NCBI RefSeq assembly: GCF_900104925.1 | Contig: NZ_LT629735.1 | Span: forward strand, 1,706,291-1,770,290 | Source: Opitutus sp. GAS368 | GTDB taxonomy: Bacteria; Verrucomicrobiota; Verrucomicrobiia; Opitutales; Opitutaceae | Direction of reading: 5' to 3' | DNA: 64,000 nucleotides | In this document: positions 1 through 64,000 of the stretch, piece after piece | How positions within the stretch are numbered: the stretch's first letter is position 1 | Layout: each line of letters begins with the position of its first letter | The notes under the pieces: model-generated | The model's database searches: none | What the model saw: only the letters and a program-made list of their open reading frames with translations | Told to the model about the DNA's origin: nothing | Translations under genes and position numbers: made by a program

Positions 1-1856
1 GTCGGTGTACTTGGCGCCGTCAGTAACCGGCGTCAAGGTGTTGCCGTTCGCGGAGTATCCCTTCGAGGACTGGTCGACGTTGATCACCTGGAGACCCACG
101 TTGCCGGTGAGCGGCATCCCGTTAATCTTGTGATCGATGTCGAACTGAACGTAGGGCCGGGTGATTTTCTCGGTCACCTGCCAGCGGTTGGCGACGATCC
201 CGGTGTCGTTGTTGGGATAGAAACTCAGGGTGCCGTTGTCCACCAGCGCCTGCGGGTTATAGGCCGCGATGCCCTTGATCCCGAGGAAGCTCATGTCCGT
301 GATGCCGATCACCGGGGGATACGGATCCTGGGATTTGCCGTCGGTCAGGTAAACCCAGCCGGAGGGGCCTTCGCCGTCCCGCTTGTAGCGGTCGGAATAG
401 CTGACGCCGAATTCCATGTTGCTGAAGAAATTCTTCAGCTCGTGCTTGGTCAAAAGCTTGAGCTGGCCGAGCTCGTCCTTCGATCGGAAATACTTGAGGT
501 AGCCCGGGCCGGCGACGCCGGGGGTCGGACTGTTGCCCCAACCTTCCGGATCCGTCAGGAAAAACTGGCTGGCGTTCGTATAATCCAGGCCCGTCGTGAT
601 CTTTGGCACCGCGCCCGGGAACAGCTGGATGGTCATCGTATCGCCTGCGTCCGAACGATGATAACCGAGGCCCGACCAGGTTTCCAGGTTCTCATCCGAG
701 CGGGTGACCTTGGAGAAGCCCATGTCGAAGATCGTCGTCCAGCCGGTGCCGTCACCGAACTTGAGGTTCCAACCACCGGCGTAGAGATCGTCTTTCCGCT
801 GGAAGGTGTCGTTGCGGATGTTGGGGTGCGCCCCGGTATAGGTGCTCGAGGAGAGGTAGCCGTTGGTCGCCGTGTAAGCGGTTTCCGTCGTTCCGGTGCC
901 CCAGCCGGGCCACAGGGGAATTTCCATGCCGCGCAGGAGCTGCTTCTCGTCGAACTTCGAGGAATAGAAATCAATCGTGCTGTGGACGAAGCTGTTGGGC
1001 TTGTATTCGATCACGCCCATGATGCCGTCGCGCTTCAGATTGCTGGTGCGGACATAGGATTTCGTGCCACCCAGGGCAAAATTGCCGGCCGCATCGGTGG
1101 CGTAGCCCCAGGCCTGGAATTGCTGGCCCTCGAACGGTGTGTCCGTGTGGGAGTAACCCAGCGCGATGCCCAGCTTGCCGTCATCAAACTGGTCGATGTA
1201 GGCGACGTTGAACCGGTTGCCGTCCTTCTTGGCCCCGGGGGTGAGCTGGCCCAATTGGGTCGTCTGGTAATAGCCGCTCACGGCGATGGTCCGGCCGGTC
1301 TTGCTCAAAGGCTGCACCGTTTGCAGATCGATGGTGCCGGCCAGACCCTGGCCGGTCAGGTCCGCCGCCGCGGTCTTGTAGACCACGACTGAATTCAACA
1401 GCTCGGCCGGATATTGGTCGAATTCCACGCCCCGATTCAGGCTGGTGGAAACCTGCTCGCGGCCGTTGAGCATGGCGGTGCTGAAATCACCGGTCAGGCC
1501 GCGGATGCTGATCTGCTGGCTGCGGCCGTTGGTGCGCTGCGTGGCCAGGCCGGTCAGGCGCGTGAGGGAGTCGGCGATGCTGACGTCGGGCAGCTTGCCG
1601 ATGTCTTCCGACATGATGACTTCGACGATATTCTGGCTGTTCTGCTTGGCCTCGGCCGCGGCGGCGAGACTGCCGCTGAAACCGGCCTTGACCGTGAATT
1701 TTTCCAACTCGACGACCTTGTCTTTGTCGGGCGTGGTGTCGTCCTTGGCGGTTGGCGCCGTCTGCTGGGCGAGGCCCAGTGAGCTGGCGAAGGCAATAGC
1801 GGCGAGGAGGCTCGCGCTACGCGTCAATCGGGGGAGGGGGTTCAGGGGTTGCATGG
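1..1856 (-). CDS. TonB-dependent outer-membrane receptor (3' end outside window)
   Basis: The first 618 codons of a TonB-dependent receptor are visible; the C-terminal part of the barrel runs off the left edge. The ATG at 1856 starts a protein with a signal peptide (hydrophobic stretch ending near LGLAQQ), followed by VVELEKFTVKAGF, a short linker motif common in Opitutaceae receptors. A plug domain follows (ISIRGLTGDFSTAMLNGRE, VVVYKTAAADLTGQGLAG), then barrel repeats rich in Tyr/Trp and Asp/Gly. Such receptors import oligosaccharides, siderophores or cofactors across the outer membrane using TonB energy. It is divergent from the exported amylase at 2214, so maltodextrin uptake is a reasonable but unproven inference. 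Confidence 0.93.
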
Positions 1857-2213
1857 TGTGTCTGGTAGTTCAGGGATGAACAATGAACAGGGTAGGAGGC
1901 GTACCGGGGGAGTGCGCCGTGTGTGGGGTCAAAATCGTCCAGCCCAGCCCGCGGCGCGAATCGCAAACCACCCAAAAAACTGCGATGGGTTGGAAAACTC
2001 TTAGGTCGGGACCATCCGCGCCGGGCCGCCGGGCCGGGCGGATCCCGGCATGACCCGCCGGGTTTTCAGAGGGAAAACCGCCGCCTCGCGCCTGCACCCG
2101 GGCCCGGCCGGCCTTTTGCCCGCCACCTAGGTTTTTTCCGGTCCAAGGAAGTCTTCTCCCGGCCCGGCGGTTTGACCACCTCCGGGGCGCGTTCATTATT
2201 TTTACCCAACCCC
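1857..2213. other. divergent intergenic region between receptor and amylase
   Basis: This 357-nt spacer separates the two divergent carbohydrate genes and must hold both promoters. It is very G+C rich and contains GC-rich inverted stretches (for example near 2020-2050). I see no convincing sigma-70 pair and no recognisable operator. Open frames read through it on both strands, but they look like composition artefacts. Confidence 0.4.
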
Positions 2214-5200
2214 ATGCGCCTGCCTCTTGTCCGCCTTCTTTTTACCACGTCCCTTTTGCTGCTGGCCGGCCAGATCCGGTCCCAGCCCGCGGTCAGCGTG
2301 CCGCGCCTAACCCATCCGGGCGCCGGGCAGACCATCTATCTCCTCATGCCGGACCGGTTCGCCAACGGCAGCAAGGACAACGACACCGGCCATCTGCCGG
2401 GCGGGCCGGAGGACACGGGCTTCGACCCGACGCGGATCGGGTATTACCACGGCGGCGATTTTCTCGGCGCGACGCAGAAGCTCGACTACATCCAGGGGCT
2501 CGGCACGACGGTGGTCTGGACCACCCCGCCCTTCAAAAACAACCCGGTGCAGAGCGGCAGCGCCGGCTATCACGGTTACTGGGCGACCGATTTCCTCAAC
2601 CTCGATCCCCACCTCGGCACGAACGAGGAATACCGTGAGTTCCTCCGCCAGGCCCACGCGCGCGGCCTGCGCGTCTATCTGGACATCGTCGTCAACCACA
2701 CGGCTGACATCATCAAATACCGGGGCGACAAATACACTTACATCGACAAGGCCACGGCCCCCTATCGCGGCGCCGATGGCACGCCCTTCGACGAGCGCGC
2801 CGTCGCCTACAACGGCCTCAACGACCCCACAGCCTTCCCGAAGCTCTCCGCCGGGCGCAGTTTCCCCTACGTGCCCGTCGTCCCGCCCGGCAAGGAGCAC
2901 AGCAAGAACCCCGCGTGGCTCAACGACGTCACGCTCTACCACAACCGCGGCAACAGCACCTTCCAGGGCGAAAGCGCCAGCCTCGGGGATTTTGTCGGCC
3001 TCGACGACCTCTTCACGGAGCATCCGCGCGTCGTGCAGGGCTTCATCGATGTCTTCAGCCAATGGGTCGAACGGGGCGTCGATGGTTTCCGCATCGACAC
3101 GATGCGCCACGTGAACACCGCGTTCTGGCAGGCCTTCAATCCCGCCATCCGCGCCAAGGCCCGCGCGCTCGGCCGACCGGACTTCTTGCAGTTCGGCGAG
3201 GTGATGAATGGGGTCGGCGACGTCGCCTACCTCAGCGAGTTTTCCACCGGCTCGATCCCCGCCGATGCCACGACCGATTTCGCCTTCGCCGGCGCCATGC
3301 GGAAGTTCGTCTCCCAGGCCGGCACCGCCGCCGCGCTCGAGGACTTCTTCCAGCACGACGACTACTACACCGACCACGACAGCAACGTGCACACAAGCGT
3401 GACCCTGCTCGGCAATTACGACATCGGCCGCTGGGGCTACTTCCTCCTCCAGGACAACCCCGGCGCCTCCCGCGACGAACTTGCCGACCTCGTGCGCCTC
3501 GGCCACGGCCTGCTGTATCTCTCGCGCGGCATGCCTGTGCTGCACTACGGCGACGAACAGGGCATGGTCGGCAAGGGCGGCAACGACATGCAGGCCCGCG
3601 AAGACATGTTCGCCTCGCAGGCACCCGACTTCAAGAACGCCACGCTCCTCGCCACCACACGCACCGGCGCCGATGACAAATTCGACCCGGACCACCCGTT
3701 TTACCGCTTCTTCGCCCGGCTCGGCCAGCTCCGCAAGGCCCACGCCGCACTCCGCACCGGCGCGATGATCCTGCGACCGACCGCCGAGCCCGGCCTCTTC
3801 GCCTTCTCGCGCATCGATCGCGGTGAAAAGGTCGAATACCTCGCCGCCTTCAACAACTCCCGCTCCGCCACGCTCACCGCGGCCATCCCCACCAGCCAGC
3901 CGGCCGGAGCCAGGCTCGCTCCACTCTTTGACTCGCGGCCGCCCGAGGCCGCGGGCAACGAGCCGCTCACCGCCGACGCGAACGGCGCCGTGCGCGTCAC
4001 GCTCGCGCCGCTGCAGTTCGCGCTCTGGCGGGCCGAATCTCCGCTGCCCGTGCCGGCGGCCGCCCCGCGGATCGCCCTCGTCGCGCCGGTCGAAGGCGCG
4101 GTGCTCGGCATCGGCTCGCGCGAGATCGACGGCCTTTTGTTCCCGACCCGCCGTGAGATCCGCGCGGAGGTTTCCGGCGGCGACGGCGTGGCCGAGGTCA
4201 CGTTCGTGCTGACCCGCGCCTCGCGGCCCGGGCAGTTCGAACTCCTCGGCACCGATGACGCGGCGCCGTATCGCGTCTTCTGGACGCCGCCCGCCGACCT
4301 CGCGCCCGGCGAGAAACTTGAGTTCATCGCCACGGTGAACGACCTCCGCGGCCATATCGCCGCCGCGAAGGTCGGCGGCATCACCGTCGCGCCCAGCAAG
4401 GCCCAGTTCGGCATTGCCGGTGCGAAATCGCCGCGCCTCACCACCCTGCTGCCCGCCGAGGTTTCGGTGGTGTTTGGCGAAACGCTCACCCTGACCGCCG
4501 CGGCCGATGGCTCCGGCGACCTCGAATACCAATGGCTGCGCAACGGCGAATTCATCCGCGGGGCCGCGGGCGCAACCTACACCGTGCCCCACGCCAGCGG
4601 CTTCGACGCCACCGAGTATCGTGTCCTGGTGCACAACCTCGCCGGCACCGTGGTGAGCGGCCCGGTGAAGGTCTCGCTGCTGCCGGCGGCGGCCTCGGGT
4701 GCGCGGATCGAACACCACCCGGCGTATTCCTCGCGCTTCGTGGCTCCGCGCAATGTCGACGTCTGGCTGCCCCCGGGCTACGACGCCCATGCCGGCGAAC
4801 GCTACCCCGTCATCTACATGCACGACGGGCAGAATCTCTTCGACCCGGCGACGAGCTACGGCGGTGTGCCGTGGTCGGCCGACCAGGCCATGCTGCGGCT
4901 CATGCAGGCCGGCAAGACGCGCGGCGCGATCATCGTCGGCATCTGGTGCACGCCGGCCCGCTTCGCCGAATACCTGCCGCAAAAGGCCGTGTCACCGGAG
5001 CAATACGCTGCCTTGGTCGCAGAGTTCAAACTCCAACCCTTTCCCCCGCAGGGCGACGCCTACCTGCGGTTCCTGGTCGAGGAATTGAAACCCTTCATCG
5101 ACCATTCCTACCACACCCAGCCGGAGCGCGAGCACACCTCCACCATGGGCTCGAGCATGGGCGGGCTCATCTCCGCCTACGCCGTCTGTGAATATCCCGA

Positions 5201-5501
5201 CGTGTTCGGTGGCGCAGGCTGTGTGTCCACGCACTGGCCGCTCGGTGACGGCGTGGTCATCGGCTGGCTGGCGCAGCACCTGCCGAAACCCGGGGCGCAC
5301 CGGTTCTATTTCGACCACGGCACGGAGACGCTCGACGCCGGCTACGAACCCTATCAGCGGCGGGTCGACACTGTCATGCGCGCCGCCGGCTACACCGAGG
5401 GCCGCGACTGGATCACACGGGAATTCCCCGGTGCGGAGCATTCGGAAAAATCCTGGCGCCAGCGCGTGGACCTCCCGCTGTCCTTCCTGCTCGCCCCCTG
5501 A
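2214..5501 (+). CDS. exported alpha-amylase family (GH13) protein fused to an esterase-like alpha/beta hydrolase
   Basis: The 1095-residue protein starts at the ATG at 2214, which gives a clean signal peptide (MRLPLVRLLFTTSLLLLAG); the frame stays open further upstream. Residues ~35-600 are a GH13 barrel: YLLMPDRFANG near the N-terminus, DIVVNH (~155), GFRIDTMRH with the nucleophile Asp (~292), QFGEVMNG with the acid/base Glu (~327) and GNYDIGRWG (~400). An Ig-like segment lies at ~745-820. From ~848 an esterase D/feruloyl-esterase-like hydrolase follows (DVWLPPGYD, YPVIYMHDGQNLF, nucleophile GSSMGG at ~980, candidate His in GAEHSEKSW). Its likely role is extracellular or periplasmic alpha-glucan breakdown. 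The hydrolase substrate is unknown. Confidence 0.9.
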   Translation: MRLPLVRLLFTTSLLLLAGQIRSQPAVSVPRLTHPGAGQTIYLLMPDRFANGSKDNDTGHLPGGPEDTGFDPTRIGYYHGGDFLGATQKLDYIQGLGTTVVWTTPPFKNNPVQSGSAGYHGYWATDFLNLDPHLGTNEEYREFLRQAHARGLRVYLDIVVNHTADIIKYRGDKYTYIDKATAPYRGADGTPFDERAVAYNGLNDPTAFPKLSAGRSFPYVPVVPPGKEHSKNPAWLNDVTLYHNRGNSTFQGESASLGDFVGLDDLFTEHPRVVQGFIDVFSQWVERGVDGFRIDTMRHVNTAFWQAFNPAIRAKARALGRPDFLQFGEVMNGVGDVAYLSEFSTGSIPADATTDFAFAGAMRKFVSQAGTAAALEDFFQHDDYYTDHDSNVHTSVTLLGNYDIGRWGYFLLQDNPGASRDELADLVRLGHGLLYLSRGMPVLHYGDEQGMVGKGGNDMQAREDMFASQAPDFKNATLLATTRTGADDKFDPDHPFYRFFARLGQLRKAHAALRTGAMILRPTAEPGLFAFSRIDRGEKVEYLAAFNNSRSATLTAAIPTSQPAGARLAPLFDSRPPEAAGNEPLTADANGAVRVTLAPLQFALWRAESPLPVPAAAPRIALVAPVEGAVLGIGSREIDGLLFPTRREIRAEVSGGDGVAEVTFVLTRASRPGQFELLGTDDAAPYRVFWTPPADLAPGEKLEFIATVNDLRGHIAAAKVGGITVAPSKAQFGIAGAKSPRLTTLLPAEVSVVFGETLTLTAAADGSGDLEYQWLRNGEFIRGAAGATYTVPHASGFDATEYRVLVHNLAGTVVSGPVKVSLLPAAASGARIEHHPAYSSRFVAPRNVDVWLPPGYDAHAGERYPVIYMHDGQNLFDPATSYGGVPWSADQAMLRLMQAGKTRGAIIVGIWCTPARFAEYLPQKAVSPEQYAALVAEFKLQPFPPQGDAYLRFLVEELKPFIDHSYHTQPEREHTSTMGSSMGGLISAYAVCEYPDVFGGAGCVSTHWPLGDGVVIGWLAQHLPKPGAHRFYFDHGTETLDAGYEPYQRRVDTVMRAAGYTEGRDWITREFPGAEHSEKSWRQRVDLPLSFLLAP

Positions 5502-5523
5502 GAGCGAACGCCGGGGCCGCGTC

Positions 5524-5721
5524 TCAGAAGAGCGTATAGATGAACGGCGCCACGCCGCTGCCGCCCAAGAGGATCAGGAGGCTGGCGAGCAACAGCAGGA
5601 TCAGGATCGGCGTCAGCCACCACTTCTTGTTGTGCCGGGCAAAATCGAGGAACTGCCCGAAAAATCCGCGCTGTTTGCCGGCCGCCTGCTGCTGGAATTC
5701 GTTCTTGGGGCTTTGGTCCAT
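5524..5721 (-). CDS. DUF5989 family small membrane protein (SxtK-like position)
   Basis: A 65-residue protein with a Gln/Lys-rich N-terminus, the motif FGQFLDFARHNKKWWLTP, then one hydrophobic segment (ILILLLLASLLILLGG). This matches the small DUF5989 proteins that accompany SxtJ and carbamoyltransferases. It is the last gene of a four-gene operon, with its ATG three bases after the sxtJ stop. The gene converges on the amylase with 22 bases between. Function is not known. A role in anchoring or assisting the carbamoyltransferase at the membrane is inferred from co-occurrence only. Confidence 0.8.
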   Translation of the reverse strand: MDQSPKNEFQQQAAGKQRGFFGQFLDFARHNKKWWLTPILILLLLASLLILLGGSGVAPFIYTLF

Positions 5722-5724
5722 GGG

Positions 5725-6129
5725 TCAGTGCTGGCGGAAATAACTTGCCGCGTCGCGGGGCGCCGGCCGCTTGTGCCAGTAGCTGGCGGCGGGGCGGCGC
5801 TGCAGCGGATCGTGGCCGCAAACCCGAAGGATCAACCCCAGCGGAGTCAAGACGACATAGTAAATCACGCCCAGGGCCACGGAGGAAACCGCCCAGCCGA
5901 TCGGATAGGTGGCGTAACTGAGCCCGATGTAAAGCCGCCGCAGCCCCTCGCGCCAGAAGGCGCCGACCACCGGCACCAGCCCCGCGAGTGTCCAGCAGCC
6001 ATAGGCGAGGCCCGCGCGACCCCTGGACCACTGCACCCAGCCGGCTGCTCCGGCAAAAATCCCCCAAGCCAGGGCAAACACCAGCAAGTGGCGGGCGGCG
6101 GGGCGGTGGTTGATGCGGATGAGGGACAT
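5725..6129 (-). CDS. SxtJ family membrane protein
   Basis: A 134-residue protein with about three hydrophobic segments (LLVFALAWGIFAGAAGWV; CWTLAGLVPVVGAFW; WAVSSVALGVIYYVVLTPLG) and a basic tail with RRPAASYWHKRP. SxtJ proteins are named from the saxitoxin cluster, where they sit beside the O-carbamoyltransferase SxtI; the molecular role is not established. Here the ATG at 6129 lies just after the carbamoyltransferase stop and the gene is followed directly by DUF5989, the same set of neighbours. That supports a shared membrane-associated function. Confidence 0.8.
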   Translation of the reverse strand: MSLIRINHRPAARHLLVFALAWGIFAGAAGWVQWSRGRAGLAYGCWTLAGLVPVVGAFWREGLRRLYIGLSYATYPIGWAVSSVALGVIYYVVLTPLGLILRVCGHDPLQRRPAASYWHKRPAPRDAASYFRQH

Positions 6130-6137
6130 GGCCGGGA

Positions 6138-7970
6138 TCAGTCGATTTCGAATTGATCGAGGTGCGCCTGGGGATCGAGCCGGTTGCCCGCCGGCTGCGC
6201 CTCTTTCATCAGGATGAATTCGCCGAGGACGAGCACGTCCATATCCGTCGCCATGAAGCACCGGTAGGCATCCGCCGGCGTGCAGACGATGGGCTCGCTG
6301 CGCACGTTGAAGCTGGTGTTGATCATCACCGGGCAACCCGTCTGTCGGTGGAACGTCTGCAGCAACCGGTGCAGCCGCGGATTGCGGGCCTCGTCGACCG
6401 TCTGCACCCGCGCACTGTAGTCGACGTGTGTGACCGCGGGGATGTCCGAGCGGATTTCGCGCACGCGGGCGATTCCGGCGGCCGCGTTTTCCGCCGCGGG
6501 CCGACGGTGGCCGGCTGATACCGGCGCCACCACCAGCATGTAAGGGCTTTCCGCGCCGGCGGGCAGGTCGAAATATTCCGCGGCGTGCTCCGCCAGCACG
6601 ATCGGGGCGAACGGCCGGAACGATTCCCGGAACTTGATCTTGCGGTTCATCGTGGACTGCATGTCCGAATTGCGCGCATCGCCCAGGATGCTGCGCCCGC
6701 CCAGCGCCCGCGGGCCGTATTCCATCCGGCCCTGCACCCAGCCGACCACCTTGCCGGCCGCGATGAGCCGTGCCGTCTCTTCGCAAAGGGTGATTTCATC
6801 CGCCGCGCGCCTGTAAACGGCGCCGCGCGCGGCCAGTTCCGTCTCGATTTCCGCCGGGGTAAACTCCGGCCCGAGCAACGAACCGGCCTGGCCGTCCGGC
6901 GCCGCGGGGTGGCGCGGATTTTCCAGGAGCTGGTGCCAGACAAACAGCGCCGCGCCCAGTGCGCCGCCGGCGTCACCCGCCGCCGGCTGGATCCAGATGC
7001 GCTCGAACGGCCCTTCGCGGAGCAACCGGCCGTTGCCGACGCAATTCAGGGCCACGCCGCCGGCCAGACAGAGGTTTTTCAATCCGGTTTGCCCGTGCAG
7101 GTGCCGCACCATGCGCAGCAGGATGGTCTCCGTCACCTGCTGGATGGAGGCCGCCAGGTCCAGCTCGCGGGCCGTGAGCGGCGCCTCGGGCCGGCGCGGC
7201 GGGCCGCCGAACAATCGGTCGAACGCCGGCGACGTCATCGTCAGTCCGGCGCAATAGTCGAAATATCCGAGCGCCAGCCGGAACGAGCCGTCCGGCCGCA
7301 GCTCGACCAGCTTTTCCAGGATGAGGCCGGCGAAGCGCGGCGTGCCGTAGGGCGCCAGGCCCATCAGCTTGTATTCGCCGCTGTTGACCTTGAAGCCGCA
7401 GAAATAGGTGAACGCGGAATAGAGCAGGCCGAGCGAGTGGGGGAAACGCAGCTCGTGCGTCAGCTCGATCCGGTTGCCGCGCCCGGCGCCCAGACTGGCT
7501 GTCGCCCATTCGCCGACGCCATCCACCGTCAGGATGGCCGCCTCCTCGAAGGGCGAGGGGAAAAAGGCGCTCGCGGCGTGCGCCTCGTGGTGCTCGGTGA
7601 AAACATACGGTCGGCGGTATTCGCCGCTCAGGCCCTCGTTCAGCACGCGCGTCAGCTGGAGTTTTTCATGCACCCACAGCGGGGCGGCGTGGAAGAAGGA
7701 CCGCCGGCCCGCCGGCGCCACCGCGAGGTAGGTCTCGAGCAACCGCTCGAACTTCAGCAACGGCTTCTCGTAATACACCACGTGGTCCAGCCGGGCCGGC
7801 GTCAGTCCTGCCGTGCGCAGGCAGTGGTCGACCGCGTGCCGCGGAAAACCCGGGTCGTGCTTGCGCCGCGTGAACCGCTCCTCCTGCGCCGCCGCGATGA
7901 TCCGGCCGTCGACCACCAGCGCGGCGGCCGAGTCGTGATAAAAGGCGGAGATGCCGAGGATCGCAGTCAT
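6138..7970 (-). CDS. carbamoyltransferase (NodU/CmcH family)
   Basis: A 610-residue protein of the NodU/CmcH/TobZ family, which transfers carbamoyl from carbamoyl phosphate via carbamoyl-adenylate to hydroxyl groups of sugars or natural products. The N-terminal Kae1-like domain begins GISAFYHDSAAALV and has EERFTRRKHD and HHEAHAASAFF, where His residues bind metal. The C-terminal domain has GRMEYGPRALGGRSILGD and FRPFAPIVL. Length is typical for the family. The start ATG overlaps the stop of the upstream SGNH/TPR gene (ATGA), indicating translational coupling. No biosynthetic cluster surrounds it, so the acceptor is unknown; a cell-surface glycan or lipid is a guess. Confidence 0.92.
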   Translation of the reverse strand: MTAILGISAFYHDSAAALVVDGRIIAAAQEERFTRRKHDPGFPRHAVDHCLRTAGLTPARLDHVVYYEKPLLKFERLLETYLAVAPAGRRSFFHAAPLWVHEKLQLTRVLNEGLSGEYRRPYVFTEHHEAHAASAFFPSPFEEAAILTVDGVGEWATASLGAGRGNRIELTHELRFPHSLGLLYSAFTYFCGFKVNSGEYKLMGLAPYGTPRFAGLILEKLVELRPDGSFRLALGYFDYCAGLTMTSPAFDRLFGGPPRRPEAPLTARELDLAASIQQVTETILLRMVRHLHGQTGLKNLCLAGGVALNCVGNGRLLREGPFERIWIQPAAGDAGGALGAALFVWHQLLENPRHPAAPDGQAGSLLGPEFTPAEIETELAARGAVYRRAADEITLCEETARLIAAGKVVGWVQGRMEYGPRALGGRSILGDARNSDMQSTMNRKIKFRESFRPFAPIVLAEHAAEYFDLPAGAESPYMLVVAPVSAGHRRPAAENAAAGIARVREIRSDIPAVTHVDYSARVQTVDEARNPRLHRLLQTFHRQTGCPVMINTSFNVRSEPIVCTPADAYRCFMATDMDVLVLGEFILMKEAQPAGNRLDPQAHLDQFEID

Positions 7971-10333
7971 CGGTTCAGCCCGGCGGGCCGCAGTTGGTCG
8001 ATCAGCTGCCCGATGGACTCCGTCGCCGCGGCATCACCCTCATACCAGGAGATCCGCCGGGCCTCGGCGAGGTGCGCCAGCGCTTCCATCGCCTGGCCGC
8101 GGGTCAGGAGTTTCCGGGTCAGGTGCAGCTCAACCGCCGAGGTCACCGGGCCGCTGCGCTCCGCGGCCCGCAGGAACCGGATGGCTTGTACTTCGTCTCC
8201 GCGGTTCTCGCTGATGATGGCCGCGCGCAGGTTGTTGGCTTGATTCCGGGACTGCGCTCCCGCGGCGGCGAACGTCGCTTCCTCCACGGCCGCGCTTCGT
8301 CCCGTTTCTGTCAGCAGCCCGACCAAGGCTTCGAGAGCCGGCTGGTTTCCGGGTTCATCCGCCAGGACCGCCCGGTAGGCCTGTTCCGCGGCCGCGGCCT
8401 CACCCGCCAGCCCGGCCAGCCGGCCGGATAACATCCGCAGGCTGTTGTCCCTCGGCCGCCGGGCGATCGCCTCGTCAAAGTAGCGGCGGCCGTCCGCGTA
8501 GCGCTTGGTCCGGGTGAAGAGATCGGCGAAAGCGGGCGCCATGAGCGTGAGATCCCGGGGCGCGCACGTGAGTGCGGTCTGCCGCAGCAACTTCTCCGCC
8601 TCGTCATAGCGTCCCAGCCGGGAGAGCTTGATGGCTTCATCGGCGGCCTGCGTGGCGTTTGCGGGCTGCAGTCTTCGGGCGCGTTGCGCCTGAGCCAAGG
8701 CCCCGTCAGGGTCGCCCAGTTCCTCATCCACCGTCTCCTCGATTTTCGCCAAGTCCGCATTCTCCGGGTCGGCCGCTGTCGCCGCCTGCACCAGGGTCTT
8801 GGCCAAACGCCGGCTTTCCGCCGTGGCGGCCTCCGCCTGCGCCCGGTTGAGATCGCGGGCCAGCCGCGCCATGTCCTCGGGATAGGTCAGCTGGTTTGTG
8901 AACGGCGGGTGCTGGGTGATGGTGGCAATGTGTTGCAGCATCGAAAACCGCTCGTGGGGCGTGTAGGCGAGGGCCGCGGCGACAGAGTCGGAGTCGAGCC
9001 AGGCCGGCGCACCGGATGACCGACCGAACAGCAGCGCCTCCGCCCCTTGGGCCATGGCCCACGCCAGCTGAAAATTTCCCGCCCAGTCGAAGTGCACATG
9101 TTCGAACAGGAGTTCACGGCCGGCGGGCGGCGCCGGAGATGCGGCGTCGGATCCCAGCAACTTTGCTGCATCCAGCAGTTGCACCGGTCCGCCGGCGCCA
9201 GCGACCTCCCGGATGATCTCGTTGATGCGGGCATCCGGCCGGAAGCGCAGGGCGTCCCAATGCAGCGCCTCGAGCAATCGTGCGCGCGCCAGCGCCGGAT
9301 CGCCGGCCGCCAGCTCCAGCGAGCCCAGCATGAAAAGCGTGTCGGCATATTGCGGGTCGATGCGCCGCGCTTCCTCCAGGTCGGTCCGGGCCGCCGCCGC
9401 ATCGCCGAGCCGCCACGCCAGCCGGCCGCGGTCAAAGGCCTGCTGCCAGGCCGCCAGCTCCGCTTCCGTAAGCCCGGCACGGTGGAGTGAAAGCAGGGGC
9501 GGACAGTCCTTGAGGTTGGCCACGACGGTGCACAGCAGCGTCTTCGCCCCGGCGGTGTCCGCCACCCGCACGATGTCGCGCAGGTTGGTCTCGAAGTTCC
9601 GGTAGGCCCCCGCCAGGCGAGGATCGTCGCCCGCGACCGCCCGGTCGACAAACATGCTCATGCCGCCCCATTCCTCCGGTCGGGCCTCACGCCGGGAGAA
9701 CGCCGCCAGCACGCGGCCCAGCAGCTGGCCGGTGCGGGTGGCGCGCACCAACGTGCTGAGGCGGATCACCCAAAGCGGCGGCATTTCCGCCAGGTAGGCG
9801 CAGCCGGGGCCGTAGGGCCCCACCACCTCGTTGTTGCCCAGATAAACCACGAAGAGATCCGGCGAGAACGCCGCCAGGTCGCGGGCGATCCGGTAGACAA
9901 CGTGCGAGTTGATCGCGACAATGCCGGTGTTCAGCACCTCGATGCGCTTGTCTGGATAGCGCGCACGCAGCTGCGCCCGGAGCTGCGGCGCGAAGCCGAA
10001 GGCCGGCGCGGGGATGCCCTGCGCCGCCGACTCGCCCAGCACCACGATCCGCACGGTGTTGGGCGGCTTGCGGGCTGCGACACGGAAATTCAGCGGCCGC
10101 AGGTCAAAGCCACCCGGCATGAACAGGCTGACGAAATCCGGATTCGTCCGGTAAAACCCCGGCTGCTCGTCCGGAATGAGAAAACCGGCGGGGCGGCCGA
10201 AGCCCGCCAGTCGCAGGCCGCCCTCGAGCCCGAGCACCAGCAGCACGGGCAATCCAATCGCAGCCAGGGCGCGATGAATCCAGAGGCGGGCGGGCGCGAG
10301 CCTGCTGGTGGCTGAGGGCGGGGTGGCACTCAC
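7967..10333 (-). CDS. membrane-anchored SGNH hydrolase-like protein with TPR C-terminal half
   Basis: A 788-residue protein starting at GTG (10333). A membrane anchor near residues 20-45 (LAAIGLPVLLVLGLEGGL) is followed by an SGNH/GDSL-like domain: block I reads VLGESAAQG (Glu instead of Asp), block III YLGNNEVVG, and a late FEHVHFDWAGNF could supply the catalytic His. The C-terminal half (from ~residue 480) is helical with TPR-like repeats rich in Ala, Leu and Arg. SGNH domains hydrolyse or transfer acyl or other esters on glycans and lipids. It is the first gene of the operon with carbamoyltransferase, SxtJ and DUF5989, so it probably acts on the same surface molecule. Confidence 0.82.
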   Translation of the reverse strand: MSATPPSATSRLAPARLWIHRALAAIGLPVLLVLGLEGGLRLAGFGRPAGFLIPDEQPGFYRTNPDFVSLFMPGGFDLRPLNFRVAARKPPNTVRIVVLGESAAQGIPAPAFGFAPQLRAQLRARYPDKRIEVLNTGIVAINSHVVYRIARDLAAFSPDLFVVYLGNNEVVGPYGPGCAYLAEMPPLWVIRLSTLVRATRTGQLLGRVLAAFSRREARPEEWGGMSMFVDRAVAGDDPRLAGAYRNFETNLRDIVRVADTAGAKTLLCTVVANLKDCPPLLSLHRAGLTEAELAAWQQAFDRGRLAWRLGDAAAARTDLEEARRIDPQYADTLFMLGSLELAAGDPALARARLLEALHWDALRFRPDARINEIIREVAGAGGPVQLLDAAKLLGSDAASPAPPAGRELLFEHVHFDWAGNFQLAWAMAQGAEALLFGRSSGAPAWLDSDSVAAALAYTPHERFSMLQHIATITQHPPFTNQLTYPEDMARLARDLNRAQAEAATAESRRLAKTLVQAATAADPENADLAKIEETVDEELGDPDGALAQAQRARRLQPANATQAADEAIKLSRLGRYDEAEKLLRQTALTCAPRDLTLMAPAFADLFTRTKRYADGRRYFDEAIARRPRDNSLRMLSGRLAGLAGEAAAAEQAYRAVLADEPGNQPALEALVGLLTETGRSAAVEEATFAAAGAQSRNQANNLRAAIISENRGDEVQAIRFLRAAERSGPVTSAVELHLTRKLLTRGQAMEALAHLAEARRISWYEGDAAATESIGQLIDQLRPAGLNR

Positions 10334-10468
10334 GAGGATTGCCGGATGATGCGTTACCTCGCCAAGGCGTCAACCGAAGCCCCGGCTCCAGGGCACCCAT
10401 CTAGGATTTCTCCGCAAAAACTCGGTTGCCGGCCGGTCGCCCCGGAAGCACGTGCCCGGCGGCGCGGA

Positions 10469-10756
10469 CTAGGAGCGCTCCAAACCGGAGGCCGGCGCCG
10501 CGACCGGTCTGGCATTGAGACGGGCCAGTTGTGCCCGCGTTTCCGCCAGTTCCCCGGCAATGCGGTTGATCATGTCGTAGTCCCAGTTCTTTTGCTTGGC
10601 CTGATGCAGGCGCTCTTCATGCCAGGCCAGAGTCTCTTGCAAGCGCACCAGCTCCGCCGCCGGATTGCTGCGGGCATTCTGCGCCATCAGGCGCGACCCG
10701 ACAAAAAGCAGCCCCGCGACCAAAAAAACAAAGAGGATGACGCTCGCTTCGATCAT
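10469..10756 (-). CDS. small membrane-anchored coiled-coil protein, unknown
   Basis: A 95-residue protein from the ATG at 10756. One N-terminal membrane segment (ASVILFVFLVAGLLFVGS) precedes a charged helical region (AELVRLQETLAWHEERLHQAKQ...MINRIAGELAETRAQLARL) that looks like a coiled coil. I do not recognise a named family. The frame is open upstream, but this start puts the membrane segment at the N-terminus. It stands alone between two other minus-strand genes. Confidence 0.6.
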   Translation of the reverse strand: MIEASVILFVFLVAGLLFVGSRLMAQNARSNPAAELVRLQETLAWHEERLHQAKQKNWDYDMINRIAGELAETRAQLARLNARPVAAPASGLERS

Positions 10757-10863
10757 GCGGTCCACGGTGCGCCCGCCGCGCCGTGGTGCAACCACCCCGG
10801 GAGAAATCGCGCCAAGATGAAGCCGGGCGCGCCAACCCCATAAGCTGGCGTGAAGCCGCGGGA

Positions 10864-11970
10864 CTATCGCGGACTCGCCGGCTTTCTCCGGTATTCTTCG
10901 CTTTTCCGCAAAGCGTCCCGCACATCCCCCTCGGTCCAATCTTTTTCCAAAAGGTTGGCGCGATAGGTTTTCAGTCCGCCCGGATCGGCCTCGCGGCCCA
11001 GCACCTCAAGGTAGGCGCGCCGGACAATCCGGTCCGCGCCTTCGTGGCGGAATTCATCACCGCGCCGGATTTGGTCGCGCACCATGCTTTCAGTCCAGCC
11101 TTGGTCTATGACGAGCGCGCGGTAGTCGCGCAACCCGCTGGCATCCGGCTCGCGGCCGAGCAGGTCGAGATAGGCCCGCTTGATGATCACCTCGGGCTCC
11201 ACCCGCGGTTCGTCGCGCCGCCGGGTCTCGACCCGCAGCGAGGAAATCTGGTCGTTCCAGTTGGCTGCCACGCTGCCGGGCAGCAACCGGCCGGTGAGAT
11301 CGCGGACATTCTCGGTCACCCGCATCGCCGCCCCGCGGAAATTGGCGTCCGTGTAGACATAAATCTCGGCCCCGCCCTCGATCCGGATGGAGGAAATCTC
11401 GTCATTGAGCCGGCGGCCACCCTCGAAGGTTCTGCCCGACAGGTTCTCCAACACATCTCCGGGATGCAGCACCAGGCTGTCGCCGCGGTAGTCCGCGTCC
11501 GCGAAAACGATGACCCGCGCCTCGTTGGCCCGGCCGGGCTCTTTCCGGGGTTCTTCGCGGCGCCGGGCCTCCACCCGTAACGAGGAGATGCTGTCGTCCA
11601 GGCTGGCGGACTCATCGTCGGGCGACGGACAGTCACTGAGATCGCGGACGCTTTCCGTCAACCGCATGGCCGTCCCGCGATAATGGGCGTCCGTGTAGAC
11701 ATAAATCTCGGCCCCGCCCTCGATCCGGATGGAGGAAATCCGGCGATCGAGCCGGCCGCCGCGCTCGAAGGTCCGGCCCGGGAGGGACGCCAACGCGTCC
11801 CCGGGATAAAGCACCAGGCTGTCGCCGCGGTAATCCGCCTCCTCATAAAGGATGACCCGCGGACCGCGCTCGCGGTCATGATCACGGCTTCTGTCCTCCC
11901 GGGGCTGAGCCCAGCCTGAAGCAAGGGCTCCACTCCAACCAAGAATCAGAAGCAGGCGGCCGAGGTGCAT
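10864..11970 (-). CDS. secreted protein with tandem beta/gamma-crystallin and two DUF4214-like domains
   Basis: A 368-residue protein with a signal peptide (cut near GWAQ, residue ~21). Residues ~38-135 and ~152-248 are two near-duplicate beta/gamma-crystallin units (ILYEEADYRGDSLVL / IVFADADYRGDSLVL; AEIYVYTDAHYRG / AEIYVYTDANFRG). Of the four Ca-binding (N/D)(N/D)xxSS sites, DDSISS (125), NDEISS (189) and NDQISS (239) are intact, while the first reads DRRISS (75). Residues ~262-310 and ~314-362 are two copies of a helical unit (RAYLDLLGREPDASGL / RAYLEVLGREADPGGL) like DUF4214, found in surface-layer-associated proteins. Likely a calcium-binding extracellular protein. Confidence 0.82.
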   Translation of the reverse strand: MHLGRLLLILGWSGALASGWAQPREDRSRDHDRERGPRVILYEEADYRGDSLVLYPGDALASLPGRTFERGGRLDRRISSIRIEGGAEIYVYTDAHYRGTAMRLTESVRDLSDCPSPDDESASLDDSISSLRVEARRREEPRKEPGRANEARVIVFADADYRGDSLVLHPGDVLENLSGRTFEGGRRLNDEISSIRIEGGAEIYVYTDANFRGAAMRVTENVRDLTGRLLPGSVAANWNDQISSLRVETRRRDEPRVEPEVIIKRAYLDLLGREPDASGLRDYRALVIDQGWTESMVRDQIRRGDEFRHEGADRIVRRAYLEVLGREADPGGLKTYRANLLEKDWTEGDVRDALRKSEEYRRKPASPR

Positions 11971-12031
11971 GTTGGTCAGACGACCCTGGTGGCGGGAATA
12001 TTCAATCTTTCGCGGGTTTACCGCCGGCGCA

Positions 12032-13537
12032 TCACACGCCGAGCTGGGGCCGAGTCGGCTCGGGCCAGTCGACGTGGAAGAACTTGCCGCGCGGCTGGTC
12101 GACGCGCTCGTAGGTATGGGCGCCGAAGTAGTCGCGCTGCGCCTGGAGGAGATTGGCCGGCAGCCGGGCCGAGCGGTAGCTGTCGTAGTAGGCGAGGGCC
12201 GAGAAGAACGTCGGGGCCGGCACGCCGCACTCGGCGGCGAGCGACACGACCTTGCGCCAGTTGACCTGCGCCTGCTTCACGGTCTTGTTGAAATACGGGT
12301 CGAGCAAGAGGTTCGCGAGATCGGGCTTCCGCGCGTAGGCCTCGGTGATTTTCTGGAGGAAGGCGGCGCGGATGATGCAGCCGCCGCGGAAGATCCGGGC
12401 GATCTCGCCGAAGTTGAGCTTCCAGCCGTATTCCTGCTGGGCGGTGCGCATGAGCTGGAAGCCCTGCGCGTAGGAGCAGATCTTCGAGCAGTAGAGCGCG
12501 TCGTGGATGGCTTGCACGAGGGCCTTCTTCGAGCCGCGGTATTTCTTGCCCGGGCCCTTGAGGATCTTCGCGGCGGCGACACGCTCGTCCTTGATGGCGG
12601 AGATGCAGCGGGCGAACACCGCCTCGGCGATCGTCGGGGCGGGGACGCCCATGTCGAGCGCGTTGGTCGAGGTCCACTTGCCCGTGCCCTTCTGGCCGGC
12701 GGTGTCGAGGACGACATCGACAAAGGCCTTCTTCTTCGTGACCGGGTCCTTCTGCTGGAGGATGTCGGCCGTGATCTCGATGAGGAAGCTGTCGAGCGCA
12801 CCGTGGTTCCATTCGGCGAAGATTTCCGCCTGCTCGGCGGGCTTGAGACCGAGGAGGCCGGACATCAGCGCGTAGGCTTCGCAGATCATCTGCATGTCGC
12901 CATATTCGATGCCGTTATGGACCATCTTCACGTAGTGGCCCGCGCCGTTCTCCCCGATGTAGGTCGTGCAGGGCACGCCGCCGGTGACGGGTTTGCCGGG
13001 GGCGGCGCCGGGGATCGGCTTGCCCGTCTTGGCATCCACCTTGGCGGCGACGGCCTCCCAGATCGGTTTCAGTTCCTGCCACGCGGCAAACTCGCCGCCG
13101 GGCATGAGCGACGGGCCGAAGCGCGCGCCTTCCTCGCCGCCGGACACGCCGGAGCCGATGAAGCGCAGGCCTTTTTCGCGCAGCGCCTTTTCGCGGCGGA
13201 TGGTGTCGGTCCAGAGGGCGTTGCCGCCGTCGATGATGATGTCGCCCGGTTCGAACAGCGCGGCGAGCCCGTCGATGACCGCGTCGGTGGGCTTGCCCGC
13301 CTGGACGAGGATGACGGCCTTGCGCGGCTTGGCGAGCGACGCGACGAATTCCTGGAGGGTTTTGGTGCCGATGACCCCGCCGGGGGTGCTCGGGTTTTCG
13401 GCGACGAACTTGTCGGTCTTCTCGGTGGTGCGGTTGTAGACCGAAATCTGGAAGCCGTGGTCCGCGATGTTGAGGGCGAGATTCTGGCCCATCACGGCGA
13501 GGCCGATGAGTCCGATGTCAGAGTGCGATTTGGCCAT
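12032..13537 (-). CDS. gnd: 6-phosphogluconate dehydrogenase, decarboxylating
   Basis: A 501-residue enzyme converting 6-phosphogluconate and NADP+ to ribulose 5-phosphate, CO2 and NADPH in the oxidative pentose phosphate pathway. The Rossmann motif [13 protein letters not shown] (residues ~11-23) is followed by YNRTTEKTD. The substrate-binding segment [20 protein letters not shown] and the catalytic-Lys region [16 protein letters not shown] are both intact. The C-terminal all-helical domain has [13 protein letters not shown], standard for the family. The length matches the long-chain bacterial/eukaryotic form. It is transcribed alone, with no zwf neighbour in the window. Confidence 0.97.
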
Positions 13538-13645
13538 AAGAAGTGGTCTTTGCTACGCGGCTTTGCCGGCGAAAACCACCCTGTTTTTCGGCCGCTGTCA
13601 TAAAAACCCGGCCCGCCGCGGGATAGCGCGACCCGCGGCGCCGGC

Positions 13646-13948
13646 TCAGGGTTTCGGCTGGCTGCCCTGCTTGGCGGCGTAGCTGCCGGCGCTGGGGAAA
13701 AACGGCGCGATGCGCGACACGAACGGCGTCAGGAACGCCGGCTCGTTGCGGTTGTAGACCCAGGAGAAAAACACGACCGTGCAGACGACGAAGACGATCA
13801 CCGCGGCGATGATCTTGTTCATCTTCATCACCCGCCGGAAAAGGAAAATGGTCAGGATGAACGCCGCGATCGCGATGATGATCTTCAGCCAGATTGCCGG
13901 CGGCAGGGTCTGGATCTTCTCGAAGGCGGTGACGGCAAGCAGGAGCAT
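13646..13948 (-). CDS. small two-helix membrane protein, unknown
   Basis: A 100-residue protein with two membrane helices (WLKIIIAIAAFILTIFLF and IIAAVIVFVVCTVVFFSWVY) joined by the basic loop RRVMKMNK, then a periplasmic-type tail ending GSQPKP. No family recognised. It lies alone between gnd and the membrane protein at 14088 on the same strand, with clear gaps on both sides. Confidence 0.6.
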   Translation of the reverse strand: MLLLAVTAFEKIQTLPPAIWLKIIIAIAAFILTIFLFRRVMKMNKIIAAVIVFVVCTVVFFSWVYNRNEPAFLTPFVSRIAPFFPSAGSYAAKQGSQPKP

Positions 13949-14022
13949 AACCTACGAGTTAGCCGGAAAGTGCCGCGAGACGAGTCATTTTTGCCCCGCC
14001 CCGGGGGTTTAACCGGGCTTTG

Positions 14023-14087
14023 ACCGGTGGAACCCGGCCTCCGGACGGGTTGGTCCGGAAAACGCGCCCGGTGGTCGCGTTCCACCC
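14023..14087. repeat. dispersed palindromic repeat, family A
   Basis: The left arm GGTGGAACCCGGCCTCCGG (plus ACGGGTTGG) and the right arm, whose complement reads GGGTGGAACGCGACCACCGG, form an imperfect inverted pair around a short centre. The same left arm recurs at 29922 and 62740. It sits directly after the stop codon of the gene at 14088-14972. Confidence 0.75.
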
Positions 14088-14972
14088 TCAGTGATAGCGG
14101 CCCGCGATGCCCAGGTAATCCAGCAGCCAGGCTTCCTTCCAGATGCGAAAGCGGCCCTCGGGGGTGATTTTGCCGTATTCCTCGCGGTCGGCGTGCGGCA
14201 GCAGGTAACCGAGCTCGGTGTTGATCATCTCCATCTGCTGCTGCTGCTGGTTGATGTCCTCGATCGGGCTGATGTCCCACGCCAACACGGGGTCGCCGTC
14301 CTGCCGCACCCGCTCCAGGTGCCGCGCCACCTGTTTCACCAGGCTGCGCCGCCACGGGCGCCGTTCCACGTGCCAGCTCTCGGGGTAAAAGCCGCCGAAG
14401 GGAATGTAGAGGTTGTCGGTCACGTAGCGGCGGCCGCCGGCGGTCCGGGAGGCGAGGCTGTAGCAGACGGTGATGGCGCCGTTCTCCTGCGGCACGAAGA
14501 GCACGTGCAGCCGCAGCGTGCCATCGTGGTTGTGATAGACCGAGGTGCGCAGCCAGATCCCGCCCCCAAGCTCGGCCTTGAGCGCCTGCACGGGGGTGAA
14601 GCGGTTGGCCCGCAGCCAGTCGCGGACCTTGAGCAGGCGCTGCTGGGTCGGCCACTCGTCGCCGCTGCTGTTCACCACGTAGCGCGGGAACAGCGGCAGC
14701 GGACTGAGGCTGATGGCGCTCACCTTGAGCCAGTTGAAGCCCGACTCGAGCAGGAACCAGAGCAGGAACACCGCCGCCGCCACGGCCCAGAACGGCCGGT
14801 CGATCCACTCGAACTGCGCGTTGCTCTGTGCCGCGTAGAGGGCGAACAGAATCCAGCGCAGCCAGCGGATCGGGATCGCCAGCACGGGTGACGCGACGCG
14901 GAGATTGATCCAGAACAGCGCCAGCAGCGCCGCGACGGACAGGGCGAGAAACAGGGAGATTGTTTCTGGCAT
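14088..14972 (-). CDS. conserved membrane protein, unknown
   Basis: A 294-residue protein with two or three N-terminal membrane helices (ISLFLALSVAALLALFWI; WILFALYAAQ; PFWAVAAAVFLLWFLL) and a soluble C-terminal ~200 residues carrying GGGIWLRTSVYHNHDGTLRLHV and LASRTAGGRRYVTDNLYIP. A Gln-rich run (NQQQQQME) occurs near residue 245. No named domain is recognised. It is followed immediately by repeat family A and lies just upstream-adjacent to dnaN in the same direction, but a 36-base gap and unrelated character argue against a functional link. Confidence 0.65.
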   Translation of the reverse strand: MPETISLFLALSVAALLALFWINLRVASPVLAIPIRWLRWILFALYAAQSNAQFEWIDRPFWAVAAAVFLLWFLLESGFNWLKVSAISLSPLPLFPRYVVNSSGDEWPTQQRLLKVRDWLRANRFTPVQALKAELGGGIWLRTSVYHNHDGTLRLHVLFVPQENGAITVCYSLASRTAGGRRYVTDNLYIPFGGFYPESWHVERRPWRRSLVKQVARHLERVRQDGDPVLAWDISPIEDINQQQQQMEMINTELGYLLPHADREEYGKITPEGRFRIWKEAWLLDYLGIAGRYH

Positions 14973-15008
14973 GGTGGAATTTTGGGCGGGCGGACCCGCG
15001 CGGCGGGC

Positions 15009-16133
15009 TCAGCTCAGCCGCACGGGCATGATGACGCACACGAAGCTTTCCAGCGTCTTGAAGACGCCGGGGCTGACCTCGTCCTTCAGCTCGAAGAACA
15101 CCTCGTCCTTGGTGAGGGCGCGGAGCGGGTCCATGACAAACTGGGGGTTGAACGCCACCTGGAGGTCGGGGCCGCTGTAGGAAATGGCCATCGATTCATG
15201 CGACTCGCCGAAATCGGGCGACGACGCGGTGATCTCCAGCAGGTTGGCGGTGAGCTTGATTTTGACGGAGTTGGATTTTTCGGAGGTGACCAGGGCCGCG
15301 CGGTGCACGCACTGCAGGAAGAGCTCCCGCTCGAGCTTGATGCGCTGGTGGGTCTCCTTCGGGATGACCTGCTGATAGTTCGGGTAGTTCCCCTCGACGA
15401 CCTTGGAGAAGAGGAAAATGCTGTCGGTCAGCCCGCTGCTGTCCTTGCCCGTGTCGATCTGGAACGCCGCGCGGCGCTCGTTGAAGGCAATCTTGAGCTT
15501 CTCGCCCTTGCCGAGCAGGCGGAGCAGCTCGGCGACGGTTTTGGCTGGCAGGATGATGGCGCCGGTGTTGGCGGAGGAAACCGCCATTTCCTTGCTGACG
15601 AGCGCGAGGCGGCGGCCGTCGGTGGCGACGAGCGCCAGCTTGCCGTCCTTGAAGTTGAAATACACGCCGTTGAGAATGTAGCGGGTCTCGTCGGTGGACT
15701 GCGCGTAGGAGACGTTGCTCAGCATCGTGGCGAGTTCGCCCTGTTCGAGCGTGAAGGCCTTGTCGTCGCCGGAATCCGGCAGCTTCGGGAATTCCTCGGC
15801 CCCGAGGCCCATGATGCGGAAGTTGGAACCGCCCGAGGCGATCTTGACCTGGTGGCTGGCGCTGGAATCGAAGGCGACGTCGACGTTCGGCAGTTCGCGC
15901 ACGATGGTGGCCAGGCGCTTGACCGGCAGCGTGACGGAGCCGCCTTCCTTCACCTCGGCCTTGATCTTGCACCGGATGCCGAGGTCAAGGTTGGTGGTGG
16001 TCAGGGAAATGTGGTCCTTCTCCGCCTCGATCAGCACATTGCTCAGGATCGGCATGGCGGCCTTGGAGCCCACAACGTTGAGGACCTGGGCCAGGCCGTT
16101 GCTAAAGTGGTCGCGGTTGATCTTGAATTTCAT
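15009..16133 (-). CDS. dnaN: DNA polymerase III beta sliding clamp
   Basis: A 374-residue beta clamp, the ring-shaped processivity factor that tethers DNA polymerase III and other repair enzymes to DNA. The three-repeat architecture is visible: an N-terminal [33 protein letters not shown], a central [24 protein letters not shown] and a C-terminal segment ending [10 protein letters not shown], with the canonical MPxR(L/M) tail that lines the hydrophobic peptide-binding cleft. Length fits the family. It is not beside dnaA or recF in this window. An AT-rich region with a good -10 lies upstream (16205-16330). Confidence 0.97.
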
Positions 16134-16204
16134 TCGGCGGAAGGCGGGGAGGGTGCGGTAACTAACAAAGGGTGATTAGAGAGAGATACAATAATGAAAA
16201 GTAT

Positions 16205-16330
16205 CCGTATTATTATAGGGCGCGATTATGCCGATAACCCGGCTTTTTCGGAGCGAAAGCGGACCGGCCGGCGGCTGTGAGCCCCGCCTGAATAACCGCG
16301 AATAACCGGCGGCTTGTTCACAGGGGAAAG
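16205..16330 (-). promoter_or_regulatory. dnaN upstream region: AT-rich promoter and TTAT-core repeats
   Basis: On the minus strand TATAAT occurs at 16217-16212, about 80 bases upstream of the dnaN start, inside a stretch of unusually high A+T (16176-16225). The -35 side is weak. Farther upstream are several TTAT(T)C-core motifs (two tandem copies of GGTTATTC near 16276-16295, TTATCGG near 16230-16236, and TTGTTCACA at 16314 on the plus strand) that resemble degenerate DnaA boxes; none matches the TTATNCACA consensus exactly. Confidence 0.4.
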
Positions 16331-17236
16331 TTATTCGGAAACTTCCTGCTTCATCTTCACAACCTTCCGGCGCAGGGCGCGCATCTGGGCGTGGCGGACG
16401 CCGCGCTGATAGTGGGCGAACAGGCCGTAGGCGATGTAGCCGAGGAACAGAAAGAAAAGGGCCACTTCCTGGAGGCGGACGACCAAGACCACCCCGATGA
16501 AGAAAATCACCAGCGTCCGGATGCGGGTCCGGGTCTCCCAGTTCACCTGCTTGAAACTGGGGTAGCGGATCGTGCTCACCATGAGGAACGAAACCAGCAT
16601 GAGGATGAGCGGCAGGGCGAGCGTCAGCTGGCGCAGCTCGCGGGCGTTGGCGGCCATGTTGAGCAACAGCAGGACGAGCGACGCCACCGTGCCGGCGGCC
16701 GCCGGAATCGGCAGGCCCACGAAATCCTTGCTCGATTCCGCCTCGGCGCGGTGCAGCAGCGGGTTGGTGATGACGTTGAAGCGCGCCAGGCGCACCGCGC
16801 CGCACAGCAGGTAGATGAACGCCACGATCCACCCGAGCTCGCGGAACCATTGGAAGTCCTCCCGCGGCGCCAGGATCAGGAAGAACACCATCAGGGCCGG
16901 CGTCATGCCGAAGGAAACCACGTCGGCCAGCGAGTCGAATTCCGCGCCGAAGAGCGACGTGCGGCCGCCCATGCGCGCCAGTCGGCCGTCGAGCGAGTCA
17001 AAGATGACGGCGGCCAGGATCAGCCACACCGCATGGGTGTAAAGGGTCATCCAAGATTGGTTGGGGTGGAGCTGAGCGTATTCACCGACGTCGGTGATCA
17101 GCCGCGCCTGGATGCACTTGATGACCGCCGCAAAGCCGCAGAAGAGGTTGCCCGCCGTCATCAGGTTCGGCAGGAAATAAATCCGGCTGGCCTGGGTGAC
17201 GTTGTAGGGGTTGTCGCGCTGCTGGAGGTCTGACAT
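16331..17236 (-). CDS. pssA: CDP-diacylglycerol--serine O-phosphatidyltransferase
   Basis: A 301-residue CDP-alcohol phosphatidyltransferase making phosphatidylserine from CDP-diacylglycerol and serine, the first step to phosphatidylethanolamine. The family motif D(x2)DG(x2)AR(x8)G(x3)D(x3)D is complete, beginning DSLDGRLARMGG (~residues 79-90) and ending FDSLADVVSFG. About eight membrane helices are apparent; the opening YFLPNLMTAGNLFCGF is typical of bacterial type II PssA. It starts seven bases after the stop of the RelE-like gene, so the two are probably co-transcribed. No psd gene is nearby. Confidence 0.92.
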   Translation of the reverse strand: MSDLQQRDNPYNVTQASRIYFLPNLMTAGNLFCGFAAVIKCIQARLITDVGEYAQLHPNQSWMTLYTHAVWLILAAVIFDSLDGRLARMGGRTSLFGAEFDSLADVVSFGMTPALMVFFLILAPREDFQWFRELGWIVAFIYLLCGAVRLARFNVITNPLLHRAEAESSKDFVGLPIPAAAGTVASLVLLLLNMAANARELRQLTLALPLILMLVSFLMVSTIRYPSFKQVNWETRTRIRTLVIFFIGVVLVVRLQEVALFFLFLGYIAYGLFAHYQRGVRHAQMRALRRKVVKMKQEVSE

Positions 17237-17243
17237 GGCGGCG

Positions 17244-17594
17244 TTACTTGGTCAGACTCTCGAGATATTTCCAGAACTTCGAGTCCTGCTCGAACAGCTG
17301 CTTTTCGCTCACCGGCAGTTTCATCCGGAAAAGGGCGTCCTCCAGCGAGTCCTTGTGCAGGATGTAATGGGTGTGGAGCGTCTCGCCCTGCACCTCGAAA
17401 TAGAAGCGGAAATCGCCGGCGCGCAGCCGGTAGAAATCCTTGCCGCCGCGGTGGAACTTGCCCAGCGGCTCGCGCGGGTGCGACAGGTCCGTCGGGCGGA
17501 TCTTGCTGATCGGTTCGATGACGTCCAGCTGCGCCAGTTTATCGAGCTTGTTCAGCTCGCGCATGCTTTGTTCGGAGAAAGTGACCTGATACAT
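17244..17594 (-). CDS. RelE/ParE-fold protein without an adjacent antitoxin
   Basis: A 116-residue protein whose first ~85 residues follow the RelE/ParE pattern: YQVTFSEQSMRELNKLDKLAQ, then LSHPREPLGKFHRGGKDFYRLRAGDFRFYFEVQGETLHTHYI. The C-terminal ~30 residues (RMKLPVSEKQLFEQDSKFWKYLESL) are an added helix. RelE-type toxins cleave mRNA on the ribosome, but no antitoxin gene of the usual size flanks it. The partner in the presumed operon is pssA. It may be a domesticated, non-toxic RelE-fold protein; activity cannot be judged from sequence alone. Confidence 0.7.
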   Translation of the reverse strand: MYQVTFSEQSMRELNKLDKLAQLDVIEPISKIRPTDLSHPREPLGKFHRGGKDFYRLRAGDFRFYFEVQGETLHTHYILHKDSLEDALFRMKLPVSEKQLFEQDSKFWKYLESLTK

Positions 17595-17671
17595 GGTGGG
17601 GGACGCCGCCGTAACCGTGGAGGGATGAACGCGCCTTGTCTAGGCAACGTCACCCCTATATCCCCCTCGGC

Positions 17672-17797
17672 ATGAAAACCAGCTCCGTTTCACCCGCCCT
17701 TTTGACCGCCGCTAGGTGGAGGAAAACGGCGAAGGCGTTCCTGGCCGAGGAGCACGCGGCGGTGGCGCAGCCGCCAGCTCCGGCCCCGGGCAAGTAG
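17672..17797 (+). CDS. possible small peptide (41 aa)
   Basis: An ATG-initiated frame encoding MKTSSVSPALLTAARWRKTAK and a Pro/Ala-rich tail. It lies in the gap between the divergent RelE-like gene and the threonine dehydratase. No family, no membrane segment and no run of Thr or Ile codons that would make it a leader peptide. It may be chance. Confidence 0.2.
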   Translation: MKTSSVSPALLTAARWRKTAKAFLAEEHAAVAQPPAPAPGK

Positions 17798-17842
17798 CCG
17801 CATCTTTGTTGCGCAGCAGGGAGGGCGCGCTAGAACGGCGCC

Positions 17843-19069
17843 ATTAAAACCACCCCGTCCGTCACCCTCGCAGACATTCGCGCTGCCCGCCGGCGCATCG
17901 CCGGCGGCGTCATCGTCTCGCCCTGCCCGGAGTCGATTCCGCTGTCGGAAATAACCGGCGCGCGCGTCTTCTGCAAACTCGACAACTTCCAGCGCACCGG
18001 CTCGTTCAAGGAGCGCGGCGCGCGCAACGCGCTGCTGCAGCTCGAGCCCGCGCAGAAAAAACGCGGCGTCATCGCCGCGTCCGCCGGCAACCACGCCCTC
18101 GGCCTGGCCTACCACGGCCGCCTGCTGCACATCCCGGTCACGGTGGTGATGCCCGACTACGCGCCCCTCATCAAGGTCAGCACCTGCCGGCGGCTCGGCG
18201 CCCGCGTCATCGTGTCCGGCCGCGATTTCGCCGAGGCCCGCGCCCACGCCGACACGCTGGTCGATCAAGAGGGCCTCGCTTACATCCACGGCTTCGACAA
18301 CCCGGCCATCATCGCCGGCCAGGGCACCATGGCGCTCGAGATCCTGGAGCAGGTGAAGGCCATCGATGCCATCGTGTGCCCGATCGGCGGCGCCGGTCTC
18401 ATCGCCGGTCTCGCGGTCGCCGCCAAGGCGCTGCAGCCGCGCATCAGGATCATCGGCGTCGAGTCGGTCGCCACGGCCAGCTTCACCGCCGCCCTGAAGG
18501 CCCGGCGGCCGGTGACGATTCCACGCCGCGCGACGCTCGCCGACGGCCTGGCCGTCCTCAAGGTCGGCGCCAACGCCTTTGAGCTGGCGCGTTCACGCGT
18601 CGACCAGGTCGTGCGCGTGACCGAGGACTGGATCGCGCTCGCCATCCTGCGCATGGTCGAACTGGAGAAGACCGTCGTCGAGGGCGCGGCCGCGGCCCCG
18701 CTGGCCGCGCTGATGGCCGGCCTCCTGCCCGGCTTGCGCGGCAGGAAGGTCGTGCTCACGGTTTGCGGCGGCAACATCGACCCCGCCATCCTCAGCCGCG
18801 TCATCGAGAAGGGCCTCGTGCACGACGGCCGGCTCACGCGCTTCACCGCGGTGATCAGCGACCGGCCGGGCGGCCTGGCCGAGCTCACGCGCGTGGTGGC
18901 CGGGAGCGGCGCAAGCATCAAGGACATCGAGCACGACCGGGCCTTCAGCGGCCCCGACGTCTCGGCGGTCAACGCCGTGTGCACGGTCGAGACGCGCGAC
19001 CACGCCCACATCCGCGAGCTGCACCGGGCGCTGCGCAAGCACGGGTTCCCGGTTTTGGTGGCAAAATGA
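17843..19069 (+). CDS. ilvA: threonine ammonia-lyase (threonine dehydratase) with C-terminal ACT domain
   Basis: A PLP enzyme deaminating threonine to 2-oxobutanoate, the entry to isoleucine synthesis. RTGSFKERGARNALL carries the PLP Lys (~residue 56); SAGNHALG binds the cofactor phosphate region; CPIGGAGLIAGL follows at ~180. The last ~75 residues (TAVISDRPGGLAELTRVVAG onward) are a single ACT domain, as in the short IlvA/TdcB-like class. Homologous sequence extends upstream of every ATG/GTG back to an in-frame TAG at 17831, so I place the start at ATT 17843, giving 408 residues. If ATT is not used, the sequence or start here needs another explanation. Confidence 0.88.
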   Translation: MKTTPSVTLADIRAARRRIAGGVIVSPCPESIPLSEITGARVFCKLDNFQRTGSFKERGARNALLQLEPAQKKRGVIAASAGNHALGLAYHGRLLHIPVTVVMPDYAPLIKVSTCRRLGARVIVSGRDFAEARAHADTLVDQEGLAYIHGFDNPAIIAGQGTMALEILEQVKAIDAIVCPIGGAGLIAGLAVAAKALQPRIRIIGVESVATASFTAALKARRPVTIPRRATLADGLAVLKVGANAFELARSRVDQVVRVTEDWIALAILRMVELEKTVVEGAAAAPLAALMAGLLPGLRGRKVVLTVCGGNIDPAILSRVIEKGLVHDGRLTRFTAVISDRPGGLAELTRVVAGSGASIKDIEHDRAFSGPDVSAVNAVCTVETRDHAHIRELHRALRKHGFPVLVAK

Positions 19070-19070
19070 T

Positions 19071-20357
19071 TCAGCCGGCCGGGGCGGCCCTCCGCCCGAA
19101 GGCTGGATCCACCTTGAGCAGCGCCGTCACCACGAAGGACGGCAGGGTAGTCACGCACACCCAGCCGAAGAAGTTCACGTAGCCGAGGTGCTCCTGGAGC
19201 CAGCCGGCGGCCATGCCCGGCAACATCATGCCGAGCGCCATGAAGCCCGTGCACAGGGCATAGTGTGCGGTCTTATGTTCCCCCTCCGCCACCATCATCA
19301 TGTAAACCATGTAGGCGGTGAAGCCAAAGCCATAGCCAAACTGTTCGAGCGCGATCGCGCTCCCGATGATCGTGACGTTCGCCGGCTGTAGAAGCGCAAG
19401 CCCGAGGAAAACGGCAATGGGCGCATGCATGGCGATGAGCATCGGCCAGAGCAGGCGTTTCAGGCCGAAGCGCGCGATGACCATGCCGCCCAGGATGCCA
19501 CCGACGGTCAGGGCGATCACCCCGACAGTACCGTAAACGATACCGACATCCTTCGTCGTCAGGCCGAGCCCGCCCACCTCGCGCTTGTCGAGCAGGAAGG
19601 GCGTAATGAGCTTCAGCGCCTGCGCCTCCGCGAGCCGGTAGAGCAGCAGGTAGGCCAGCGTCACGCCGATGCCGGGCTTGCGGAAGAAGGCGGCAAACAC
19701 CTCCACAAAACCGAGGAAAAAATTGTGCGTTCGCACCGTGGCGCGATCAGCGGTCGGCTTGGGCAGCGCCATCGCGTGGTAGAAAGACAGCAGGACGAAA
19801 AAAGCGGCCAGCAACCAGAAGATCAAAGTCCAGGCGCGGACCACACTGCCGGTTGATTCCTGCAGCGAGCCGGCCAGATAAACCAGCCCGCCTTGTCCGG
19901 CGATCATCGCCAGCCGGTAGAAGGTGCTGCGCACGCCCACAAACGCCGCCTGCTGATGCGCCGGCATCCCCAGCAGGTAAAACCCGTCGGCTGCGATGTC
20001 GTGCGTCGCCGAACTGAACGCCATCAGCCAGAATACCGCCAGCGTCGCCTGGAAGGCATGGGGCGCCGGCAGGGTTAGCGCCACCAGCGCGAACGCAGCG
20101 CCGAGGACAAATTGCAGGCTGACGATCCAAAGGCGCTTGGTGCGCAACAGGTCCACCAGCGGCGACCAGAGCGGCTTGATGACCCAGGGCAGATAGAGCC
20201 AGCTCGTGTAGAGCGCGATGTCCGTGTTCGAGATCCCGAGATTCTTATACAGGACGACGGCCAGCGTCATCACGACCACGTAGGGAATACCCTGGCCGAA
20301 ATAGAGCGTCGGGATCCAGCGCCAGGGGCGGGGCGAATTGGGGGGCGGGCCTTCCAT
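19071..20357 (-). CDS. MFS permease of the AmpG-like type
   Basis: A 428-residue, roughly 12-helix transporter. The N-terminal WIPTLYFGQGIPYVVVMTLAVVLYKNLG and LPWVIKPLWSPLVDL match the AmpG (muropeptide/anhydro-sugar permease) branch of the major facilitator superfamily. The start is set at ATG 20357 (MEGPPPN), placing about 12 residues before helix 1; the frame is open for 24 more codons. AmpG imports cell-wall recycling products, but close relatives with other substrates exist, so the substrate is not assigned. It converges on ilvA with one base between stops. Confidence 0.8.
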   Translation of the reverse strand: MEGPPPNSPRPWRWIPTLYFGQGIPYVVVMTLAVVLYKNLGISNTDIALYTSWLYLPWVIKPLWSPLVDLLRTKRLWIVSLQFVLGAAFALVALTLPAPHAFQATLAVFWLMAFSSATHDIAADGFYLLGMPAHQQAAFVGVRSTFYRLAMIAGQGGLVYLAGSLQESTGSVVRAWTLIFWLLAAFFVLLSFYHAMALPKPTADRATVRTHNFFLGFVEVFAAFFRKPGIGVTLAYLLLYRLAEAQALKLITPFLLDKREVGGLGLTTKDVGIVYGTVGVIALTVGGILGGMVIARFGLKRLLWPMLIAMHAPIAVFLGLALLQPANVTIIGSAIALEQFGYGFGFTAYMVYMMMVAEGEHKTAHYALCTGFMALGMMLPGMAAGWLQEHLGYVNFFGWVCVTTLPSFVVTALLKVDPAFGRRAAPAG

Positions 20358-20453
20358 CGGGTGGACGGCAACGTGGCGGCCCGTCCCGCCGGGCGCAACG
20401 ATGGAGAACGGCGGCGCCAGCCGCGGCAACAGCGATCGGGCAGACGCGTCCGG

Positions 20454-20813
20454 CTAGATCCACTCGGGTCGCGCCACGGTCTTGTCGCCGCCGGCGCTGC
20501 CGGTGTTCACGGTGGTGGCCGGCTCGAAGAGCAGGACCTCGACCTCCCGGTCCGCGACCGGCCGGTGCTCGGTGCCGCGCGGGACCACGAGGAGGTCGCC
20601 CGCCCGCAGTTCGACGGTGCGGTCGCGGAATTCCATCCGGAATTCGCCGCGCACGACATAAAACAGCTCGTCCTCGTGTTCATGCTGGTGCCACACGAAG
20701 GGCCCCTGGAACTTGACGAGCTTCACGTGCTGGCCGTTCAGCTCCGCGATGATCCTGGGGTTCCAATGGTCGGAGAACCTGGCCAGCTTTTCCACGAGGT
20801 TGATTTTGTCCAT
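20454..20813 (-). CDS. cupin-domain protein
   Basis: A 119-residue single-domain cupin. The two motifs are WHQHEHEDELFYVVRGEFRM (metal-binding His-x-His and Glu) and GDLLVVPRGTEHRPVA (third His). Such small cupins bind Fe, Mn or Zn and act as isomerases, dioxygenases or sugar-binding proteins. Nothing in the neighbourhood fixes the substrate. It lies 96 bases upstream of the AmpG-like gene on the same strand and may be co-transcribed with it. Confidence 0.85.
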   Translation of the reverse strand: MDKINLVEKLARFSDHWNPRIIAELNGQHVKLVKFQGPFVWHQHEHEDELFYVVRGEFRMEFRDRTVELRAGDLLVVPRGTEHRPVADREVEVLLFEPATTVNTGSAGGDKTVARPEWI

Positions 20814-20848
20814 AGGCGGAAGCGACGAGTGAAAAAAGCTGGCCGGCG

Positions 20849-21433
20849 TCAGGCGGAGCCGACGGCTTCACGCACCAGCGCGCCGATCGCGGGCGGCAGG
20901 GCCAGCCCGAGGGCGGCCGACTGCGCCGCCGGGCTCATTTTTTTCCAGGTCTTGCGGAGGATATCGACGAACTTCTCCCGCGGGTAGTCGGCGTGCTGCG
21001 CCGCAAAATCCGCGATCTCGTTTTCCAAAAACACGAGGCACGCCGCGTCCTCGAGCGCCTGGGTGCCGGCGTTGGTTTTCATGGCCGTTTTTGAAACCCA
21101 AGTGGCGGCCTCGTCGGCTTCAGCGGCCGCCACGCCCGCGGCGAGCAGTAGTTCCCTGGCGCGGTCCGCCTGCTTCTTGTAGAGCGACTGGCGCCACTTG
21201 AGGTAGCCGGCCTTGCCGTCGGGGAAAGTCGTGCGGGGAACACTCCAGCGTTCGAGGTGCTGGCAGCGCGCGGCGAGGCGCAGGGTCGGGGTGGCGGCCG
21301 GCACCAGGCGCGCGACCCACGCCTCCATGCGGTCGGCATAAACCAACTCGGCCGCCCGGCCGTCACCGGTGCGTTTCGGGTCGGCGGAATGCGCGGCGTC
21401 GATCAGGGCGCGGGCTTGGGCATGGGCATCCAT
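20849..21433 (-). CDS. DUF4202 family protein
   Basis: A 194-residue soluble protein starting at ATG 21433 (MDAHAQARALIDAAHSADP). Distinctive segments are LVYADRMEAWV, ARCQHLERWSVPRTTFPDGKAG, YLKWRQSLYKKQA and a C-terminal ALEDAACLVFLENE...YPREKFVDILRKTWKKMS. This pattern fits DUF4202, often annotated from genome context only. The His/Asp-containing helices are reminiscent of HD-type hydrolases, but that is speculation. It is divergent from the WYL-like gene. Confidence 0.75.
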   Translation of the reverse strand: MDAHAQARALIDAAHSADPKRTGDGRAAELVYADRMEAWVARLVPAATPTLRLAARCQHLERWSVPRTTFPDGKAGYLKWRQSLYKKQADRARELLLAAGVAAAEADEAATWVSKTAMKTNAGTQALEDAACLVFLENEIADFAAQHADYPREKFVDILRKTWKKMSPAAQSAALGLALPPAIGALVREAVGSA

Positions 21434-21485
21434 CACGGACGGACTCTTGACCCGGGGCGCCGGACGCGCAAGCTCGGGACCGGAT

Positions 21486-21899
21486 ATGAACCGGCGCGGC
21501 TTCCTACGGGCCGTGGGCGCGACCGGGCTGTGGCTTTGGATCCTCGGCCCGGCGCTTTGGGCCGCTGCGCGGAAGAAGACCGTCGAGGAACGGCTCCGTG
21601 AGGCGCTGGCGGAACGCCGCGAGGTGCAATTCAAGTATCACGGCTACGCGCGGTGCGTGGAGCCGCATGCGCTGGGGCGCGCCACGGAAAACCGTCCCGC
21701 CGTGCTCGGCTGGCAGGTCTCGGGCGGCAGCGCGAGCGAGCCGCCGCCCGGCTGGCGGACGTTCGTGCTGGAGGAAATCTCGGCGCTGAAACTGATGCGG
21801 AAAAAATTCGCGCCGCGACCCGATTACCATCCGGAGAAGACAAAACTGAAACTGATCGAGGTTGAGATTGCCTCAGACAGGAAGCTCGCGATGAAATAA
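21486..21899 (+). CDS. WYL-like domain protein with Tat-type signal
   Basis: A 137-residue protein. The N-terminus MNRRGFLRAVGATGLWLWI has the twin-arginine pattern RRGFLR followed by a hydrophobic core ending AALWAAA-like sequence. The remainder (LREALAERREVQFKYHGYARCVEPHALG, RPAVLGWQVSGG, TFVLEEISALKLM) resembles a WYL domain, normally a cytoplasmic ligand sensor in transcription factors. Export of such a domain is unusual. It is followed 16 bases later by the gene at 21916. Confidence 0.6.
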   Translation: MNRRGFLRAVGATGLWLWILGPALWAAARKKTVEERLREALAERREVQFKYHGYARCVEPHALGRATENRPAVLGWQVSGGSASEPPPGWRTFVLEEISALKLMRKKFAPRPDYHPEKTKLKLIEVEIASDRKLAMK

Positions 21900-21915
21900 G
21901 GGAATCAACCGACAC

Positions 21916-23142
21916 ATGGCCTGGCGAATCGACAAGGCGGTGATCCGTGGTGAACTCGACAACCGAGTGCGCGGGTGCGTGACCGGACGGATCTGGTTCG
22001 TGGGAAAAACCGAGCCCATGCTCCTGGAGTTGGCGGGCAATGGTTGGAGGGATCTTGCCGGCCGGCGACTTGAGTTTACCAATCCCGAGCCCCGGCCGAT
22101 GGATCTCGATGACTTGGCCTGGCACCAGAAAGGCATGGTTGGCGACATCACGGCCTCCCGCAGGGTCAAGGTGCCCGACATTCCGCCGGAGCAGATCGGA
22201 GACTACTACACGGCCAAGAAACCTTTCCCGTGGCATTGGGGTAATTCACTCTACCTTGAATGGTTCAGCGAGCGCAACGGCCGCGTAGTCATTGAGACGG
22301 TGGCTTTCGACCTGAAAGTTGCCGGAGAGCCTGCCTGGGAGATGTCCGAGGTCGAGGAGACCGATCAGCGCAAGGCCAACAGCGCGGCCCTGACGGATTT
22401 CATGGACCGACTTGCCGGGGCGGCAGGTGGGACGGCTGGTAAGATCATCGACGATACGCCGGCGGAGTGGGAAGCGCGGCCGCAGACTGAGGAGGAGGCC
22501 GAGGCGATGCAGGCAAGAAGCGAACGCCTGGCCGATTGCATCGAGACCCGGCTCCGACGAGAGGGCGAACAGGCGGACTACGAACAGATCCTCGAGGAAG
22601 AGATTGATCGGCTGCATCGCGAGGAAGGCCGGCCCGAACCCACGCCCGAACAGCTGGCGCGCAACGCAGGGTGGATCGAAGATATGAACCGGGCGGCCGG
22701 AGAGGCACTGGCCAATCCGGACCCCGAGGTGGAAAAGGAGATGGAATTCGAGCACCCGCTGGTGAAGCGCGTGACGGAATTCTCCCTGCAACTGCGCAAT
22801 ACGGCGAAGGCCGGGGGATGGCGGCCGAAAAGCGCGGGCAACGAACACCCCGTGTGCGAACTGCTCGACGCCACGATGATAGCCGGACCTAAACTGGCCG
22901 GGGCGCTCAACGGTCAATATTGGCCGCCCGAGGTGGATTTTTGTGCCCACACGATCGTGCGCCTCAAGCGCGCCCGCGGTTACCTGGAGGATGCGCTGCG
23001 CGCCACGGAATCGTGCCAGGAGGAAAAACTCATCAAGCCGGAGCATCTGGGTCCGATCTCGGGGGAACTGATCGATTTCATCCGGGATACCGACGAACTC
23101 ATCGCCGAGCTTCGGACTAAACTGGAACGCGGAACGGATTGA
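21916..23142 (+). CDS. hypothetical acidic protein, unknown
   Basis: A 408-residue soluble protein. The first ~130 residues are beta-rich (IDKAVIRGELDNRVRGCVTGRIWF, GNGWRDLAGRRLEFTNP, LYLEWFSERNGRVVIETVAFDLKV). The rest is strongly acidic and helical, with Glu-rich stretches and a C-terminal helical part (AGPKLAGALNGQYWPPEVDFCAHTIV; YLEDALRATESCQEE). No family recognised. It lies between the WYL-like gene and a DUF3592-like membrane protein on the same strand with short gaps (16 and 10 bases), suggesting one transcript. Confidence 0.65.
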   Translation: MAWRIDKAVIRGELDNRVRGCVTGRIWFVGKTEPMLLELAGNGWRDLAGRRLEFTNPEPRPMDLDDLAWHQKGMVGDITASRRVKVPDIPPEQIGDYYTAKKPFPWHWGNSLYLEWFSERNGRVVIETVAFDLKVAGEPAWEMSEVEETDQRKANSAALTDFMDRLAGAAGGTAGKIIDDTPAEWEARPQTEEEAEAMQARSERLADCIETRLRREGEQADYEQILEEEIDRLHREEGRPEPTPEQLARNAGWIEDMNRAAGEALANPDPEVEKEMEFEHPLVKRVTEFSLQLRNTAKAGGWRPKSAGNEHPVCELLDATMIAGPKLAGALNGQYWPPEVDFCAHTIVRLKRARGYLEDALRATESCQEEKLIKPEHLGPISGELIDFIRDTDELIAELRTKLERGTD

Positions 23143-23152
23143 ACCAAGCACC

Positions 23153-23950
23153 ATGAAAGTCACGGCGGAAGACATCGCGCAACTGCTGGCCAGCCCGCCG
23201 CCGCGACAGGTGCCGGCGCATGTGGCCCAAGCGGCGGCGGGGGGCGGCAAGGGCGGATGCCTGCCGCTGTTCGGCCTGGTCTTTGGCGGCTTCGGCATGA
23301 TTTTCGTCGTGGCATTCTTTCCCTGGAGATTCCTGGACGACTTCCAGCTGGCGGCCAGCGACCGCACGGCGCCGGGCGAAATCCGCCGCGTGGTCCAGAC
23401 CAACATGTCCCTCAACAAGACGCACGTGGTCCAATACGACTTTGCCTACACGCCGGCCGACGGCCGGGTGCGCGTGGCGAGTTGCTACACCACGGGCCAG
23501 CGCTGGGCCACGGGCGCGGCGGTCACCGTCCGCTACCTGCGCGGCAGCCCCGAAATCGCCTGTGTGGAAGGGGCGCGGTTGAGCAAGGGTGGCTGGAGCG
23601 GGGTATTCGTGGCCATCTTCCCGCTGATCGGTGGAGGCCTCGTCGCATGGTTTTTCGTGGGCCGGAGACGGACGGGCCGTTTGTTGCGCTCGGGCTTGGT
23701 GGCCGAGGTGGACGTCGTGTCGGTCGAGGAGACCAACATGACGGTCAACAACCAGCGGGTCTGCCGGATCGTCCTCGCCGGGCCGGCGCTGGCGGGCGGA
23801 CAACCGGTCACCGTGAAGCGCGTGAGGAAGGCGGATATCGACCTGGCACGCAAACACGCTGGCGAAAAGCAGCCGGTCTTCATCCTCTACGATCCGCGCA
23901 AGGTATCGCGGGTGATTTTCCCCGAGGCGCTGATCGACGCCGAGGCCTAG
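23153..23950 (+). CDS. DUF3592-like membrane protein
   Basis: A 265-residue protein with two membrane helices (LFGLVFGGFGMIFVVAFF, ~42-60, and GVFVAIFPLIGGGLVAWFFVG, ~150-170). Between them lies a beta-rich domain with VQYDFAYTPADGRVRVASCYTTGQRWATGAAVTVRYLRGSPE, like the DUF3592 domain; a second beta-rich domain follows the second helix. Its stop codon TAG (23948) is also the first triplet of the terminal inverted repeat of the element at 23948-24136, so the original 3' end may have been altered by that insertion. Confidence 0.7.
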   Translation: MKVTAEDIAQLLASPPPRQVPAHVAQAAAGGGKGGCLPLFGLVFGGFGMIFVVAFFPWRFLDDFQLAASDRTAPGEIRRVVQTNMSLNKTHVVQYDFAYTPADGRVRVASCYTTGQRWATGAAVTVRYLRGSPEIACVEGARLSKGGWSGVFVAIFPLIGGGLVAWFFVGRRRTGRLLRSGLVAEVDVVSVEETNMTVNNQRVCRIVLAGPALAGGQPVTVKRVRKADIDLARKHAGEKQPVFILYDPRKVSRVIFPEALIDAEA

Positions 23951-24136
23951 CACTGCTCCGTCAGATTCCGACCCACCCCGTCGCTATGCGCTATCGGCTG
24001 TCGCCGGGCTTATGGCCGACAGGCCCCTCTCCAGAGGGGATTATCGCCGACGTTGGTTTGGGTCCCCTCTGGAGAGGGGTGCCCGTCAGGGGGTGTGTGT
24101 CGCCCGGGGCATTCTATACCTAACGGAGTAGTGCTA
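23948..24136. repeat. 189-bp element with 14-bp terminal inverted repeats (MITE-like)
   Basis: The ends read TAGCACTGCTCCGT (23948-23961) and, on the opposite strand, TAGCACTACTCCGT (24136-24123): 13 of 14 bases match. The interior holds further inverted GC-rich segments (two copies of a CCCCTCT...AGAGGGG hairpin around 24022-24080) and no ORF. The leading TAG of each terminus is the stop codon of the flanking convergent genes. It could be a non-autonomous insertion or an elaborate bidirectional terminator. Confidence 0.6.
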
Positions 24137-24706
24137 GTTCAGGTCCCGGTCCTTCCAGTATTTGGTGCCCTGCAGCGTGGCTTGGAGGGCGAGGCCGTTC
24201 TTGGTCAGCTGGTAGAGCTCGACGCCCTCGGTGATGTTGGCCGCGCCGGCGAGCTGCCCGCCTTTGTTGTCGGACTTGGCCGCGGCATCGGCCTGGCCGC
24301 TGAAGTCCCAGCCCTTCTCGACGAATTTATCGAGCTTATCCTTGTCGTAAAAGATGAACACCCCGCGAAAATCCTTCACGCCCAGCCCGAGGCCGATCCC
24401 GGCGGACCCCATCTTCATGAAAGTCTCGTGGCCTTTCCGGTCCACAACGACGCCATGGCCGCCGGCAAAGCTGGCGAAGATTATGTTCACGCCGACGTTG
24501 GAAAACACGGCGTAGCCGGCGGCTTTCTTGATGCGGGCCTTGAGCTCGGGCTTATCCTTGTAGAGGTCGGCCAGCACCGCGTCGCGCATCTCGCGGGTTT
24601 TGTCGCGCCGCTCATCCAGGGCGTCCTTGGCCCGGGCTGGCAGCACCAGGCCCGTGCACAACGCGGTGAGAACGAGAAGGGGAAGGAAGCGGCGCAGGAA
24701 GACCAT
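24134..24706 (-). CDS. SYLF (YSC84/DUF500) domain exported protein
   Basis: A 190-residue protein starting at ATG 24706 with a signal peptide (LRRFLPLLVLTALCTGLVLPARA). The mature part is a SYLF/YSC84 domain: KKAAGYAVFSNVGVNIIFASFAGGHGVV and GSAGIGLGLGVKDFRGVFIFYDKDKLDKFV, ending ELYQLTKNGLALQATLQGTKYW. SYLF domains bind phospholipids; in Gram-negative bacteria such proteins are periplasmic or outer-membrane-associated. Its TAG stop coincides with the right terminus of the 189-bp element. Confidence 0.88.
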   Translation of the reverse strand: MVFLRRFLPLLVLTALCTGLVLPARAKDALDERRDKTREMRDAVLADLYKDKPELKARIKKAAGYAVFSNVGVNIIFASFAGGHGVVVDRKGHETFMKMGSAGIGLGLGVKDFRGVFIFYDKDKLDKFVEKGWDFSGQADAAAKSDNKGGQLAGAANITEGVELYQLTKNGLALQATLQGTKYWKDRDLN

Positions 24707-24820
24707 GCGGCTATTCAGGCAGCGCCGGGACGCGGGGCAAAGGCAAATCACCGGGCTGGGGAATGACCCCCGGGCAACCTCGGGCCAGCAGGCCCACCCT
24801 TGGGATTCCGGAAACCGGAA

Positions 24821-25825
24821 TCAGCCTTGGCGGCCCCAGAGGTCGGCATGCAGCAGGCCCCAGTCCTGGGTCGCCCGCTGTTGCAACCGGAAGCCGTGCG
24901 CCGCCAGCAGGGTGTCGGGCGGCGTGAGCCGGCGAGCGGGCAGACCGGTGGTCAGACGAAAAAACAGATACATGAGCTTGTGCACGGCGCGCGCGCGCCA
25001 ACGGGCGGGTCCGCGGGCGGGTAGCGCAAAATCCGACACCACCCAGAGTGCGCCGGGAGTTGCGGCCCGCGCGAGGGTCGCGATGACGGCGGCCAGCTCC
25101 CTTGGCGGAAAACAATCGAGGAAGAAATGGGTCGCGATGGCATCGTAATGGGCCTCCGGCGGCCTCCATGCCGGCAGGCTGGCGTGCACAAATTCCAGGC
25201 GTGACATGTCCAGCCCGGCGCGCCGGGCCCGCCGCCGGGCGACCGTGAGCATCCGTGCACTTGCGTCCACGCAGGTCACGCGCAGGTCGGGGTTGCGGCG
25301 CAGCACCGCGGCGAGCGCCGGGCCATGGCCCACCCCGGCGACCAGCAGGCGGCGCGTTCCGGCCAGTTCGTCGATCCACGCCGTGCGGCAGCGTTGCAGG
25401 CGGGGGCCGGCGAGAACCTTTTCCATCCACGTGTAATGCGGCGCCAGCAGGTCGAAGCCCGGCCGGGACGCCAGGGTCCACCAGCCCCCGGCGATCACCG
25501 CCCCGACGGCGTAGGTCACCACGTCCCACCAGTCACCGGTGGCGGACTTGAACAGGAGAGGCGCCACGCCCTCGGCGGCGATGGACCACACCACGAAGTG
25601 CAGGCCGATCTCAGGCCAGTCCGGAAACTGATCGTGCGCCCGCAGCCCGAGCCGGCGATAGACCCATAGCATGAGCGGCAGGGCCGCGGGAATGAACAGG
25701 TAATCCGTGGAATAGCTGTGCCAGAAGACCGCGCTGGTGTGCGGCCGGATCAGCCAGCGGCAGGCGGCGTAGAGGCCGCAGGAGAGCAGACAGAGCGGGT
25801 CGAGGCCATAGCGGAACCGCCTCAC
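24821..25825 (-). CDS. class I SAM-dependent methyltransferase with N-terminal membrane domain
   Basis: A 334-residue protein starting at GTG 25825. Residues ~1-115 contain about three membrane segments (PLCLLSCGLYAACRWLI; YLFIPAALPLMLWVY; VVTYAVGAVIAGGWWTL). Residues ~120-334 form a Rossmann methyltransferase: VAGVGHGPALAAVLRRNP is the glycine loop (motif I), VTCVDASARML the acidic strand, and HYDAIATHFFLDCFPP motif IV. The substrate is unknown; a membrane lipid or quinone is plausible. The start overlaps the stop of the 29-residue frame upstream (GTGA), and glyS precedes that. Confidence 0.8.
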   Translation of the reverse strand: MRRFRYGLDPLCLLSCGLYAACRWLIRPHTSAVFWHSYSTDYLFIPAALPLMLWVYRRLGLRAHDQFPDWPEIGLHFVVWSIAAEGVAPLLFKSATGDWWDVVTYAVGAVIAGGWWTLASRPGFDLLAPHYTWMEKVLAGPRLQRCRTAWIDELAGTRRLLVAGVGHGPALAAVLRRNPDLRVTCVDASARMLTVARRRARRAGLDMSRLEFVHASLPAWRPPEAHYDAIATHFFLDCFPPRELAAVIATLARAATPGALWVVSDFALPARGPARWRARAVHKLMYLFFRLTTGLPARRLTPPDTLLAAHGFRLQQRATQDWGLLHADLWGRQG

Positions 25826-25911
25826 AGCAGACCGGCCATCAGCAAGCCCATGCCAAAGCCGAGGGCAACGCGGACAAGAAAGTTGGTGCGGGGGGAGAGG
25901 GTGGAGAACAT
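25822..25911 (-). CDS. putative 29-residue membrane peptide
   Basis: ATG at 25911, eight bases after the glyS stop, encodes a 29-residue peptide beginning MFSTLSPRTNFLVRV and continuing into ALGFGMGLLMAGLL, a short basic N-terminus followed by one hydrophobic helix. Its TGA overlaps the GTG start of the methyltransferase by the GTGA pattern seen at coupled genes. No strong Shine-Dalgarno is visible. It may be a real microprotein or only a coupling ORF. Confidence 0.45.
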   Translation of the reverse strand: MFSTLSPRTNFLVRVALGFGMGLLMAGLL

Positions 25912-25918
25912 GACGGAA

Positions 25919-27445
25919 TCAATAAACGTGTTCGTCGAGCAAGGCAAACAGATCGGTCTCGGTGATGCGCTTCTGCTGCATCGAGTCGCGCTCACGTAGC
26001 GTAAAGGTATCGCCCGGCTTCTCGATGGTCTCGAAGTCGATGGTCACACACCAGGGCGTGCCGGCCTCGTCCTGACGGCGGTAGCGTTTGCCGATGGCGC
26101 CGCCGTCGTCGTATTGCACGGCGTAGCGACGCTGCAGCTTGGCGTGGAGCGCGCGGGCGCGGTTGGTGAGGGCCTCCTTGTTCTTGAGCAGTGGCAGCAC
26201 GGCGACCTTGACCGGCGCGATGCGCGGCGAGAACCGCAGCACGGTGCGCTTCTCGACGTTGCCCTTCTCGTCCTTGACGTCCTCCTCGGCGTAGCCGGCG
26301 CAGAGCACGGCGAGCAGGATGCGGTCGACGCCGACGGCGGGTTCGATGACGTGCGGCACGAATTTCTTCTTTGACGCCTCGTCGAACAAATCCTGCGGCT
26401 TGCCGCTGGCGGTGGCGTGCTGGGTGAGGTCGTAGTTGCCGCGGGCGGCGATGCCCCACAGCTCCTGCACGCCGAAGGGATACTTGAACATGATGTCCAC
26501 CGTGCCCTTGGAGTAAAACGCCAGCTTCTCCTTCGGGTGGGCGTAGCGCGAAAGGTGCGACGCGGGCAGGCCGATGCTCTTCAGCCAGTTCTCGCACCAG
26601 GTGATCCACTCCTCATGGCACTTGGCCCAGTCGGCGTCTTCGTGGATGAAATACTCCATCTCCATCTGCTCGAACTCGCGCGAGCGGAAGATGAAGTTGC
26701 GCGGCGTGATCTCGTTGCGGAACGACTTGCCGATTTGCGCGATGCCGAACGGCAGCTTCACGCGGGTCGTGTCGACGACGTTCTTGAAGTCCACGAACAT
26801 ACCCTGCGCCGTCTCGGGCCGCAGGTAGGCGACGGACGAAGCGTCGGTCATCGCGCCGACGTTCGTCTGGAACATCATGTTGAAGGCGCGCGGCGCCGTC
26901 AGGCTGCCCGGCTCGCCGGTGGCGGGCGAGGGGATGAGCGGAATTTCGCTTTCCTTCGCCTCGGTGAAATCCTTCGGCGTGACCGGCGCAAGCGCGCCCT
27001 GGATGGCCTTCTTGCGTTTGAACGCCTCGGCGGCGGCTTGCAGTTCCTCGCCGGTCTTCTCGCTTTCGAGGGCGGAGACGTAGCCGACCGTTTTGCTGTC
27101 GATCACGACGGGGGAAAAGAAAAGCTGGTCGGCACGGTAGCGCTGCTTGCTGGCCTTGCAGTCCACGAGCGGGTCGCTGAAACCGGCGACGTGGCCGGAC
27201 GCCTCCCAGACCTTCGGGTGCATGATGATGGAGGATTCGAGACCGACGATGTCGTCGCGGCGGCGGACCATGTCGTTCCACCAGCAGTCGCGGATGTTCT
27301 TCTTGAGCTCGGAGCCGAGCGGGCCGTAGTCGAAAAAGCCGTTGAGGCCGCCGTAAATCTCGGAGGACGGGTAGATGAAGCCGCGGCGCTTCGCGAGCGA
27401 CACGAGGGCTTCCATGAGGTTGGCGGGTTCGGCGGAGCTGGACAT
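25919..27445 (-). CDS. glyS: glycyl-tRNA synthetase (homodimeric class II type)
   Basis: A 508-residue class II synthetase charging tRNA-Gly. The eukaryote/Gram-positive-like alpha2 type is clear from ALVSLAKRRGFIYPSSEIYGGLNGFFDYGPLGSELKKNI (motif 1 region), FRNEITPRNFIFRSREFEQMEMEYF (motif 2) and EPAVGVDRILLAVL (motif 3). The C-terminal anticodon-binding domain starts near IAPVKVAVLPL. The start is taken as ATG 27445 (MSSSAEPANLMEAL). The frame extends seven codons upstream. It probably forms a transcript with the 29-residue frame and the methyltransferase. Confidence 0.97.
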   Translation of the reverse strand: MSSSAEPANLMEALVSLAKRRGFIYPSSEIYGGLNGFFDYGPLGSELKKNIRDCWWNDMVRRRDDIVGLESSIIMHPKVWEASGHVAGFSDPLVDCKASKQRYRADQLFFSPVVIDSKTVGYVSALESEKTGEELQAAAEAFKRKKAIQGALAPVTPKDFTEAKESEIPLIPSPATGEPGSLTAPRAFNMMFQTNVGAMTDASSVAYLRPETAQGMFVDFKNVVDTTRVKLPFGIAQIGKSFRNEITPRNFIFRSREFEQMEMEYFIHEDADWAKCHEEWITWCENWLKSIGLPASHLSRYAHPKEKLAFYSKGTVDIMFKYPFGVQELWGIAARGNYDLTQHATASGKPQDLFDEASKKKFVPHVIEPAVGVDRILLAVLCAGYAEEDVKDEKGNVEKRTVLRFSPRIAPVKVAVLPLLKNKEALTNRARALHAKLQRRYAVQYDDGGAIGKRYRRQDEAGTPWCVTIDFETIEKPGDTFTLRERDSMQQKRITETDLFALLDEHVY

Positions 27446-27581
27446 GGTGGGAAGGATCGCCCCCAACTGGATGTGGGGAGCAGCTGGCGAGTGAAAGGAG
27501 CCGCCCCCGGGCGGTCAAGGCCGCGTCTTGTCATCCACTTCGCGCTTGCGGGACGGGGCGGGCGGGCAAGGGTGGGCGGTT

Positions 27582-28046
27582 ATGAAAGCCTCGTTCACCG
27601 CCAAGGAATACCGCCAGCTCCTCGAACTCGTGCACCTCGGCATGTGGACCGTCACCGGCTATCAGGGCGAGGACACCGCGGCCGCCAAGCGCTACTACGC
27701 CCTGGACCAGAAGCTGCTGGAAATGGCGACCGGCGCGGGCTGCGCAGACTTCGTGGAATCGATGGAAGACGGCAGCCTGCAGCCGGCGCCGAAGCTGGCC
27801 GAGGACGAGCGCGTGCGCGAAATTCAGAGCGAGTTTCAGAACGACGTCTTTTGGCATGAGCTGGTGACCCGCCTTGCCGACCGCGACCTGGCCGGCGATC
27901 AGGTGAAGCGCGCAATGGACACGCCCGGGGTCGACCCGGCGCCGTCGCACGACGACCGGCTCAAAAAAATCGAGGACCGCTACTGGGCCGAGTTTGAGCA
28001 GAACGACCTCGCCAATGTCGTGCTGCTCCGCGGCGGGCGGGGGTAG
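27582..28046 (+). CDS. hypothetical soluble protein (154 aa)
   Basis: Starts at ATG 27582 (MKASFTAKEYRQLLELVHLGMWTV). The protein is helical and charged, with YALDQKLLEMATGAGCADFVESME and a C-terminal KKIEDRYWAEFEQNDLANVVLLRG. I do not recognise the family, but it reads as a real coding sequence with balanced composition. It is divergent from glyS and lies directly before the repeat/IS200 region. Confidence 0.65.
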   Translation: MKASFTAKEYRQLLELVHLGMWTVTGYQGEDTAAAKRYYALDQKLLEMATGAGCADFVESMEDGSLQPAPKLAEDERVREIQSEFQNDVFWHELVTRLADRDLAGDQVKRAMDTPGVDPAPSHDDRLKKIEDRYWAEFEQNDLANVVLLRGGRG

Positions 28047-28061
28047 GTTCTGGCGTTCCGA

Positions 28062-28092
28062 AGGTAGGGCCGGCGCTCGTCGCCGGGCCGCG
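28062..28092. repeat. palindromic repeat family B, left arm (split by IS200)
   Basis: GGTAGGGCCGGCGCTCGTCG followed by CCGGGCCGCG resembles the left arm at 60033 (GTAGGGTCGCCGCTTGCC...). The matching right arm is found only on the far side of the IS200 element at 28651, so one repeat appears to have been interrupted. Confidence 0.6.
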
Positions 28093-28650
28093 TTTATTCC
28101 CTTTGGGTCCAATACCCCGGAGCTTGCTCCGGCTTGGATGGATGGGAAGATGAGGGATGGAGAGTCGGTATATGCACAAGCCGCACAACGTTTCTGTGTT
28201 GATGTATCATTTGGTGTGCGCGGCGAAGTATCGGCGGGTGGTGATGAGTGAGAAGGTGGATGAGGTGCTACGGCAAGTGTGCTTGGAGATCGAGAAGCGC
28301 TGGGAGGTTCGATTTCTGGAGATCGGGTTGGATCGGGATCATGTCCACTTTCTCATCCAAACCGTGCCGAGTTACAGTCCGAGTCGGATGGTGCAGCTCG
28401 TGAAGAGCGTGGTTGCACGGGAGGTGTTCACGCAGGTGCCGGAAGTGAAACAGAAGTTGTGGGGCGGAGCGTTCTGGGGGGAGGGCTATTTCGTAAACAC
28501 GGTGGGTCAGCACGGCAGCGAAAAGGTGATAGCCGCGTATGTTCAGGGACAGGGCGGGAAGAGTGAGTATCGTCAGTTGCACAAGGGGCAGTTGGATTTC
28601 GAGCTGTCTTGATCAAATGCCCCGGAGCTTGCTCCGGGGATCTTTACCCC
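28093..28650 (+). mobile_element. IS200/IS605-type insertion sequence
   Basis: The transposase gene is bracketed by the same hairpin, CCCCGGAGCTTGCTCCGG, at 28115-28132 on the left and, extended to 20 bases, at 28620-28639 on the right. Subterminal hairpins rather than terminal inverted repeats are the hallmark of IS200/IS605 elements, whose TnpA recognises them as single-stranded DNA. Exact ends cannot be fixed because these elements make no target duplication; the outer limits given are the repeat arms. There is no tnpB. Confidence 0.8.
28157..28612 (+). CDS. tnpA: IS200-type single-strand transposase (Y1 HUH family)
   Basis: A 151-residue TnpA (146 if the ATG at 28172 is the start; MHKPHNVSVLMYHLVCAAKYR is the usual N-terminus). 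The HUH metal-binding motif is in GLDRDHVHFLIQTVPSYSP, and the catalytic Tyr is expected in KVIAAYVQGQGGKSEYRQL. GAFWGEGYFVNTVG is typical of IS200 enzymes. It cuts and joins single-stranded DNA at the subterminal hairpins. The gene appears intact and full length, so the element may still be active. Confidence 0.92.
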   Translation: MESRYMHKPHNVSVLMYHLVCAAKYRRVVMSEKVDEVLRQVCLEIEKRWEVRFLEIGLDRDHVHFLIQTVPSYSPSRMVQLVKSVVAREVFTQVPEVKQKLWGGAFWGEGYFVNTVGQHGSEKVIAAYVQGQGGKSEYRQLHKGQLDFELS

Positions 28651-28682
28651 GGAGGTCCGCCGGCGAGCGGCGACCCTACAAG
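28651..28682. repeat. palindromic repeat family B, right arm (split by IS200)
   Basis: The complement reads TTGTAGGGTCGCCGCTCGCC followed by GGCGGACCTCC, nearly identical to the left arm of the intact copy at 60033. Together with the arm at 28062 it brackets the IS200 element and ends next to the DUF962 gene stop. Confidence 0.65.
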
Positions 28683-28686
28683 CAGA

Positions 28687-29169
28687 TCAATACGCGACAT
28701 CCAGCTTCTTGTAGATGAAGTGCAGCAGCCACGCGGGGCCGATGAGCAGGAAAACCACGTCCTTGAGGAACGACGGCTTCTCGCCCTCGATCTGGTGGCC
28801 GATGAACTGGCCGATCCACGCCAGCACGAAAAGGCCGAGGCAGATTTCCCAGACCGGGAGCCAGCCGAGCAGCACCAGTCCCTCGACCAGGATGTAGCAG
28901 AGGGAAACGAACCCGAGCAGGCCGAACGCCAGTGGCACGGAGAGCCGGAAATAAAAGCCAAGCACGGCGAGCAGCACCGGGTGCAGCCAGTTGAACCACG
29001 GCAGCGGGCCGGCGATGGCCGCGGGCACCGGGATGGACCACAGCAGCCCCAGCACGCTGAAGAAAATACATGGGACGCAGATCCAGTGGATCGTCTCGTT
29101 GGTGTGATCCTGATGGCTCTCGCCATACTCGGCGAACCATTGGTCGGCGGATTTCCGCGGGGTGGCCAT
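28687..29169 (-). CDS. Mpo1-like (DUF962) membrane protein
   Basis: A 160-residue, four-helix protein. The opening DQWFAEYGESHQDHTNETIHWICVPCIFFSVLG has the His residues conserved in the DUF962/Mpo1 (yeast YGL010w) family, and the C-terminal WIGQFIGHQIEGEKPSFLKDVVFLLIGPAWLLHF repeats the pattern. Yeast Mpo1 is an Fe(II)-dependent dioxygenase for 2-hydroxy fatty acid alpha-oxidation. Bacterial members are uncharacterised, so a similar lipid function is inferred only. Confidence 0.85.
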   Translation of the reverse strand: MATPRKSADQWFAEYGESHQDHTNETIHWICVPCIFFSVLGLLWSIPVPAAIAGPLPWFNWLHPVLLAVLGFYFRLSVPLAFGLLGFVSLCYILVEGLVLLGWLPVWEICLGLFVLAWIGQFIGHQIEGEKPSFLKDVVFLLIGPAWLLHFIYKKLDVAY

Positions 29170-29231
29170 GGAAACAATTTCCCCCAGCTTGCTGCGCCCA
29201 GGCCAACAGGCAAGACCTAGCGGGGCTGGTT

Positions 29232-29289
29232 GTGGTTTGGTTTGTTTGCTGCTGTAGGGCGGGGTTTATCCCCGACAGGCCGCGGGGGC
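29232..29289. repeat. dispersed repeat family C, half copy
   Basis: TGTAGGGCGGGGTTTATCCC continues into CGACAGGCCGCGGG; with the preceding GTTTGG-rich flank it closely matches the left half of the element at 60751. No complementary right arm is evident here, so it appears to be a solo arm between the DUF962 and YceI genes. Confidence 0.55.
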
Positions 29290-29358
29290 GAAAAGTAACA
29301 GTTTGGCACTGAAACCGAGGTTTGCGGTCTGAACCCGGACAACCACACTCGCCCGATC

Positions 29359-29916
29359 ATGAAAACCCTCCGCCTGCTTGCCCCCCTTTTGTTGCTGCCC
29401 TGCGTTTTGCTCGCCGCCGAGCGCACGCTCAAGATCGACCGGAGCCGCTCCTTCGTGGACGTGGATGTCAACGCGACCAAGAACTTCACCGCGCATCTCG
29501 ACGCCTATGACGCCAAGGTCGGGGTGGACGACGCCGGCAAGATCAAGGGCGCGGTGTTCACGTTCAAATTCACCGATCTCAAGACGGGCAACGACTCGCG
29601 CGACACGGCCATGATCAAATGGCTGGGCGGCGGCACCCCCGAGGGCCGCTTCGAGCTTGGCAACCTCGCCCTCACCCCCGACGGCCAGGGCCAGGCCTCC
29701 GGCCGGCTGATTTTCCACGGCGTGACCGAGCGCATCGAGTTCCCCGTCAATATCGTCAAGACCGACGGCGCCTACACCATCACGGGCGAGACCACCATCA
29801 ACTACCAGGACTGGAAGCTGAAGGTGATCCGGATGGCGCTGGTGTTCACGGTCTCACCCGAGGTGAAGATCCGCTTCAAGCTCACGGGCGTCCCGGTGGA
29901 AGAGCCGAAAGGCTGA
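29359..29916 (+). CDS. YceI family periplasmic lipocalin-like protein
   Basis: A 185-residue protein with a signal peptide (MKTLRLLAPLLLLPCVLLAAE). The mature domain begins LKIDRSRSFVDVDVNATKNFTAHLDAYDAKVGV and has the family's DTAMIKWLGGGTPEGRFELGNL and ASGRLIFHGVTERIEFPVNI. YceI proteins bind isoprenoid or amphipathic molecules in a lipocalin-like barrel; in many genomes they sit beside respiratory genes. Repeat family A follows directly after the stop, then the ABC permease. Confidence 0.9.
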   Translation: MKTLRLLAPLLLLPCVLLAAERTLKIDRSRSFVDVDVNATKNFTAHLDAYDAKVGVDDAGKIKGAVFTFKFTDLKTGNDSRDTAMIKWLGGGTPEGRFELGNLALTPDGQGQASGRLIFHGVTERIEFPVNIVKTDGAYTITGETTINYQDWKLKVIRMALVFTVSPEVKIRFKLTGVPVEEPKG

Positions 29917-29921
29917 GTTTA

Positions 29922-29990
29922 AGGTGGAACCCGGCCTCCGGACGGGTTGATTGAACGCGCGGCCAGCCCGGCCAGAGGCCGGGCACCACC
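29922..29990. repeat. dispersed palindromic repeat, family A
   Basis: GGTGGAACCCGGCCTCCGG followed by ACGGGTTG is identical over 27 bases to the copy at 14023. The right arm is shorter (GCCAGAGGCCGGGCACCACC). It starts a few bases after the yceI-like stop and ends at the start region of the permease gene. Confidence 0.75.
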
Positions 29991-30000
29991 ACCACCCACC

Positions 30001-31113
30001 ATGCGCTTCCTCGCGCTCGTCTTTGTCAACCTGCGCCGCCACAAGCTCCGCGCCCTGATCGGCGTCGCGGGCATCGGCTTCGGCGTGGCGGCGATGCTGA
30101 CCATCCTCTCGATCGTCAACGGCGCCATCGGGATGTTCGAACGCATCCTCGCGGTGGACTCGCACTACCTGGTCTTCGAGAAAAATGTCTCGGACCTGTT
30201 TTTCAGCAGCGTCCCGGACGACCAGACCGCGGTTCTGCGCGGGATGACCAACGTCGCCTCCGCCGAGCCTCTGCTCTTTGGGCTGGTGACGTCCGGCGAC
30301 CGGCCGATCATCACCTGCTTCGGCCTGGAGCCGACCAACCCGCGCCTGGCGAGGGCGAAATGGCTGGCCGGCCGGCCCGGGGAATTCGGGAAAATCAAGG
30401 ACGGCATCTGGCTCGGGGCCCGCGCGGCCGAATTCCTCGGGGCGAAGGCCGAGCAGAAGATCGCCATCGGCAAGGGGGAGTTCACGGTCGCGGGCATTTT
30501 CTCCACGGAGAACGGCTTCGAGGACGGCGGCGTGTTCCTGCCGCTCAAGGACGCGCAGGCCTTTTTCCGCCGCGAGGGCGTGGCGTCGGTCGTGGCCATC
30601 AAGCTGCGCGACCAGGCGCGCGGGGCCGAGTTCAAGCACGCCGTCGAGGCCGCGAACCCGGGGCTGATGGCGCTGGAAAACCGCGAGTTCAACCAGAGCT
30701 ACACGCAGTTCAAGATCCTGCACTTCACCGCGTGGGCTGTCGGTCTCTGCGCCTTCCTGCTCGGCGGGCTCGGCGTGGCCAACACCATGCTGCTGTCGGT
30801 CTTCAGCCGCATCCGCGAAATCGCGGTGCTGCGGGTCTGCGGTTTTTCCAAGGGCCAGGTGGCCGGGCTGATCCTGGGCGAGGCGGTCGTCATCGCCCTG
30901 GCCGGCCTGGCGCTCGGCCTGGCGCTGGGCTACGGGGCCCTGTTCGCGCTGGAGCACACGCCGCAGTTCAACGGCTACGTCCAGGCGGTCGTGAAACCCG
31001 GGATGCTGGCCGGCATCATGGCCACGGCGATCGTCACGGCCGTGGCGGGCTCGCTCTGGCCGGCGCGCTTCGCGTCGAGGATCCAACCCGCGGAGGCGCT
31101 GCGTTATGAATGA
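30001..31113 (+). CDS. ABC transporter permease, FtsX/MacB/LolE type
   Basis: A 370-residue permease with one N-terminal helix (LRALIGVAGIGFGVAAMLTIL), a ~230-residue periplasmic domain and three C-terminal helices (AWAVGLCAFLLGGLGVANTMLLSV; GEAVVIALAGLALGLALGYG; MLAGIMATAIVTAVAGSLWPA). FSRIREIAVLRVCGFSKGQVAG is the coupling segment of the FtsX domain. It pairs with the ATPase downstream at 31160. MacB/LolCE-type transporters move lipoproteins, peptides or antibiotics without alternating access; the cargo here is unknown. Confidence 0.9.
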   Translation: MRFLALVFVNLRRHKLRALIGVAGIGFGVAAMLTILSIVNGAIGMFERILAVDSHYLVFEKNVSDLFFSSVPDDQTAVLRGMTNVASAEPLLFGLVTSGDRPIITCFGLEPTNPRLARAKWLAGRPGEFGKIKDGIWLGARAAEFLGAKAEQKIAIGKGEFTVAGIFSTENGFEDGGVFLPLKDAQAFFRREGVASVVAIKLRDQARGAEFKHAVEAANPGLMALENREFNQSYTQFKILHFTAWAVGLCAFLLGGLGVANTMLLSVFSRIREIAVLRVCGFSKGQVAGLILGEAVVIALAGLALGLALGYGALFALEHTPQFNGYVQAVVKPGMLAGIMATAIVTAVAGSLWPARFASRIQPAEALRYE

Positions 31114-31159
31114 GCCCGCCGCCGCCCGAGCCTAAGTATACTATTAGTTGACATCAGCC

Positions 31160-31843
31160 ATGAACCCCGGATCGGAACAACCACCGCTCATTGTCGCCTG
31201 CGATTTACGGAAAACCTACGATGCCGGCCGCGTCCGCGTGCTCGACGGCGTGGACCTCGAGGTGCGCGCCGGCGAGATGGTGGCGCTCTGGGGCGCGTCC
31301 GGTTCCGGCAAAAGCACGCTGCTGCATCTGCTCGGCGGGCTCGACGTGCCGGACGCCGGCGAACTCACCGTCTGCGGGCTCGACCCGCGGCGCGAAGATC
31401 ACCGCCTGACGCTGCGGCGCCGCCACGTGGGCTTTGTCTTCCAGCTGCACAACTTGATCCCGGACCTGACCGTGGCGGAAAACCTCCGCGTGCCGGCGCT
31501 CGCCAGTGGCGCCGCCGCGGCCGCGACCCGCACGCGCATCGGCGAGCTGGCGGAAGCCGTCGGCATCGCGCCCCGGCTGGACCACCGCATCCAGGACATC
31601 TCCGGCGGCGAGCGCCAGCGCACGGCCATCTGCCGCGCGTTGATGAATTCCCCGCGCCTGCTGCTGGCGGACGAGCCCACCGGTTCGCTGGACGAGGAGA
31701 CGGGCGACACCGTTTTCAACCTGCTGCGGCACCTGGTGCAGACCCGCGGCATCGCCGTGGTGCTCGCGACGCATGAGCGGCGCTTCGCCGAGCAATGCGA
31801 TCGCGTGCTGCGCGTCCGGTCCGGCCGGATTGAAACGGCGTGA
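31160..31843 (+). CDS. ABC transporter ATP-binding protein, LolD/MacB type
   Basis: A 227-residue ATPase with Walker A GASGSGKSTLL (~42), Q-loop FVFQLHNLIPDLTVAENL, signature ISGGERQRTAI, Walker B LLLADEPTGSLDEETG and H-loop VLATHE. These are typical of the LolD/MacB/FtsE group that drives FtsX-like permeases, so it pairs with the gene at 30001. The 46-base gap upstream is unusually AT-rich (AGTATACTATTAG). Its TGA overlaps the GTG start of the CcoN-like gene, tying the transporter to the oxidase-like genes. Confidence 0.93.
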   Translation: MNPGSEQPPLIVACDLRKTYDAGRVRVLDGVDLEVRAGEMVALWGASGSGKSTLLHLLGGLDVPDAGELTVCGLDPRREDHRLTLRRRHVGFVFQLHNLIPDLTVAENLRVPALASGAAAAATRTRIGELAEAVGIAPRLDHRIQDISGGERQRTAICRALMNSPRLLLADEPTGSLDEETGDTVFNLLRHLVQTRGIAVVLATHERRFAEQCDRVLRVRSGRIETA

Positions 31844-33069
31844 ACCCGCGCACGGTCACCGCGGTGCGGCGGCACAGCCTGGGTTGGCTCGTCGCGGCCA
31901 ATCTCGTCGGCCTCCTGCTGGCCGTGCTGTTGCTCTGGCCGGAGCTCAATGACCGGCTGGCCCCGCTGACCTACGGCCGCTGGGTGCCGCTGCACCTGGA
32001 CTGGCAGCTTTACGGCTGGTGTGCGCTGCCGCTCGTGGGTGCGCTGTTCCACTACTATTTGCCGGCGGACGACCGGGCGGCGTTTGCCGCGCGGTGGGCC
32101 GTGCGGGTTTGGTCGGGCGCCTTGCTGGCGGGCGGGCTGAGCTGGCTGGCCGGCGGGGCGGGCGGCAAGCTGTTCCTCGACTGGACCGGGCCGACACGGA
32201 ACTTCTGGGCGTTCGCCGGACTTGTGCTCTGGCTGGGCCTGTTGTGGCAGGCGCGCCGGCGCACGGGGATCCCGACGTGGGCCTGGGCGCTGCTGGCCGC
32301 GCTGGGCGCGGTGCCGTTGGTGCTTTATTGGGCGGCGGCCCCCGGAGCCTATCCGCCGGTCAACCCCGCCACAGGCGGTGCCACGGGGGCCAGCCTGCTC
32401 GGGTCGACGCTCGGCGTCGTGGGCATTTTCGGGTTGATGCCGTGGCTGCTGCGACTGCCGCCGGTCGGCCCGGCGTGGCGGCGCCGGTGGTTTGCCGCGG
32501 GCTTCGCGCTGTCCCTGTCGCTTTACGCCGGCATCGGCCACGGCGATGCGTCCCACCACCGCCCGGACCAGATTGTCGGGTTGGGCAGCCTGGTCATCTG
32601 GATTCCGCTGGTCTGGTGGTATGCGCGCGGCTTTCAGTGGGCGCCCGCCTCGCGCCGGTGGCTGGTCGCGGCGTTCGGTTGGTGGGCGCTGCTCGTGCTC
32701 AGTGGCTGGCTCATCTTCCTGCCGGAGGTGGCCGACCGGGTGAAGTTCACCAACGTGCTGGTGGCGCATTCGCACCTCGCAATGGCGGGACTGGTCACCA
32801 GCCTGCACCTGGCGCTGTTGCTCAACCTCGGGCCCGGCCGCGCGCCCCACGCCACGAGCTTCTGGCTGTGGCAGGCGGGATGCGCCTTGCACATCGGGGT
32901 GCTGGCCGGCTTGGGCTGGCAGGAGGCGGCGCACCCGGCGCTGCTCTCCACCCGGGGCGGCGTGGCCGATCTCTGCTACGGTTTGCGTTTGGTCGCCGGC
33001 GGCGTGATGCTCCTGGCTTCCGTTGACTGGCTGGCAACCCTCGGACGAAATGAAACCGACCCGACTTGA
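31840..33069 (+). CDS. CcoN-like (cbb3-type heme-copper oxidase subunit I-like) membrane protein
   Basis: A 409-residue, ~11-helix protein starting at GTG 31840. TYGRWVPLHLDWQLYGW aligns by eye with the CcoN helix-II segment FGRLRPLH, whose His ligates low-spin heme b. FTNVLVAHSHLAMAG matches the helix-X HxH that ligates both hemes. SHHRPDQIVG may correspond to the paired Cu-B His. At the position of the third Cu-B His and its Tyr (GHNAVGF in CcoN) it reads GASLLGS, so the active site looks incomplete. It is shorter than CcoN (~470). Partnered with a CcoO-like cytochrome at 33447. Confidence 0.65.
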   Translation: MNPRTVTAVRRHSLGWLVAANLVGLLLAVLLLWPELNDRLAPLTYGRWVPLHLDWQLYGWCALPLVGALFHYYLPADDRAAFAARWAVRVWSGALLAGGLSWLAGGAGGKLFLDWTGPTRNFWAFAGLVLWLGLLWQARRRTGIPTWAWALLAALGAVPLVLYWAAAPGAYPPVNPATGGATGASLLGSTLGVVGIFGLMPWLLRLPPVGPAWRRRWFAAGFALSLSLYAGIGHGDASHHRPDQIVGLGSLVIWIPLVWWYARGFQWAPASRRWLVAAFGWWALLVLSGWLIFLPEVADRVKFTNVLVAHSHLAMAGLVTSLHLALLLNLGPGRAPHATSFWLWQAGCALHIGVLAGLGWQEAAHPALLSTRGGVADLCYGLRLVAGGVMLLASVDWLATLGRNETDPT

Positions 33070-33457
33070 GAAAACCGCCCGCGGGCTCGCGCTCGGCGCC
33101 GGCCTGCTGGATTTTTTCACCGGCCTCGGGCTGGTGTTTCGGCCGGCGTTGATGCTGCGCCTGATGCAGGTCGGCCCGGTGGGGGCCGAGGCGGAAGCCT
33201 ACCTGCGTTTCACCGGGGTGTTCGTCGGCCTGGTGGGCTTCAGCTACCTGTGGGGTCTGGCCGGCGGGCCGGCACGGCTGCGCGCCGTGCTGGAGCTCAC
33301 CGCCTGGTTCCGGCTGGCGGTGGGTTGTTTCTCCACGTGGGCCGTTGCCACCGGCCGCCTGGCGCCGGCGTGGTCGAGCGTGCCGGCGACGGATCTGCTG
33401 CTGGCGGCGGCGCAGGCCTGGCTGTTGGGGCGCGGGATTTTTCCAGATGCGCACTGA
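33050..33457 (+). CDS. small four-helix membrane protein in oxidase-like cluster, unknown
   Basis: A 135-residue protein from ATG 33050, overlapping the end of the CcoN-like gene by 20 bases. It has about four hydrophobic helices (LALGAGLLDFFTGLGLVF; YLRFTGVFVGLVGFSYLWGL; LTAWFRLAVGCFSTWAVA; ATDLLLAAAQAWLLGRG). No family recognised. Its position between the CcoN-like and CcoO-like genes, with overlaps on both sides, suggests an accessory or assembly subunit. Confidence 0.7.
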   Translation: MKPTRLEKTARGLALGAGLLDFFTGLGLVFRPALMLRLMQVGPVGAEAEAYLRFTGVFVGLVGFSYLWGLAGGPARLRAVLELTAWFRLAVGCFSTWAVATGRLAPAWSSVPATDLLLAAAQAWLLGRGIFPDAH

Positions 33458-33893
33458 AGCCCGGATCATCCTGCTCAGCCTGGTGCTGGTGCGGTCCGTG
33501 ACCGCGCAGGACGCGGCGCTCATCCGCCGCGGCCGCGAGGTCTACATCGCCGAAGGCTGCATCCACTGCCATTCGCAATACGTGCGCCCCGGCACGGCCG
33601 ACGAGGACCGCTGGGGCCCGGCGCTTCCGCTGCCGGAAATCGAGCGGCAACGGCCCCCGCTGTTCGGCAACCGCCGCCAGGGCCCGGACCTGCAGAACGT
33701 GGGCACCCGGCGCACCGGCGAATGGCAGCGTTTGCACCTGCAGGCACCGCGCGCGGTGACGCCGGGTTCGCGGATGCCGTCCTATGCGCACTTGTTTGGC
33801 CCCGGACCGGCCAACGACGGGGAGGCACTGCTCGCCTACCTGGCCAGCCTGGGAACGGCCGCACCGCCCGATCAGACCGAAGCCCGGCGCTAG
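33447..33893 (+). CDS. CcoO-like monoheme cytochrome c
   Basis: A 148-residue protein from ATG 33447 with a signal peptide (IILLSLVLVRSVTAQ). RRGREVYIAEGCIHCHSQYVRP carries a single CxxCH and strongly resembles CcoO/FixO, the membrane-anchored monoheme subunit of cbb3 oxidases. GPDLQNVGTRRTGEWQRLHL and PGSRMPSYAHLFG (axial Met) continue the match. It lacks the long periplasmic insert and C-terminal part of full CcoO (~200-240 residues). Likely electron donor to, or partner of, the CcoN-like protein. Confidence 0.8.
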   Translation: MRTEARIILLSLVLVRSVTAQDAALIRRGREVYIAEGCIHCHSQYVRPGTADEDRWGPALPLPEIERQRPPLFGNRRQGPDLQNVGTRRTGEWQRLHLQAPRAVTPGSRMPSYAHLFGPGPANDGEALLAYLASLGTAAPPDQTEARR

Positions 33894-33957
33894 TCCCCGG
33901 CGGCCGGGGGATTCTTGCAGGCTTGCATTATTTTCCCGTCAGGATGGAGTTTCCGCA

Positions 33958-34665
33958 ATGAATGTGAAGAAATACTCCGCACTCGGTTTTCTGCTGGTTG
34001 GTGTGCTCGCCGCCCAGACTCCCCCGGCCCCGGCGCCCGCCCTCGACAAGGTCACCTATTTCGACAGTGAAACCGTGGGCACCGGCCCCCGGCCGGATGG
34101 CGCCGTCTACACGTTCATCGACAGCGCCGACCCGGCGGTCGCCGAGATCGCCCAGTTTGGCTACAAGACCATCGACCGCGTCGGCGGCCAGCTGGTCTCC
34201 GAGGTCACCCGCGAGCTCGCCACCAAGGAGCCCCGCCTCGCGGTCAGCGTCATGCACCTCAAGCGGCTCGAGCTGCCGAAGCCGGTCGCCGGCCAGCCGT
34301 CGGTCACGGCCATCAGGCGCACCAGCCTGCTGATCCGCAATCCCGCCAACACGCCGGACGGCGCCGACCAGGCGGCCCTCAACAAGATTCACAAGCAGCT
34401 GATGGCAGACCAGTCGGTGGACAAGATGCTCGTGCAGAAAATCGAGCAGCCCGGCAAGCCGGTCGAGTGGCGGGTCTACCGCCCGATCGCCTCCTCGCAG
34501 TCCTGCCTGGCCTGCCACGGCGACCCGAAGACCTTCCAGCCCGGCGTGAAGGAAGCCCTCGACCAGCAATACCCCGAGGACAAGGCCCTGGACTATGCCG
34601 CCCAGGAATGGCGCGGCGTGATCCGCGTGTCCATTGCCCCGGCGGTGCCGGTCGCGAAGAAATAA
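33958..34665 (+). CDS. Tll0287-like (DUF3365) heme-binding protein
   Basis: A 235-residue exported protein (signal peptide near ALGFLLVGVLAAQ). The C-terminal part, PVEWRVYRPIASSQSCLACHGDP, has a CxxCH heme site in the context seen in Tll0287-like/DUF3365 domains, which are PAS-like heme sensors or electron carriers. The central VTAIRRTSLLIRNPANTPDGAD is also typical. It follows the CcoO-like gene by 64 bases, with a weak GC hairpin between, and converges on the reductase at 34675. Confidence 0.8.
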   Translation: MNVKKYSALGFLLVGVLAAQTPPAPAPALDKVTYFDSETVGTGPRPDGAVYTFIDSADPAVAEIAQFGYKTIDRVGGQLVSEVTRELATKEPRLAVSVMHLKRLELPKPVAGQPSVTAIRRTSLLIRNPANTPDGADQAALNKIHKQLMADQSVDKMLVQKIEQPGKPVEWRVYRPIASSQSCLACHGDPKTFQPGVKEALDQQYPEDKALDYAAQEWRGVIRVSIAPAVPVAKK

Positions 34666-34674
34666 TCCGCCCGG

Positions 34675-35934
34675 TCAGGCGTCGAGCACGACGTCCCCCT
34701 TGGGCTGGGCGATGCAGGTGAGGCACGTCCGCGCCTCGGGCGGGCTGCCCGGCGGCTGGATGTAGGAAACCTCGCCCGATTGCATCGCGAGCACGCAGGT
34801 GCCGCAGTTGCCGGCGCGGCAACCCGAGGCGATGCCGATGCCCAGGTGCTCGGCGAGATCGAGCAGCGTCTCGTGCGTGCCGTCCCACGGCACCGCCGTG
34901 CCGGTCTTGCGGAAAGTGACCAGCGGGCGCGTGGCGGCCGGCGTCGCCGGCATGGCGGTGACGTGGCTGACGCGCTTCACGCTCAGTGGGCCGAACGCCT
35001 CGAAGTGCAGGTGCGTGTCGGGCACGCCCCATTGTTTGAGGCCGCCGGTCAGCTCCTCCATCATCGCGCCCGGGCCGCAGTAGTAGAAACGGAAATTATT
35101 GGAGGGCAGTTCCCGCTGGAGCAGTTCGAGTGTCACCCGGCCGGCCACCTGGTAATCCTCACCCAGCCGGTCGTCGGGGCCCGGCTGCGAGTAGCAGGTG
35201 CGCAGGTGGACCTGCGGGTTGGCGCGGGCGAAGGCGGCGAGTTCCGCCTTGAACAGATGCTCGCGCGAGCTGCGGACCCCGTGGAAGAACCAGATCGTGC
35301 GCCGGCTTTTCTGGTGCATGAGGGTGGCGAGCATGCTGAAGACCGGCGTGATGCCGATGCCGCAGCCGATCAGCACCACCGGTTCCGCGTCGGCGGGCTC
35401 GAGCGTGAAGTTGCCCAGGGGCGCGCGCAGGTCGAGGATGTCGCCCTCGCGGATCTGGTCGTGGAAAATGCCGGAGCACACGCCGGCAAGCGAGGTGCCC
35501 GCGCCGGCGGGGGCGCCGGCCCGCTTGATCGTGACGCGGTAATGCGGCTGGTGCGGATGGTCGCTCAGACTGTAGCAGCGGATGATCTGGCCGCCGGGGC
35601 GCGTGTCGGGCAGGCGGAAGGTGACATACTGGCCGGGCTTGAAGGCGGGCAACGGTTTCGCGTCGTGCGGCGTCAGGTAGAACGAGCAGACCGCGGCGCC
35701 TTCCGCCGTTTTGCGGCTGACGACAAATTTGCGAAATCCGTTCCACGGCAGCGGCTCCAGGGTCACCTTGCGGTGCTTCTCGCGCAGGATCGCGAGTTCC
35801 TCCTGGAAGCGGGCGAGATCCAGCGCCCGCCGCGCGGCGTCCTCGCGCATCCGGCGAAGTGCTGACAGCAGGTTCAGGCCCAGCAGGCCGATGACCAGCA
35901 GCAGAAGGGCGGCACCAAGGTAGGTCCAGGGCAT
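34675..35934 (-). CDS. membrane-anchored FAD/NAD(P)H reductase with C-terminal [2Fe-2S] ferredoxin domain
   Basis: A 419-residue protein: an N-terminal membrane anchor (YLGAALLLLVIGLLGLNLL), a flavin-binding barrel (GQYVTFRLPD; RCYSLSDHP binds FAD), an NAD(P)H domain (VLIGCGIGITPVFSML; FYYCGPGAMM) and a plant-type ferredoxin domain with CRAGNCGTC and a later CLTC. It resembles the reductase components of oxygenases and the NqrF/flavohemoglobin reductase group. It would move electrons from NAD(P)H to a partner. It is divergent from the ferredoxin/cytochrome genes at 36181, which are the obvious candidates. Confidence 0.88.
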   Translation of the reverse strand: MPWTYLGAALLLLVIGLLGLNLLSALRRMREDAARRALDLARFQEELAILREKHRKVTLEPLPWNGFRKFVVSRKTAEGAAVCSFYLTPHDAKPLPAFKPGQYVTFRLPDTRPGGQIIRCYSLSDHPHQPHYRVTIKRAGAPAGAGTSLAGVCSGIFHDQIREGDILDLRAPLGNFTLEPADAEPVVLIGCGIGITPVFSMLATLMHQKSRRTIWFFHGVRSSREHLFKAELAAFARANPQVHLRTCYSQPGPDDRLGEDYQVAGRVTLELLQRELPSNNFRFYYCGPGAMMEELTGGLKQWGVPDTHLHFEAFGPLSVKRVSHVTAMPATPAATRPLVTFRKTGTAVPWDGTHETLLDLAEHLGIGIASGCRAGNCGTCVLAMQSGEVSYIQPPGSPPEARTCLTCIAQPKGDVVLDA

Positions 35935-36180
35935 GGGCGGGTGGGAGGGGCGACCGGTGTCGCGCCGCGGTTATCGGACATCGCCGGGCGGCTGACAAAC
36001 GGATTGTGGCGGAGTTTCAGCTTGCGCCGGATTTTCCCGCCCCAATCTTCGCGCGCAGCGGTGCCGCCAACCCGCTGCGATGCACTCGATGAGAACAAGC
36101 CCCGGGCCCACGCTTCCCGGCCCGGAAAGCCGCCGCGGCGAACCCTGCCGGGTCGCCGGCCTCCGATAGCCCGCCCCGCC

Positions 36181-37929
36181 ATGGCAAAACCGGCCACCCG
36201 CCCGTCGATCGTCCCCGGCTCCCTCGCGCCGTTTTCCCAGGCCACCCGGCAGGCGGAACCGGAGCGCTGGGACACACCGTTCAGCACGGAAATGAGCGAG
36301 GCGGACGTGAACCTCGTGCTGGCGCATCCGCTTTTCATCACGACCCGGCCCGAGCGGTTCCCGCCCTCCATCCCGCTCCGCGGCATCCTGAAAAACGACG
36401 CGCGCATCCGCCGGTTCATGCCGGGCGAGATCATCGTCCGCCGCGGGGATTACGGACACTCGGCCTTTGTCATCCTGTCCGGGGCCGTGCGCGTGCTGGT
36501 CAAGGAACCGGCGGCCGAGTTGCTCGGCCGGCGCCAGCAGGTGCGCCCGTCCGTCTGGGGCAGCCTCAGGCGCTGGTGGCAGCAGCCCCGGGTGGCCGAA
36601 CAATCCCGCGCCCGCGGCGCCCCGCCGGGCCTCCGGCTCGGCCAGGGCGGGGAGACGCGCCTGTTCCTGCAGGATGTGCCCGGGGTGCTCGACGCCGACC
36701 GGAGCATCCGGCTCCAGTCCGGCGAGCTGTTCGGCGAGATCGCCGCGCTCGGCCGCACGCCCCGCACCACCACGGTGGTGGCCGACGGCGAGGCCCTGCT
36801 GCTGGAAATCCGCTGGCAGGGGCTGCGCGAGATCCGCAGCTATGCGCCGGAATGGAAGAAGGAAATCGACCGCCGTTACCGCGAGCGCAGTCTCCTGCGC
36901 CACCTCGCGGAGACCCCGCTGCTGTGGAACCTGCCCGAGGCCACGCTGCGACTGGTCGCCGACGCGACCCGCTTCGAGACCTTCGGCGAATTCGACTGGC
37001 ACAGCGCCTACCACCGCGGCCACAAGGACGACGAGCGCCAGCGGCTGGAACAGGAGCCGGTGATTGCGCGCGAAGGCGATTACCCGAACGGCCTGCTCCT
37101 CGTGCGCAGCGGGTTCGCCCGCGTGAGCAGCCGCTACAACCACGGCGAGCGCACCGACAGCTACCTCGGCAAGGGGCAGGCCTTCGGCTTGAAGGAGATC
37201 GTCACCGGCTGGCGCGGCAAGCAGCACGTGCCGTTGCGCAACAGCCTCCGGGCCCTCGGCTACGTGGATTTGCTTTTCATCCCGACCGCCGTGCTGGAGG
37301 AACATGTCCTGCCCCGGCTGGACCCGGCGCAAGTGGCGGCGCTCACGCTGGCGGCGGATCCCGCCCCGGCCGTCGTCGCCCCGCAGGGATTGGGCGGGAG
37401 CAATTTCTTGGAGTTCATCGTCGCGCAGCGGTTCATCAACGGTCGCGCGGCAATGTTGATCGACCTCGACCGGTGCACCCGCTGCGACGACTGCGTCCGC
37501 GCCTGCGCGGCGACCCACGACAACAACCCCCGCTTCATCCGGCACGGCCCCGAGGTGAGCGGCGTGATGGTGGCCAGCGCGTGCATGCACTGCGTCGACC
37601 CCGTCTGCATGATCGGCTGTCCGACCGGGGCCATCTACCGCGAGAGCGCCGACGGCCAGGTGGGCATCAACCCCGACACGTGCATCGGTTGCAGCGTGTG
37701 CGCGCAGAGCTGCCCCTATGGCACCATCCAGATGGTCGCACTGCACGATGAAGAAGGGCTGCCGGTTGTGACCGAGGAAACCGGCGAACCCGTGCGGCGC
37801 GCGACCAAGTGCGATCTTTGCGTCGACCAGCCGGGTGGCCCGGCCTGTGTGAGCGCCTGTCCGCACGACGCGCTCCTGCGGGCCGACATGCGGCAGCTGG
37901 ACACCCTGACGGCCTGGCTGCAGCGATGA
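36181..37929 (+). CDS. protein with two cyclic-nucleotide-binding domains and a four-cluster ferredoxin domain
   Basis: A 582-residue protein from ATG 36181. A first cNMP-type domain (RFMPGEIIVRRGDYGHSAFV at ~77; GELFGEIAALGRTPRTTTVV at ~180) is split by a ~60-residue insert. A second follows (REGDYPNGLLLVRSGFARV, ~296). Residues ~423-565 form a DmsB/HybA-like domain with four Cys motifs: CTRCDDCVRAC, CMHCVDPVCMIGCP, CIGCSVCAQSCP and CDLCVDQPGGPACVSACP. It likely passes electrons through [4Fe-4S] clusters under control of a bound nucleotide. The ATGA overlap couples it to the cytochrome b-like gene. Confidence 0.88.
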   Translation: MAKPATRPSIVPGSLAPFSQATRQAEPERWDTPFSTEMSEADVNLVLAHPLFITTRPERFPPSIPLRGILKNDARIRRFMPGEIIVRRGDYGHSAFVILSGAVRVLVKEPAAELLGRRQQVRPSVWGSLRRWWQQPRVAEQSRARGAPPGLRLGQGGETRLFLQDVPGVLDADRSIRLQSGELFGEIAALGRTPRTTTVVADGEALLLEIRWQGLREIRSYAPEWKKEIDRRYRERSLLRHLAETPLLWNLPEATLRLVADATRFETFGEFDWHSAYHRGHKDDERQRLEQEPVIAREGDYPNGLLLVRSGFARVSSRYNHGERTDSYLGKGQAFGLKEIVTGWRGKQHVPLRNSLRALGYVDLLFIPTAVLEEHVLPRLDPAQVAALTLAADPAPAVVAPQGLGGSNFLEFIVAQRFINGRAAMLIDLDRCTRCDDCVRACAATHDNNPRFIRHGPEVSGVMVASACMHCVDPVCMIGCPTGAIYRESADGQVGINPDTCIGCSVCAQSCPYGTIQMVALHDEEGLPVVTEETGEPVRRATKCDLCVDQPGGPACVSACPHDALLRADMRQLDTLTAWLQR

Positions 37930-38744
37930 AATCGTTTTTCACCCGGCGCCTGGTTTTATCCCTGGCCACCCTCGTAGTGGCCGGCGGCCTGACCGCGGCC
38001 TGGATGATCGGGCGCGTGGCCCTGCGGCCGGTGGCGCTGTATTCCGGCTGGCTGCTGCTGGCCCTGGTGCTGGCCCTGACCTTTTTCAACGCCCGGAAGA
38101 AGCTGCCGTTTTTCCCGCTGATCAGCGCGAGCCACTGGCTGCAGGCGCACATTTACCTGGGCTGGCTCGCCTGCGTCGTCTTCGTGCTGCACACCGGCGG
38201 CCGGTGGCCGGACGGGGCGGTCGAGGTTCCCCTGGCTCTCGCCTTCGTCTTCGTGGCCGGGAGCGGCGTGCTCGGTCTCTGGCTGAGCCGCTGGCTGCCA
38301 CCCCGCCTCACGCGTTCGGGCGAGAGCCTGGTTTACGAGCGGATTCCCATGTTGCGCCACCGGCTGGTGACCGAGGTCAAGCAGGTCGTGCGCGGAGCGG
38401 AGACGGAGACGCAATCCACCACGCTGGGCGATTTCTATGTGCGGGTGCTGGCGGGCTACTTCGCCCACGTGCCGGCCTGGCTGGCCCCGCTGGCGGGCGG
38501 GGACGCCGAGCACCACCGGGTCAAGCTCGAGCTGGAGGCCTTGCGCCAGTTCCTGAGTGTCCGCGAAATTGCGCTCGCCGACCAGCTGGCGGACTTGATC
38601 GAGGCGAAGCGCAACCTCGACAACCAGTTCGCGGGCCAGCGCCTGCTCAAGCTCTGGCTCTTCGTGCACATCCCGCTGACGTTTGTGCTCCTCGTCTTCA
38701 CGGCCGGCCACGTCTGGCTGGTCCTGCACTACTCGCACCGGTAG
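37926..38744 (+). CDS. cytochrome b-like membrane protein
   Basis: A 272-residue protein from ATG 37926 with about six helices. Histidines suitable for bis-His heme ligation occur in SASHWLQAHIYLGWLACVVF, in FVLHTGG, and in the C-terminal LFVHIPLTFVLLVFTAGHVW. The central soluble loop (~115-215) is acidic and helical. The pattern resembles the ferric-reductase/cytochrome b superfamily but I cannot place it in a named family. Set between the ferredoxin and the decaheme cytochrome, it would carry electrons across the membrane. Confidence 0.75.
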   Translation: MKSFFTRRLVLSLATLVVAGGLTAAWMIGRVALRPVALYSGWLLLALVLALTFFNARKKLPFFPLISASHWLQAHIYLGWLACVVFVLHTGGRWPDGAVEVPLALAFVFVAGSGVLGLWLSRWLPPRLTRSGESLVYERIPMLRHRLVTEVKQVVRGAETETQSTTLGDFYVRVLAGYFAHVPAWLAPLAGGDAEHHRVKLELEALRQFLSVREIALADQLADLIEAKRNLDNQFAGQRLLKLWLFVHIPLTFVLLVFTAGHVWLVLHYSHR

Positions 38745-38758
38745 CCGCCTCTTTACCC

Positions 38759-40885
38759 ATGCGCCGTCTGCTGCAGAGCATCATCTACAACCGGAAGCTT
38801 TACGACCGGCCGCAGGACGAGTGGACCTGCGGGCGCGCCGCCGAGTGCCAGGCCTGCGTCTTCGGTCCCGGACCCAAGGGCGAATGCCGCGCCACCGGCC
38901 AGTGTCTGCCGGCAAAAAAGGGCGACCGTTGGTTCTGCACGCGGGCGATTTCCCTCGGCGGCGCCTGCGAGCCGGGTCCGCAGCCCGATGGATCCTGCGG
39001 CTGTCCCGTGCCACCCTGCACGCCGCAGCGCAGTCTGCGCAGCGTGCGCGGCCGGCTGGCCTGGAAACTGGCCGGCCTCGCGCTGGCGCTCGTGCTCCTG
39101 GCGCTCTGGGGCGGGGCCCGCAACCAGTGGGCGAATCCCGGGCCGCTCACGCCCCAACACGCGATGTCGACGCAACGTTGCGCCGACTGCCACCTGGAAT
39201 CGGCCCCGCTGGCGTTCACCGCGGCGGCGCGGGCGGAACGGCGCCAGGCGCACGACCAGCTTTGCCTGAAGTGCCACGACCTCGGCCCGCAGGACCGTTC
39301 GCCGCATGGCCTGACCGGCGCCCAGCTCGCCGCCCTCGCGCGCAACGACCAGCCGGCGGCCCCGGCCCGGCCGCTGGCCCTGGCGGCGGTGCACGCGCTG
39401 CAGCCCGGCGGCCCGAACGATCTCGCCTGCGCGTCCTGCCACCTCGAGCACCATGGGCGTGATTTTGATCTCAAGCGCCTGACCGACCAGCAATGCCAGG
39501 TGTGTCACCAGGCGCAGTTCGATGGCTTTGCGCGCGGCCACCCGGAATTCAAGGATTACCCTTACAAGCGGCGGACGCAGCTCCGCTTCGACCACGCCAC
39601 CCACTGGGGTCAGTATTTCCCCGACGCGCGGCTGGCGGCCCAGAGCGCACCTACTTCCTGCGCCACCTGCCATGCGCCGGCCGCCGACGGCCGCCAGATG
39701 CTCGTGAAGGATTTCGCGCAGACCTGCGCGGCCTGCCACGGCGGGCAGATCACGGGCGAGGGCCGGACAGGTGCCAAGGGCGTGGCGTTTATCCGCCTGC
39801 CGGGCTTTGATCGCGCGGTCCTGGAGGCGGCGGGCGAAGTCGTCGGTGAATGGCCCGCCAAGAGTGTCGGCGGGCTCACGCCGTTCCTGCGCCGCCTGCT
39901 CGAGGCCGACGCCCCGGCGCGAGCCGCGCTGCAGGACCTCGGTTCCGCGGACCTCACTGATCTGGCCAAGGCGACCCCCGCGCAAAAAGCGGCGGCCGGG
40001 CGCTTGCTCTGGAGCGTGAAGAGCCTGCTCGCGGACCTGGTCACGCAGGGCCAGCCCGCGCTCCTGCGCCGGCTCGGACCCATGGATGCCGGCGAGCGGC
40101 GCACCGGCCAGTTTTCCGCCGACGGCCTGCTGGCCGCGCAGCAAGCCTGGCTGCCGAACCTGCTGGCCGAGGTGGCCGCCCACCGCCGCGGGGAACAAGC
40201 GCCGGTGGCCGCCACCGCGCCCGCTGCCCGGGTGGCCTCCGCCGCCCTCGAGTTCGATGATGCCGAGACGCGCGTGACCGAAGGGGGATGGTATCGGCGC
40301 GATCAAAACTACACGCTCTACTATCGTCCGGGCGGCCACGCGGACCCATTCCTCACTACATGGATCGACGCCACGGCCAACGATCCGTCGCCGGCCGCGC
40401 AGGCGATCTTCAACCAGCTGTCGGCGGAGAGCGCTCCCGGCGTCTGCATGAAATGCCACACGGTGGACCGGGTTGGCGGCCGGCAGGTCGTCAATTGGGA
40501 AACCGCCCAGCCGCAGCCGGACCGGCGGCCGTTCACCACCTTCAAACACACCGCGCACTTCAGCCTTATGGGCGATCAGGGTTGCGCCACCTGCCACGTG
40601 ATCGACGCGACGGCGGACCACGCCCGCGGCTTCGGGCTCAACCACGATCCGGCGGTCTTCCAGAGCAATTTCGCCCCGATGACCAAGGCCACCTGCGTGA
40701 CCTGCCATCAACCGGCAAAGGCGGGCGACAGCTGCCTGCAGTGCCACAACTACCACATCGGCGACCTGAAGCAGCTGCGGTTGAAAATGGTGGCCCCGCC
40801 GGTCCCGGCCAAGGTGGCGGAAGCCACCGGCGGCGCGGCGGCCGCGCGTCTCTTCGCCTTGGTGGCGAAGAACGACCGGCCCTGA
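38759..40885 (+). CDS. membrane-anchored decaheme cytochrome c with N-terminal Cys-rich domain
   Basis: A 708-residue protein. Residues ~20-85 form a Cys-rich domain (CGRAAECQACVFGPG, GECRATGQCLP, GSCGCPVPPC) before a single membrane anchor (LAWKLAGLALALVLLALWGG, ~99-118). Ten CxxCH heme sites follow at about residues 140, 169, 223, 245, 300, 322, 562, 609, 645 and 659. A ~230-residue heme-free helical stretch separates the first six from the last four. The heme domain should be periplasmic and the Cys-rich part cytoplasmic. It is the terminal member of the three-gene set from 36181. Confidence 0.9.
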   Translation: MRRLLQSIIYNRKLYDRPQDEWTCGRAAECQACVFGPGPKGECRATGQCLPAKKGDRWFCTRAISLGGACEPGPQPDGSCGCPVPPCTPQRSLRSVRGRLAWKLAGLALALVLLALWGGARNQWANPGPLTPQHAMSTQRCADCHLESAPLAFTAAARAERRQAHDQLCLKCHDLGPQDRSPHGLTGAQLAALARNDQPAAPARPLALAAVHALQPGGPNDLACASCHLEHHGRDFDLKRLTDQQCQVCHQAQFDGFARGHPEFKDYPYKRRTQLRFDHATHWGQYFPDARLAAQSAPTSCATCHAPAADGRQMLVKDFAQTCAACHGGQITGEGRTGAKGVAFIRLPGFDRAVLEAAGEVVGEWPAKSVGGLTPFLRRLLEADAPARAALQDLGSADLTDLAKATPAQKAAAGRLLWSVKSLLADLVTQGQPALLRRLGPMDAGERRTGQFSADGLLAAQQAWLPNLLAEVAAHRRGEQAPVAATAPAARVASAALEFDDAETRVTEGGWYRRDQNYTLYYRPGGHADPFLTTWIDATANDPSPAAQAIFNQLSAESAPGVCMKCHTVDRVGGRQVVNWETAQPQPDRRPFTTFKHTAHFSLMGDQGCATCHVIDATADHARGFGLNHDPAVFQSNFAPMTKATCVTCHQPAKAGDSCLQCHNYHIGDLKQLRLKMVAPPVPAKVAEATGGAAAARLFALVAKNDRP

Positions 40886-40889
40886 CCCG

Positions 40890-41501
40890 TCAGCGCTTCG
40901 GCGCGTGGCGCTTTTCCAGGACCGTGAGGGCGTCGCCGAGCGACATCTTCTTCACGCGCAGCAACACGATCAGGTGATAGAGCAGGTCGGCGGCCTCGCC
41001 GGCGAACTCCGCCTTGTCGTTCTTCAGCGCCGCGAGCGCCGTTTCGACGCCCTCCTCGCCGACCTTCTGCGCGACGCGGGCGACACCTTCCTTGGCCAGG
41101 CGCACCGTGTAGCTCTTCTTGTCGCCGCTCTTGAGGCGGGCGACGATCGTGCGCTCCAGCTGGGCGAGAAAACCGACGCCGCTGGCACCGTCGTCACCAA
41201 AACAGCTCGGTGTGCCGCGGTGACAGGTCGGGCCGTCGGGCCGGGCGGTGACGAGCAGCGTGTCGTTGTCGCAATCAACCTTCACGTCCACGAGGTGCAG
41301 GAAATTCCTCGACGACTCGCCCTTGGTCCAGAGCCGCTGCTTGCTGCGGCTGAAGAAGGTGACCTTCTTCGTGCGCAGGGTCTTCTTCAGCGCGGCGGCG
41401 TCCATGTAGCCGAGCATCAGCACCTGCAGGGTGGCGGCGTCCTGCACGATGGCGGGCACGAGGCCGGCGTTCTTCTTCCAGTCGAGTTTCGGGAGTTTCA
41501 T
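40890..41501 (-). CDS. hisIE: bifunctional phosphoribosyl-AMP cyclohydrolase / phosphoribosyl-ATP pyrophosphatase
   Basis: A 203-residue fusion catalysing steps two and three of histidine synthesis. The HisI part has MLGYMDAAALKKTL, TFFSRSKQRLWTKGESS and DCDNDTLLV...PTCHRGTPSCF, which hold the metal-binding Cys/His/Asp residues. The HisE part has VRLAKEGVARVAQKVGEEGVETALAAL and EAADLLYHLIVLL. The fusion and its place as the last gene match the enterobacterial operon. An 81-base gap with a palindromic repeat separates it from hisF. It converges on the decaheme cytochrome gene with four bases between. Confidence 0.96.
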   Translation of the reverse strand: MKLPKLDWKKNAGLVPAIVQDAATLQVLMLGYMDAAALKKTLRTKKVTFFSRSKQRLWTKGESSRNFLHLVDVKVDCDNDTLLVTARPDGPTCHRGTPSCFGDDGASGVGFLAQLERTIVARLKSGDKKSYTVRLAKEGVARVAQKVGEEGVETALAALKNDKAEFAGEAADLLYHLIVLLRVKKMSLGDALTVLEKRHAPKR

Positions 41502-41518
41502 GGCGAGAGGGGGATAAG

Positions 41519-41575
41519 GGTAGGGCGCGGATTCCGTTCCGCGCCAAGGCGGTGAGCGGAGTCACCGCCCTACCA
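41519..41575. repeat. palindromic repeat in the hisF-hisIE gap (family B-like)
   Basis: GGTAGGGCGCGGATTCCGTT with its hairpin partner, then GGCGGTGAGCGGAGTCACCG ending CCCTACC: two adjacent hairpins in opposite orientation framed by GTAGGG/CCCTAC. The layout is that of family B, though the stem sequences differ. Confidence 0.65.
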
Positions 41576-41582
41576 GTTTGAA

Positions 41583-42350
41583 TTATGGGCGGATGGAAAT
41601 GCCGTCGGCGATGAGTTGTTCCTTCAGAGCGGGAATCTTGATGGTGCCTTTGTGGAAAACGGACGCGGCGAGCGCGCCGTCCACACCGGCGAGGCGGAAA
41701 ACATCATGGAAGTGGGCGATGGTGCCCGCGCCACCGGAGGCAACGAGCGGAATGCGCAGCACGTCGCGCACAAGCTTCAGTTGGGCGAGATCATAACCCT
41801 GGCGCATGCCGTCCTGGTTCATGCAATTGAGGACGACCTCACCGGCGCCGAGCTTCTGCGCCTCGCGCGCCCAGTCGATCGTCCGCCAGCGCGTGGACTG
41901 CGTCTTGTCCGGGTCGCCGGTGTATTGCTTCACGAAGTAGTCGCCGGCCTCCTGCCGGCTGTCGATGCCGACGACGACGCACTGCGAGCCGAACTCGGTG
42001 GCCAGCTCGGTGATGAGCGCGGGATTTTCCAGCGCGGGCGAGTTGATGGAGATCTTGTCGGCGCCGCCGTGCAGGATTTGGCGCGCGCCGTCGAGCGAGC
42101 GAATGCCGCCGGCCACGCAGAAGGGGATGTCGAGCACGCGAGCGACGCGGGTCACCCAGTCGGTCGAGACCGTGCGGCCGTCGCTGCTGGCGGTGATGTC
42201 GTAGAACACCAGCTCGTCGGCGCCCTCGTCGCGATAGCGCTGGGCCAGCTCGATGATGTCGCCCACGACCTCGTGGTCGCGAAACTGTGTGCCCTTGACG
42301 ACCTGGCCGTCGCGGACGTCGAGGCAGGGGATGATGCGGCGGGCTAGCAT
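41583..42350 (-). CDS. hisF: imidazole glycerol phosphate synthase, cyclase subunit
   Basis: A 255-residue (beta/alpha)8 barrel. With HisH it converts PRFAR and ammonia to imidazole glycerol phosphate and AICAR. The catalytic Asp residues lie in [17 protein letters not shown] (start) and [11 protein letters not shown], with phosphate-binding loops [13 protein letters not shown] and [13 protein letters not shown]. The start is ATG 42350 (MLARRI). The frame runs upstream into a palindromic repeat. Confidence 0.97.
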
Positions 42351-42358
42351 GGGTAAAA

Positions 42359-42447
42359 ATTCCAAAAGCCAATGGCCAAACGCCAAAGGACAGACGAATC
42401 CCTGCATTCGGGCTTTGGAGTTTTGGGGTTTGGCGTTTGTGATTTGG
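42359..42447. repeat. inverted repeat between hisA and hisF
   Basis: CCAAAAGCCAATGGCCAAACGCC and the opposing GGAGTTTTGGGGTTTGGCGT with the tail TTGTGATTTGG form an inverted pair across the whole gap. The A+T-rich CCAAA/TTTGG composition contrasts with the surrounding genes. Confidence 0.6.
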
Positions 42448-43176
42448 TCAACATGCGAGAGCCTCCTTCAGCGTGAACTTCTTTTCGTAGAGCGCCCGGC
42501 CTACGATGGCGCCGGCGCTGCCGGTGGTCTTCAGCCCACGCAGGTCGTCGAGCGACGACACGCCGCCCGAGGCCTGGATTTGCAGGGAGGGAAATTTCTT
42601 CACGAGTCGGGCATAGAGGGCGCGGTTCGGGCCCGTCAGCTTGCCGTCGCGGCTGATGTCGGTGCAGAGGATGTGGACCAGCCCGGCCAGGAGAAACCCG
42701 GTGAGGAAATCGTCCAGCGCCACGCCGGTGCTTTCCTGCCACCCGGCGGCGGCCACGCGGGGAATGCCGGCGACATCGAGGCGGACGTCCGGCGATAGGA
42801 TGATCTTTTCCGGACCAAACTTCCTGAGCCAGTCGTGGACCAGCGCAGGCTGCCTGACGGCGACACTGCCGACGATGACCCGTTGGGCGCCGGCGGCGAG
42901 GAGCGCGGCAATCTGCGACTCGTCGCGGATGCCGCCGCCAGTCTGCATGCGCAGGCCGCTGCCGCGGGCGATTTTCTCGACCAGCGCCGTCTGGCGCTTC
43001 GCGGGATCCTTGGCGCCATCGAGGTCGACGACATGCAGCCACGTGGCGCCGGACGCGGCGAAATCCTGCGCGACGGCGAGCGGGTCGTCGCCGTAGGATT
43101 TCTCCTGGTCGAACCTGCCTTCGGTCAGGCGCACGACGCGGCCCCCGCGGAGATCGATGGCGGGATAAATAATCAT
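42448..43176 (-). CDS. hisA: phosphoribosylformimino-AICAR ribotide isomerase
   Basis: A 242-residue (beta/alpha)8 barrel isomerising ProFAR to PRFAR. The start [19 protein letters not shown] contains the general-base Asp; the second catalytic Asp is in [16 protein letters not shown]. Phosphate loops are [30 protein letters not shown] and [16 protein letters not shown]. All are standard. It lies between hisH and hisF as in enterobacteria. Confidence 0.97.
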
Positions 43177-43231
43177 ACGCGCGCCCTCCCCCGCAGTTGG
43201 TAGTCTGATAGACTACGAAGGGTCGGGCGGT

Positions 43232-43825
43232 TCATACGCGGCCCTCCACGAAGTTTTGCAGCAGGCGGGCGCCGGCGACGCCGGAACGTTCGGGGTGGAA
43301 CTGGCAGCCGGAAAAATTGCCCCGTTGCACGATGGCGGCGAACGGCGTGCCGTGCCGGCAGCTGGCCTGCGTGAAGGCGTTCACCGGCGCGGCGTAGCTG
43401 TGAACGAAATAGAAGCGGGCTTCCGGCTCGATGCCGTCGAGCAGGCCGACCTCGCGGCCGGTCGTGAGCGTGTTCCAGCCCATGTGTGGCACGGTTATGC
43501 CGGGCGAATCGGGCAACAGGGCCACCTGGCCGGGAATGATACCGAGCGTCGACGTGTTTCCTTCCTCGGAAGCCTCGAACAACAGCTGCATGCCGAGGCA
43601 GACGCCGAGCACGGGTTGCGTCAGGCCGCGCACGCAATCCACGAGGCCCTTGGCCTGCAGGCGCTTCATGCCCTCCACAGCGGAACCGACGCCGGGCAGG
43701 ATGACGCGCTCGGCCGCGCGGATGACCGCGGGGTCTGCGGTCAGCTCGCTGTGAAGGCCGAGCCGCTCCAGCGCGAAGCGCACGGAGGCGATGTTGGCGC
43801 CGCCACTGTCGACGATGGCTAGCAT
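43232..43825 (-). CDS. hisH: imidazole glycerol phosphate synthase, glutaminase subunit
   Basis: A 197-residue class I glutamine amidotransferase feeding ammonia to HisF. The nucleophile Cys is in QPVLGVCLGMQLLFEAS; the catalytic His-x-Glu is in FSGCQFHPERSG. LPGVGSAVEGMKRL is the oxyanion-strand region. It precedes hisA with a short gap holding the palindrome TAGTCTGATAGACTA. Confidence 0.96.
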   Translation of the reverse strand: MLAIVDSGGANIASVRFALERLGLHSELTADPAVIRAAERVILPGVGSAVEGMKRLQAKGLVDCVRGLTQPVLGVCLGMQLLFEASEEGNTSTLGIIPGQVALLPDSPGITVPHMGWNTLTTGREVGLLDGIEPEARFYFVHSYAAPVNAFTQASCRHGTPFAAIVQRGNFSGCQFHPERSGVAGARLLQNFVEGRV

Positions 43826-43860
43826 TGGAGCCGCACCGACCCCGGCACGGAGGCTTGGTC

Positions 43861-43884
43861 AGGCGCGGCGGAGTCGCCGCGCCT
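43861..43884. repeat. perfect GC hairpin between hisB and hisH
   Basis: AGGCGCGGCG-GAGT-CGCCGCGCCT: ten-base perfect arms with a four-base loop. No U-run follows in either direction, so it is more likely a repeat or an mRNA-stabilising stem than a terminator. Confidence 0.6.
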
Positions 43885-43901
43885 CCAGGAAAAAATATTC
43901 A

Positions 43902-44966
43902 TCAGAGAACTCCCTTGGTGCTGGGTATGTCGCCGTCGAGGCTGCGGGTGGCGGCCGTGCGCAACACCCGGCCGAAACCCTTGAAGAGGGTTTCGACCAT
44001 GTGGTGCGTGTTCTCGCCCTTCACGCTCATCTGAAGCGTGGCCGCCAGCGCGTCGCTGAGCGAACGGAAGAAGTGCGGCACGAGCTCCGTCGGCAGCTCG
44101 CCGACGACCTCGCGCGGAAATTTGCCCTCGAAGGTGAAATAGGCGCGGCCGCTCAGGTCGAGCGCGATCTGGGCCTGAGCCTCGTCCATCGGCAGCACGA
44201 AGCCATAGCGGCCCACGCCGCGCTTGTCGCCCAGGGCCTGCCGGAGCGCGGTGCCGAGGGCGATGCCCACGTCCTCGACGGTGTGGTGCTCGTCGATCTC
44301 GAGATCACCCTCGCACTTGATGGCCAGGCCGATGCCGGCGTTCTTCGCGATCTGCTCGAGCATGTGGTCAAAGAAACCGATGCCGGTGGCCAGTTGCGCG
44401 GGCGCGGGCGTGTCCAGATCAACCGCGACGGTGATCTTGGTCTCCTTGGTATTGCGGACAATGGTGGCGCGCCGGGGCCCGACGGCAATCACGCGGGCAA
44501 TTTCCGTCCAGCCGAGAGTCTTCCGGTCGTAACGGAAGCTACGCACGCCAAGGTTCTGCGCGAGCTGCACGTCCGTCTCGCGGTCGCCGATGACTGCGGA
44601 CGACTCGCGCGACCAAGACACATCCTTCACGTAGTCGGTGAGCAAGCCGGTCTTGGGTTTGCGGCAGTCGCATTTGTCCGCCGTGGTGTGCGGGCACACG
44701 CGCACGGCCTCGAAGGCGATGCCTTGGGAGGCAAGGATGTCGAGCAGCAGCTTCTGCAGCGGGCGGAACTCCTCCTCGCGGAAACTCGGCGTGCCCAGGC
44801 CGTCCTGGTTGGTGACCATGACAAACGTCCAGCCGGCATCGCGCAGCCGGAGCAGGGCGGGGATGCAGTCGGGCTCGAGGACGAACTTGTCGAGGCGGTC
44901 GATCTGCTGGTCGAACGGCTCCGCAATGAGCGTGCCGTCGCGGTCGATGAACAGGATTTTCTTCAT
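43902..44966 (-). CDS. hisB: bifunctional histidinol-phosphatase / imidazoleglycerol-phosphate dehydratase
   Basis: A 354-residue fusion for steps seven and nine. The N-terminal HAD phosphatase has KKILFIDRDGTLIAEP (nucleophile Asp), MVTNQDGLGTPSF and the zinc-binding CPHTTADKCDCRKPKTG. The dehydratase starts near residue 167 (RRATIVRNTKETKITVAVDLD) and has GFFDHMLEQIAKNAG, EIDEHHTVEDVGIALG and the C-terminal GENTHHMVETLFKGFGRVLR, all metal-binding. This fused form is typical of enterobacteria and some Bacteroidetes and is otherwise uncommon. Confidence 0.97.
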   Translation of the reverse strand: MKKILFIDRDGTLIAEPFDQQIDRLDKFVLEPDCIPALLRLRDAGWTFVMVTNQDGLGTPSFREEEFRPLQKLLLDILASQGIAFEAVRVCPHTTADKCDCRKPKTGLLTDYVKDVSWSRESSAVIGDRETDVQLAQNLGVRSFRYDRKTLGWTEIARVIAVGPRRATIVRNTKETKITVAVDLDTPAPAQLATGIGFFDHMLEQIAKNAGIGLAIKCEGDLEIDEHHTVEDVGIALGTALRQALGDKRGVGRYGFVLPMDEAQAQIALDLSGRAYFTFEGKFPREVVGELPTELVPHFFRSLSDALAATLQMSVKGENTHHMVETLFKGFGRVLRTAATRSLDGDIPSTKGVL

Positions 44967-44981
44967 GACGATGACAGGTGT

Positions 44982-45040
44982 GGGGTCGGTGCTTGCGCCG
45001 ACCTGGTGGTCGAGGTCGCCGCTGGCGGCGACCCTACGGG
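44982..45040. repeat. palindromic repeat family B between hisC and hisB
   Basis: GGGTCGGTGCTTGCGCCGACC and GGTCGCCGCTGGCGGCGACC followed by CTACGG: two hairpins side by side, ending in the CCCTAC signature of family B. It fills the intergenic gap. Confidence 0.65.
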
Positions 45041-45056
45041 AAAAGCGGAACAGGGA

Positions 45057-46154
45057 TCACACACGGGACAAAACCTCCAGGGTGGCGTTGTTTTCCTCGG
45101 CGGTGCCGACGGTGATGCGGATGCAGTTGGAAACGTCCTTGCTGCGGTCGCGCCAGATGACGCCGGCGGCGCGGCCGGCCATCATGGCCCGGGTGGCATC
45201 GGCGACCTCGACGAGCAGGTAGTTGGCATCGCTCGGCCAGACGTGCTTCACGGCCGGCAGCTTCGGTAGCGCCACGGCCAGACGGGAGCGCTCGGCAACG
45301 ATCGCGGCAACGGAATTCCTGGCAGCGACGAGACCGGCCGGGGTGAGGGCGGCGAGGGCGGCAATCAGCACCGGCGCCGGCACCGGGTAGGGTGCGATCA
45401 CCTTCTGCAATACAGCGATCACGGCCGGGTCGGCGATGGTCGTGCCGACGCGGGCGCCGGCGAGGCCGTAGGCTTTCGACAGCGTGCGCAGGACGACGAG
45501 ATTGGGATTCACCGGGATCTCGGCGGCAAGGCTCGGTTGGCCGGAGAAATCCACATAGGCCTCGTCCACCACCACGACCGCGCGGCCCGCAAGCGATTTG
45601 ACCAGCGACAGCACCGCGGCGCGCTCGAGCAGGCCGCCGGTCGGGTTGTTCGGTGAACAGAGGAAGACAAGTTTCACCTCCGGCGTCCCGCCTTCGCCAG
45701 ACGGCTTCGACGCGGCAAGGACGGCCTTGAGCACGGCGGCGGCATCGAGCGCGAAGTTTTTCTCCCGGATGAGCGGCACGGTGACGGTGCGGGCGCCTTG
45801 GATGCCGGCAGCAACGACATACATGCCGTAGGTCGGCGGCGTGATGAGGATGGCGTCCTGCCCGGCGCGACAAAACGTGCGCAGGAGAAGATCGATGCCC
45901 TCGTCCGAGCCGCGAGTCACAAGCACCTGCGCGGCGGCGACGCGGTAGAGCGCGGCCAGCTGCGCGACCAGATCGGCCGGCTGCGGCTCGGGGTAGCGGT
46001 TGAGCAACGGCTTCGCGGCGGACGGAGTCTGAGGGTTTTCGTTCGCGTCCAGCCAGACGCGGCCGCCCTTGGATTCCTTGCGGGCCGAGCTGTAGGCCGT
46101 CAGCGCGAGGATGTCGGGGCGGACGAGGGAGAGAACTTGGTCGACAGAAGGCAT
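45057..46154 (-). CDS. hisC: histidinol-phosphate aminotransferase
   Basis: A 365-residue PLP enzyme of fold type I. WLDANENPQTP is the substrate-binding start; FLCSPNNPTGGLL and VVVDEAYVDFSG (PLP-contacting Asp and Tyr) are followed by LVVLRTLSKAYGLAGARVG with the Schiff-base Lys. The end contains SDANYLLVEVADA and DVSNCIRITVGTAEENNATLEVL. The gene starts 15 bases after the hisD stop, with a palindromic repeat overlapping the hisD end. Confidence 0.96.
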   Translation of the reverse strand: MPSVDQVLSLVRPDILALTAYSSARKESKGGRVWLDANENPQTPSAAKPLLNRYPEPQPADLVAQLAALYRVAAAQVLVTRGSDEGIDLLLRTFCRAGQDAILITPPTYGMYVVAAGIQGARTVTVPLIREKNFALDAAAVLKAVLAASKPSGEGGTPEVKLVFLCSPNNPTGGLLERAAVLSLVKSLAGRAVVVVDEAYVDFSGQPSLAAEIPVNPNLVVLRTLSKAYGLAGARVGTTIADPAVIAVLQKVIAPYPVPAPVLIAALAALTPAGLVAARNSVAAIVAERSRLAVALPKLPAVKHVWPSDANYLLVEVADATRAMMAGRAAGVIWRDRSKDVSNCIRITVGTAEENNATLEVLSRV

Positions 46155-46157
46155 GGC

Positions 46158-46219
46158 TGTAGCGGCGGTCTATGATCGCCGCCGATTGTTTTTACGGCGG
46201 TCATAGACCGCCGCTACAG
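46158..46219. repeat. palindromic repeat overlapping the 3' end of hisD
   Basis: CTGTAGCGGCGGTCTATGAT (46158) and its mirror GTCATAGACCGCCGCTACAG (ending 46219) enclose a short AT-rich centre. The stop codon of hisD at 46170 and the last ~15 hisD codons lie inside it. Confidence 0.8.
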
Positions 46220-47513
46220 AAATATCATCCAGGCGGACGCGCACCGCGCGCTGGTGGGCGGCGAGGCCCTCGGCCAGGGCGAGGCGCTCGACGACCGGCC
46301 CGAGCCTTTGCAAGCCGGCCTGGCTGGCGGTTTGCACGGTCATGGTGCGTTGAAAATCGGCGAGCCCCAGGCCGCTGCAGGCGCGGGCCCAGCCATAGGT
46401 GGGCAGCACGTGGTTGGTGCCGCTGGCGTAATCGCCGAGCGACTCGGGGGTCAGGTCGCCGAGGAAGACGGAGCCGGCGGTGGTGACGGAAGCCAGCAAC
46501 GCGCGCGGGTCGGCCACCTGCAGGATGAGGTGTTCGGGAGCGTAGGCGTTCGCGATGACGACGGCCTCGGCGCGATTCGCCGCGACAAAAATGCGGCTCC
46601 TGGCCAGGGCGCGGCGCGCAATAGCGGCGCGCGGCAAGGTGGAGAGCTGGCGCGCCAAGGCGGCCTGGACGCGGGCGGCGAATTTTTCGCTGAAAGCGAC
46701 GAGCACCACTTGCGAATCCGGGCCGTGTTCGGCCTGCGAGAGCAGGTCGGCAGCGACAAAGGCGGGGTTGGCGCGGTGGTCGGCGATGACGAGCACCTCG
46801 GACGGGCCGGCGGGCAAGTCGATGGCGGCCCCGGCGGCGTCGCGGGCGACCTGCTGCTTGGCTTCGGTGACGAACGCGTTGCCCGGGCCGAAGAGCTTGT
46901 CGCATTTCGGAATGCTGGCCGTGCCGTAGGCCAGCGCGGCGATGGCCTGCGCGCCGCCGACCTTGTAGACCTCGGTGATGCCACAAAAACGCGCGGCGCA
47001 GAGGATCCACGGGTTGATGCGGCCGTTTTTGTCCGGCGGAGTGCAGAGGACGCGCACCGGGTTGCCGGCGAGCTGCGACGGCACCCCGAGCATGAGGGCG
47101 GTCGACGGCAGCGGGGCGCTGCCGCCCGGCACGTAGAGGCCGACGCGGCCAACCGGGCGGACGGTTTTCTCGCAGACGATGCCCGGTTGGGTTTCGATGC
47201 GGAGAGCGCGCGGCTGCTGCGCGGCGTGAAAGGCGCGGATATTCCGGTAGGCGGTGCGCAGCGCGGCCAGGTCGGCGCGCGTCAGGGATTTCTCCGCGGT
47301 GGCAAACTCCGCCGCGCTCACGCGCAGCGAGCGCAGGGTCACCCGGTCAAATTTCTCCGTGAGGCGGCGGAGCGCCGCGTCGCCGTCGCGGCGCACGGCT
47401 GCGACGATCGTCCGCACGGCGGCGGCGACCGCCGGCTGCGCCGACTGGGCCGGACGGCGGAGCGCGGCGGTCTGGCGGGAGGCGGAGAGTTTTTTCCAGA
47501 TCAACGGTTTCAT
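46170..47513 (-). CDS. hisD: histidinol dehydrogenase (C-terminal tail formed by a repeat)
   Basis: A 447-residue enzyme oxidising histidinol to histidine in two NAD+-dependent steps, using zinc. GRVGLYVPGGSAPLPSTALM, VGGAQAIAALAYGT, FGPGNAFVTEAKQQV and DLPAGPSEVLVIAD are the conserved core; SQAEHGPDSQVVLVA and GTNHVLPTYGWARACSGLG supply zinc and catalytic residues. The family normally ends at about HQRAVRVRLDD. Here the frame continues as ISVAAVYDRRKNNRRRS, which is encoded by the palindromic repeat at 46158-46219. Confidence 0.95.
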   Translation of the reverse strand: MKPLIWKKLSASRQTAALRRPAQSAQPAVAAAVRTIVAAVRRDGDAALRRLTEKFDRVTLRSLRVSAAEFATAEKSLTRADLAALRTAYRNIRAFHAAQQPRALRIETQPGIVCEKTVRPVGRVGLYVPGGSAPLPSTALMLGVPSQLAGNPVRVLCTPPDKNGRINPWILCAARFCGITEVYKVGGAQAIAALAYGTASIPKCDKLFGPGNAFVTEAKQQVARDAAGAAIDLPAGPSEVLVIADHRANPAFVAADLLSQAEHGPDSQVVLVAFSEKFAARVQAALARQLSTLPRAAIARRALARSRIFVAANRAEAVVIANAYAPEHLILQVADPRALLASVTTAGSVFLGDLTPESLGDYASGTNHVLPTYGWARACSGLGLADFQRTMTVQTASQAGLQRLGPVVERLALAEGLAAHQRAVRVRLDDISVAAVYDRRKNNRRRS

Positions 47514-47520
47514 TTCAGCG

Positions 47521-47604
47521 TGTCATCCTGAGCGGAGCGAAGCATCCAGCATGATGGCCGTTGGCGGGCGTGGTGCTGGATTCTTCACTTCGTCCGGAAT
47601 GACA
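47521..47604. repeat. palindromic repeat between hisG and hisD
   Basis: TGTCATCCTGAGCGGAGCGA and the opposing CACTTCGTCCGGAATGACA form an imperfect inverted pair. TGTCATCCTGAGCGGAGCGAAG-type sequences are a widespread dispersed repeat in several bacterial phyla, from my general knowledge. Confidence 0.75.
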
Positions 47605-47614
47605 GAATGGTTGG

Positions 47615-48526
47615 TCAGAGCATCATCTTCTCGATCGGCAGCACGAGGATGCTGCTGGCGCCGGCCTTCTTGAGCGATTCCATGGTCTCCCAGAAGACGG
47701 CCTCCGAGCAGACGGCGTGGAGCGCGACCTTGGTGTCGTCGCCGGCCAGCGGGAGGATGGTGGGATTCTCGGAGCCCGGCAGGAGCTTCTTGATCTGGTC
47801 CAGCGAGGCCTTGGGGGCGTGGAGCATGATGTATTTCGTGTCGGCGGCCTTCTGCACGCCGTCGAGGCGGCGGAGCAGGATCTCGAGGGCGTGCGACTTC
47901 TCGGCCGCCAGCTCGCGGGCGTTGCGGAGCAGCACGGCCGTGCTCTTGAAGATGGTCTCGACGGCGCGGAGCTTGTTGGCCTCGAGCGTGGAGCCGCTGG
48001 CGACGAGGTCGCAGATGACGTCGGCCAGGCCGAGGCGCGGGGCGATCTCGACGGAGCCGCTGAGGTAGACGACCTCGGCCTTGATCTTCTGCTCGTCGAG
48101 GTAGCGCCTGGTCAGCTGCGGGTAGGAGGTGGCGATGCGCAGACCCTGCAGGTCCTTCACGCCGGCGTAGGGCTTCTCCTCGGGGAGGGCGAGGGCGAGG
48201 CGGCAGCCGCCGAAGTCGAGCGAACGCTCGACGAAGTAACCGCCCGCCGTGCCGTTGGTGCGGCGCTCGAGCGCGGCCTCCTCCAGGACGTTGGTGCCGA
48301 CGATGCCGAGGTCGCACACGCCGTCCATGACGAGCTGCGGGATGTCGTCGTCGCGGACGAAAAGGATATCGATGGGGAAATTCTCGGCGTGGAGGAGGAG
48401 CTTCTCCTTGGGCGACTTCACGCGGATCCCGCAGCTTTTGAGCAGGTCGAGCGAATCAGTGGAGAGCCGGCCGCTTTTCTGGAGGGCGAGGCGGAGGCGG
48501 TCTTTGGGCGTGGTGATGGGAGGCAT
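47615..48526 (-). CDS. hisG: ATP phosphoribosyltransferase, long form
   Basis: A 303-residue enzyme for the first, feedback-regulated step. [23 protein letters not shown] begins the catalytic domain; [20 protein letters not shown] and [32 protein letters not shown] bind PRPP. The C-terminal ~80 residues ([30 protein letters not shown]) are the ACT-like regulatory domain of HisG-long, so no HisZ is needed. The ATG at 48526 is preferred; a TTG three codons earlier is possible. The attenuator leader lies 130-260 bases upstream. Confidence 0.97.
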
Positions 48527-48652
48527 GGCGGACAAGGGAGTGACCCGCCGTCGCCCGATGGGCTATGGCGAGGCAAGGAGTGAGAGTGAAAGTGGAGTGT
48601 TTGGCGAGGCGGGGAGCGGGCGGATCGCGTCCCGGGGGCCTGGAACCGGGGC

Positions 48653-48689
48653 AAAGAAAACCCCCGGCGGATGCACCTGCCGGGGGTTT
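48653..48689 (-). terminator. his attenuator: intrinsic terminator upstream of hisG
   Basis: On the minus strand AAACCCCCGGC, a ten-base loop and GCCGGGGGTTT form an 11-bp stem running straight into TTTTCTTT. It lies between the leader peptide and hisG, so it would end transcription before the structural genes. On the plus strand it has no functional U-run. Confidence 0.85.
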
Positions 48690-48730
48690 GGAAAATCGGG
48701 TTCCATCTGCCACGGGCAAGGCGCTCCAGG

Positions 48731-48749
48731 CCTTCCCGAGGAGGGAAGG
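48731..48749 (-). promoter_or_regulatory. pause-type hairpin directly after the his leader peptide
   Basis: CCTTCCC-TCCTC-GGGAAGG: seven-base perfect arms immediately after the leader stop codon. Farther downstream GTGGCAGATGG (48713-48703) can pair back to the His codons (CCATC and CCAC, 48768-48759), or forward to CATCCGCC at the terminator, the alternative pairings expected of an attenuator. Confidence 0.65.
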
Positions 48750-48785
48750 CTAGCTCACGTGGTGATGGTGGTGGTTCGAAACCAT
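48750..48785 (-). CDS. hisL: his operon leader peptide
   Basis: ATG at 48785 encodes MVSNHHHHHVS followed by TAG: five consecutive His codons (CAC CAC CAT CAC CAC) in an 11-codon frame. In enterobacteria, HisL (seven His in 16 residues) senses charged tRNA-His: ribosome stalling at the His run favours the antiterminator. The same parts are present here in the same order, in front of a complete his operon on the same strand. No strong Shine-Dalgarno was identified. Confidence 0.85.
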   Translation of the reverse strand: MVSNHHHHHVS

Positions 48786-48889
48786 GGACTGAGGGTCGCT
48801 TTGATGGCTCCGGTCCGGGGGTGGCGCAAGTATTTTCCTGTGGCGGCGGGGCGCCGACTGCGCAACTTGGTGCGTCATAAGCGACAAGC

Positions 48890-49999
48890 ATGGCGCCGCA
48901 AACCTACCAGCCGGGAGGGAAAACCATCGTGGGAGCCGTGATCACGGTGGCGGCGGTCTATGCCTACTTCCTGATTTTCGCGCAGTTTGGTTTCCTGCGG
49001 GCGGTGCAGGCGGGGCTGGGCGAAGGCGTCGGAGTGGTGCGACCGATCATGGCGGTGATGGGCCTGGCCGGGGTGGCGGGCAGCGTGTTGGCCGCGCGGG
49101 TTTTCAAGGAGGCGCGCGGCCGGTCCTTGCTGGCGGCGGGCCTCGGGGTTTGTGCCGGTGGCGCGGCCGGGTCGATGGCGGTGCAAACCATGGCGGGATA
49201 TTATGGCGCGGCCCTGCTGACCGGGCTGGGCACGGGGCTGGTGACCGTCACGCTGGCGGCGATGCTGCGCCCGGCGGTCGGGGATGCGCGCCTAGGGCTA
49301 ACCATCGGGCTGGGCACGGGGCTGGCCTATGCGTTTTGCAACCTGCCTGCGGTTTTTGAGGCCGGTGCGGCGACCCAGGCGCTGCTTGCCCTGCTCGCAG
49401 TGGGCATCGGTTTGACGGGTGGCCGCATGCTCGTGCCCCGAGTTGCGACGGGCGCACCGGTGGCAGGCGATTACTCCAAGGGCGGGATCGCGGCGTGGGT
49501 GGTGGTTTTCATGGCGTTGGTCGCCCTCGATAGCGCCGCGTTTTATGTCATCCAGCACACCCCGGCGTTGAAGGAGGCTTTATGGACCGGCTCCGGCCGG
49601 CTGGTGTTGAATGCCGGCGTGCATCTGGGCGCGGCCGTGCTGGCGGGTTGGGCGCTCGGCCAGGGCTGGCTGGGGCGGACGGTTTTGGCCGGAGCGGCTT
49701 CGCTGCTGATTGCCGGCCTTCTGATCAACGGAGAAACGCCGGTGCCGGCGGCGGCCGGATGGCTTTATGTCGCCGGGGTGTCGGCCTACTCCGTGGCGCT
49801 GGTGTATTATCCGGCGCGCAGCGGCCGGTCCGGGCTAGCCGCTTGGGTTTATGCGGTGGCCGGATGGGGCGGTTCGGCGCTAGGCATCGGCCTGGCGGAC
49901 GGGCGGTCGCAACTGCCCGCCGGGCCGGTCATTGGCGCGGGGACGCTGATCCTGCTTGGCTTGCTGCTCAGGAACCGGTTCGCATGCCGTGTGACGTAG
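48890..49999 (+). CDS. MFS-like membrane protein, unknown substrate
   Basis: A 369-residue protein with about ten to eleven helices, for example VGAVITVAAVYAYFLIFAQFGFL, IMAVMGLAGVAGSVLAARVF and LTGLGTGLVTVTLAAML. LAARVFKEARGRSLL resembles the MFS loop 2-3 motif, but the total length is short for an MFS protein. It is divergent from the his leader. No substrate clue in the context. Confidence 0.7.
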   Translation: MAPQTYQPGGKTIVGAVITVAAVYAYFLIFAQFGFLRAVQAGLGEGVGVVRPIMAVMGLAGVAGSVLAARVFKEARGRSLLAAGLGVCAGGAAGSMAVQTMAGYYGAALLTGLGTGLVTVTLAAMLRPAVGDARLGLTIGLGTGLAYAFCNLPAVFEAGAATQALLALLAVGIGLTGGRMLVPRVATGAPVAGDYSKGGIAAWVVVFMALVALDSAAFYVIQHTPALKEALWTGSGRLVLNAGVHLGAAVLAGWALGQGWLGRTVLAGAASLLIAGLLINGETPVPAAAGWLYVAGVSAYSVALVYYPARSGRSGLAAWVYAVAGWGGSALGIGLADGRSQLPAGPVIGAGTLILLGLLLRNRFACRVT

Positions 50000-50037
50000 T
50001 CGTGTTTTTTGCCGGCGGGTGCAGCAGACCGCCCCGG

Positions 50038-51423
50038 TTATGGCGTCGCACGCTCCGTCTCGGCCTTGATGTGCTCCAAGACGCGGCGGTGGATGGCATG
50101 GACAAGGTAGTCGGACCAGGGCTTCCAGTAGGCCTGCGGCCAGATGCTTTGCTCATACCAGGTCGTGCCTTCCAATCGCGTGCGCCCGCCGGGCAGTGCG
50201 GTGAGCCGGAATTCGCCTCGGCGGGAGCGAAAAAACCCTTCGAGGTGCGCAGGATGGATCTCCGTGTAGGGCGACCACTCACGCATTGGGTGTGGCTGGG
50301 CCTTCACGTCGAACGCCAGCCGGCGGTTCTCGTCCCACACCGTGATCGGTTCGACAAACGGGCCGGTGGAAAACTCACAGTAACGGACAGCGCCGACCCC
50401 GTGGCCGTCCAGCCGGGCCCGCACCGGGTAGGCGATGCCGGCGAGGAAGATTTTCTCACGGGGTGGCGGCAGCTCGCCGAAGGCGACGACGTGCCGCCAC
50501 ACCGCTTCGGGCGGCGCGGCGATCTCGCAGACTGTGGTGGCCGCGAACAGCGGGGTCGCGGCCGGCAGCCGGCTTTCCACGGTCAGCAGGGCCGGCGCCA
50601 GCAGCCATGCTGCGGCGTAGAGGCGCACCTCGTCGAGCTGGTGCGACCAACGTTCCAGCTGCACGATCCAGCCGGCGGTGGCGCCGAGCACGGCCAACAC
50701 CAGCCCGATCGGCGCGGCCATCAGCAAGCAGAACAGGCCTTCTACCGCCAGCGCGACCAGCAAGGCGCTGACGAGAAGGATCGAGACAATGGCCACCAAG
50801 GAACACTCCATCCAGGTCCGCGGCCGGGCGATACTGTGGAAAAGGGCGCCGAAGAACCCCATCATGAACGGCGTGCCGACAAAGAGGCCCCAGCCGTAGT
50901 TTTTCACATAAGTGGCGCTGAAATAGGACAGGCTCAGGCCGAGCAGCACGCTGGCGGCAATGCCGAGCGCGGCGGCGGCAAAGGGGTTTTCCGCCGGGAA
51001 AATCCTCCGCCACCAGCGGGGCGGGGCGGCGTTGATCGCCGGCGGCTCGCGGGTGGGTTGAAGGCAGAGAAAGGCGAAGAACATCAGGTTCACGAATGGC
51101 ACGAAGAACAGGACGAGGAGAGTCTTCGCCCAACCGGCATCGCGCAGCCGGCGCAGGGTCATTGCGAGGCCCCAGAAAATGAACGGCAGGCTCAACAGCA
51201 GCAGAATCAGATCCAACTCCAGGTCGGCAGCCGGCGGCCGCGGAGCGGGGCCGGGGATGCTCGAAAGATAAGTCCAGGGAAACCACGGGCGTCCGAAGCA
51301 GGCCGCGGCGATAAAGCGATCGAGGTTGTATTTGATCGCAAAGAGCATCAGCCCCCACTTGGCATAATCCCCGCGCACCAGCGTGCCGCGCCAGGTCCAG
51401 AGATCGCTTGCTCGCATCGCCAT
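50038..51423 (-). CDS. DUF805-like membrane domain fused to SRPBCC (polyketide-cyclase-like) domain
   Basis: A 461-residue protein. The N-terminal half is membrane-spanning: a DUF805-like start (YAKWGLMLFAIKYNLDRFIA; LAMTLRRLRDAGWAKTLLVLFFVPFVNL) followed by more helices. From ~residue 290 a soluble SRPBCC fold appears: ATTVCEIAAPPEAVWRHVVAF, VRYCEFSTGPFVEPITVWDEN and GEFRLTALPGGRTRLEGTTWY. SRPBCC domains bind hydrophobic ligands. ATG 51417 is an alternative start. Function unknown. Confidence 0.82.
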   Translation of the reverse strand: MAMRASDLWTWRGTLVRGDYAKWGLMLFAIKYNLDRFIAAACFGRPWFPWTYLSSIPGPAPRPPAADLELDLILLLLSLPFIFWGLAMTLRRLRDAGWAKTLLVLFFVPFVNLMFFAFLCLQPTREPPAINAAPPRWWRRIFPAENPFAAAALGIAASVLLGLSLSYFSATYVKNYGWGLFVGTPFMMGFFGALFHSIARPRTWMECSLVAIVSILLVSALLVALAVEGLFCLLMAAPIGLVLAVLGATAGWIVQLERWSHQLDEVRLYAAAWLLAPALLTVESRLPAATPLFAATTVCEIAAPPEAVWRHVVAFGELPPPREKIFLAGIAYPVRARLDGHGVGAVRYCEFSTGPFVEPITVWDENRRLAFDVKAQPHPMREWSPYTEIHPAHLEGFFRSRRGEFRLTALPGGRTRLEGTTWYEQSIWPQAYWKPWSDYLVHAIHRRVLEHIKAETERATP

Positions 51424-51466
51424 GGCGGGACGCTACGCAAGCGCCGGAGGACCGAAAGGAAAATGA

Positions 51467-51502
51467 CAAGGCCGCCCCCCGCTGACGCGGGGGGACGGCC
51501 TT
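51467..51502 (-). terminator. intrinsic terminator after the TonB gene
   Basis: A long GC stem (AAGGCCG-CCCCCC against GGGGGG-A-CGGCCTT, one bulge) downstream of the TonB-like gene at 51518. On the minus strand it is followed by GTCATTTTCC. Confidence 0.65.
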
Positions 51503-51517
51503 GGTTGTTTTCTTTGT

Positions 51518-51916
51518 TTATTCCTTCATCGCGACGACGGCGGCATTGTCGAGGCTGTCGACAATGTTCACCGGCAACACGACTTTCCTGGCCACCGGCA
51601 GACCGTCCACCAGCGCAGGGGAGAATTTCCACTGCGCGACGGCGGCCGTGACGGCGGCGACCAGTTCGGCGTCGGCTTTGGGCGAGGCCGAGCTGATGAG
51701 CATCGGCTTGCCCGTCGCATCCACGACGAACTCGAGCGTTACCTGCTGCCCGGCAAACCGGGATTCCACCTCGGGCGTGACGACCGAGATGGGCACCGGG
51801 ATATCCGTGCGGCCACGGTAGGACTCGACATAGGCCTTCTCGGGCGTTTTCGCCAGCAGGGCGAGGGGCGCCACGAGCAGACCGAGGCTGAGGGCTAGTT
51901 TGGACTTTGTGTTCAT
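51518..51916 (-). CDS. TonB C-terminal domain protein with signal peptide
   Basis: A 132-residue protein: signal peptide (SKLALSLGLLVAPLALLAK) and then a TonB C-terminal domain, PISVVTPEVESRFAGQQVTLEFVVDATGKPMLISSAS...AQWKFSPALVDGLPVARKVVLPVN. There is no Pro-rich spacer and no retained anchor, so it is smaller than a classical energy-transducing TonB. The second ATG (51916) is chosen because GGAG lies eight bases before it; ATG 51922 would leave only two. The Shine-Dalgarno is buried in a hairpin (51925-51942). Confidence 0.85.
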   Translation of the reverse strand: MNTKSKLALSLGLLVAPLALLAKTPEKAYVESYRGRTDIPVPISVVTPEVESRFAGQQVTLEFVVDATGKPMLISSASPKADAELVAAVTAAVAQWKFSPALVDGLPVARKVVLPVNIVDSLDNAAVVAMKE

Positions 51917-51924
51917 TTTCATAT

Positions 51925-51942
51925 CTCCGCGGTAAGGCGGAG
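51925..51942 (-). promoter_or_regulatory. hairpin sequestering the Shine-Dalgarno of the TonB gene
   Basis: On the minus strand CTCCGC-CTTACC-GCGGAG forms a six-bp GC stem whose 3' arm contains the GGAG ribosome-binding site of the TonB-like gene. The plus strand reading ends in TTTTTTT, so a plus-strand terminator is an alternative, but no plus-strand gene ends here. Confidence 0.45.
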
Positions 51943-51950
51943 GTTTTTTT

Positions 51951-52358
51951 CTGTTCAGGACAGGACGCGACCACCGGCCGGAATGACCGCAGATCGGCGT
52001 CCCGTTTCACCATCGCCGGGTTAAAAGGCCCGGCGGCGGCGAAAGTCTGCTTTGGGGCAAGCCGGGCGCGCAAAAGCGGCGCATCCCGGCAACCCGACAG
52101 AGAAATCCTACACACTGTCCCGGTTGAGCTCCCGCGGCCTCGCGCCGGGAATCCAACCGAAAGTCAAAGAACTCGTTGGGGAGGGTCCTTTGAAAGCAAT
52201 AGTCTTACGACTGGACAGAGAGTAGCACGGCTGGTGCCATCGCGCACGTTGCAATCAGGTTACAACAGGGGATGGCAGGGTTATGAATGCTGCTGAAGCG
52301 CAGCATAAGATATGGCGTAAAGCCTTGAACGATCGGGCGGAGTCCGTGTCGTAGGCGG
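51951..52358. other. intergenic region between divergent TonB and TPR genes
   Basis: About 400 bases without a recognisable gene. The half nearest the TPR gene is less G+C rich. A 23-codon frame (52283-52354) ends four bases before the TPR start but shows no family or leader features. No clear promoter pair, tRNA or riboswitch was found. Confidence 0.4.
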
Positions 52359-53222
52359 ATGCGAAATTTTTGGAAAATCACGGGCGTGCTGGCCGGTTTG
52401 ATCGCCGCAACCGCGGGGAGGGCGACCGAGGCGCCGCCGCGGACCGAGACCATGGCGGAGAAAACCCTGAAGGAGATCGTCGCGCGCCAGCGCGACATCC
52501 TGGCCAAGGCCGACAAGGAGGGCGACCAGGTTGATGTCGCCCGGCTGCGCGGCGAGTTGCAGGCCATCATCAACAGTTACGACGTGCTCATCCAGAAAAA
52601 CCCGGAATTCACCCCGGCCTACGTCACCTACGGCATGCTCCTTGGCCAGGTCGGCATGACGCGCGAGGCGGTCGGCATTCTGCTGAAGGCGAACAAGCTC
52701 GAGCCCAACCTCCCGCTCGTGAAAAACGAGATCGGCCGGCACCTCGCCGAGGACGGCAAGCTGGTCGAGGCGCTCCCGTGGATCATGGCGGCGATCGATC
52801 TCGAGCCCAAGGAACCGCTCTACCACTACCACCTCGGCAAGCTGCTCACCGAGGGGCGCGACGAGTTCATCCAGACCGGGCAGTTCACGCGGCCGGCGCT
52901 CGACAAGGCGATGCTGGAGGCCTTCCTCCGCGCCGCGGAGCTGGCACCGGCCAACTTCGGTTACGCCTACCGGAGCGCCGAGGCCTACTATGACCTCGAG
53001 ACCCCGAAGTGGGACGAGGCGCTCGCCTTGTGGCGGAAGCTCGATGCCGGCGTCGAGACGCCGCTCGAACACCAGACGCTCCGGCTGCAACAGGCCAACG
53101 TGCTGCTCAAGCAGGGCAAGCCCGCCGAGGCGCGCGCCTTGGTCGACACCGTGACGGAGATCAAGCTCGCGAAGCAAAAGCAGACTTTGCTCGACCAGCT
53201 CGCCAAAGCGGGCGAGAAATGA
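52359..53222 (+). CDS. exported TPR protein
   Basis: A 287-residue protein with a short signal peptide (FWKITGVLAGLIAATAGRA). From ~residue 65 it contains TPR-like repeats: PEFTPAYVTYGMLLGQVGMTREAVGILLKANKLEPN, PLVKNEIGRHLAEDGKLVEALPWIMAAIDLEPK and a longer third unit with LEAFLRAAELAPANFGYAYRSAEAYYDLE. TPRs mediate protein contacts, so it is probably a periplasmic scaffold. Its stop is six bases before the next start (site-2-protease-like), indicating an operon with that gene and prmB. Confidence 0.88.
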   Translation: MRNFWKITGVLAGLIAATAGRATEAPPRTETMAEKTLKEIVARQRDILAKADKEGDQVDVARLRGELQAIINSYDVLIQKNPEFTPAYVTYGMLLGQVGMTREAVGILLKANKLEPNLPLVKNEIGRHLAEDGKLVEALPWIMAAIDLEPKEPLYHYHLGKLLTEGRDEFIQTGQFTRPALDKAMLEAFLRAAELAPANFGYAYRSAEAYYDLETPKWDEALALWRKLDAGVETPLEHQTLRLQQANVLLKQGKPAEARALVDTVTEIKLAKQKQTLLDQLAKAGEK

Positions 53223-53228
53223 CCGACC

Positions 53229-53894
53229 ATGGATCCCCTCGTCCTGCGTAATGGGCTGATTTACTTCATCATTTTGGCGGCGAGCCTGTGCCTTCGCGCC
53301 TTTGCCCAGGCCTGGACGGCCCACCGCCTGGGGGACCGCACGCCCGCCTTGGAGGGCCGGCTGACGCTCAACCCCATGCCGCATGTGGACCTGCTGGGCA
53401 CCATCGTGCTGCCGTTGATCTGCATCTTCTACCTGCAGCCGGCGCTCGACCGGGCGAGCCTGCGGTTCTTCCTCGGCTGGGCCGCTCCGGTGCCCATCAA
53501 CCCGCACAACTTCCGTAACCCGCGCACAGGCGTGCTGCTGACGCAATTCGCCGGCACCGCCTTCAGCATTCTCCTTTCCCTTGTCGCCGCGGTGATCGCC
53601 GGGATTTGCCTGCGGCTGCACAATCAGGGTCCGGTCGAGATTTTCGGGGTCATCATCATCATCAATTGCTCGCTGATGGTCTTCGACTGCCTGCCGCTGC
53701 CACCACTGCCCGGCGGGGTCCTGCTCCGCCACCTGGGGTTCATGTCGGAGGAGACCTTCGTCCATATCGCCCGCTGGAGCGGCCTGGTGATGCTGATCCT
53801 GATCAACATCCGGCCCGTGGCGAACATGATCAGCCTGCTGGTGGAATTGGCGACGATTCCGTTCTCCATTGTGATGCAGCTGGTGGCCCTATGA
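53229..53894 (+). CDS. site-2-protease-fold membrane protein lacking the catalytic motifs
   Basis: A 221-residue, ~5-helix protein. AWTAHRLGDRTPALEGRLTLNPMPHVDLLGTIVLPL is the diagnostic sequence downstream of the HExxH of M50B metalloproteases. But where HExxHAW is expected (residues ~22-29) it reads LRAFAQAW: both zinc His and the Glu are gone. The second motif, normally NxxPxPPLDG, reads DCLPLPPLPGG, so the third ligand Asp is also replaced. It is therefore probably a non-proteolytic relative. The ATGA overlap couples it to prmB. Confidence 0.75.
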   Translation: MDPLVLRNGLIYFIILAASLCLRAFAQAWTAHRLGDRTPALEGRLTLNPMPHVDLLGTIVLPLICIFYLQPALDRASLRFFLGWAAPVPINPHNFRNPRTGVLLTQFAGTAFSILLSLVAAVIAGICLRLHNQGPVEIFGVIIIINCSLMVFDCLPLPPLPGGVLLRHLGFMSEETFVHIARWSGLVMLILINIRPVANMISLLVELATIPFSIVMQLVAL

Positions 53895-54844
53895 GCCGCG
53901 CGGCCATCGCGACGCCGGGTGACCGGCCTTCGCCAAGGCTTCGGCCCGGCAAGCGGGCCACACTCGGCGATTGGCTGCGCTGGGGGGAGAAACTTTATGC
54001 GAAGCACCGCGTCGCCTTCGGGCAGGTCGCCACGAATGCGCACGACGAGGCGCTCTACCTGCTGCTCCACACCCTCAACCTGCCGCTCGACAGCAAGCCG
54101 GCCGTCTTGCGGCGCAAGCTGACGCCCGAGGAGGAGGTGCGCGTGAAGGAGATCTTCCGGCGCCGCACCGAGGACCACGTGCCCGCGGCCTACCTGACGC
54201 GCGAGGCGTTCCTGGGCGAACACCGGTTCTATGTCGACGAGCGCGTCATCATCCCGCGCTCGTATTTCCTCGAACTGCTGCCGGAGCAGATCCCGCAGTG
54301 GCTCCCGCCGGGCAAGCCGGTGAAGCGCGCCGTGGATGTCTGCACCGGCTCGGGCTGCCTGGCCATCCTGCTCGCGCACCGGTTTGCGGAGGCGAGGGTC
54401 GATGCGATCGAGCTCTCGCCCGACGCGCTGGCCGTGGCGAAGTTCAACGTCGCCAGGCACCACCTCGCACCGCGGGTGAAGCTGTTCCACTCGGACGTGT
54501 TCGACGCCGTGCCGGCCGTGAAATACGACCTGATCCTCAGCAACCCGCCCTATGTGCCGACCCGCGAGCTGCGCGGTCTGTCCGCCGAGTTCAAGCAGGA
54601 GCCGGCCATGGCGCTCGATGGCGGCAAGGACGGACTCGACATCATCCGCAAGCTCCTGCGTCAGGCCCGCGAGCGCCTGCAGCCCCACGGCGTGGTCGTG
54701 CTCGAGGTCGGCGGCCTGCGCGCGGCGATGGACCGGGCCTTTCCCGAACTCGACCTGCACTGGCTGCACACGGAGGACGGCGAGGACTGCGTCTGCCTCA
54801 TGCAGGCGACCAGGCTCGCCCGCTGGGGGCACCGTAATTTGTAA
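53891..54844 (+). CDS. prmB: ribosomal protein L3 N5-glutamine methyltransferase (HemK family)
   Basis: A 317-residue SAM-dependent enzyme methylating a Gln of ribosomal protein L3. The N-terminal helical domain (YLLLHTLNLPLDSKPAVLRRKLTPEE and VPAAYLTREAFLGEHRFYVDERVIIPRSYFLELL) is typical of PrmB rather than PrmC. The methyltransferase part has AVDVCTGSGCLAILLAH (motif I) and LILSNPPYVP (the NPPY substrate motif). The start ATG overlaps the preceding stop. The stop TAA lies within a palindrome (54836-54862). Confidence 0.9.
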   Translation: MSRAAIATPGDRPSPRLRPGKRATLGDWLRWGEKLYAKHRVAFGQVATNAHDEALYLLLHTLNLPLDSKPAVLRRKLTPEEEVRVKEIFRRRTEDHVPAAYLTREAFLGEHRFYVDERVIIPRSYFLELLPEQIPQWLPPGKPVKRAVDVCTGSGCLAILLAHRFAEARVDAIELSPDALAVAKFNVARHHLAPRVKLFHSDVFDAVPAVKYDLILSNPPYVPTRELRGLSAEFKQEPAMALDGGKDGLDIIRKLLRQARERLQPHGVVVLEVGGLRAAMDRAFPELDLHWLHTEDGEDCVCLMQATRLARWGHRNL

Positions 54845-54862
54845 CGTATTATATTACAAATT
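54836..54862. promoter_or_regulatory. perfect 9-bp palindrome between prmB and the PuuD-like gene
   Basis: AATTTGTAA-CGTATTATA-TTACAAATT: perfect nine-base arms around a nine-base AT centre, in a genome otherwise very G+C rich. The left arm overlaps the prmB stop. It could be an operator, and TATTATAT may be a -10 for the gene at 54945. No regulator gene is adjacent. Confidence 0.45.
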
Positions 54863-54944
54863 TCCGGCGTGGGTTTGCGGGCGGTGGCGCGGGTAATCCG
54901 CGTTGCCTCTGGCGGGCGCGCTGCTTGCATGGCGCGCAAAACTT

Positions 54945-56147
54945 ATGGACGCACACTATCTGGAATTCCTGAGCATGCTGGTGCGCTGGCTGCACATCAT
55001 CGCCGGCGTGGCGTGGATCGGATCGTCGTTCTATTTCATCTGGCTCGACAACAGCCTCGATGCGCCGGCGCCGGGTTCCGACGCGGCGAAGAAGGGCGTG
55101 GGCGGCGAGCTCTGGGCCGTGCACGGCGGCGGGTTCTATAACCCGCAGAAATATCTCGTCGCGCCCGCGGCGCTGCCGGAGAAGCTGCACTGGTTCAAGT
55201 GGGAGGCCTACACGACCTGGCTTTCGGGCACGGCGCTGCTGGTGCTGGTCTACTGGCTGAAGGCCGGGACCATGATGATCGACGGCAACATCATGGCGCT
55301 CACGCCGCTCCAGGCCGTGGGCATCGGCGCCGCCAGCATGATCGGTTCGTGGATCGTCTACGACCTGCTGTGCAAGTCCCCGCTCGGCAAGCGCGACGGC
55401 GTGCTCGGCGTGGTGGTTTTCGCCTTCATCGGCGTCCTGGCCTGGGCCCTGTCGCACGCGTTCGGGGGGCGCGCGATGTTCATCCATGTCGGCACCGCCA
55501 TCGGCACGATCATGGCGGCCAATGTTGCGATGGTCATCATCCCCGGCCAGCGGCGGATGGTGGCGGCGATGCGCGCGGGGCAGTCGCCGAATCCCGTGGA
55601 CGGCCAGCGCGCCAAGCAGCGCAGCGTGCACAACAACTACTTCACGCTGCCGGTGCTGTTCATCATGATCAGCAACCATTACAGCTCCACCTATTCGCAC
55701 CCGCAGAACTGGGCGGTGCTGATGCTGATGGCGGCGGCGGGCGTGGTCATCCGGCATTTCTTCAACCGCAAGCACAAGGGCGTCCACGCGTGGCAATATC
55801 CCGCGCTCGGCGCCGTGCTGCTCGGCATGGTCGCGTGGTGGACGGCGCCGCGCATCGTGCCGCTGCCGCCGGTCGAGGGGGAGGTGACGTTCAACCGTGT
55901 GCGCGCCATCGTGGGCCAGCGCTGCATCATGTGCCATTCGCCGCAGCCGACCTATCCGGGCTACACCCAGCCGCAGGCGGGCGTGCTGCTGCACACGCCG
56001 GCGGACCTCGTGCAAAACGCCCCGCGGCTCTACCAGCAGGTCATTGTCACGCGCATCATGCCGCTGGGCAACGTCACGAACATCACGGAGCAGGAGCGCG
56101 CGGTGCTCGCGGCCTGGGTCAAGGCCGGCGCGAAGATGGAGCCCTGA
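54945..56147 (+). CDS. PuuD-like membrane protein with C-terminal cytochrome c domain
   Basis: A 400-residue protein from ATG 54945. An N-terminal eight-helix domain (MLVRWLHIIAGVAWIGSSFYFIWLDNSL; KWEAYTTWLSGTALLVLVYWL; PVLFIMISNHYSSTYSHPQNW) matches the membrane part of PuuD/urate hydroxylase-like proteins. The C-terminus has one heme site (VRAIVGQRCIMCHSPQPTYPGY) and a possible axial Met in TRIMPLGNVTNITEQER. PuuD of some bacteria oxidises urate using cytochrome c. No purine catabolic genes are nearby, so the substrate is uncertain. Confidence 0.85.
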   Translation: MDAHYLEFLSMLVRWLHIIAGVAWIGSSFYFIWLDNSLDAPAPGSDAAKKGVGGELWAVHGGGFYNPQKYLVAPAALPEKLHWFKWEAYTTWLSGTALLVLVYWLKAGTMMIDGNIMALTPLQAVGIGAASMIGSWIVYDLLCKSPLGKRDGVLGVVVFAFIGVLAWALSHAFGGRAMFIHVGTAIGTIMAANVAMVIIPGQRRMVAAMRAGQSPNPVDGQRAKQRSVHNNYFTLPVLFIMISNHYSSTYSHPQNWAVLMLMAAAGVVIRHFFNRKHKGVHAWQYPALGAVLLGMVAWWTAPRIVPLPPVEGEVTFNRVRAIVGQRCIMCHSPQPTYPGYTQPQAGVLLHTPADLVQNAPRLYQQVIVTRIMPLGNVTNITEQERAVLAAWVKAGAKMEP

Positions 56148-56163
56148 GCGCCCCGCATTGAGA

Positions 56164-56241
56164 TGTAGGATCGTCGCTTGCGACGACCTGGGAACGCACC
56201 GCGATTGGGGCGCAAGGTCGGCGCGAGCGCCGACCCTACAA
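56164..56241. repeat. palindromic repeat family B
   Basis: TGTAGGATCGTCGCTTGCGA and GGTCGGCGCGAGCGCCGACC followed by CTACA: two hairpins in opposite orientation with TGTAGG/CCTACA ends, between the PuuD-like and yidC stops. Confidence 0.7.
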
Positions 56242-56277
56242 GAGAAGAAGGGCGGTTGAGGGCAACCGCCATTACCG

Positions 56278-58092
56278 TCACTTCTTTTTCTTCGGCGTGA
56301 CGTTCTTGACGGTGCCAGGAGTGGCGCCGGCATTGATCGGCAGCTGGGGCTCGGGCATCCGGTTGATGACCATCTGCTGGCCGATGGTAAACAGGCCGTT
56401 GATGGTCGAGTAGAGCGCGAGGCCGGACGCGAAGTTGTAGCAGAAGAGCATAAACATCCACGGCATGACCTTGAACATGGTCTGCTGTGCGGGATCCGTG
56501 GTCGGTGTGGGCGTGAGCCGCATCTGGAAGATCATCGTGGCGCCCATGAAGAGCGGCATGATATTGATGTTGAGGTGGGTCAGGCCGAGGATCGGCAGGG
56601 TGACGGCGCCGAAGGAGTAGATGGTGTCCGGGGCCGAGAGGTCGTGCACCCAGAGGAAAGAGGCGAAGCGCAGCTCGGACACGCTCTGCAGCATGGTGAA
56701 CATCGCCATGAAGAACGGGATCGTGATCAGGATCGGGATGCAGCCGCCCACCGGGTTGACCTGGTTCTCCTTGAAGAGGCGCAGCGTCTCCGTCTGCATC
56801 TTCTGGGGGTTGTCCTTGTATTTCTCGCGCATGGCGGCCATGTGCGGCTGGAGTTTCGCCATGCGCTTGGCGGAGCGGGAGGCGGCCAGGGTCAGCGGCA
56901 GGAAGACGATCTTGAGCAGCAGGGTGGTGAGGACGATGGCCAAGCCCCAGCTCGGCACCACCGAGTGCACCCAGGTCATGATCGTCAGCAGCAGCGGGGC
57001 GAAGAAGGACGAGAAGAACAGTTTTCCCGGGTAGGTGTTGAACTGCATCACCTCGTTCTCGTGGTGCTTGAAGACGTCGGTGTTCGCCAGGCGCTTGTAT
57101 TCCTTGGGGCCGGCAAAGTAGCTGGCGCCGAAGGTGGTGCTGGCCCCGGCCGCGAGCGGCTTCAGGTCGAACTGGGCGTAGGCGGTGACGCCGTAGGCGC
57201 CGCGGTTCTCGGCCGGCTGCATGGGGTCCACCTTCACGCGCTCGACGCGCACGCCGACGCCCGGCTGGTCGGGCGTGAGGATCATGGCGAAGAACTGGTT
57301 CTTCACCGAGGCCCACTGAATGGCGGCGGGCTGATCGAGGAAAGCCGGCGGCGGGCCGGAACTCATGAAGCCCGCGCTGGCGAGCTGGTCGCGGCGGACA
57401 AACTCGGTGCTGTCGCCGTTATAGTAGCCGACGTTGAGGTAGATGCCGGTGTCGGTGTCGCTGAGCGGGGCGGCGGTGCCGAGGTTGAAGACCGCGCGGG
57501 GCAGCGCCAGCGGCGCATTGGACAGGTTGCGGAAGGTGGTCTCGTGGCGGAGCTGGTAGTCGTCGAGGCCGGGTGCCTTCGCCAGCGAGTAGCGGCGCGT
57601 GACCTCGAGGTTGTGGGCGACGGCGCGGTAGACGACCTCGGTGGCGGTCTGGGACACGAGCGTGTAGGCGACGTTGCGGTCGGCACCGGGGAAGTCGGCG
57701 AGGCTCAACGCCGGGGCCGCCTGCTTGGCGTTGAGGGTATAGCGCTCCGCGGATTCCTTGTGCGCGGTGTCGAGGTGCGCGGCCTTCTTGAGCAGGGCGA
57801 TCGAGTCGATGGCGCCGCCCTGGTTGGTGAACTTCACCGCGATGAACTCGTTGGCGAGCGTGACAAACTCGGCGGGCGCCGCGACCGTGGTGGTCGGCGC
57901 GCTGAGCGTGGCGTCACTCGGGGAGCTGGCGGGACCCGCCGCGGGCGCCTGGTTCGTCGCCAGCGGGCTGCCGCTGGTGGCGGTGGAGGTGGGTTGAACG
58001 GGCTGCTGGGGCGCATAACGGGCGCTGAAGTAGAAGCTCGCCAGGGCGGCGATGAGGAGCAGCGCTCCGATGACTGTGTTCTTTTTATCCAT
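56278..58092 (-). CDS. yidC: membrane protein insertase YidC
   Basis: A 604-residue insertase that places proteins in the inner membrane alone or with SecYEG. It has an N-terminal anchor (VIGALLLIAALASFYFSARY), a large periplasmic beta-sandwich domain (~60-380) and the conserved five-helix core: WGLAIVLTTLLLKIVFLPLT, RMAKLQPHMAAMREKYKDNPQKMQTETLRLFKEN (with the hydrophilic-groove Arg), NPVGGCIPILITIPFFMAMF and FNFASGLALY-like C-terminal helices. A Lys-rich tail (NVTPKKKK) follows. It is the last gene of rpmH-rnpA-yidD-yidC. Confidence 0.96.
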   Translation of the reverse strand: MDKKNTVIGALLLIAALASFYFSARYAPQQPVQPTSTATSGSPLATNQAPAAGPASSPSDATLSAPTTTVAAPAEFVTLANEFIAVKFTNQGGAIDSIALLKKAAHLDTAHKESAERYTLNAKQAAPALSLADFPGADRNVAYTLVSQTATEVVYRAVAHNLEVTRRYSLAKAPGLDDYQLRHETTFRNLSNAPLALPRAVFNLGTAAPLSDTDTGIYLNVGYYNGDSTEFVRRDQLASAGFMSSGPPPAFLDQPAAIQWASVKNQFFAMILTPDQPGVGVRVERVKVDPMQPAENRGAYGVTAYAQFDLKPLAAGASTTFGASYFAGPKEYKRLANTDVFKHHENEVMQFNTYPGKLFFSSFFAPLLLTIMTWVHSVVPSWGLAIVLTTLLLKIVFLPLTLAASRSAKRMAKLQPHMAAMREKYKDNPQKMQTETLRLFKENQVNPVGGCIPILITIPFFMAMFTMLQSVSELRFASFLWVHDLSAPDTIYSFGAVTLPILGLTHLNINIMPLFMGATMIFQMRLTPTPTTDPAQQTMFKVMPWMFMLFCYNFASGLALYSTINGLFTIGQQMVINRMPEPQLPINAGATPGTVKNVTPKKKK

Positions 58093-58104
58093 GAAAGGTG
58101 GGAA

Positions 58105-58401
58105 TTAAGCGGCGGAAATTTTGGTGCAGACGGGCCGGGTGCGCGGTGGGACCGGATCCTCGCCGCCCGGGTGCCACGGGCCGCACTTGGCGAGCCGGCG
58201 CAGCGTGAGGCCGGTGCCGACGATGAAGCCGTGCCCGGCCAGCGCCCCGCGGGCATAATGCGAGCAGGTCGGTGCGAAGCGGCAGCCGCCGGTCGGGTCC
58301 AGCACGACCAGCGCGGGCGAGACCGTCTTCTGGTAAACCCAGACCAGCCCGCTCGCGGCGCGGGCGGGAAGATCGACGAGGGTCGGGCGGGAAACGGGCA
58401 T
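58105..58401 (-). CDS. yidD: membrane protein insertion efficiency factor YidD
   Basis: A 98-residue peripheral membrane protein that helps insertion with YidC. SGLVWVYQKTVSPALVVLDPTGGCRFAPTCSHYA is the family signature (CRFxPTCSxYA), followed by GTGLTLRRLAKCGPWHPGGEDPVP. The start is ATG 58401, overlapping the rnpA stop by one base. Confidence 0.95.
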   Translation of the reverse strand: MPVSRPTLVDLPARAASGLVWVYQKTVSPALVVLDPTGGCRFAPTCSHYARGALAGHGFIVGTGLTLRRLAKCGPWHPGGEDPVPPRTRPVCTKISAA

Positions 58402-58760
58402 CAGGCGGTTTTTGGAGCCAGCTTGAGGCAGGCGGCGGTGAATCTTTGTTCGACCTCGGCGAAGGGCAGCCGGAGGAGGGCGGCGCGGGCAGTGAGGACG
58501 AGGTCGAGGCCGGACGGCACGAGGGCCTGGTGTTTGCGGTAGATGGCGCGGAGGCGGCGCTTGGCGCGGTTGCGGTGGACGGCGTTGCCCACGGAAGCCC
58601 GGGAGGCGACAACCCCGACCCGCGGGAGGGCGGTGGGCTCCGCGCCCGGGCGCGGAGCCCAGGTGAGGAGAAAGGCCCCGCAATCGAGGCGGCGGCCCCG
58701 TTCGCGAACGGAACCGAAGTCGGCGTTGCGCCGCAGGCGTTGCCCGGCGCGGAGGTGCAT
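58401..58760 (-). CDS. rnpA: ribonuclease P protein component
   Basis: A 119-residue basic protein that assists the RNase P RNA in trimming tRNA 5' leaders. RLRRNADFGSVRERGRRL and RVGVVASRASVGNAVHRNRAKRRLRAIYRKH (the RNR motif region) are diagnostic. It begins two bases after the rpmH stop. Confidence 0.95.
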   Translation of the reverse strand: MHLRAGQRLRRNADFGSVRERGRRLDCGAFLLTWAPRPGAEPTALPRVGVVASRASVGNAVHRNRAKRRLRAIYRKHQALVPSGLDLVLTARAALLRLPFAEVEQRFTAACLKLAPKTA

Positions 58761-58762
58761 CC

Positions 58763-58900
58763 TCAGACGACCGTCAGACGCTTGCGACCCTTGCGGCGGC
58801 GGGCGGCGAGGACCTTGCGGCCACCGCGGGTGGCCTTGCGGGCGCGAAAACCGATCTTGCGGGCGCGTTTCTTGCGATGCGGGCGGAATGTAGGCTTCAT
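58763..58900 (-). CDS. rpmH: ribosomal protein bL34
   Basis: A 45-residue, very basic protein. It opens [20 protein letters not shown] and then has [24 protein letters not shown], the standard bL34 pattern. The gene heads rpmH-rnpA-yidD-yidC; in many bacteria this set is beside dnaA, which is absent from this window. Confidence 0.97.
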
Positions 58901-59097
58901 AGGTTTATGGCAAAAAGAGGATCAGATTCGCGTGGGGGGGCGGGGGGTGTCAAGCGAGAGGTTTTGCCCTGAAACCAGCCCGGCGCAAGCTCCGGGCCGT
59001 TACTTTCTCGCCTCGGCTTTCGAGTGTGAACACCTTGCGGACAAATAGTTTTTGCGTTCGGGCGCGGCCGCCGCGACCTTGGGCGCGTGCCCGACTC

Positions 59098-60030
59098 ATG
59101 CAGCAAACGGACCCCTTCACCGGACGAGCCACCTTCCTCGCAGGCCCCCACCTCCCCAGCCCGGAAGGATGGACCGCTGTTCTGGACGGTCACCGGCAAC
59201 GACTTCGGGCGCTCGATCAGCTGGGCGAAAAAGCAGCCCAATGCGCTATCGCAACAGATAAAGACCGCACTCTCGTCCTCGCCGAAGAAGACGAAGTAGG
59301 CCTGTTGGAGATGACCGGCGGCGAATGGGCCGCCCTGGGTCAGGCCATCCGCGCCTTCCGGGCGACGCTTCCACTGGTGAGGCTGGAGGATTTCGGCTTC
59401 AGCGCGGAGGTGGACGACCCGTTCGAGGCCAACACGACCCAGCTGCGTCGCATCGGCGGCGGCGTGGAGGCGCTCGCCTTCGTCGACGGGCAGCAATCGG
59501 TCTACAAGTTTTTCCTGTTCCGCGAGGGTGGCGATGTCGGCGCGACGTTTGCCTTTGCGCGTGGCGAGGGCGACCTGCTGCAGGCGACCGCCGTGCCGGG
59601 CAGCTACCGCATGCTGTTCGAGAAACTGCGGCTCATCCACGAATTCGGCATCCCGACCGAGCTGGTCGGCCTCACCCCGGAGGGCATCCCGGTGGCGAAA
59701 CAGACCCTGGGCCGGATGCTGCCCGAGAAGACCGATGTCTCCGACCTCGATCCGGAGCGGCTGATCCCGATCCCCTCGCGGTTTTTGCGGACCGACCGCG
59801 ACCACCCGCGACTGGCCTTCCTCGACGGCGTGCCCTGGCTGGTGGCCGACACGCACGACCGCAACGTCGTCATCGACGGGACGGGCGCGTGGCGCATCAT
59901 CGACCTCGTGGCGGCGCCGCTGCCGCCGGAATGGCTCGGGCAGATGCGGCTGTTCGCCGAATGGATCGAGCGCGCCCGGCGCGACCCGCGGGCCGAGGTG
60001 CTGGCGCCCGTCGACGACGCGGACCTCTAA
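59098..60030 (+). CDS. polyvalent-protein-kinase-like protein
   Basis: A 310-residue protein from ATG 59098. QQSVYKFFLFREGG, SYRMLFEKLRLIHEFGIPTELVGLTPEGIPVAKQTLG and VADTHDRNVVIDGTGAWRIIDLVAAP give a kinase-like layout (ATP-site Lys; catalytic Asp-His-Asp-x-x-Asn; a metal Asp in IID). This matches the so-called putative polyvalent protein kinase domain, often linked to mobile elements. There is no phage or plasmid context here apart from repeats. Substrate unknown. Confidence 0.65.
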   Translation: MQQTDPFTGRATFLAGPHLPSPEGWTAVLDGHRQRLRALDQLGEKAAQCAIATDKDRTLVLAEEDEVGLLEMTGGEWAALGQAIRAFRATLPLVRLEDFGFSAEVDDPFEANTTQLRRIGGGVEALAFVDGQQSVYKFFLFREGGDVGATFAFARGEGDLLQATAVPGSYRMLFEKLRLIHEFGIPTELVGLTPEGIPVAKQTLGRMLPEKTDVSDLDPERLIPIPSRFLRTDRDHPRLAFLDGVPWLVADTHDRNVVIDGTGAWRIIDLVAAPLPPEWLGQMRLFAEWIERARRDPRAEVLAPVDDADL

Positions 60031-60032
60031 AT

Positions 60033-60104
60033 TGTAGGGTCGCCGCTTGCCGGCGGACCGCGGCGTGCGGCAAACCCGGTCCGGCGACAAGCGCCGACCC
60101 TACA
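60033..60104. repeat. palindromic repeat family B, intact copy
   Basis: TGTAGGGTCGCCGCTTGCCG and the opposing CCGGCGACAAGCGCCGACCC with TACAA: both arms also fold on themselves. It begins two bases after the stop of the kinase-like gene and is the best-preserved copy in the window. Confidence 0.75.
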
Positions 60105-60134
60105 AATAAAAAGGCGGGGTCAAAGCCCCCGCCC
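60104..60134 (-). terminator. intrinsic terminator after the peroxiredoxin gene
   Basis: On the minus strand GGCGGGG-GCTTTGA-CCCCGCC is followed by TTTTTATTT, 35 bases past the peroxiredoxin stop. Confidence 0.8.
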
Positions 60135-60167
60135 GGTAGATGGACAATGGACAACGCGAAAGTCGGC

Positions 60168-60689
60168 TTACTTGGCCAGCTCGGCGAGGATGGCCTCGGC
60201 CTGCTTGTCGGTCGTGCCCTTGTAGTCGGTGTAGACGATCTTGCCGTCCTTGATCAGATAAGCCGAGCGCGAGGCAAACTCGCCCATCAGCGGGACGTTC
60301 TTGGTCGGCACACCGAAGGCGTTGATGACGGTCTTGTCCGTGTCGGCGATCAGGGTGAAGGGCAGGTGATACTTCTCCTTGAAGGCCTTCTGCGCGGCGA
60401 CATCGTCATGGCTCACGCCGATGACGGCCACGCCCTTCTTGGTCAGCGCCTCGTAGCCGTCGCGCAGCGAGCAGCCCTGCTTGGTGCAGCCCGGGGTGTC
60501 GGCCTTCGGGTAGAAATACACGAGGGTGTAGGGCTGCTTTTTGTATACGTCGGCCAAGGCGAGCTTTTCGCCCGAATCGGTGATGCCGGTGACGGCGGGA
60601 GCGGGGTCGCCGACCTTGAGCGGTTCGGCGGCGGCCCGGGTGAAGAGGAACATGGCGGGGAGGAGCAGGAGGAGACGGGGAACTTTCAT
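60168..60689 (-). CDS. exported peroxiredoxin (Bcp/AhpC-TSA type)
   Basis: A 173-residue thiol peroxidase. A signal peptide (LLLLLPAMFLFTRAAAE) suggests a periplasmic location. LVYFYPKADTPGCTKQGCSLRDGYEAL carries the peroxidatic Cys and the resolving Cys five residues later, as in Bcp/PrxQ. VAVIGVSHDDVAAQKAFKEKYHLPFTLIAD continues the match. It reduces hydrogen peroxide and organic peroxides using thioredoxin-like donors. Confidence 0.93.
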   Translation of the reverse strand: MKVPRLLLLLPAMFLFTRAAAEPLKVGDPAPAVTGITDSGEKLALADVYKKQPYTLVYFYPKADTPGCTKQGCSLRDGYEALTKKGVAVIGVSHDDVAAQKAFKEKYHLPFTLIADTDKTVINAFGVPTKNVPLMGEFASRSAYLIKDGKIVYTDYKGTTDKQAEAILAELAK

Positions 60690-61015
60690 GGGAAGACGAC
60701 GCTACCCAGGACGCACCCTTTGGCAAGCAACGGAAACCCCGGTAGTGTATCAGTTTGGTTTCTTCACTGTTGTAGGTCGGGGTTTATCCCCGACAGGTCG
60801 CGGGGAATGTCGGGCATAAAGCTCGCCTACATCAAACTGACCCACGACCAAACCTGCCGGAAAACGCGCGGGCGACAATACGACCATGGGCCGGTTCCGG
60901 AAAAAAATGTTTAAGCCCGCGAAGTTTTTGCGGCGCGGAACCCGGTCGGCTCCGCCGTGTTCTGTGGAGACGTCGCCGCGAACTTTGTGCGCGGTGGTCC
61001 AACAAACCAAAACCT
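60690..61015. other. intergenic region between peroxiredoxin and beta-barrel genes
   Basis: 326 bases between divergent genes. The central part is a family C inverted repeat (60751-60838). The rest holds no ORF of interest; promoters for both genes must be here but no clear pair was seen. Confidence 0.4.
60751..60838. repeat. dispersed repeat family C, inverted pair
   Basis: CAGTTTGG...TGTAGGTCGGGGTTTATCCC is answered by TGTCGGGCATAAAGCTCGCC, then TACATCAAACTG, on the other side: an imperfect inverted repeat with outer CAGTTTG/CAAACTG. The left half is shared with 29232. Confidence 0.65.
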
Positions 61016-61675
61016 ATGAAACAGAATACTACGCTGAAATATCTTCTCCTCTCCGCCGCGGCGGCCCTCGCCCTCGCGGTGTCGGCCCGGGCGGGCGGCC
61101 TGCCCGAGGCCATGCCGGAAGCCACCACGCCGGTTCACCAGGGCCTGCTGGGTCAGCAATACGCCAATCTGACCTATAGCTACATCAACCTCGATCACAG
61201 CCCGGTCAACGCGGACAACTTCGAGTTCGCCTTCAGCCAGCCGTTGAACACCGGCCTCGATGCCCTGTTCGCCTATGACTGGACGCAGACCGGCCTGTTC
61301 GCAGGCAGCCGCCTGAACACCCAGAGTGTCACGGCCGGCCTGCGCGCCTTCAGCAACGCCTACACCTGGGGCAAGCCCTACGTCGAGGCCGGCGCCGGCT
61401 ACGCGTGGCAGCGCGGCACGCCCGCGGGCCGGGACAATTCCGTGCTCTGGCGGGCCGCCATCGGGGCGGAGTTCCAGCTGGCGCCCGCGTGCACCGTGAC
61501 GCCCTACATCCAGTATACCGACACGCCGACCCTCGCAGGCAACGACAATGGCACGTGGAACTTCGGGGCGAAAGCCAACTACTGGATCGACAGCCAGTGG
61601 GCGGTCACCGCGGGTCTCGCCCGGGACGACCACCAGAACAACACGTTCACGGTGGGAACAAACTTCCGGTTCTAA
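61016..61675 (+). CDS. outer-membrane beta-barrel protein
   Basis: A 219-residue protein with a signal peptide (LLLSAAAALALAVSARAG). The rest shows alternating beta strands ended by Phe (QYANLTYSYINLDHSPV; ALFAYDWTQTGLFAGSRL; VEAGAGYAWQRG; NFGAKANYWIDSQWAVTAGLARDDH), closing with TFTVGTNFRF, a typical outer-membrane barrel C-terminus. Probably an eight- to ten-stranded barrel. Function unknown. A strong terminator follows. Confidence 0.8.
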   Translation: MKQNTTLKYLLLSAAAALALAVSARAGGLPEAMPEATTPVHQGLLGQQYANLTYSYINLDHSPVNADNFEFAFSQPLNTGLDALFAYDWTQTGLFAGSRLNTQSVTAGLRAFSNAYTWGKPYVEAGAGYAWQRGTPAGRDNSVLWRAAIGAEFQLAPACTVTPYIQYTDTPTLAGNDNGTWNFGAKANYWIDSQWAVTAGLARDDHQNNTFTVGTNFRF

Positions 61676-61717
61676 GGCTCCAACCAACTTCTGTCGCAAG
61701 GCAGAGTGTGTGCATAT

Positions 61718-61750
61718 GAGCCGCGGTGCAGGGGTGCACCGCGGCTCTTT
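61718..61750 (+). terminator. intrinsic terminator after the beta-barrel gene
   Basis: GAGCCGCGGTGCA-GGGG-TGCACCGCGGCTC: a perfect 13-bp stem with a four-base loop, followed by TTTCGCG, 43 bases past the stop. Confidence 0.8.
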
Positions 61751-61762
61751 CGCGTCTGGCGA

Positions 61763-61836
61763 TGGAGAGCCCGCGTCCCTGCGGGCCGTTGCGCGAATGG
61801 CAACCAGATCGCGGCCCGCAGGGACGCGGACCCTCC
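61763..61836. repeat. palindromic repeat family D
   Basis: GGAGAGCCCGCGTCCCTGCG (continuing GGCCG) and CGGCCCGCAGGGACGCGGAC (continuing CCTCC) are near-perfect inverted arms about 25 bases long around a 24-base centre. Confidence 0.8.
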
Positions 61837-61853
61837 ACCAAGACCCGGGAAGT

Positions 61854-61974
61854 TTGGCCACAAAAAGGCACAAAAGAGCCCAAGCCTCCGGTCATGTGTG
61901 CGGAGCGCCTATAGGCGCCCGTTGATGTTTTCGCCGGCCGGACAGATTATTTTTGTGCCTTTTTGTGGCAAAAA
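61854..61974. repeat. inverted repeat family E
   Basis: TTGGCCACAAAAAGGCACAA (with AAGAG) at 61855 is mirrored by TTTTGTGCCTTTTTGTGGCA at about 61950-61969. The arms are A+T-rich and separated by about 73 bases. It precedes the stop of the gene at 61981. Confidence 0.7.
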
Positions 61975-61980
61975 ATCCGA

Positions 61981-63255
61981 TCACAGTGGCGCGTGGAAAC
62001 CCGCGCTCGCGCCGACCCAGGTGCGGCCCTGGTTGAAATCCACGCCGTGCATCGCGCCCTTCGTCAGGCGCACGAGCTGGTTGATGAGCTTCGGCATGCC
62101 GGTGCCGTCACCGGCATAGATCAGCCGCACCTCGGCCTTGGCTGGGCCGTCGGGGGTTTCCATGATGGGGGCGTAGGTCACCTTGCGCTGCAGGAGCCAC
62201 TCGGCGGGTTTTTCCACGGCAGCGATCTTTTCGCGCGTCGGCGCGATGTCCACGCCGAGCCCGGCGAAGGAATAGAGCGGCTTGAGGACGTAGTTCTCCA
62301 GGTCGGCCGGGATATCGCCGCCGAGCTGGCTAACGAAACGGCAGTCGGGCACAAACGGGCTCTTGAGGTAGGGCAGCGTGTGCTTGCTGATGCGGAAATA
62401 CCAGTTGGGGTGGCCGGCCCATTGCACGTCGAGGTCGTCGAAGAAGCTGAACTTCATCGGCGGGTTCTTACGCAGCAGCTCGTCGAAGATCACGCGGTTG
62501 AAAATCCGCTCGATCCGCACCTCGCGGCCGCCGGAGCCGTAGAACAATTGCCTGCCGCGCTTGAGAACCTTGGTGACGCACAGCGGCTTGATGCCGAGGA
62601 AGGCGTGGGTGCAGGCGAAATCCACGCGGGTCTTCTGCTGATCGGGGGTGATCTCCAGCAGCACCGTGTTCTCCGGCAGGCAGTCGCCGGTCATCGCGTG
62701 GCGGAGGTCGTTGAGATAAGCTTCTTCCTGTTCTTCAAAGGTGGAACCTGACCTCCGGGCAGGTTGGTTTGGGTTCGTGGATCCTGAAAGCCCGTCCGGA
62801 GGCCGGGCTCCACCCGCAGAAAAGTAAGGGGTAAATTCCGCTGGGATCTCCGGGAAATGTTTTTTATAGGCGCCGGTCAGCAGCGCCTGCCAGCACGCGA
62901 CGGTGGGAAAGCCCTGCAGCTCGATCAACTGCGGCAGCACCTGGCCGGAGGCGTCGTGGCACAGCGCGAAATCCACGGCGAGGAAGTGCGGCCACTCGGT
63001 TTCCTTCGGCACCGTCAGCCCTTGCGGAATGGCCGTCTTCGCGTGGACACGGAACGCCGGCTTGGCCAGCTGGCCGATGATATCATCCGAGGCGCGAACG
63101 AGCGCGCGGGTCGTGGCCTCGTCGAAAAACAGCGGCGACTCCGCCACGCGGAAATCCACCGGCCAGTAAACCGCCTTGTTCAGCTCCGTCAGGAACGCCG
63201 CGTAGCGCGCTTCGGTGAACGCGGCATTGTAGCGCTGGCGGAGGGCGGGGATCAT
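61981..63255 (-). CDS. ATP-grasp-like protein containing an in-frame palindromic repeat
   Basis: A 424-residue protein with no secure family. IELQGFPTVACWQALL, LENYVLKPLYSFAGLGVDI and PAEWLLQRKVTYAPIM resemble ATP-grasp ligase segments (a Lys-containing strand and a glycine-rich loop), so a ligase or synthetase role is inferred weakly. At residues ~147-172 the sequence SAGGARPPDGLSGSTNPNQP and the following ARRSGST are encoded by a family A repeat (62740-62815) kept in frame; without it the protein would be ~25 residues shorter. Confidence 0.65.
   Translation of the reverse strand: MIPALRQRYNAAFTEARYAAFLTELNKAVYWPVDFRVAESPLFFDEATTRALVRASDDIIGQLAKPAFRVHAKTAIPQGLTVPKETEWPHFLAVDFALCHDASGQVLPQLIELQGFPTVACWQALLTGAYKKHFPEIPAEFTPYFSAGGARPPDGLSGSTNPNQPARRSGSTFEEQEEAYLNDLRHAMTGDCLPENTVLLEITPDQQKTRVDFACTHAFLGIKPLCVTKVLKRGRQLFYGSGGREVRIERIFNRVIFDELLRKNPPMKFSFFDDLDVQWAGHPNWYFRISKHTLPYLKSPFVPDCRFVSQLGGDIPADLENYVLKPLYSFAGLGVDIAPTREKIAAVEKPAEWLLQRKVTYAPIMETPDGPAKAEVRLIYAGDGTGMPKLINQLVRLTKGAMHGVDFNQGRTWVGASAGFHAPL
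62740..62815. repeat. palindromic repeat family A inside a coding sequence
   Basis: GGTGGAACCTGACCTCCGGG on the left and CCCGTCCGGAGGCCGGGCTC followed by CACC on the right form the family A inverted pair. It lies wholly within the ATP-grasp-like gene and adds no stop codon in that frame. Confidence 0.8.
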
Positions 63256-63306
63256 AAGGCGATCGGGAGTTTTATTTGACCACGGATCAAACGGATGGAA
63301 GCGGAT

Positions 63307-63684
63307 CTAGCGGATGATCCGTTTCCAGCGCAGATCTGCGAACTTGAAATTCAGCAGCAGGGCCAGGCGAAGCTGGGTGATGGTCAGATAACCCTGCATT
63401 TGGGCGAAGTGCGTTTCATTGAAGGCTTCGACGACTTTGGGATCTGCTATCACAAGGTCGTCGATGACCATATCGGGAACAAGGATATCGACCAGTTCGT
63501 CTTCATAGCGCACTTCAAACCGCTTCTGTTGATCGACCCGGTGGCCGCGCCTGCGCAATTCGATCACCAAGGCATTTTCGTAAGCCTTTTCATCCAGACC
63601 TGGTTTGAGGGTGTTCAGCACCTTCATCGCGGCACCGATGATGGCTTCACTGATTTCCGGATGAATCAGTTTATCCGTATTCAT
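63307..63684 (-). CDS. GxxExxY family protein
   Basis: A 125-residue protein. The family motif is in LKPGLDEKAYENALVIEL (G-L-D-E-K-A-Y), followed by VDILVPDMVIDDLVIADPKVVEAF and YLTITQLRLALLLNFKFADLRWKRIIR. The Glu/Asp...(I/V)xVK-like layout suggests a PD-(D/E)xK nuclease fold, though activity is unproven. These proteins are frequent in Verrucomicrobia and Bacteroidetes and are often scattered near repeats, as here. Confidence 0.9.
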   Translation of the reverse strand: MNTDKLIHPEISEAIIGAAMKVLNTLKPGLDEKAYENALVIELRRRGHRVDQQKRFEVRYEDELVDILVPDMVIDDLVIADPKVVEAFNETHFAQMQGYLTITQLRLALLLNFKFADLRWKRIIR

Positions 63685-63731
63685 CCGTGCAATCTGTGGC
63701 TAAAAAAACGCGTCCACTCGCGACATCACCT

Positions 63732-64000
63732 TCAAATCAAAAACTTCCCCTTCGCCATGACCTGCTCGTCGTCGAGCCAGATGTCGAAGAAGCGGCCGAC
63801 GCAGTCGATGTGCGTCGTGCTTTTCCAGGTCTGGCCAGTGTGCTCGCTATAGGGATGTCCGAAGGCGATGTGGATGCCGGGCAGCTTCTCGTCCTGCAAG
63901 ATGTGGCCGATGATGTGCGTGCAGGCCAGGTTGGTGCCGATGGCGAACTCGCCGACGCGGTTCGAGTTCTCGTCCGTGTGGCAATAGGCGTCGAACTCCG
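63732..64000 (-). CDS. M29 family aminopeptidase (C-terminal part, 5' end outside window)
   Basis: The last ~89 residues of a metallo-aminopeptidase. GEFAIGTNLACTHIIGHILQDEKLPG, HIAFGHPYSEHTGQTWKSTTHIDCVG and IWLDDEQVMAKGKF match the AmpS/aminopeptidase T (M29) C-terminus, where His, Tyr, His and Asp of HPYSEHTG and HID bind the metal pair. It removes N-terminal residues from peptides. The rest lies beyond the right edge. Confidence 0.85.
   Translation of the reverse strand, partial: EFDAYCHTDENSNRVGEFAIGTNLACTHIIGHILQDEKLPGIHIAFGHPYSEHTGQTWKSTTHIDCVGRFFDIWLDDEQVMAKGKFLI

Follow-up and report, generated by a model that had tools for sequence, protein, structure and literature searches.

A predicted hisL-like histidine attenuator upstream of a gammaproteobacterial-type his operon in Opitutaceae

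Results

The region upstream of hisG in the window (the whole 64,000-nucleotide stretch of Opitutus sp. GAS368 DNA under study) contains an unannotated leader that is, with high confidence, a ribosome-mediated his attenuator of the hisL kind that an ancestor of some Opitutaceae acquired along with a gammaproteobacterial-type hisGDC[NB]HAF[IE] operon. The leader is real and conserved, and it is very probably functional. The elements of the leader are as follows.

48825 to 48830, minus strand: -35-like element CTTGCG of the predicted leader promoter
48801 to 48806, minus strand: weak, putative -10-like element CATCAA, placed by eye, 18 nt past the -35-like element
48750 to 48785, minus strand: leader peptide frame MVSNHHHHHVS, stop TAG
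48759 to 48773, minus strand: segment A, the five control codons CAC CAC CAT CAC CAC
48743 to 48750, minus strand: segment a, GCCTTCCC, partner of b
48730 to 48737, minus strand: segment b, GGGAAGGC, partner of a or c
48714 to 48724, minus strand: segment c, GCGCCTTGCCC, partner of b or d
48703 to 48713, minus strand: lid, GTGGCAGATGG, complementary to the His codons and present in the MFE fold
48673 to 48681, minus strand: segment d, GGCAGGTGC, antiterminator partner within the terminator 5' arm and loop
48653 to 48688, minus strand: intrinsic terminator, AACCCCCGGC...GCCGGGGGTT + TTTTCTTT, present in the MFE fold

A conserved histidine frame precedes hisG

A sequence-only reading of this DNA had placed an 11-codon frame with five His codons ahead of hisG on the minus strand, and the frame is present at 48785-48750 (ATG GTT TCG AAC CAC CAC CAT CAC CAC GTG AGC TAG). 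When the 600 nt preceding hisG were shuffled 5000 times with dinucleotides kept, a short frame with four or more His in five codons appeared twice. Five consecutive CAY codons match eight times at six places in the 4.15-Mb genome, and the other five places all lie within longer frames. Conservation was counted over 31 non-duplicate Opitutaceae loci with the window-type hisG; duplicate loci (L056-L069, L072-L078, L080, and L131) and L079, which is not from Opitutaceae, were left out. A His frame with 3 to 6 His codons lies upstream of hisG in all 31 loci, and its recurrence in these relatives is the strongest counter-argument to a chance origin of the leader. The leader peptides are 9-11 codons long and include MVLNHHHHHVS, MIRNHHHHHAS, and MSLHHHHHRR. 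The 149 codons from first to last His comprise 91 CAC, 56 CAT, one CCC, and one CTC. The check proposed by the sequence-only reading, conservation of the His run and terminator in relatives, came out positive, with both kept in 31/31 loci. Mean identity is 68% in the leader block, 25% in the spacer between terminator and hisG, and 21% further upstream.

The motif CTTGC is located 41-51 nt before the leader start in 30/31 loci. A scan with the sigma-70 consensus found no promoter at the leader. The weak CATCAA element picked by eye would imply a 5' UTR of ~10 nt, and a Shine-Dalgarno-like core precedes the frame in 0/31 leaders. The locus without CTTGC is L031, the closest relative by HisG (97%). 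Its sequence before the leader start is unrelated, and its leader, MGFHHHSPLS, has three His codons only. This upstream region comes from a MAG, and rearrangement or assembly artefact are candidate causes.

Of 21 genomes in the genus, 19 carry the window-type hisG, and the 18 copies besides the window's are 77-97% identical to it. Within the family, 20/200 genomes match hisG at E≤1e-50 (11 from the genus, 8 from g108, and 1 from g81). Within the order, 123/177 genomes match at E≤1e-20; three belong to the genus, and the others are 26-37% identical. No leader-model match above 8 bits was found at the best 27 hisG loci from Opitutales outside the genus, two of which belong to the same family, and a frame with 3 His in 7 occurs at 1 of these 27. 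A scan of the phylum with the leader model gave matches at E≤0.1 in 108 of 387 genomes. Eight places score at least 122 bits, all in the window's own genus or g108, and the next match scores 35.6 bits. The weak matches (22 loci, L152-L173) are mostly gene-end terminators, and plain terminators reach up to 31.1 bits in the 387 Verrucomicrobiota genomes.

Alternative RNA pairings are conserved

The 143-nt RNA folds at -58.6 kcal/mol compared to a shuffle mean of -46.65 (sd 4.07; z -2.94), and 0/200 dinucleotide shuffles matched it. Because the MAFFT alignment misplaces segment c by one base at an extra G, the counts of a:b, b:c, c:d, and terminator pairs use anchored blocks for all 31 sequences. 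The hairpin proposed immediately after the stop exists, but GCCTTCCC/GGGAAGGC forms 8 bp rather than a perfect seven and begins on the last base of the stop codon. The a:b helix is paired in 244/248 cells, a value reached by 308/2000 shuffles, and with no excess over shuffles it was dropped as covariation evidence. The b:c helix is paired in 248/248 cells, a value reached by 1/2000 shuffles, with 3 both-side changes; such changes, here and in c:d, represent few independent events because the 31 sequences are related. Its inner five positions are paired in 155/155 cells (slid controls, 0.23-0.61), and 14 of the 31 sequences, the window included, contain a 1-nt bulge. In L044, for example, matching changes in b and c come at the cost of one a:b pair. 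The c:d helix is paired in 160/186 cells over six positions, with 0/2000 shuffles reaching this value, and in 146/155 cells over its central five, a fraction that drops to 0.24-0.52 on sliding by 1-3 bases. Its third pair is U-A in 15 sequences and C-G in 9, a double change, whereas one or two pairs are broken in L036-L040 and one in L043. The both-side changes in b:c and the U-A/C-G exchange in c:d amount to some covariation in relatives, which the sequence-only reading had proposed to look for.

The terminator proposed earlier was confirmed with a stem of 10 bp rather than 11. AACCCCCGGC/GCCGGGGGTT occupies 48688-48659, TTTTCTTT follows at 48660-48653, and the stem is paired in 246/248 cells (0/2000 shuffles). 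It was missing from the terminator-scan list because its loop is 10 nt and the scan allows 3-8. The conserved alternation is a:b versus b:c (GGGAAGGC:GCCTT[G]CCC) versus c:d (GYGCC:GGYRC) versus the terminator.

The lid, GTGG.TGATGG, was suggested to pair back to the His codons, and this is possible in 30/31 loci, where the helix it forms with the leader frame, chiefly with the His codons, scores at least 14 in a count made with no shuffle control. The forward pairing suggested for the same segment, GTGGCAGATGG:CATCCGCC, is the best helix in the window but is not conserved. It is the top ungapped helix in 5/31 sequences (the window and 4 relatives), and at least 7/8 pairs form anywhere in the terminator in 11/31. 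It was rejected as the conserved antiterminator, and GYGCC/GGYRC is conserved instead.

The his operon is of gammaproteobacterial type

The complete enterobacterial gene order, hisGDC[NB]HAF[IE], lies downstream of the terminator in the window.

47615 to 48526, minus strand: hisG (TIGR00070, 190 bits), start ATG 48526 or TTG 48535
46170 to 47513, minus strand: hisD (TIGR00069)
45057 to 46154, minus strand: hisC (TIGR01141)
43902 to 44966, minus strand: bifunctional hisB, phosphatase and dehydratase (NF003937, 523 bits, cut-off 443)
43232 to 43825, minus strand: hisH (TIGR01855)
42448 to 43176, minus strand: hisA (TIGR00007)
41583 to 42353, minus strand: hisF (TIGR00735)
40890 to 41501, minus strand: hisIE fusion (NF002747)

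PMC8305728 describes the fused hisNB as thought to be gammaproteobacterial in origin and suggests that it may have spread to others together with some or all of the operon. Identity to the window's eight his genes is 50-71% for L079, a locus from a groundwater MAG labeled Gammaproteobacteria, and 38-67% for the Yersinia, Sodalis, and Orbaceae loci, in the same GDCBHAFI order. HisG rows outside Opitutaceae were a subset of the best 80 of 104 pattern-scan matches. An 86-row HisG tree unites the 31 Opitutaceae (100/98), places L079 as their sister (100/95), and attaches both to Enterobacterales and Orbaceae (100/98). Its remaining Opitutales fall outside a group (100/100) made up of these taxa, the other Proteobacteria, and Bacteroidota, a placement that carries a long-branch warning. 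A 51-row tree that left out the other Opitutales and held 12 of the 31 Opitutaceae rows plus 11 loci around L079's genome keeps the grouping (99/98, 99/96, 99/96). These 11 loci were drawn from 43 matching genomes among 59, and a search of the stretch ahead of hisG for His frames gave one with 3 or more His in 7 at every one of them. The window's own genome contains one hisG match.

On these data, the whole operon is of gammaproteobacterial type. The simplest account is a single lateral gain of operon and leader with loss of the resident hisG. Genes and switch alike look like an old transfer, probably from a proteobacterium. The sequence-only reading considered such an attenuator notable in a verrucomicrobial-type genome. 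It is present, and the puzzle is reduced by the operon type: an attenuator would occur in a verrucomicrobium because of lateral transfer, given the HisG grouping and the ~30% identity of the other Opitutales HisG.

Could the attenuator have arisen independently in Opitutaceae in front of the acquired operon, rather than from a gammaproteobacterial leader? We consider such convergence unlikely. Its His_leader score lies under the Rfam cut-off, and his attenuators exist in several Firmicutes lineages according to PMC9413887. The enteric helix between the His codons and the after-stop stretch (A:B) scores at least 14 in 2/31 loci, but the score does not discriminate, as three enteric controls reach 10-13; aligned to the Rfam model, the window has mostly gaps or non-standard pairs at this helix. 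A model built from the 31 leaders detected 7 of 24 sources, with 55.3 bits for L079 and 29.5-40.6 bits for 6/6 enteric or Orbales leaders, and gave no match before hisG in the 17 alphaproteobacterial, other proteobacterial, and Bacteroidota sources. The lower enteric scores overlap the best plain terminators and are informative mainly by their place, because plain terminators reach 31.1 bits. Against convergence, all parts come in the same order, each of the two leader models picks up the other group's leaders, L079, whose HisG is sister to that of the Opitutaceae, contains the same set of parts, and the loci around L079's genome carry His frames. A shared origin with the gammaproteobacterial leader is the better reading.

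Ribosome position is predicted to set the RNA structure

In the proposed switch, RNA polymerase would start ~10 nt ahead of the leader ATG. When charged tRNA-His is scarce, the ribosome would stall at the first four His codons. Segment a would then be free to pair with b, leaving c for d, and c:d formation in the 5' side of the terminator would allow read-through. In the opposite state, b:c would form, d would take its own 3' arm, and the transcript would end near 48653. The lid might close the His codons when there is no translation, although the folds give no support for this step.

For the 31 sequences (28 at His4, 25 at His5), a ribosome assumed to cover 14 nt counted from its A site was placed in turn on every His codon and on the stop, and the RNA past it was folded. 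With d transcribed, mean P(c:d) was 0.80, 0.83, 0.90, and 0.85 at His1-4 and fell to 0.44 at His5 and 0.46 at the stop; the ribosome-free value was 0.73. Mean P(b:c) was 0.03, 0.03, 0.01, and 0.04 at His1-4 and rose to 0.48 at His5 and 0.50 at the stop; the ribosome-free value was 0.09. These position-dependent means indicate that an early stall would favor the antiterminator and that arrival at the stop would favor b:c. In the folding model, this contrast is the polarity expected of a his attenuator. The idea that the lid shuts the switch when translation is absent is not supported by the model, in which the mean P(c:d) remains 0.73.

The comparison of folds suggested by the sequence-only reading thus gave a switch in the means over 31 sequences but not in the window alone at equilibrium. 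With d transcribed, the window sequence had c:d at 0.94-0.99 at all ribosome positions, the stop included; therefore, termination would need b:c to form first and hold, and the model rests on folding order. When only c is transcribed, b:c in the window goes from 0.00 at His1 to 0.99 at the stop. Across the set, b:c then exceeds 0.5 at the stop in 31/31 sequences, but already does so at His1 in 12/31 and at His3 in 14/31. Within this model, early b:c formation tells against a simple version of the switch. PMC1183508 describes an extra hairpin between the pause hairpin and the terminator of the enteric his leader, and b:c occupies its place here.

It is quite improbable that the leader is a relic in which a real terminator is constitutive or vestigial and the histidine response has been lost since the donor. 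This reading would draw on the unproven translation of a leader with a very short 5' UTR and no Shine-Dalgarno-like core, on the failure of the window sequence to switch in the equilibrium fold, and on the degraded leader of L031. However, the His codons have been kept through silent C/T changes, and the pairings have been kept with compensating changes next to a spacer of 25% identity. A terminator of an upstream gene beside an unrelated His-rich frame has almost no probability: an intrinsic terminator is present and many weak matches in the phylum are plain gene-end terminators, but the next annotated-size frame upstream (48890-49999) is divergent on the plus strand, so the terminator ends no co-oriented neighbor gene, and the His run and terminator occur together in 31/31 loci.

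Candidate attenuators at other loci

A candidate isoleucine attenuator was observed in other Opitutaceae before a gene named by likeness as citramalate/isopropylmalate synthase-like (L189, L190, L194, L196, L199-L202, L207-L209, and L213; also L173 and L157/L186). Short frames, of which MTDRRITAAIIIITAHQPGRHDAA is an example, and T-tract terminators of the form CCCCGGG..CCCGGGG make up these leaders. Among 29 full-flank loci from the best 30 of 51 matching genomes, 12 have an Ile-rich frame, 13 have a terminator, and 10 have both. No isoleucine leader was found before the same gene in the window's own genome.

A candidate ilv attenuator was observed in f57, a more distantly related family of Verrucomicrobiota (L152, match 227-370; L164; L172). 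Ile/Val/Leu-rich frames, MSISLANMIIVIIVSVSVLLGVSALRVLPDCS in L152 and MSISLANTTIVIIISVIVLLGVSALRVLPENS in L164, are followed by a terminator. L152 is the best weak match of the his model, at 35.6 bits, and has a leader-like frame; a frame further on presumably resembles acetolactate synthase.

His-rich frames were also observed in other phyla. The nine Bacteroidota his loci that were read (L125, L127-L130, and L132-L135) all have ATG frames with 3-4 His in 7, located 126-201 nt upstream of hisG (for example, MNSNNHTHHHFLTNR), and the Opitutaceae model has no match there. These frames are possible his attenuators. L116, an alphaproteobacterial MAG, has a frame ending in ..MNHHRLHHVHHHAHHHHG ~250 nt upstream of hisG, and the count does not exceed 3 His in 7 at the other seven loci from alphaproteobacterial or unplaced proteobacterial sources.

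Discussion

We rate as somewhat more likely than not a history in which a his operon, complete with its coupled transcription-translation switch, crossed from Gammaproteobacteria to Verrucomicrobiota and took the place of the resident hisG. In this history, compensatory changes would have kept the cassette functional on a different, nearly leaderless, Shine-Dalgarno-free transcript, in a phylum that may also attenuate isoleucine and isoleucine/valine genes. This suggests that such a switch may travel with its operon and survive a foreign RNA polymerase and foreign ribosomes. The range of translation-coupled his attenuation would then include a phylum without a report of it in our literature search; the searches covered his attenuation and leader peptides in Verrucomicrobia or Opitutus, where an earlier report is possible, and his attenuation in Bacteroidetes, which also gave none. 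The test case sits in a genus that has described species (Lacunisphaera).

Rfam gave no match in the window at the gathering threshold. RF00514 (His_leader) matched over its full length with 30.5 bits (E 0.0043, 501 nt), below the cut-off of 49, and had the top bit score among nine sub-threshold Rfam matches. NsiR1 scored 29.3 bits with an E-value below that of His_leader, and it covers the terminator part only; NsiR1, P15, anti-hemB, and the other sub-threshold matches were attributed to terminator likeness or chance. The Yersinia and Sodalis controls scored 114.6 (L082) and 86.7 (L081) bits with His_leader. The cut-off was passed by 0 of 17 further Opitutaceae loci and not by L079. It thus missed 18/18 tested loci of the clade, the window included, and routine annotation leaves the leader blank.

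Outside the enteric bacteria, PMC9413887 describes his attenuators in some Firmicutes (three lineages) and also names Proteobacteria. The Firmicutes attenuators are similar in having three to five consecutive His codons, a terminator, and an antiterminator, but they belong to another phylum, and the likeness is one of description rather than sequence. For Actinobacteria, a search for His leader peptides is cited in PMC4833913.

The L079 leader is another comparison. MTRHHHHHRLHT, GCCTTC/GGAAGGC/TTGCCTTC, CGTGGTCGATGA, and the terminator are all present there; the linker to the terminator is shorter than in the window, and L079 is a MAG contig, JACPFT010000011. We take segments a, b, c, d, and e to be equivalent to enteric segments B-F, a mapping of our own onto lettering that we assume. 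The Opitutaceae leader differs from enterobacterial hisL in being GC-rich, in its 9-11-codon peptide and lack of a Shine-Dalgarno-like core, in its score below the Rfam cut-off, in His codons that can pair with a lid past segment c, and in the b:c bulge of 14/31 sequences. It resembles hisL in the position of segment a directly after the stop (TAGTCTT.. in the Yersinia and Sodalis loci), in leader models that cross-detect both ways, and in the succession of His run, b:c hairpin, antiterminator, terminator, and then hisG of a GDC[NB]HAF[IE] operon. Conservation and pair counts lend good support to the enterobacterial kind of attenuator claimed by the sequence-only reading, with a different antiterminator. 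By its sequence, the leader is best described as a his attenuator of the enteric kind that lies outside the Rfam family as now defined.
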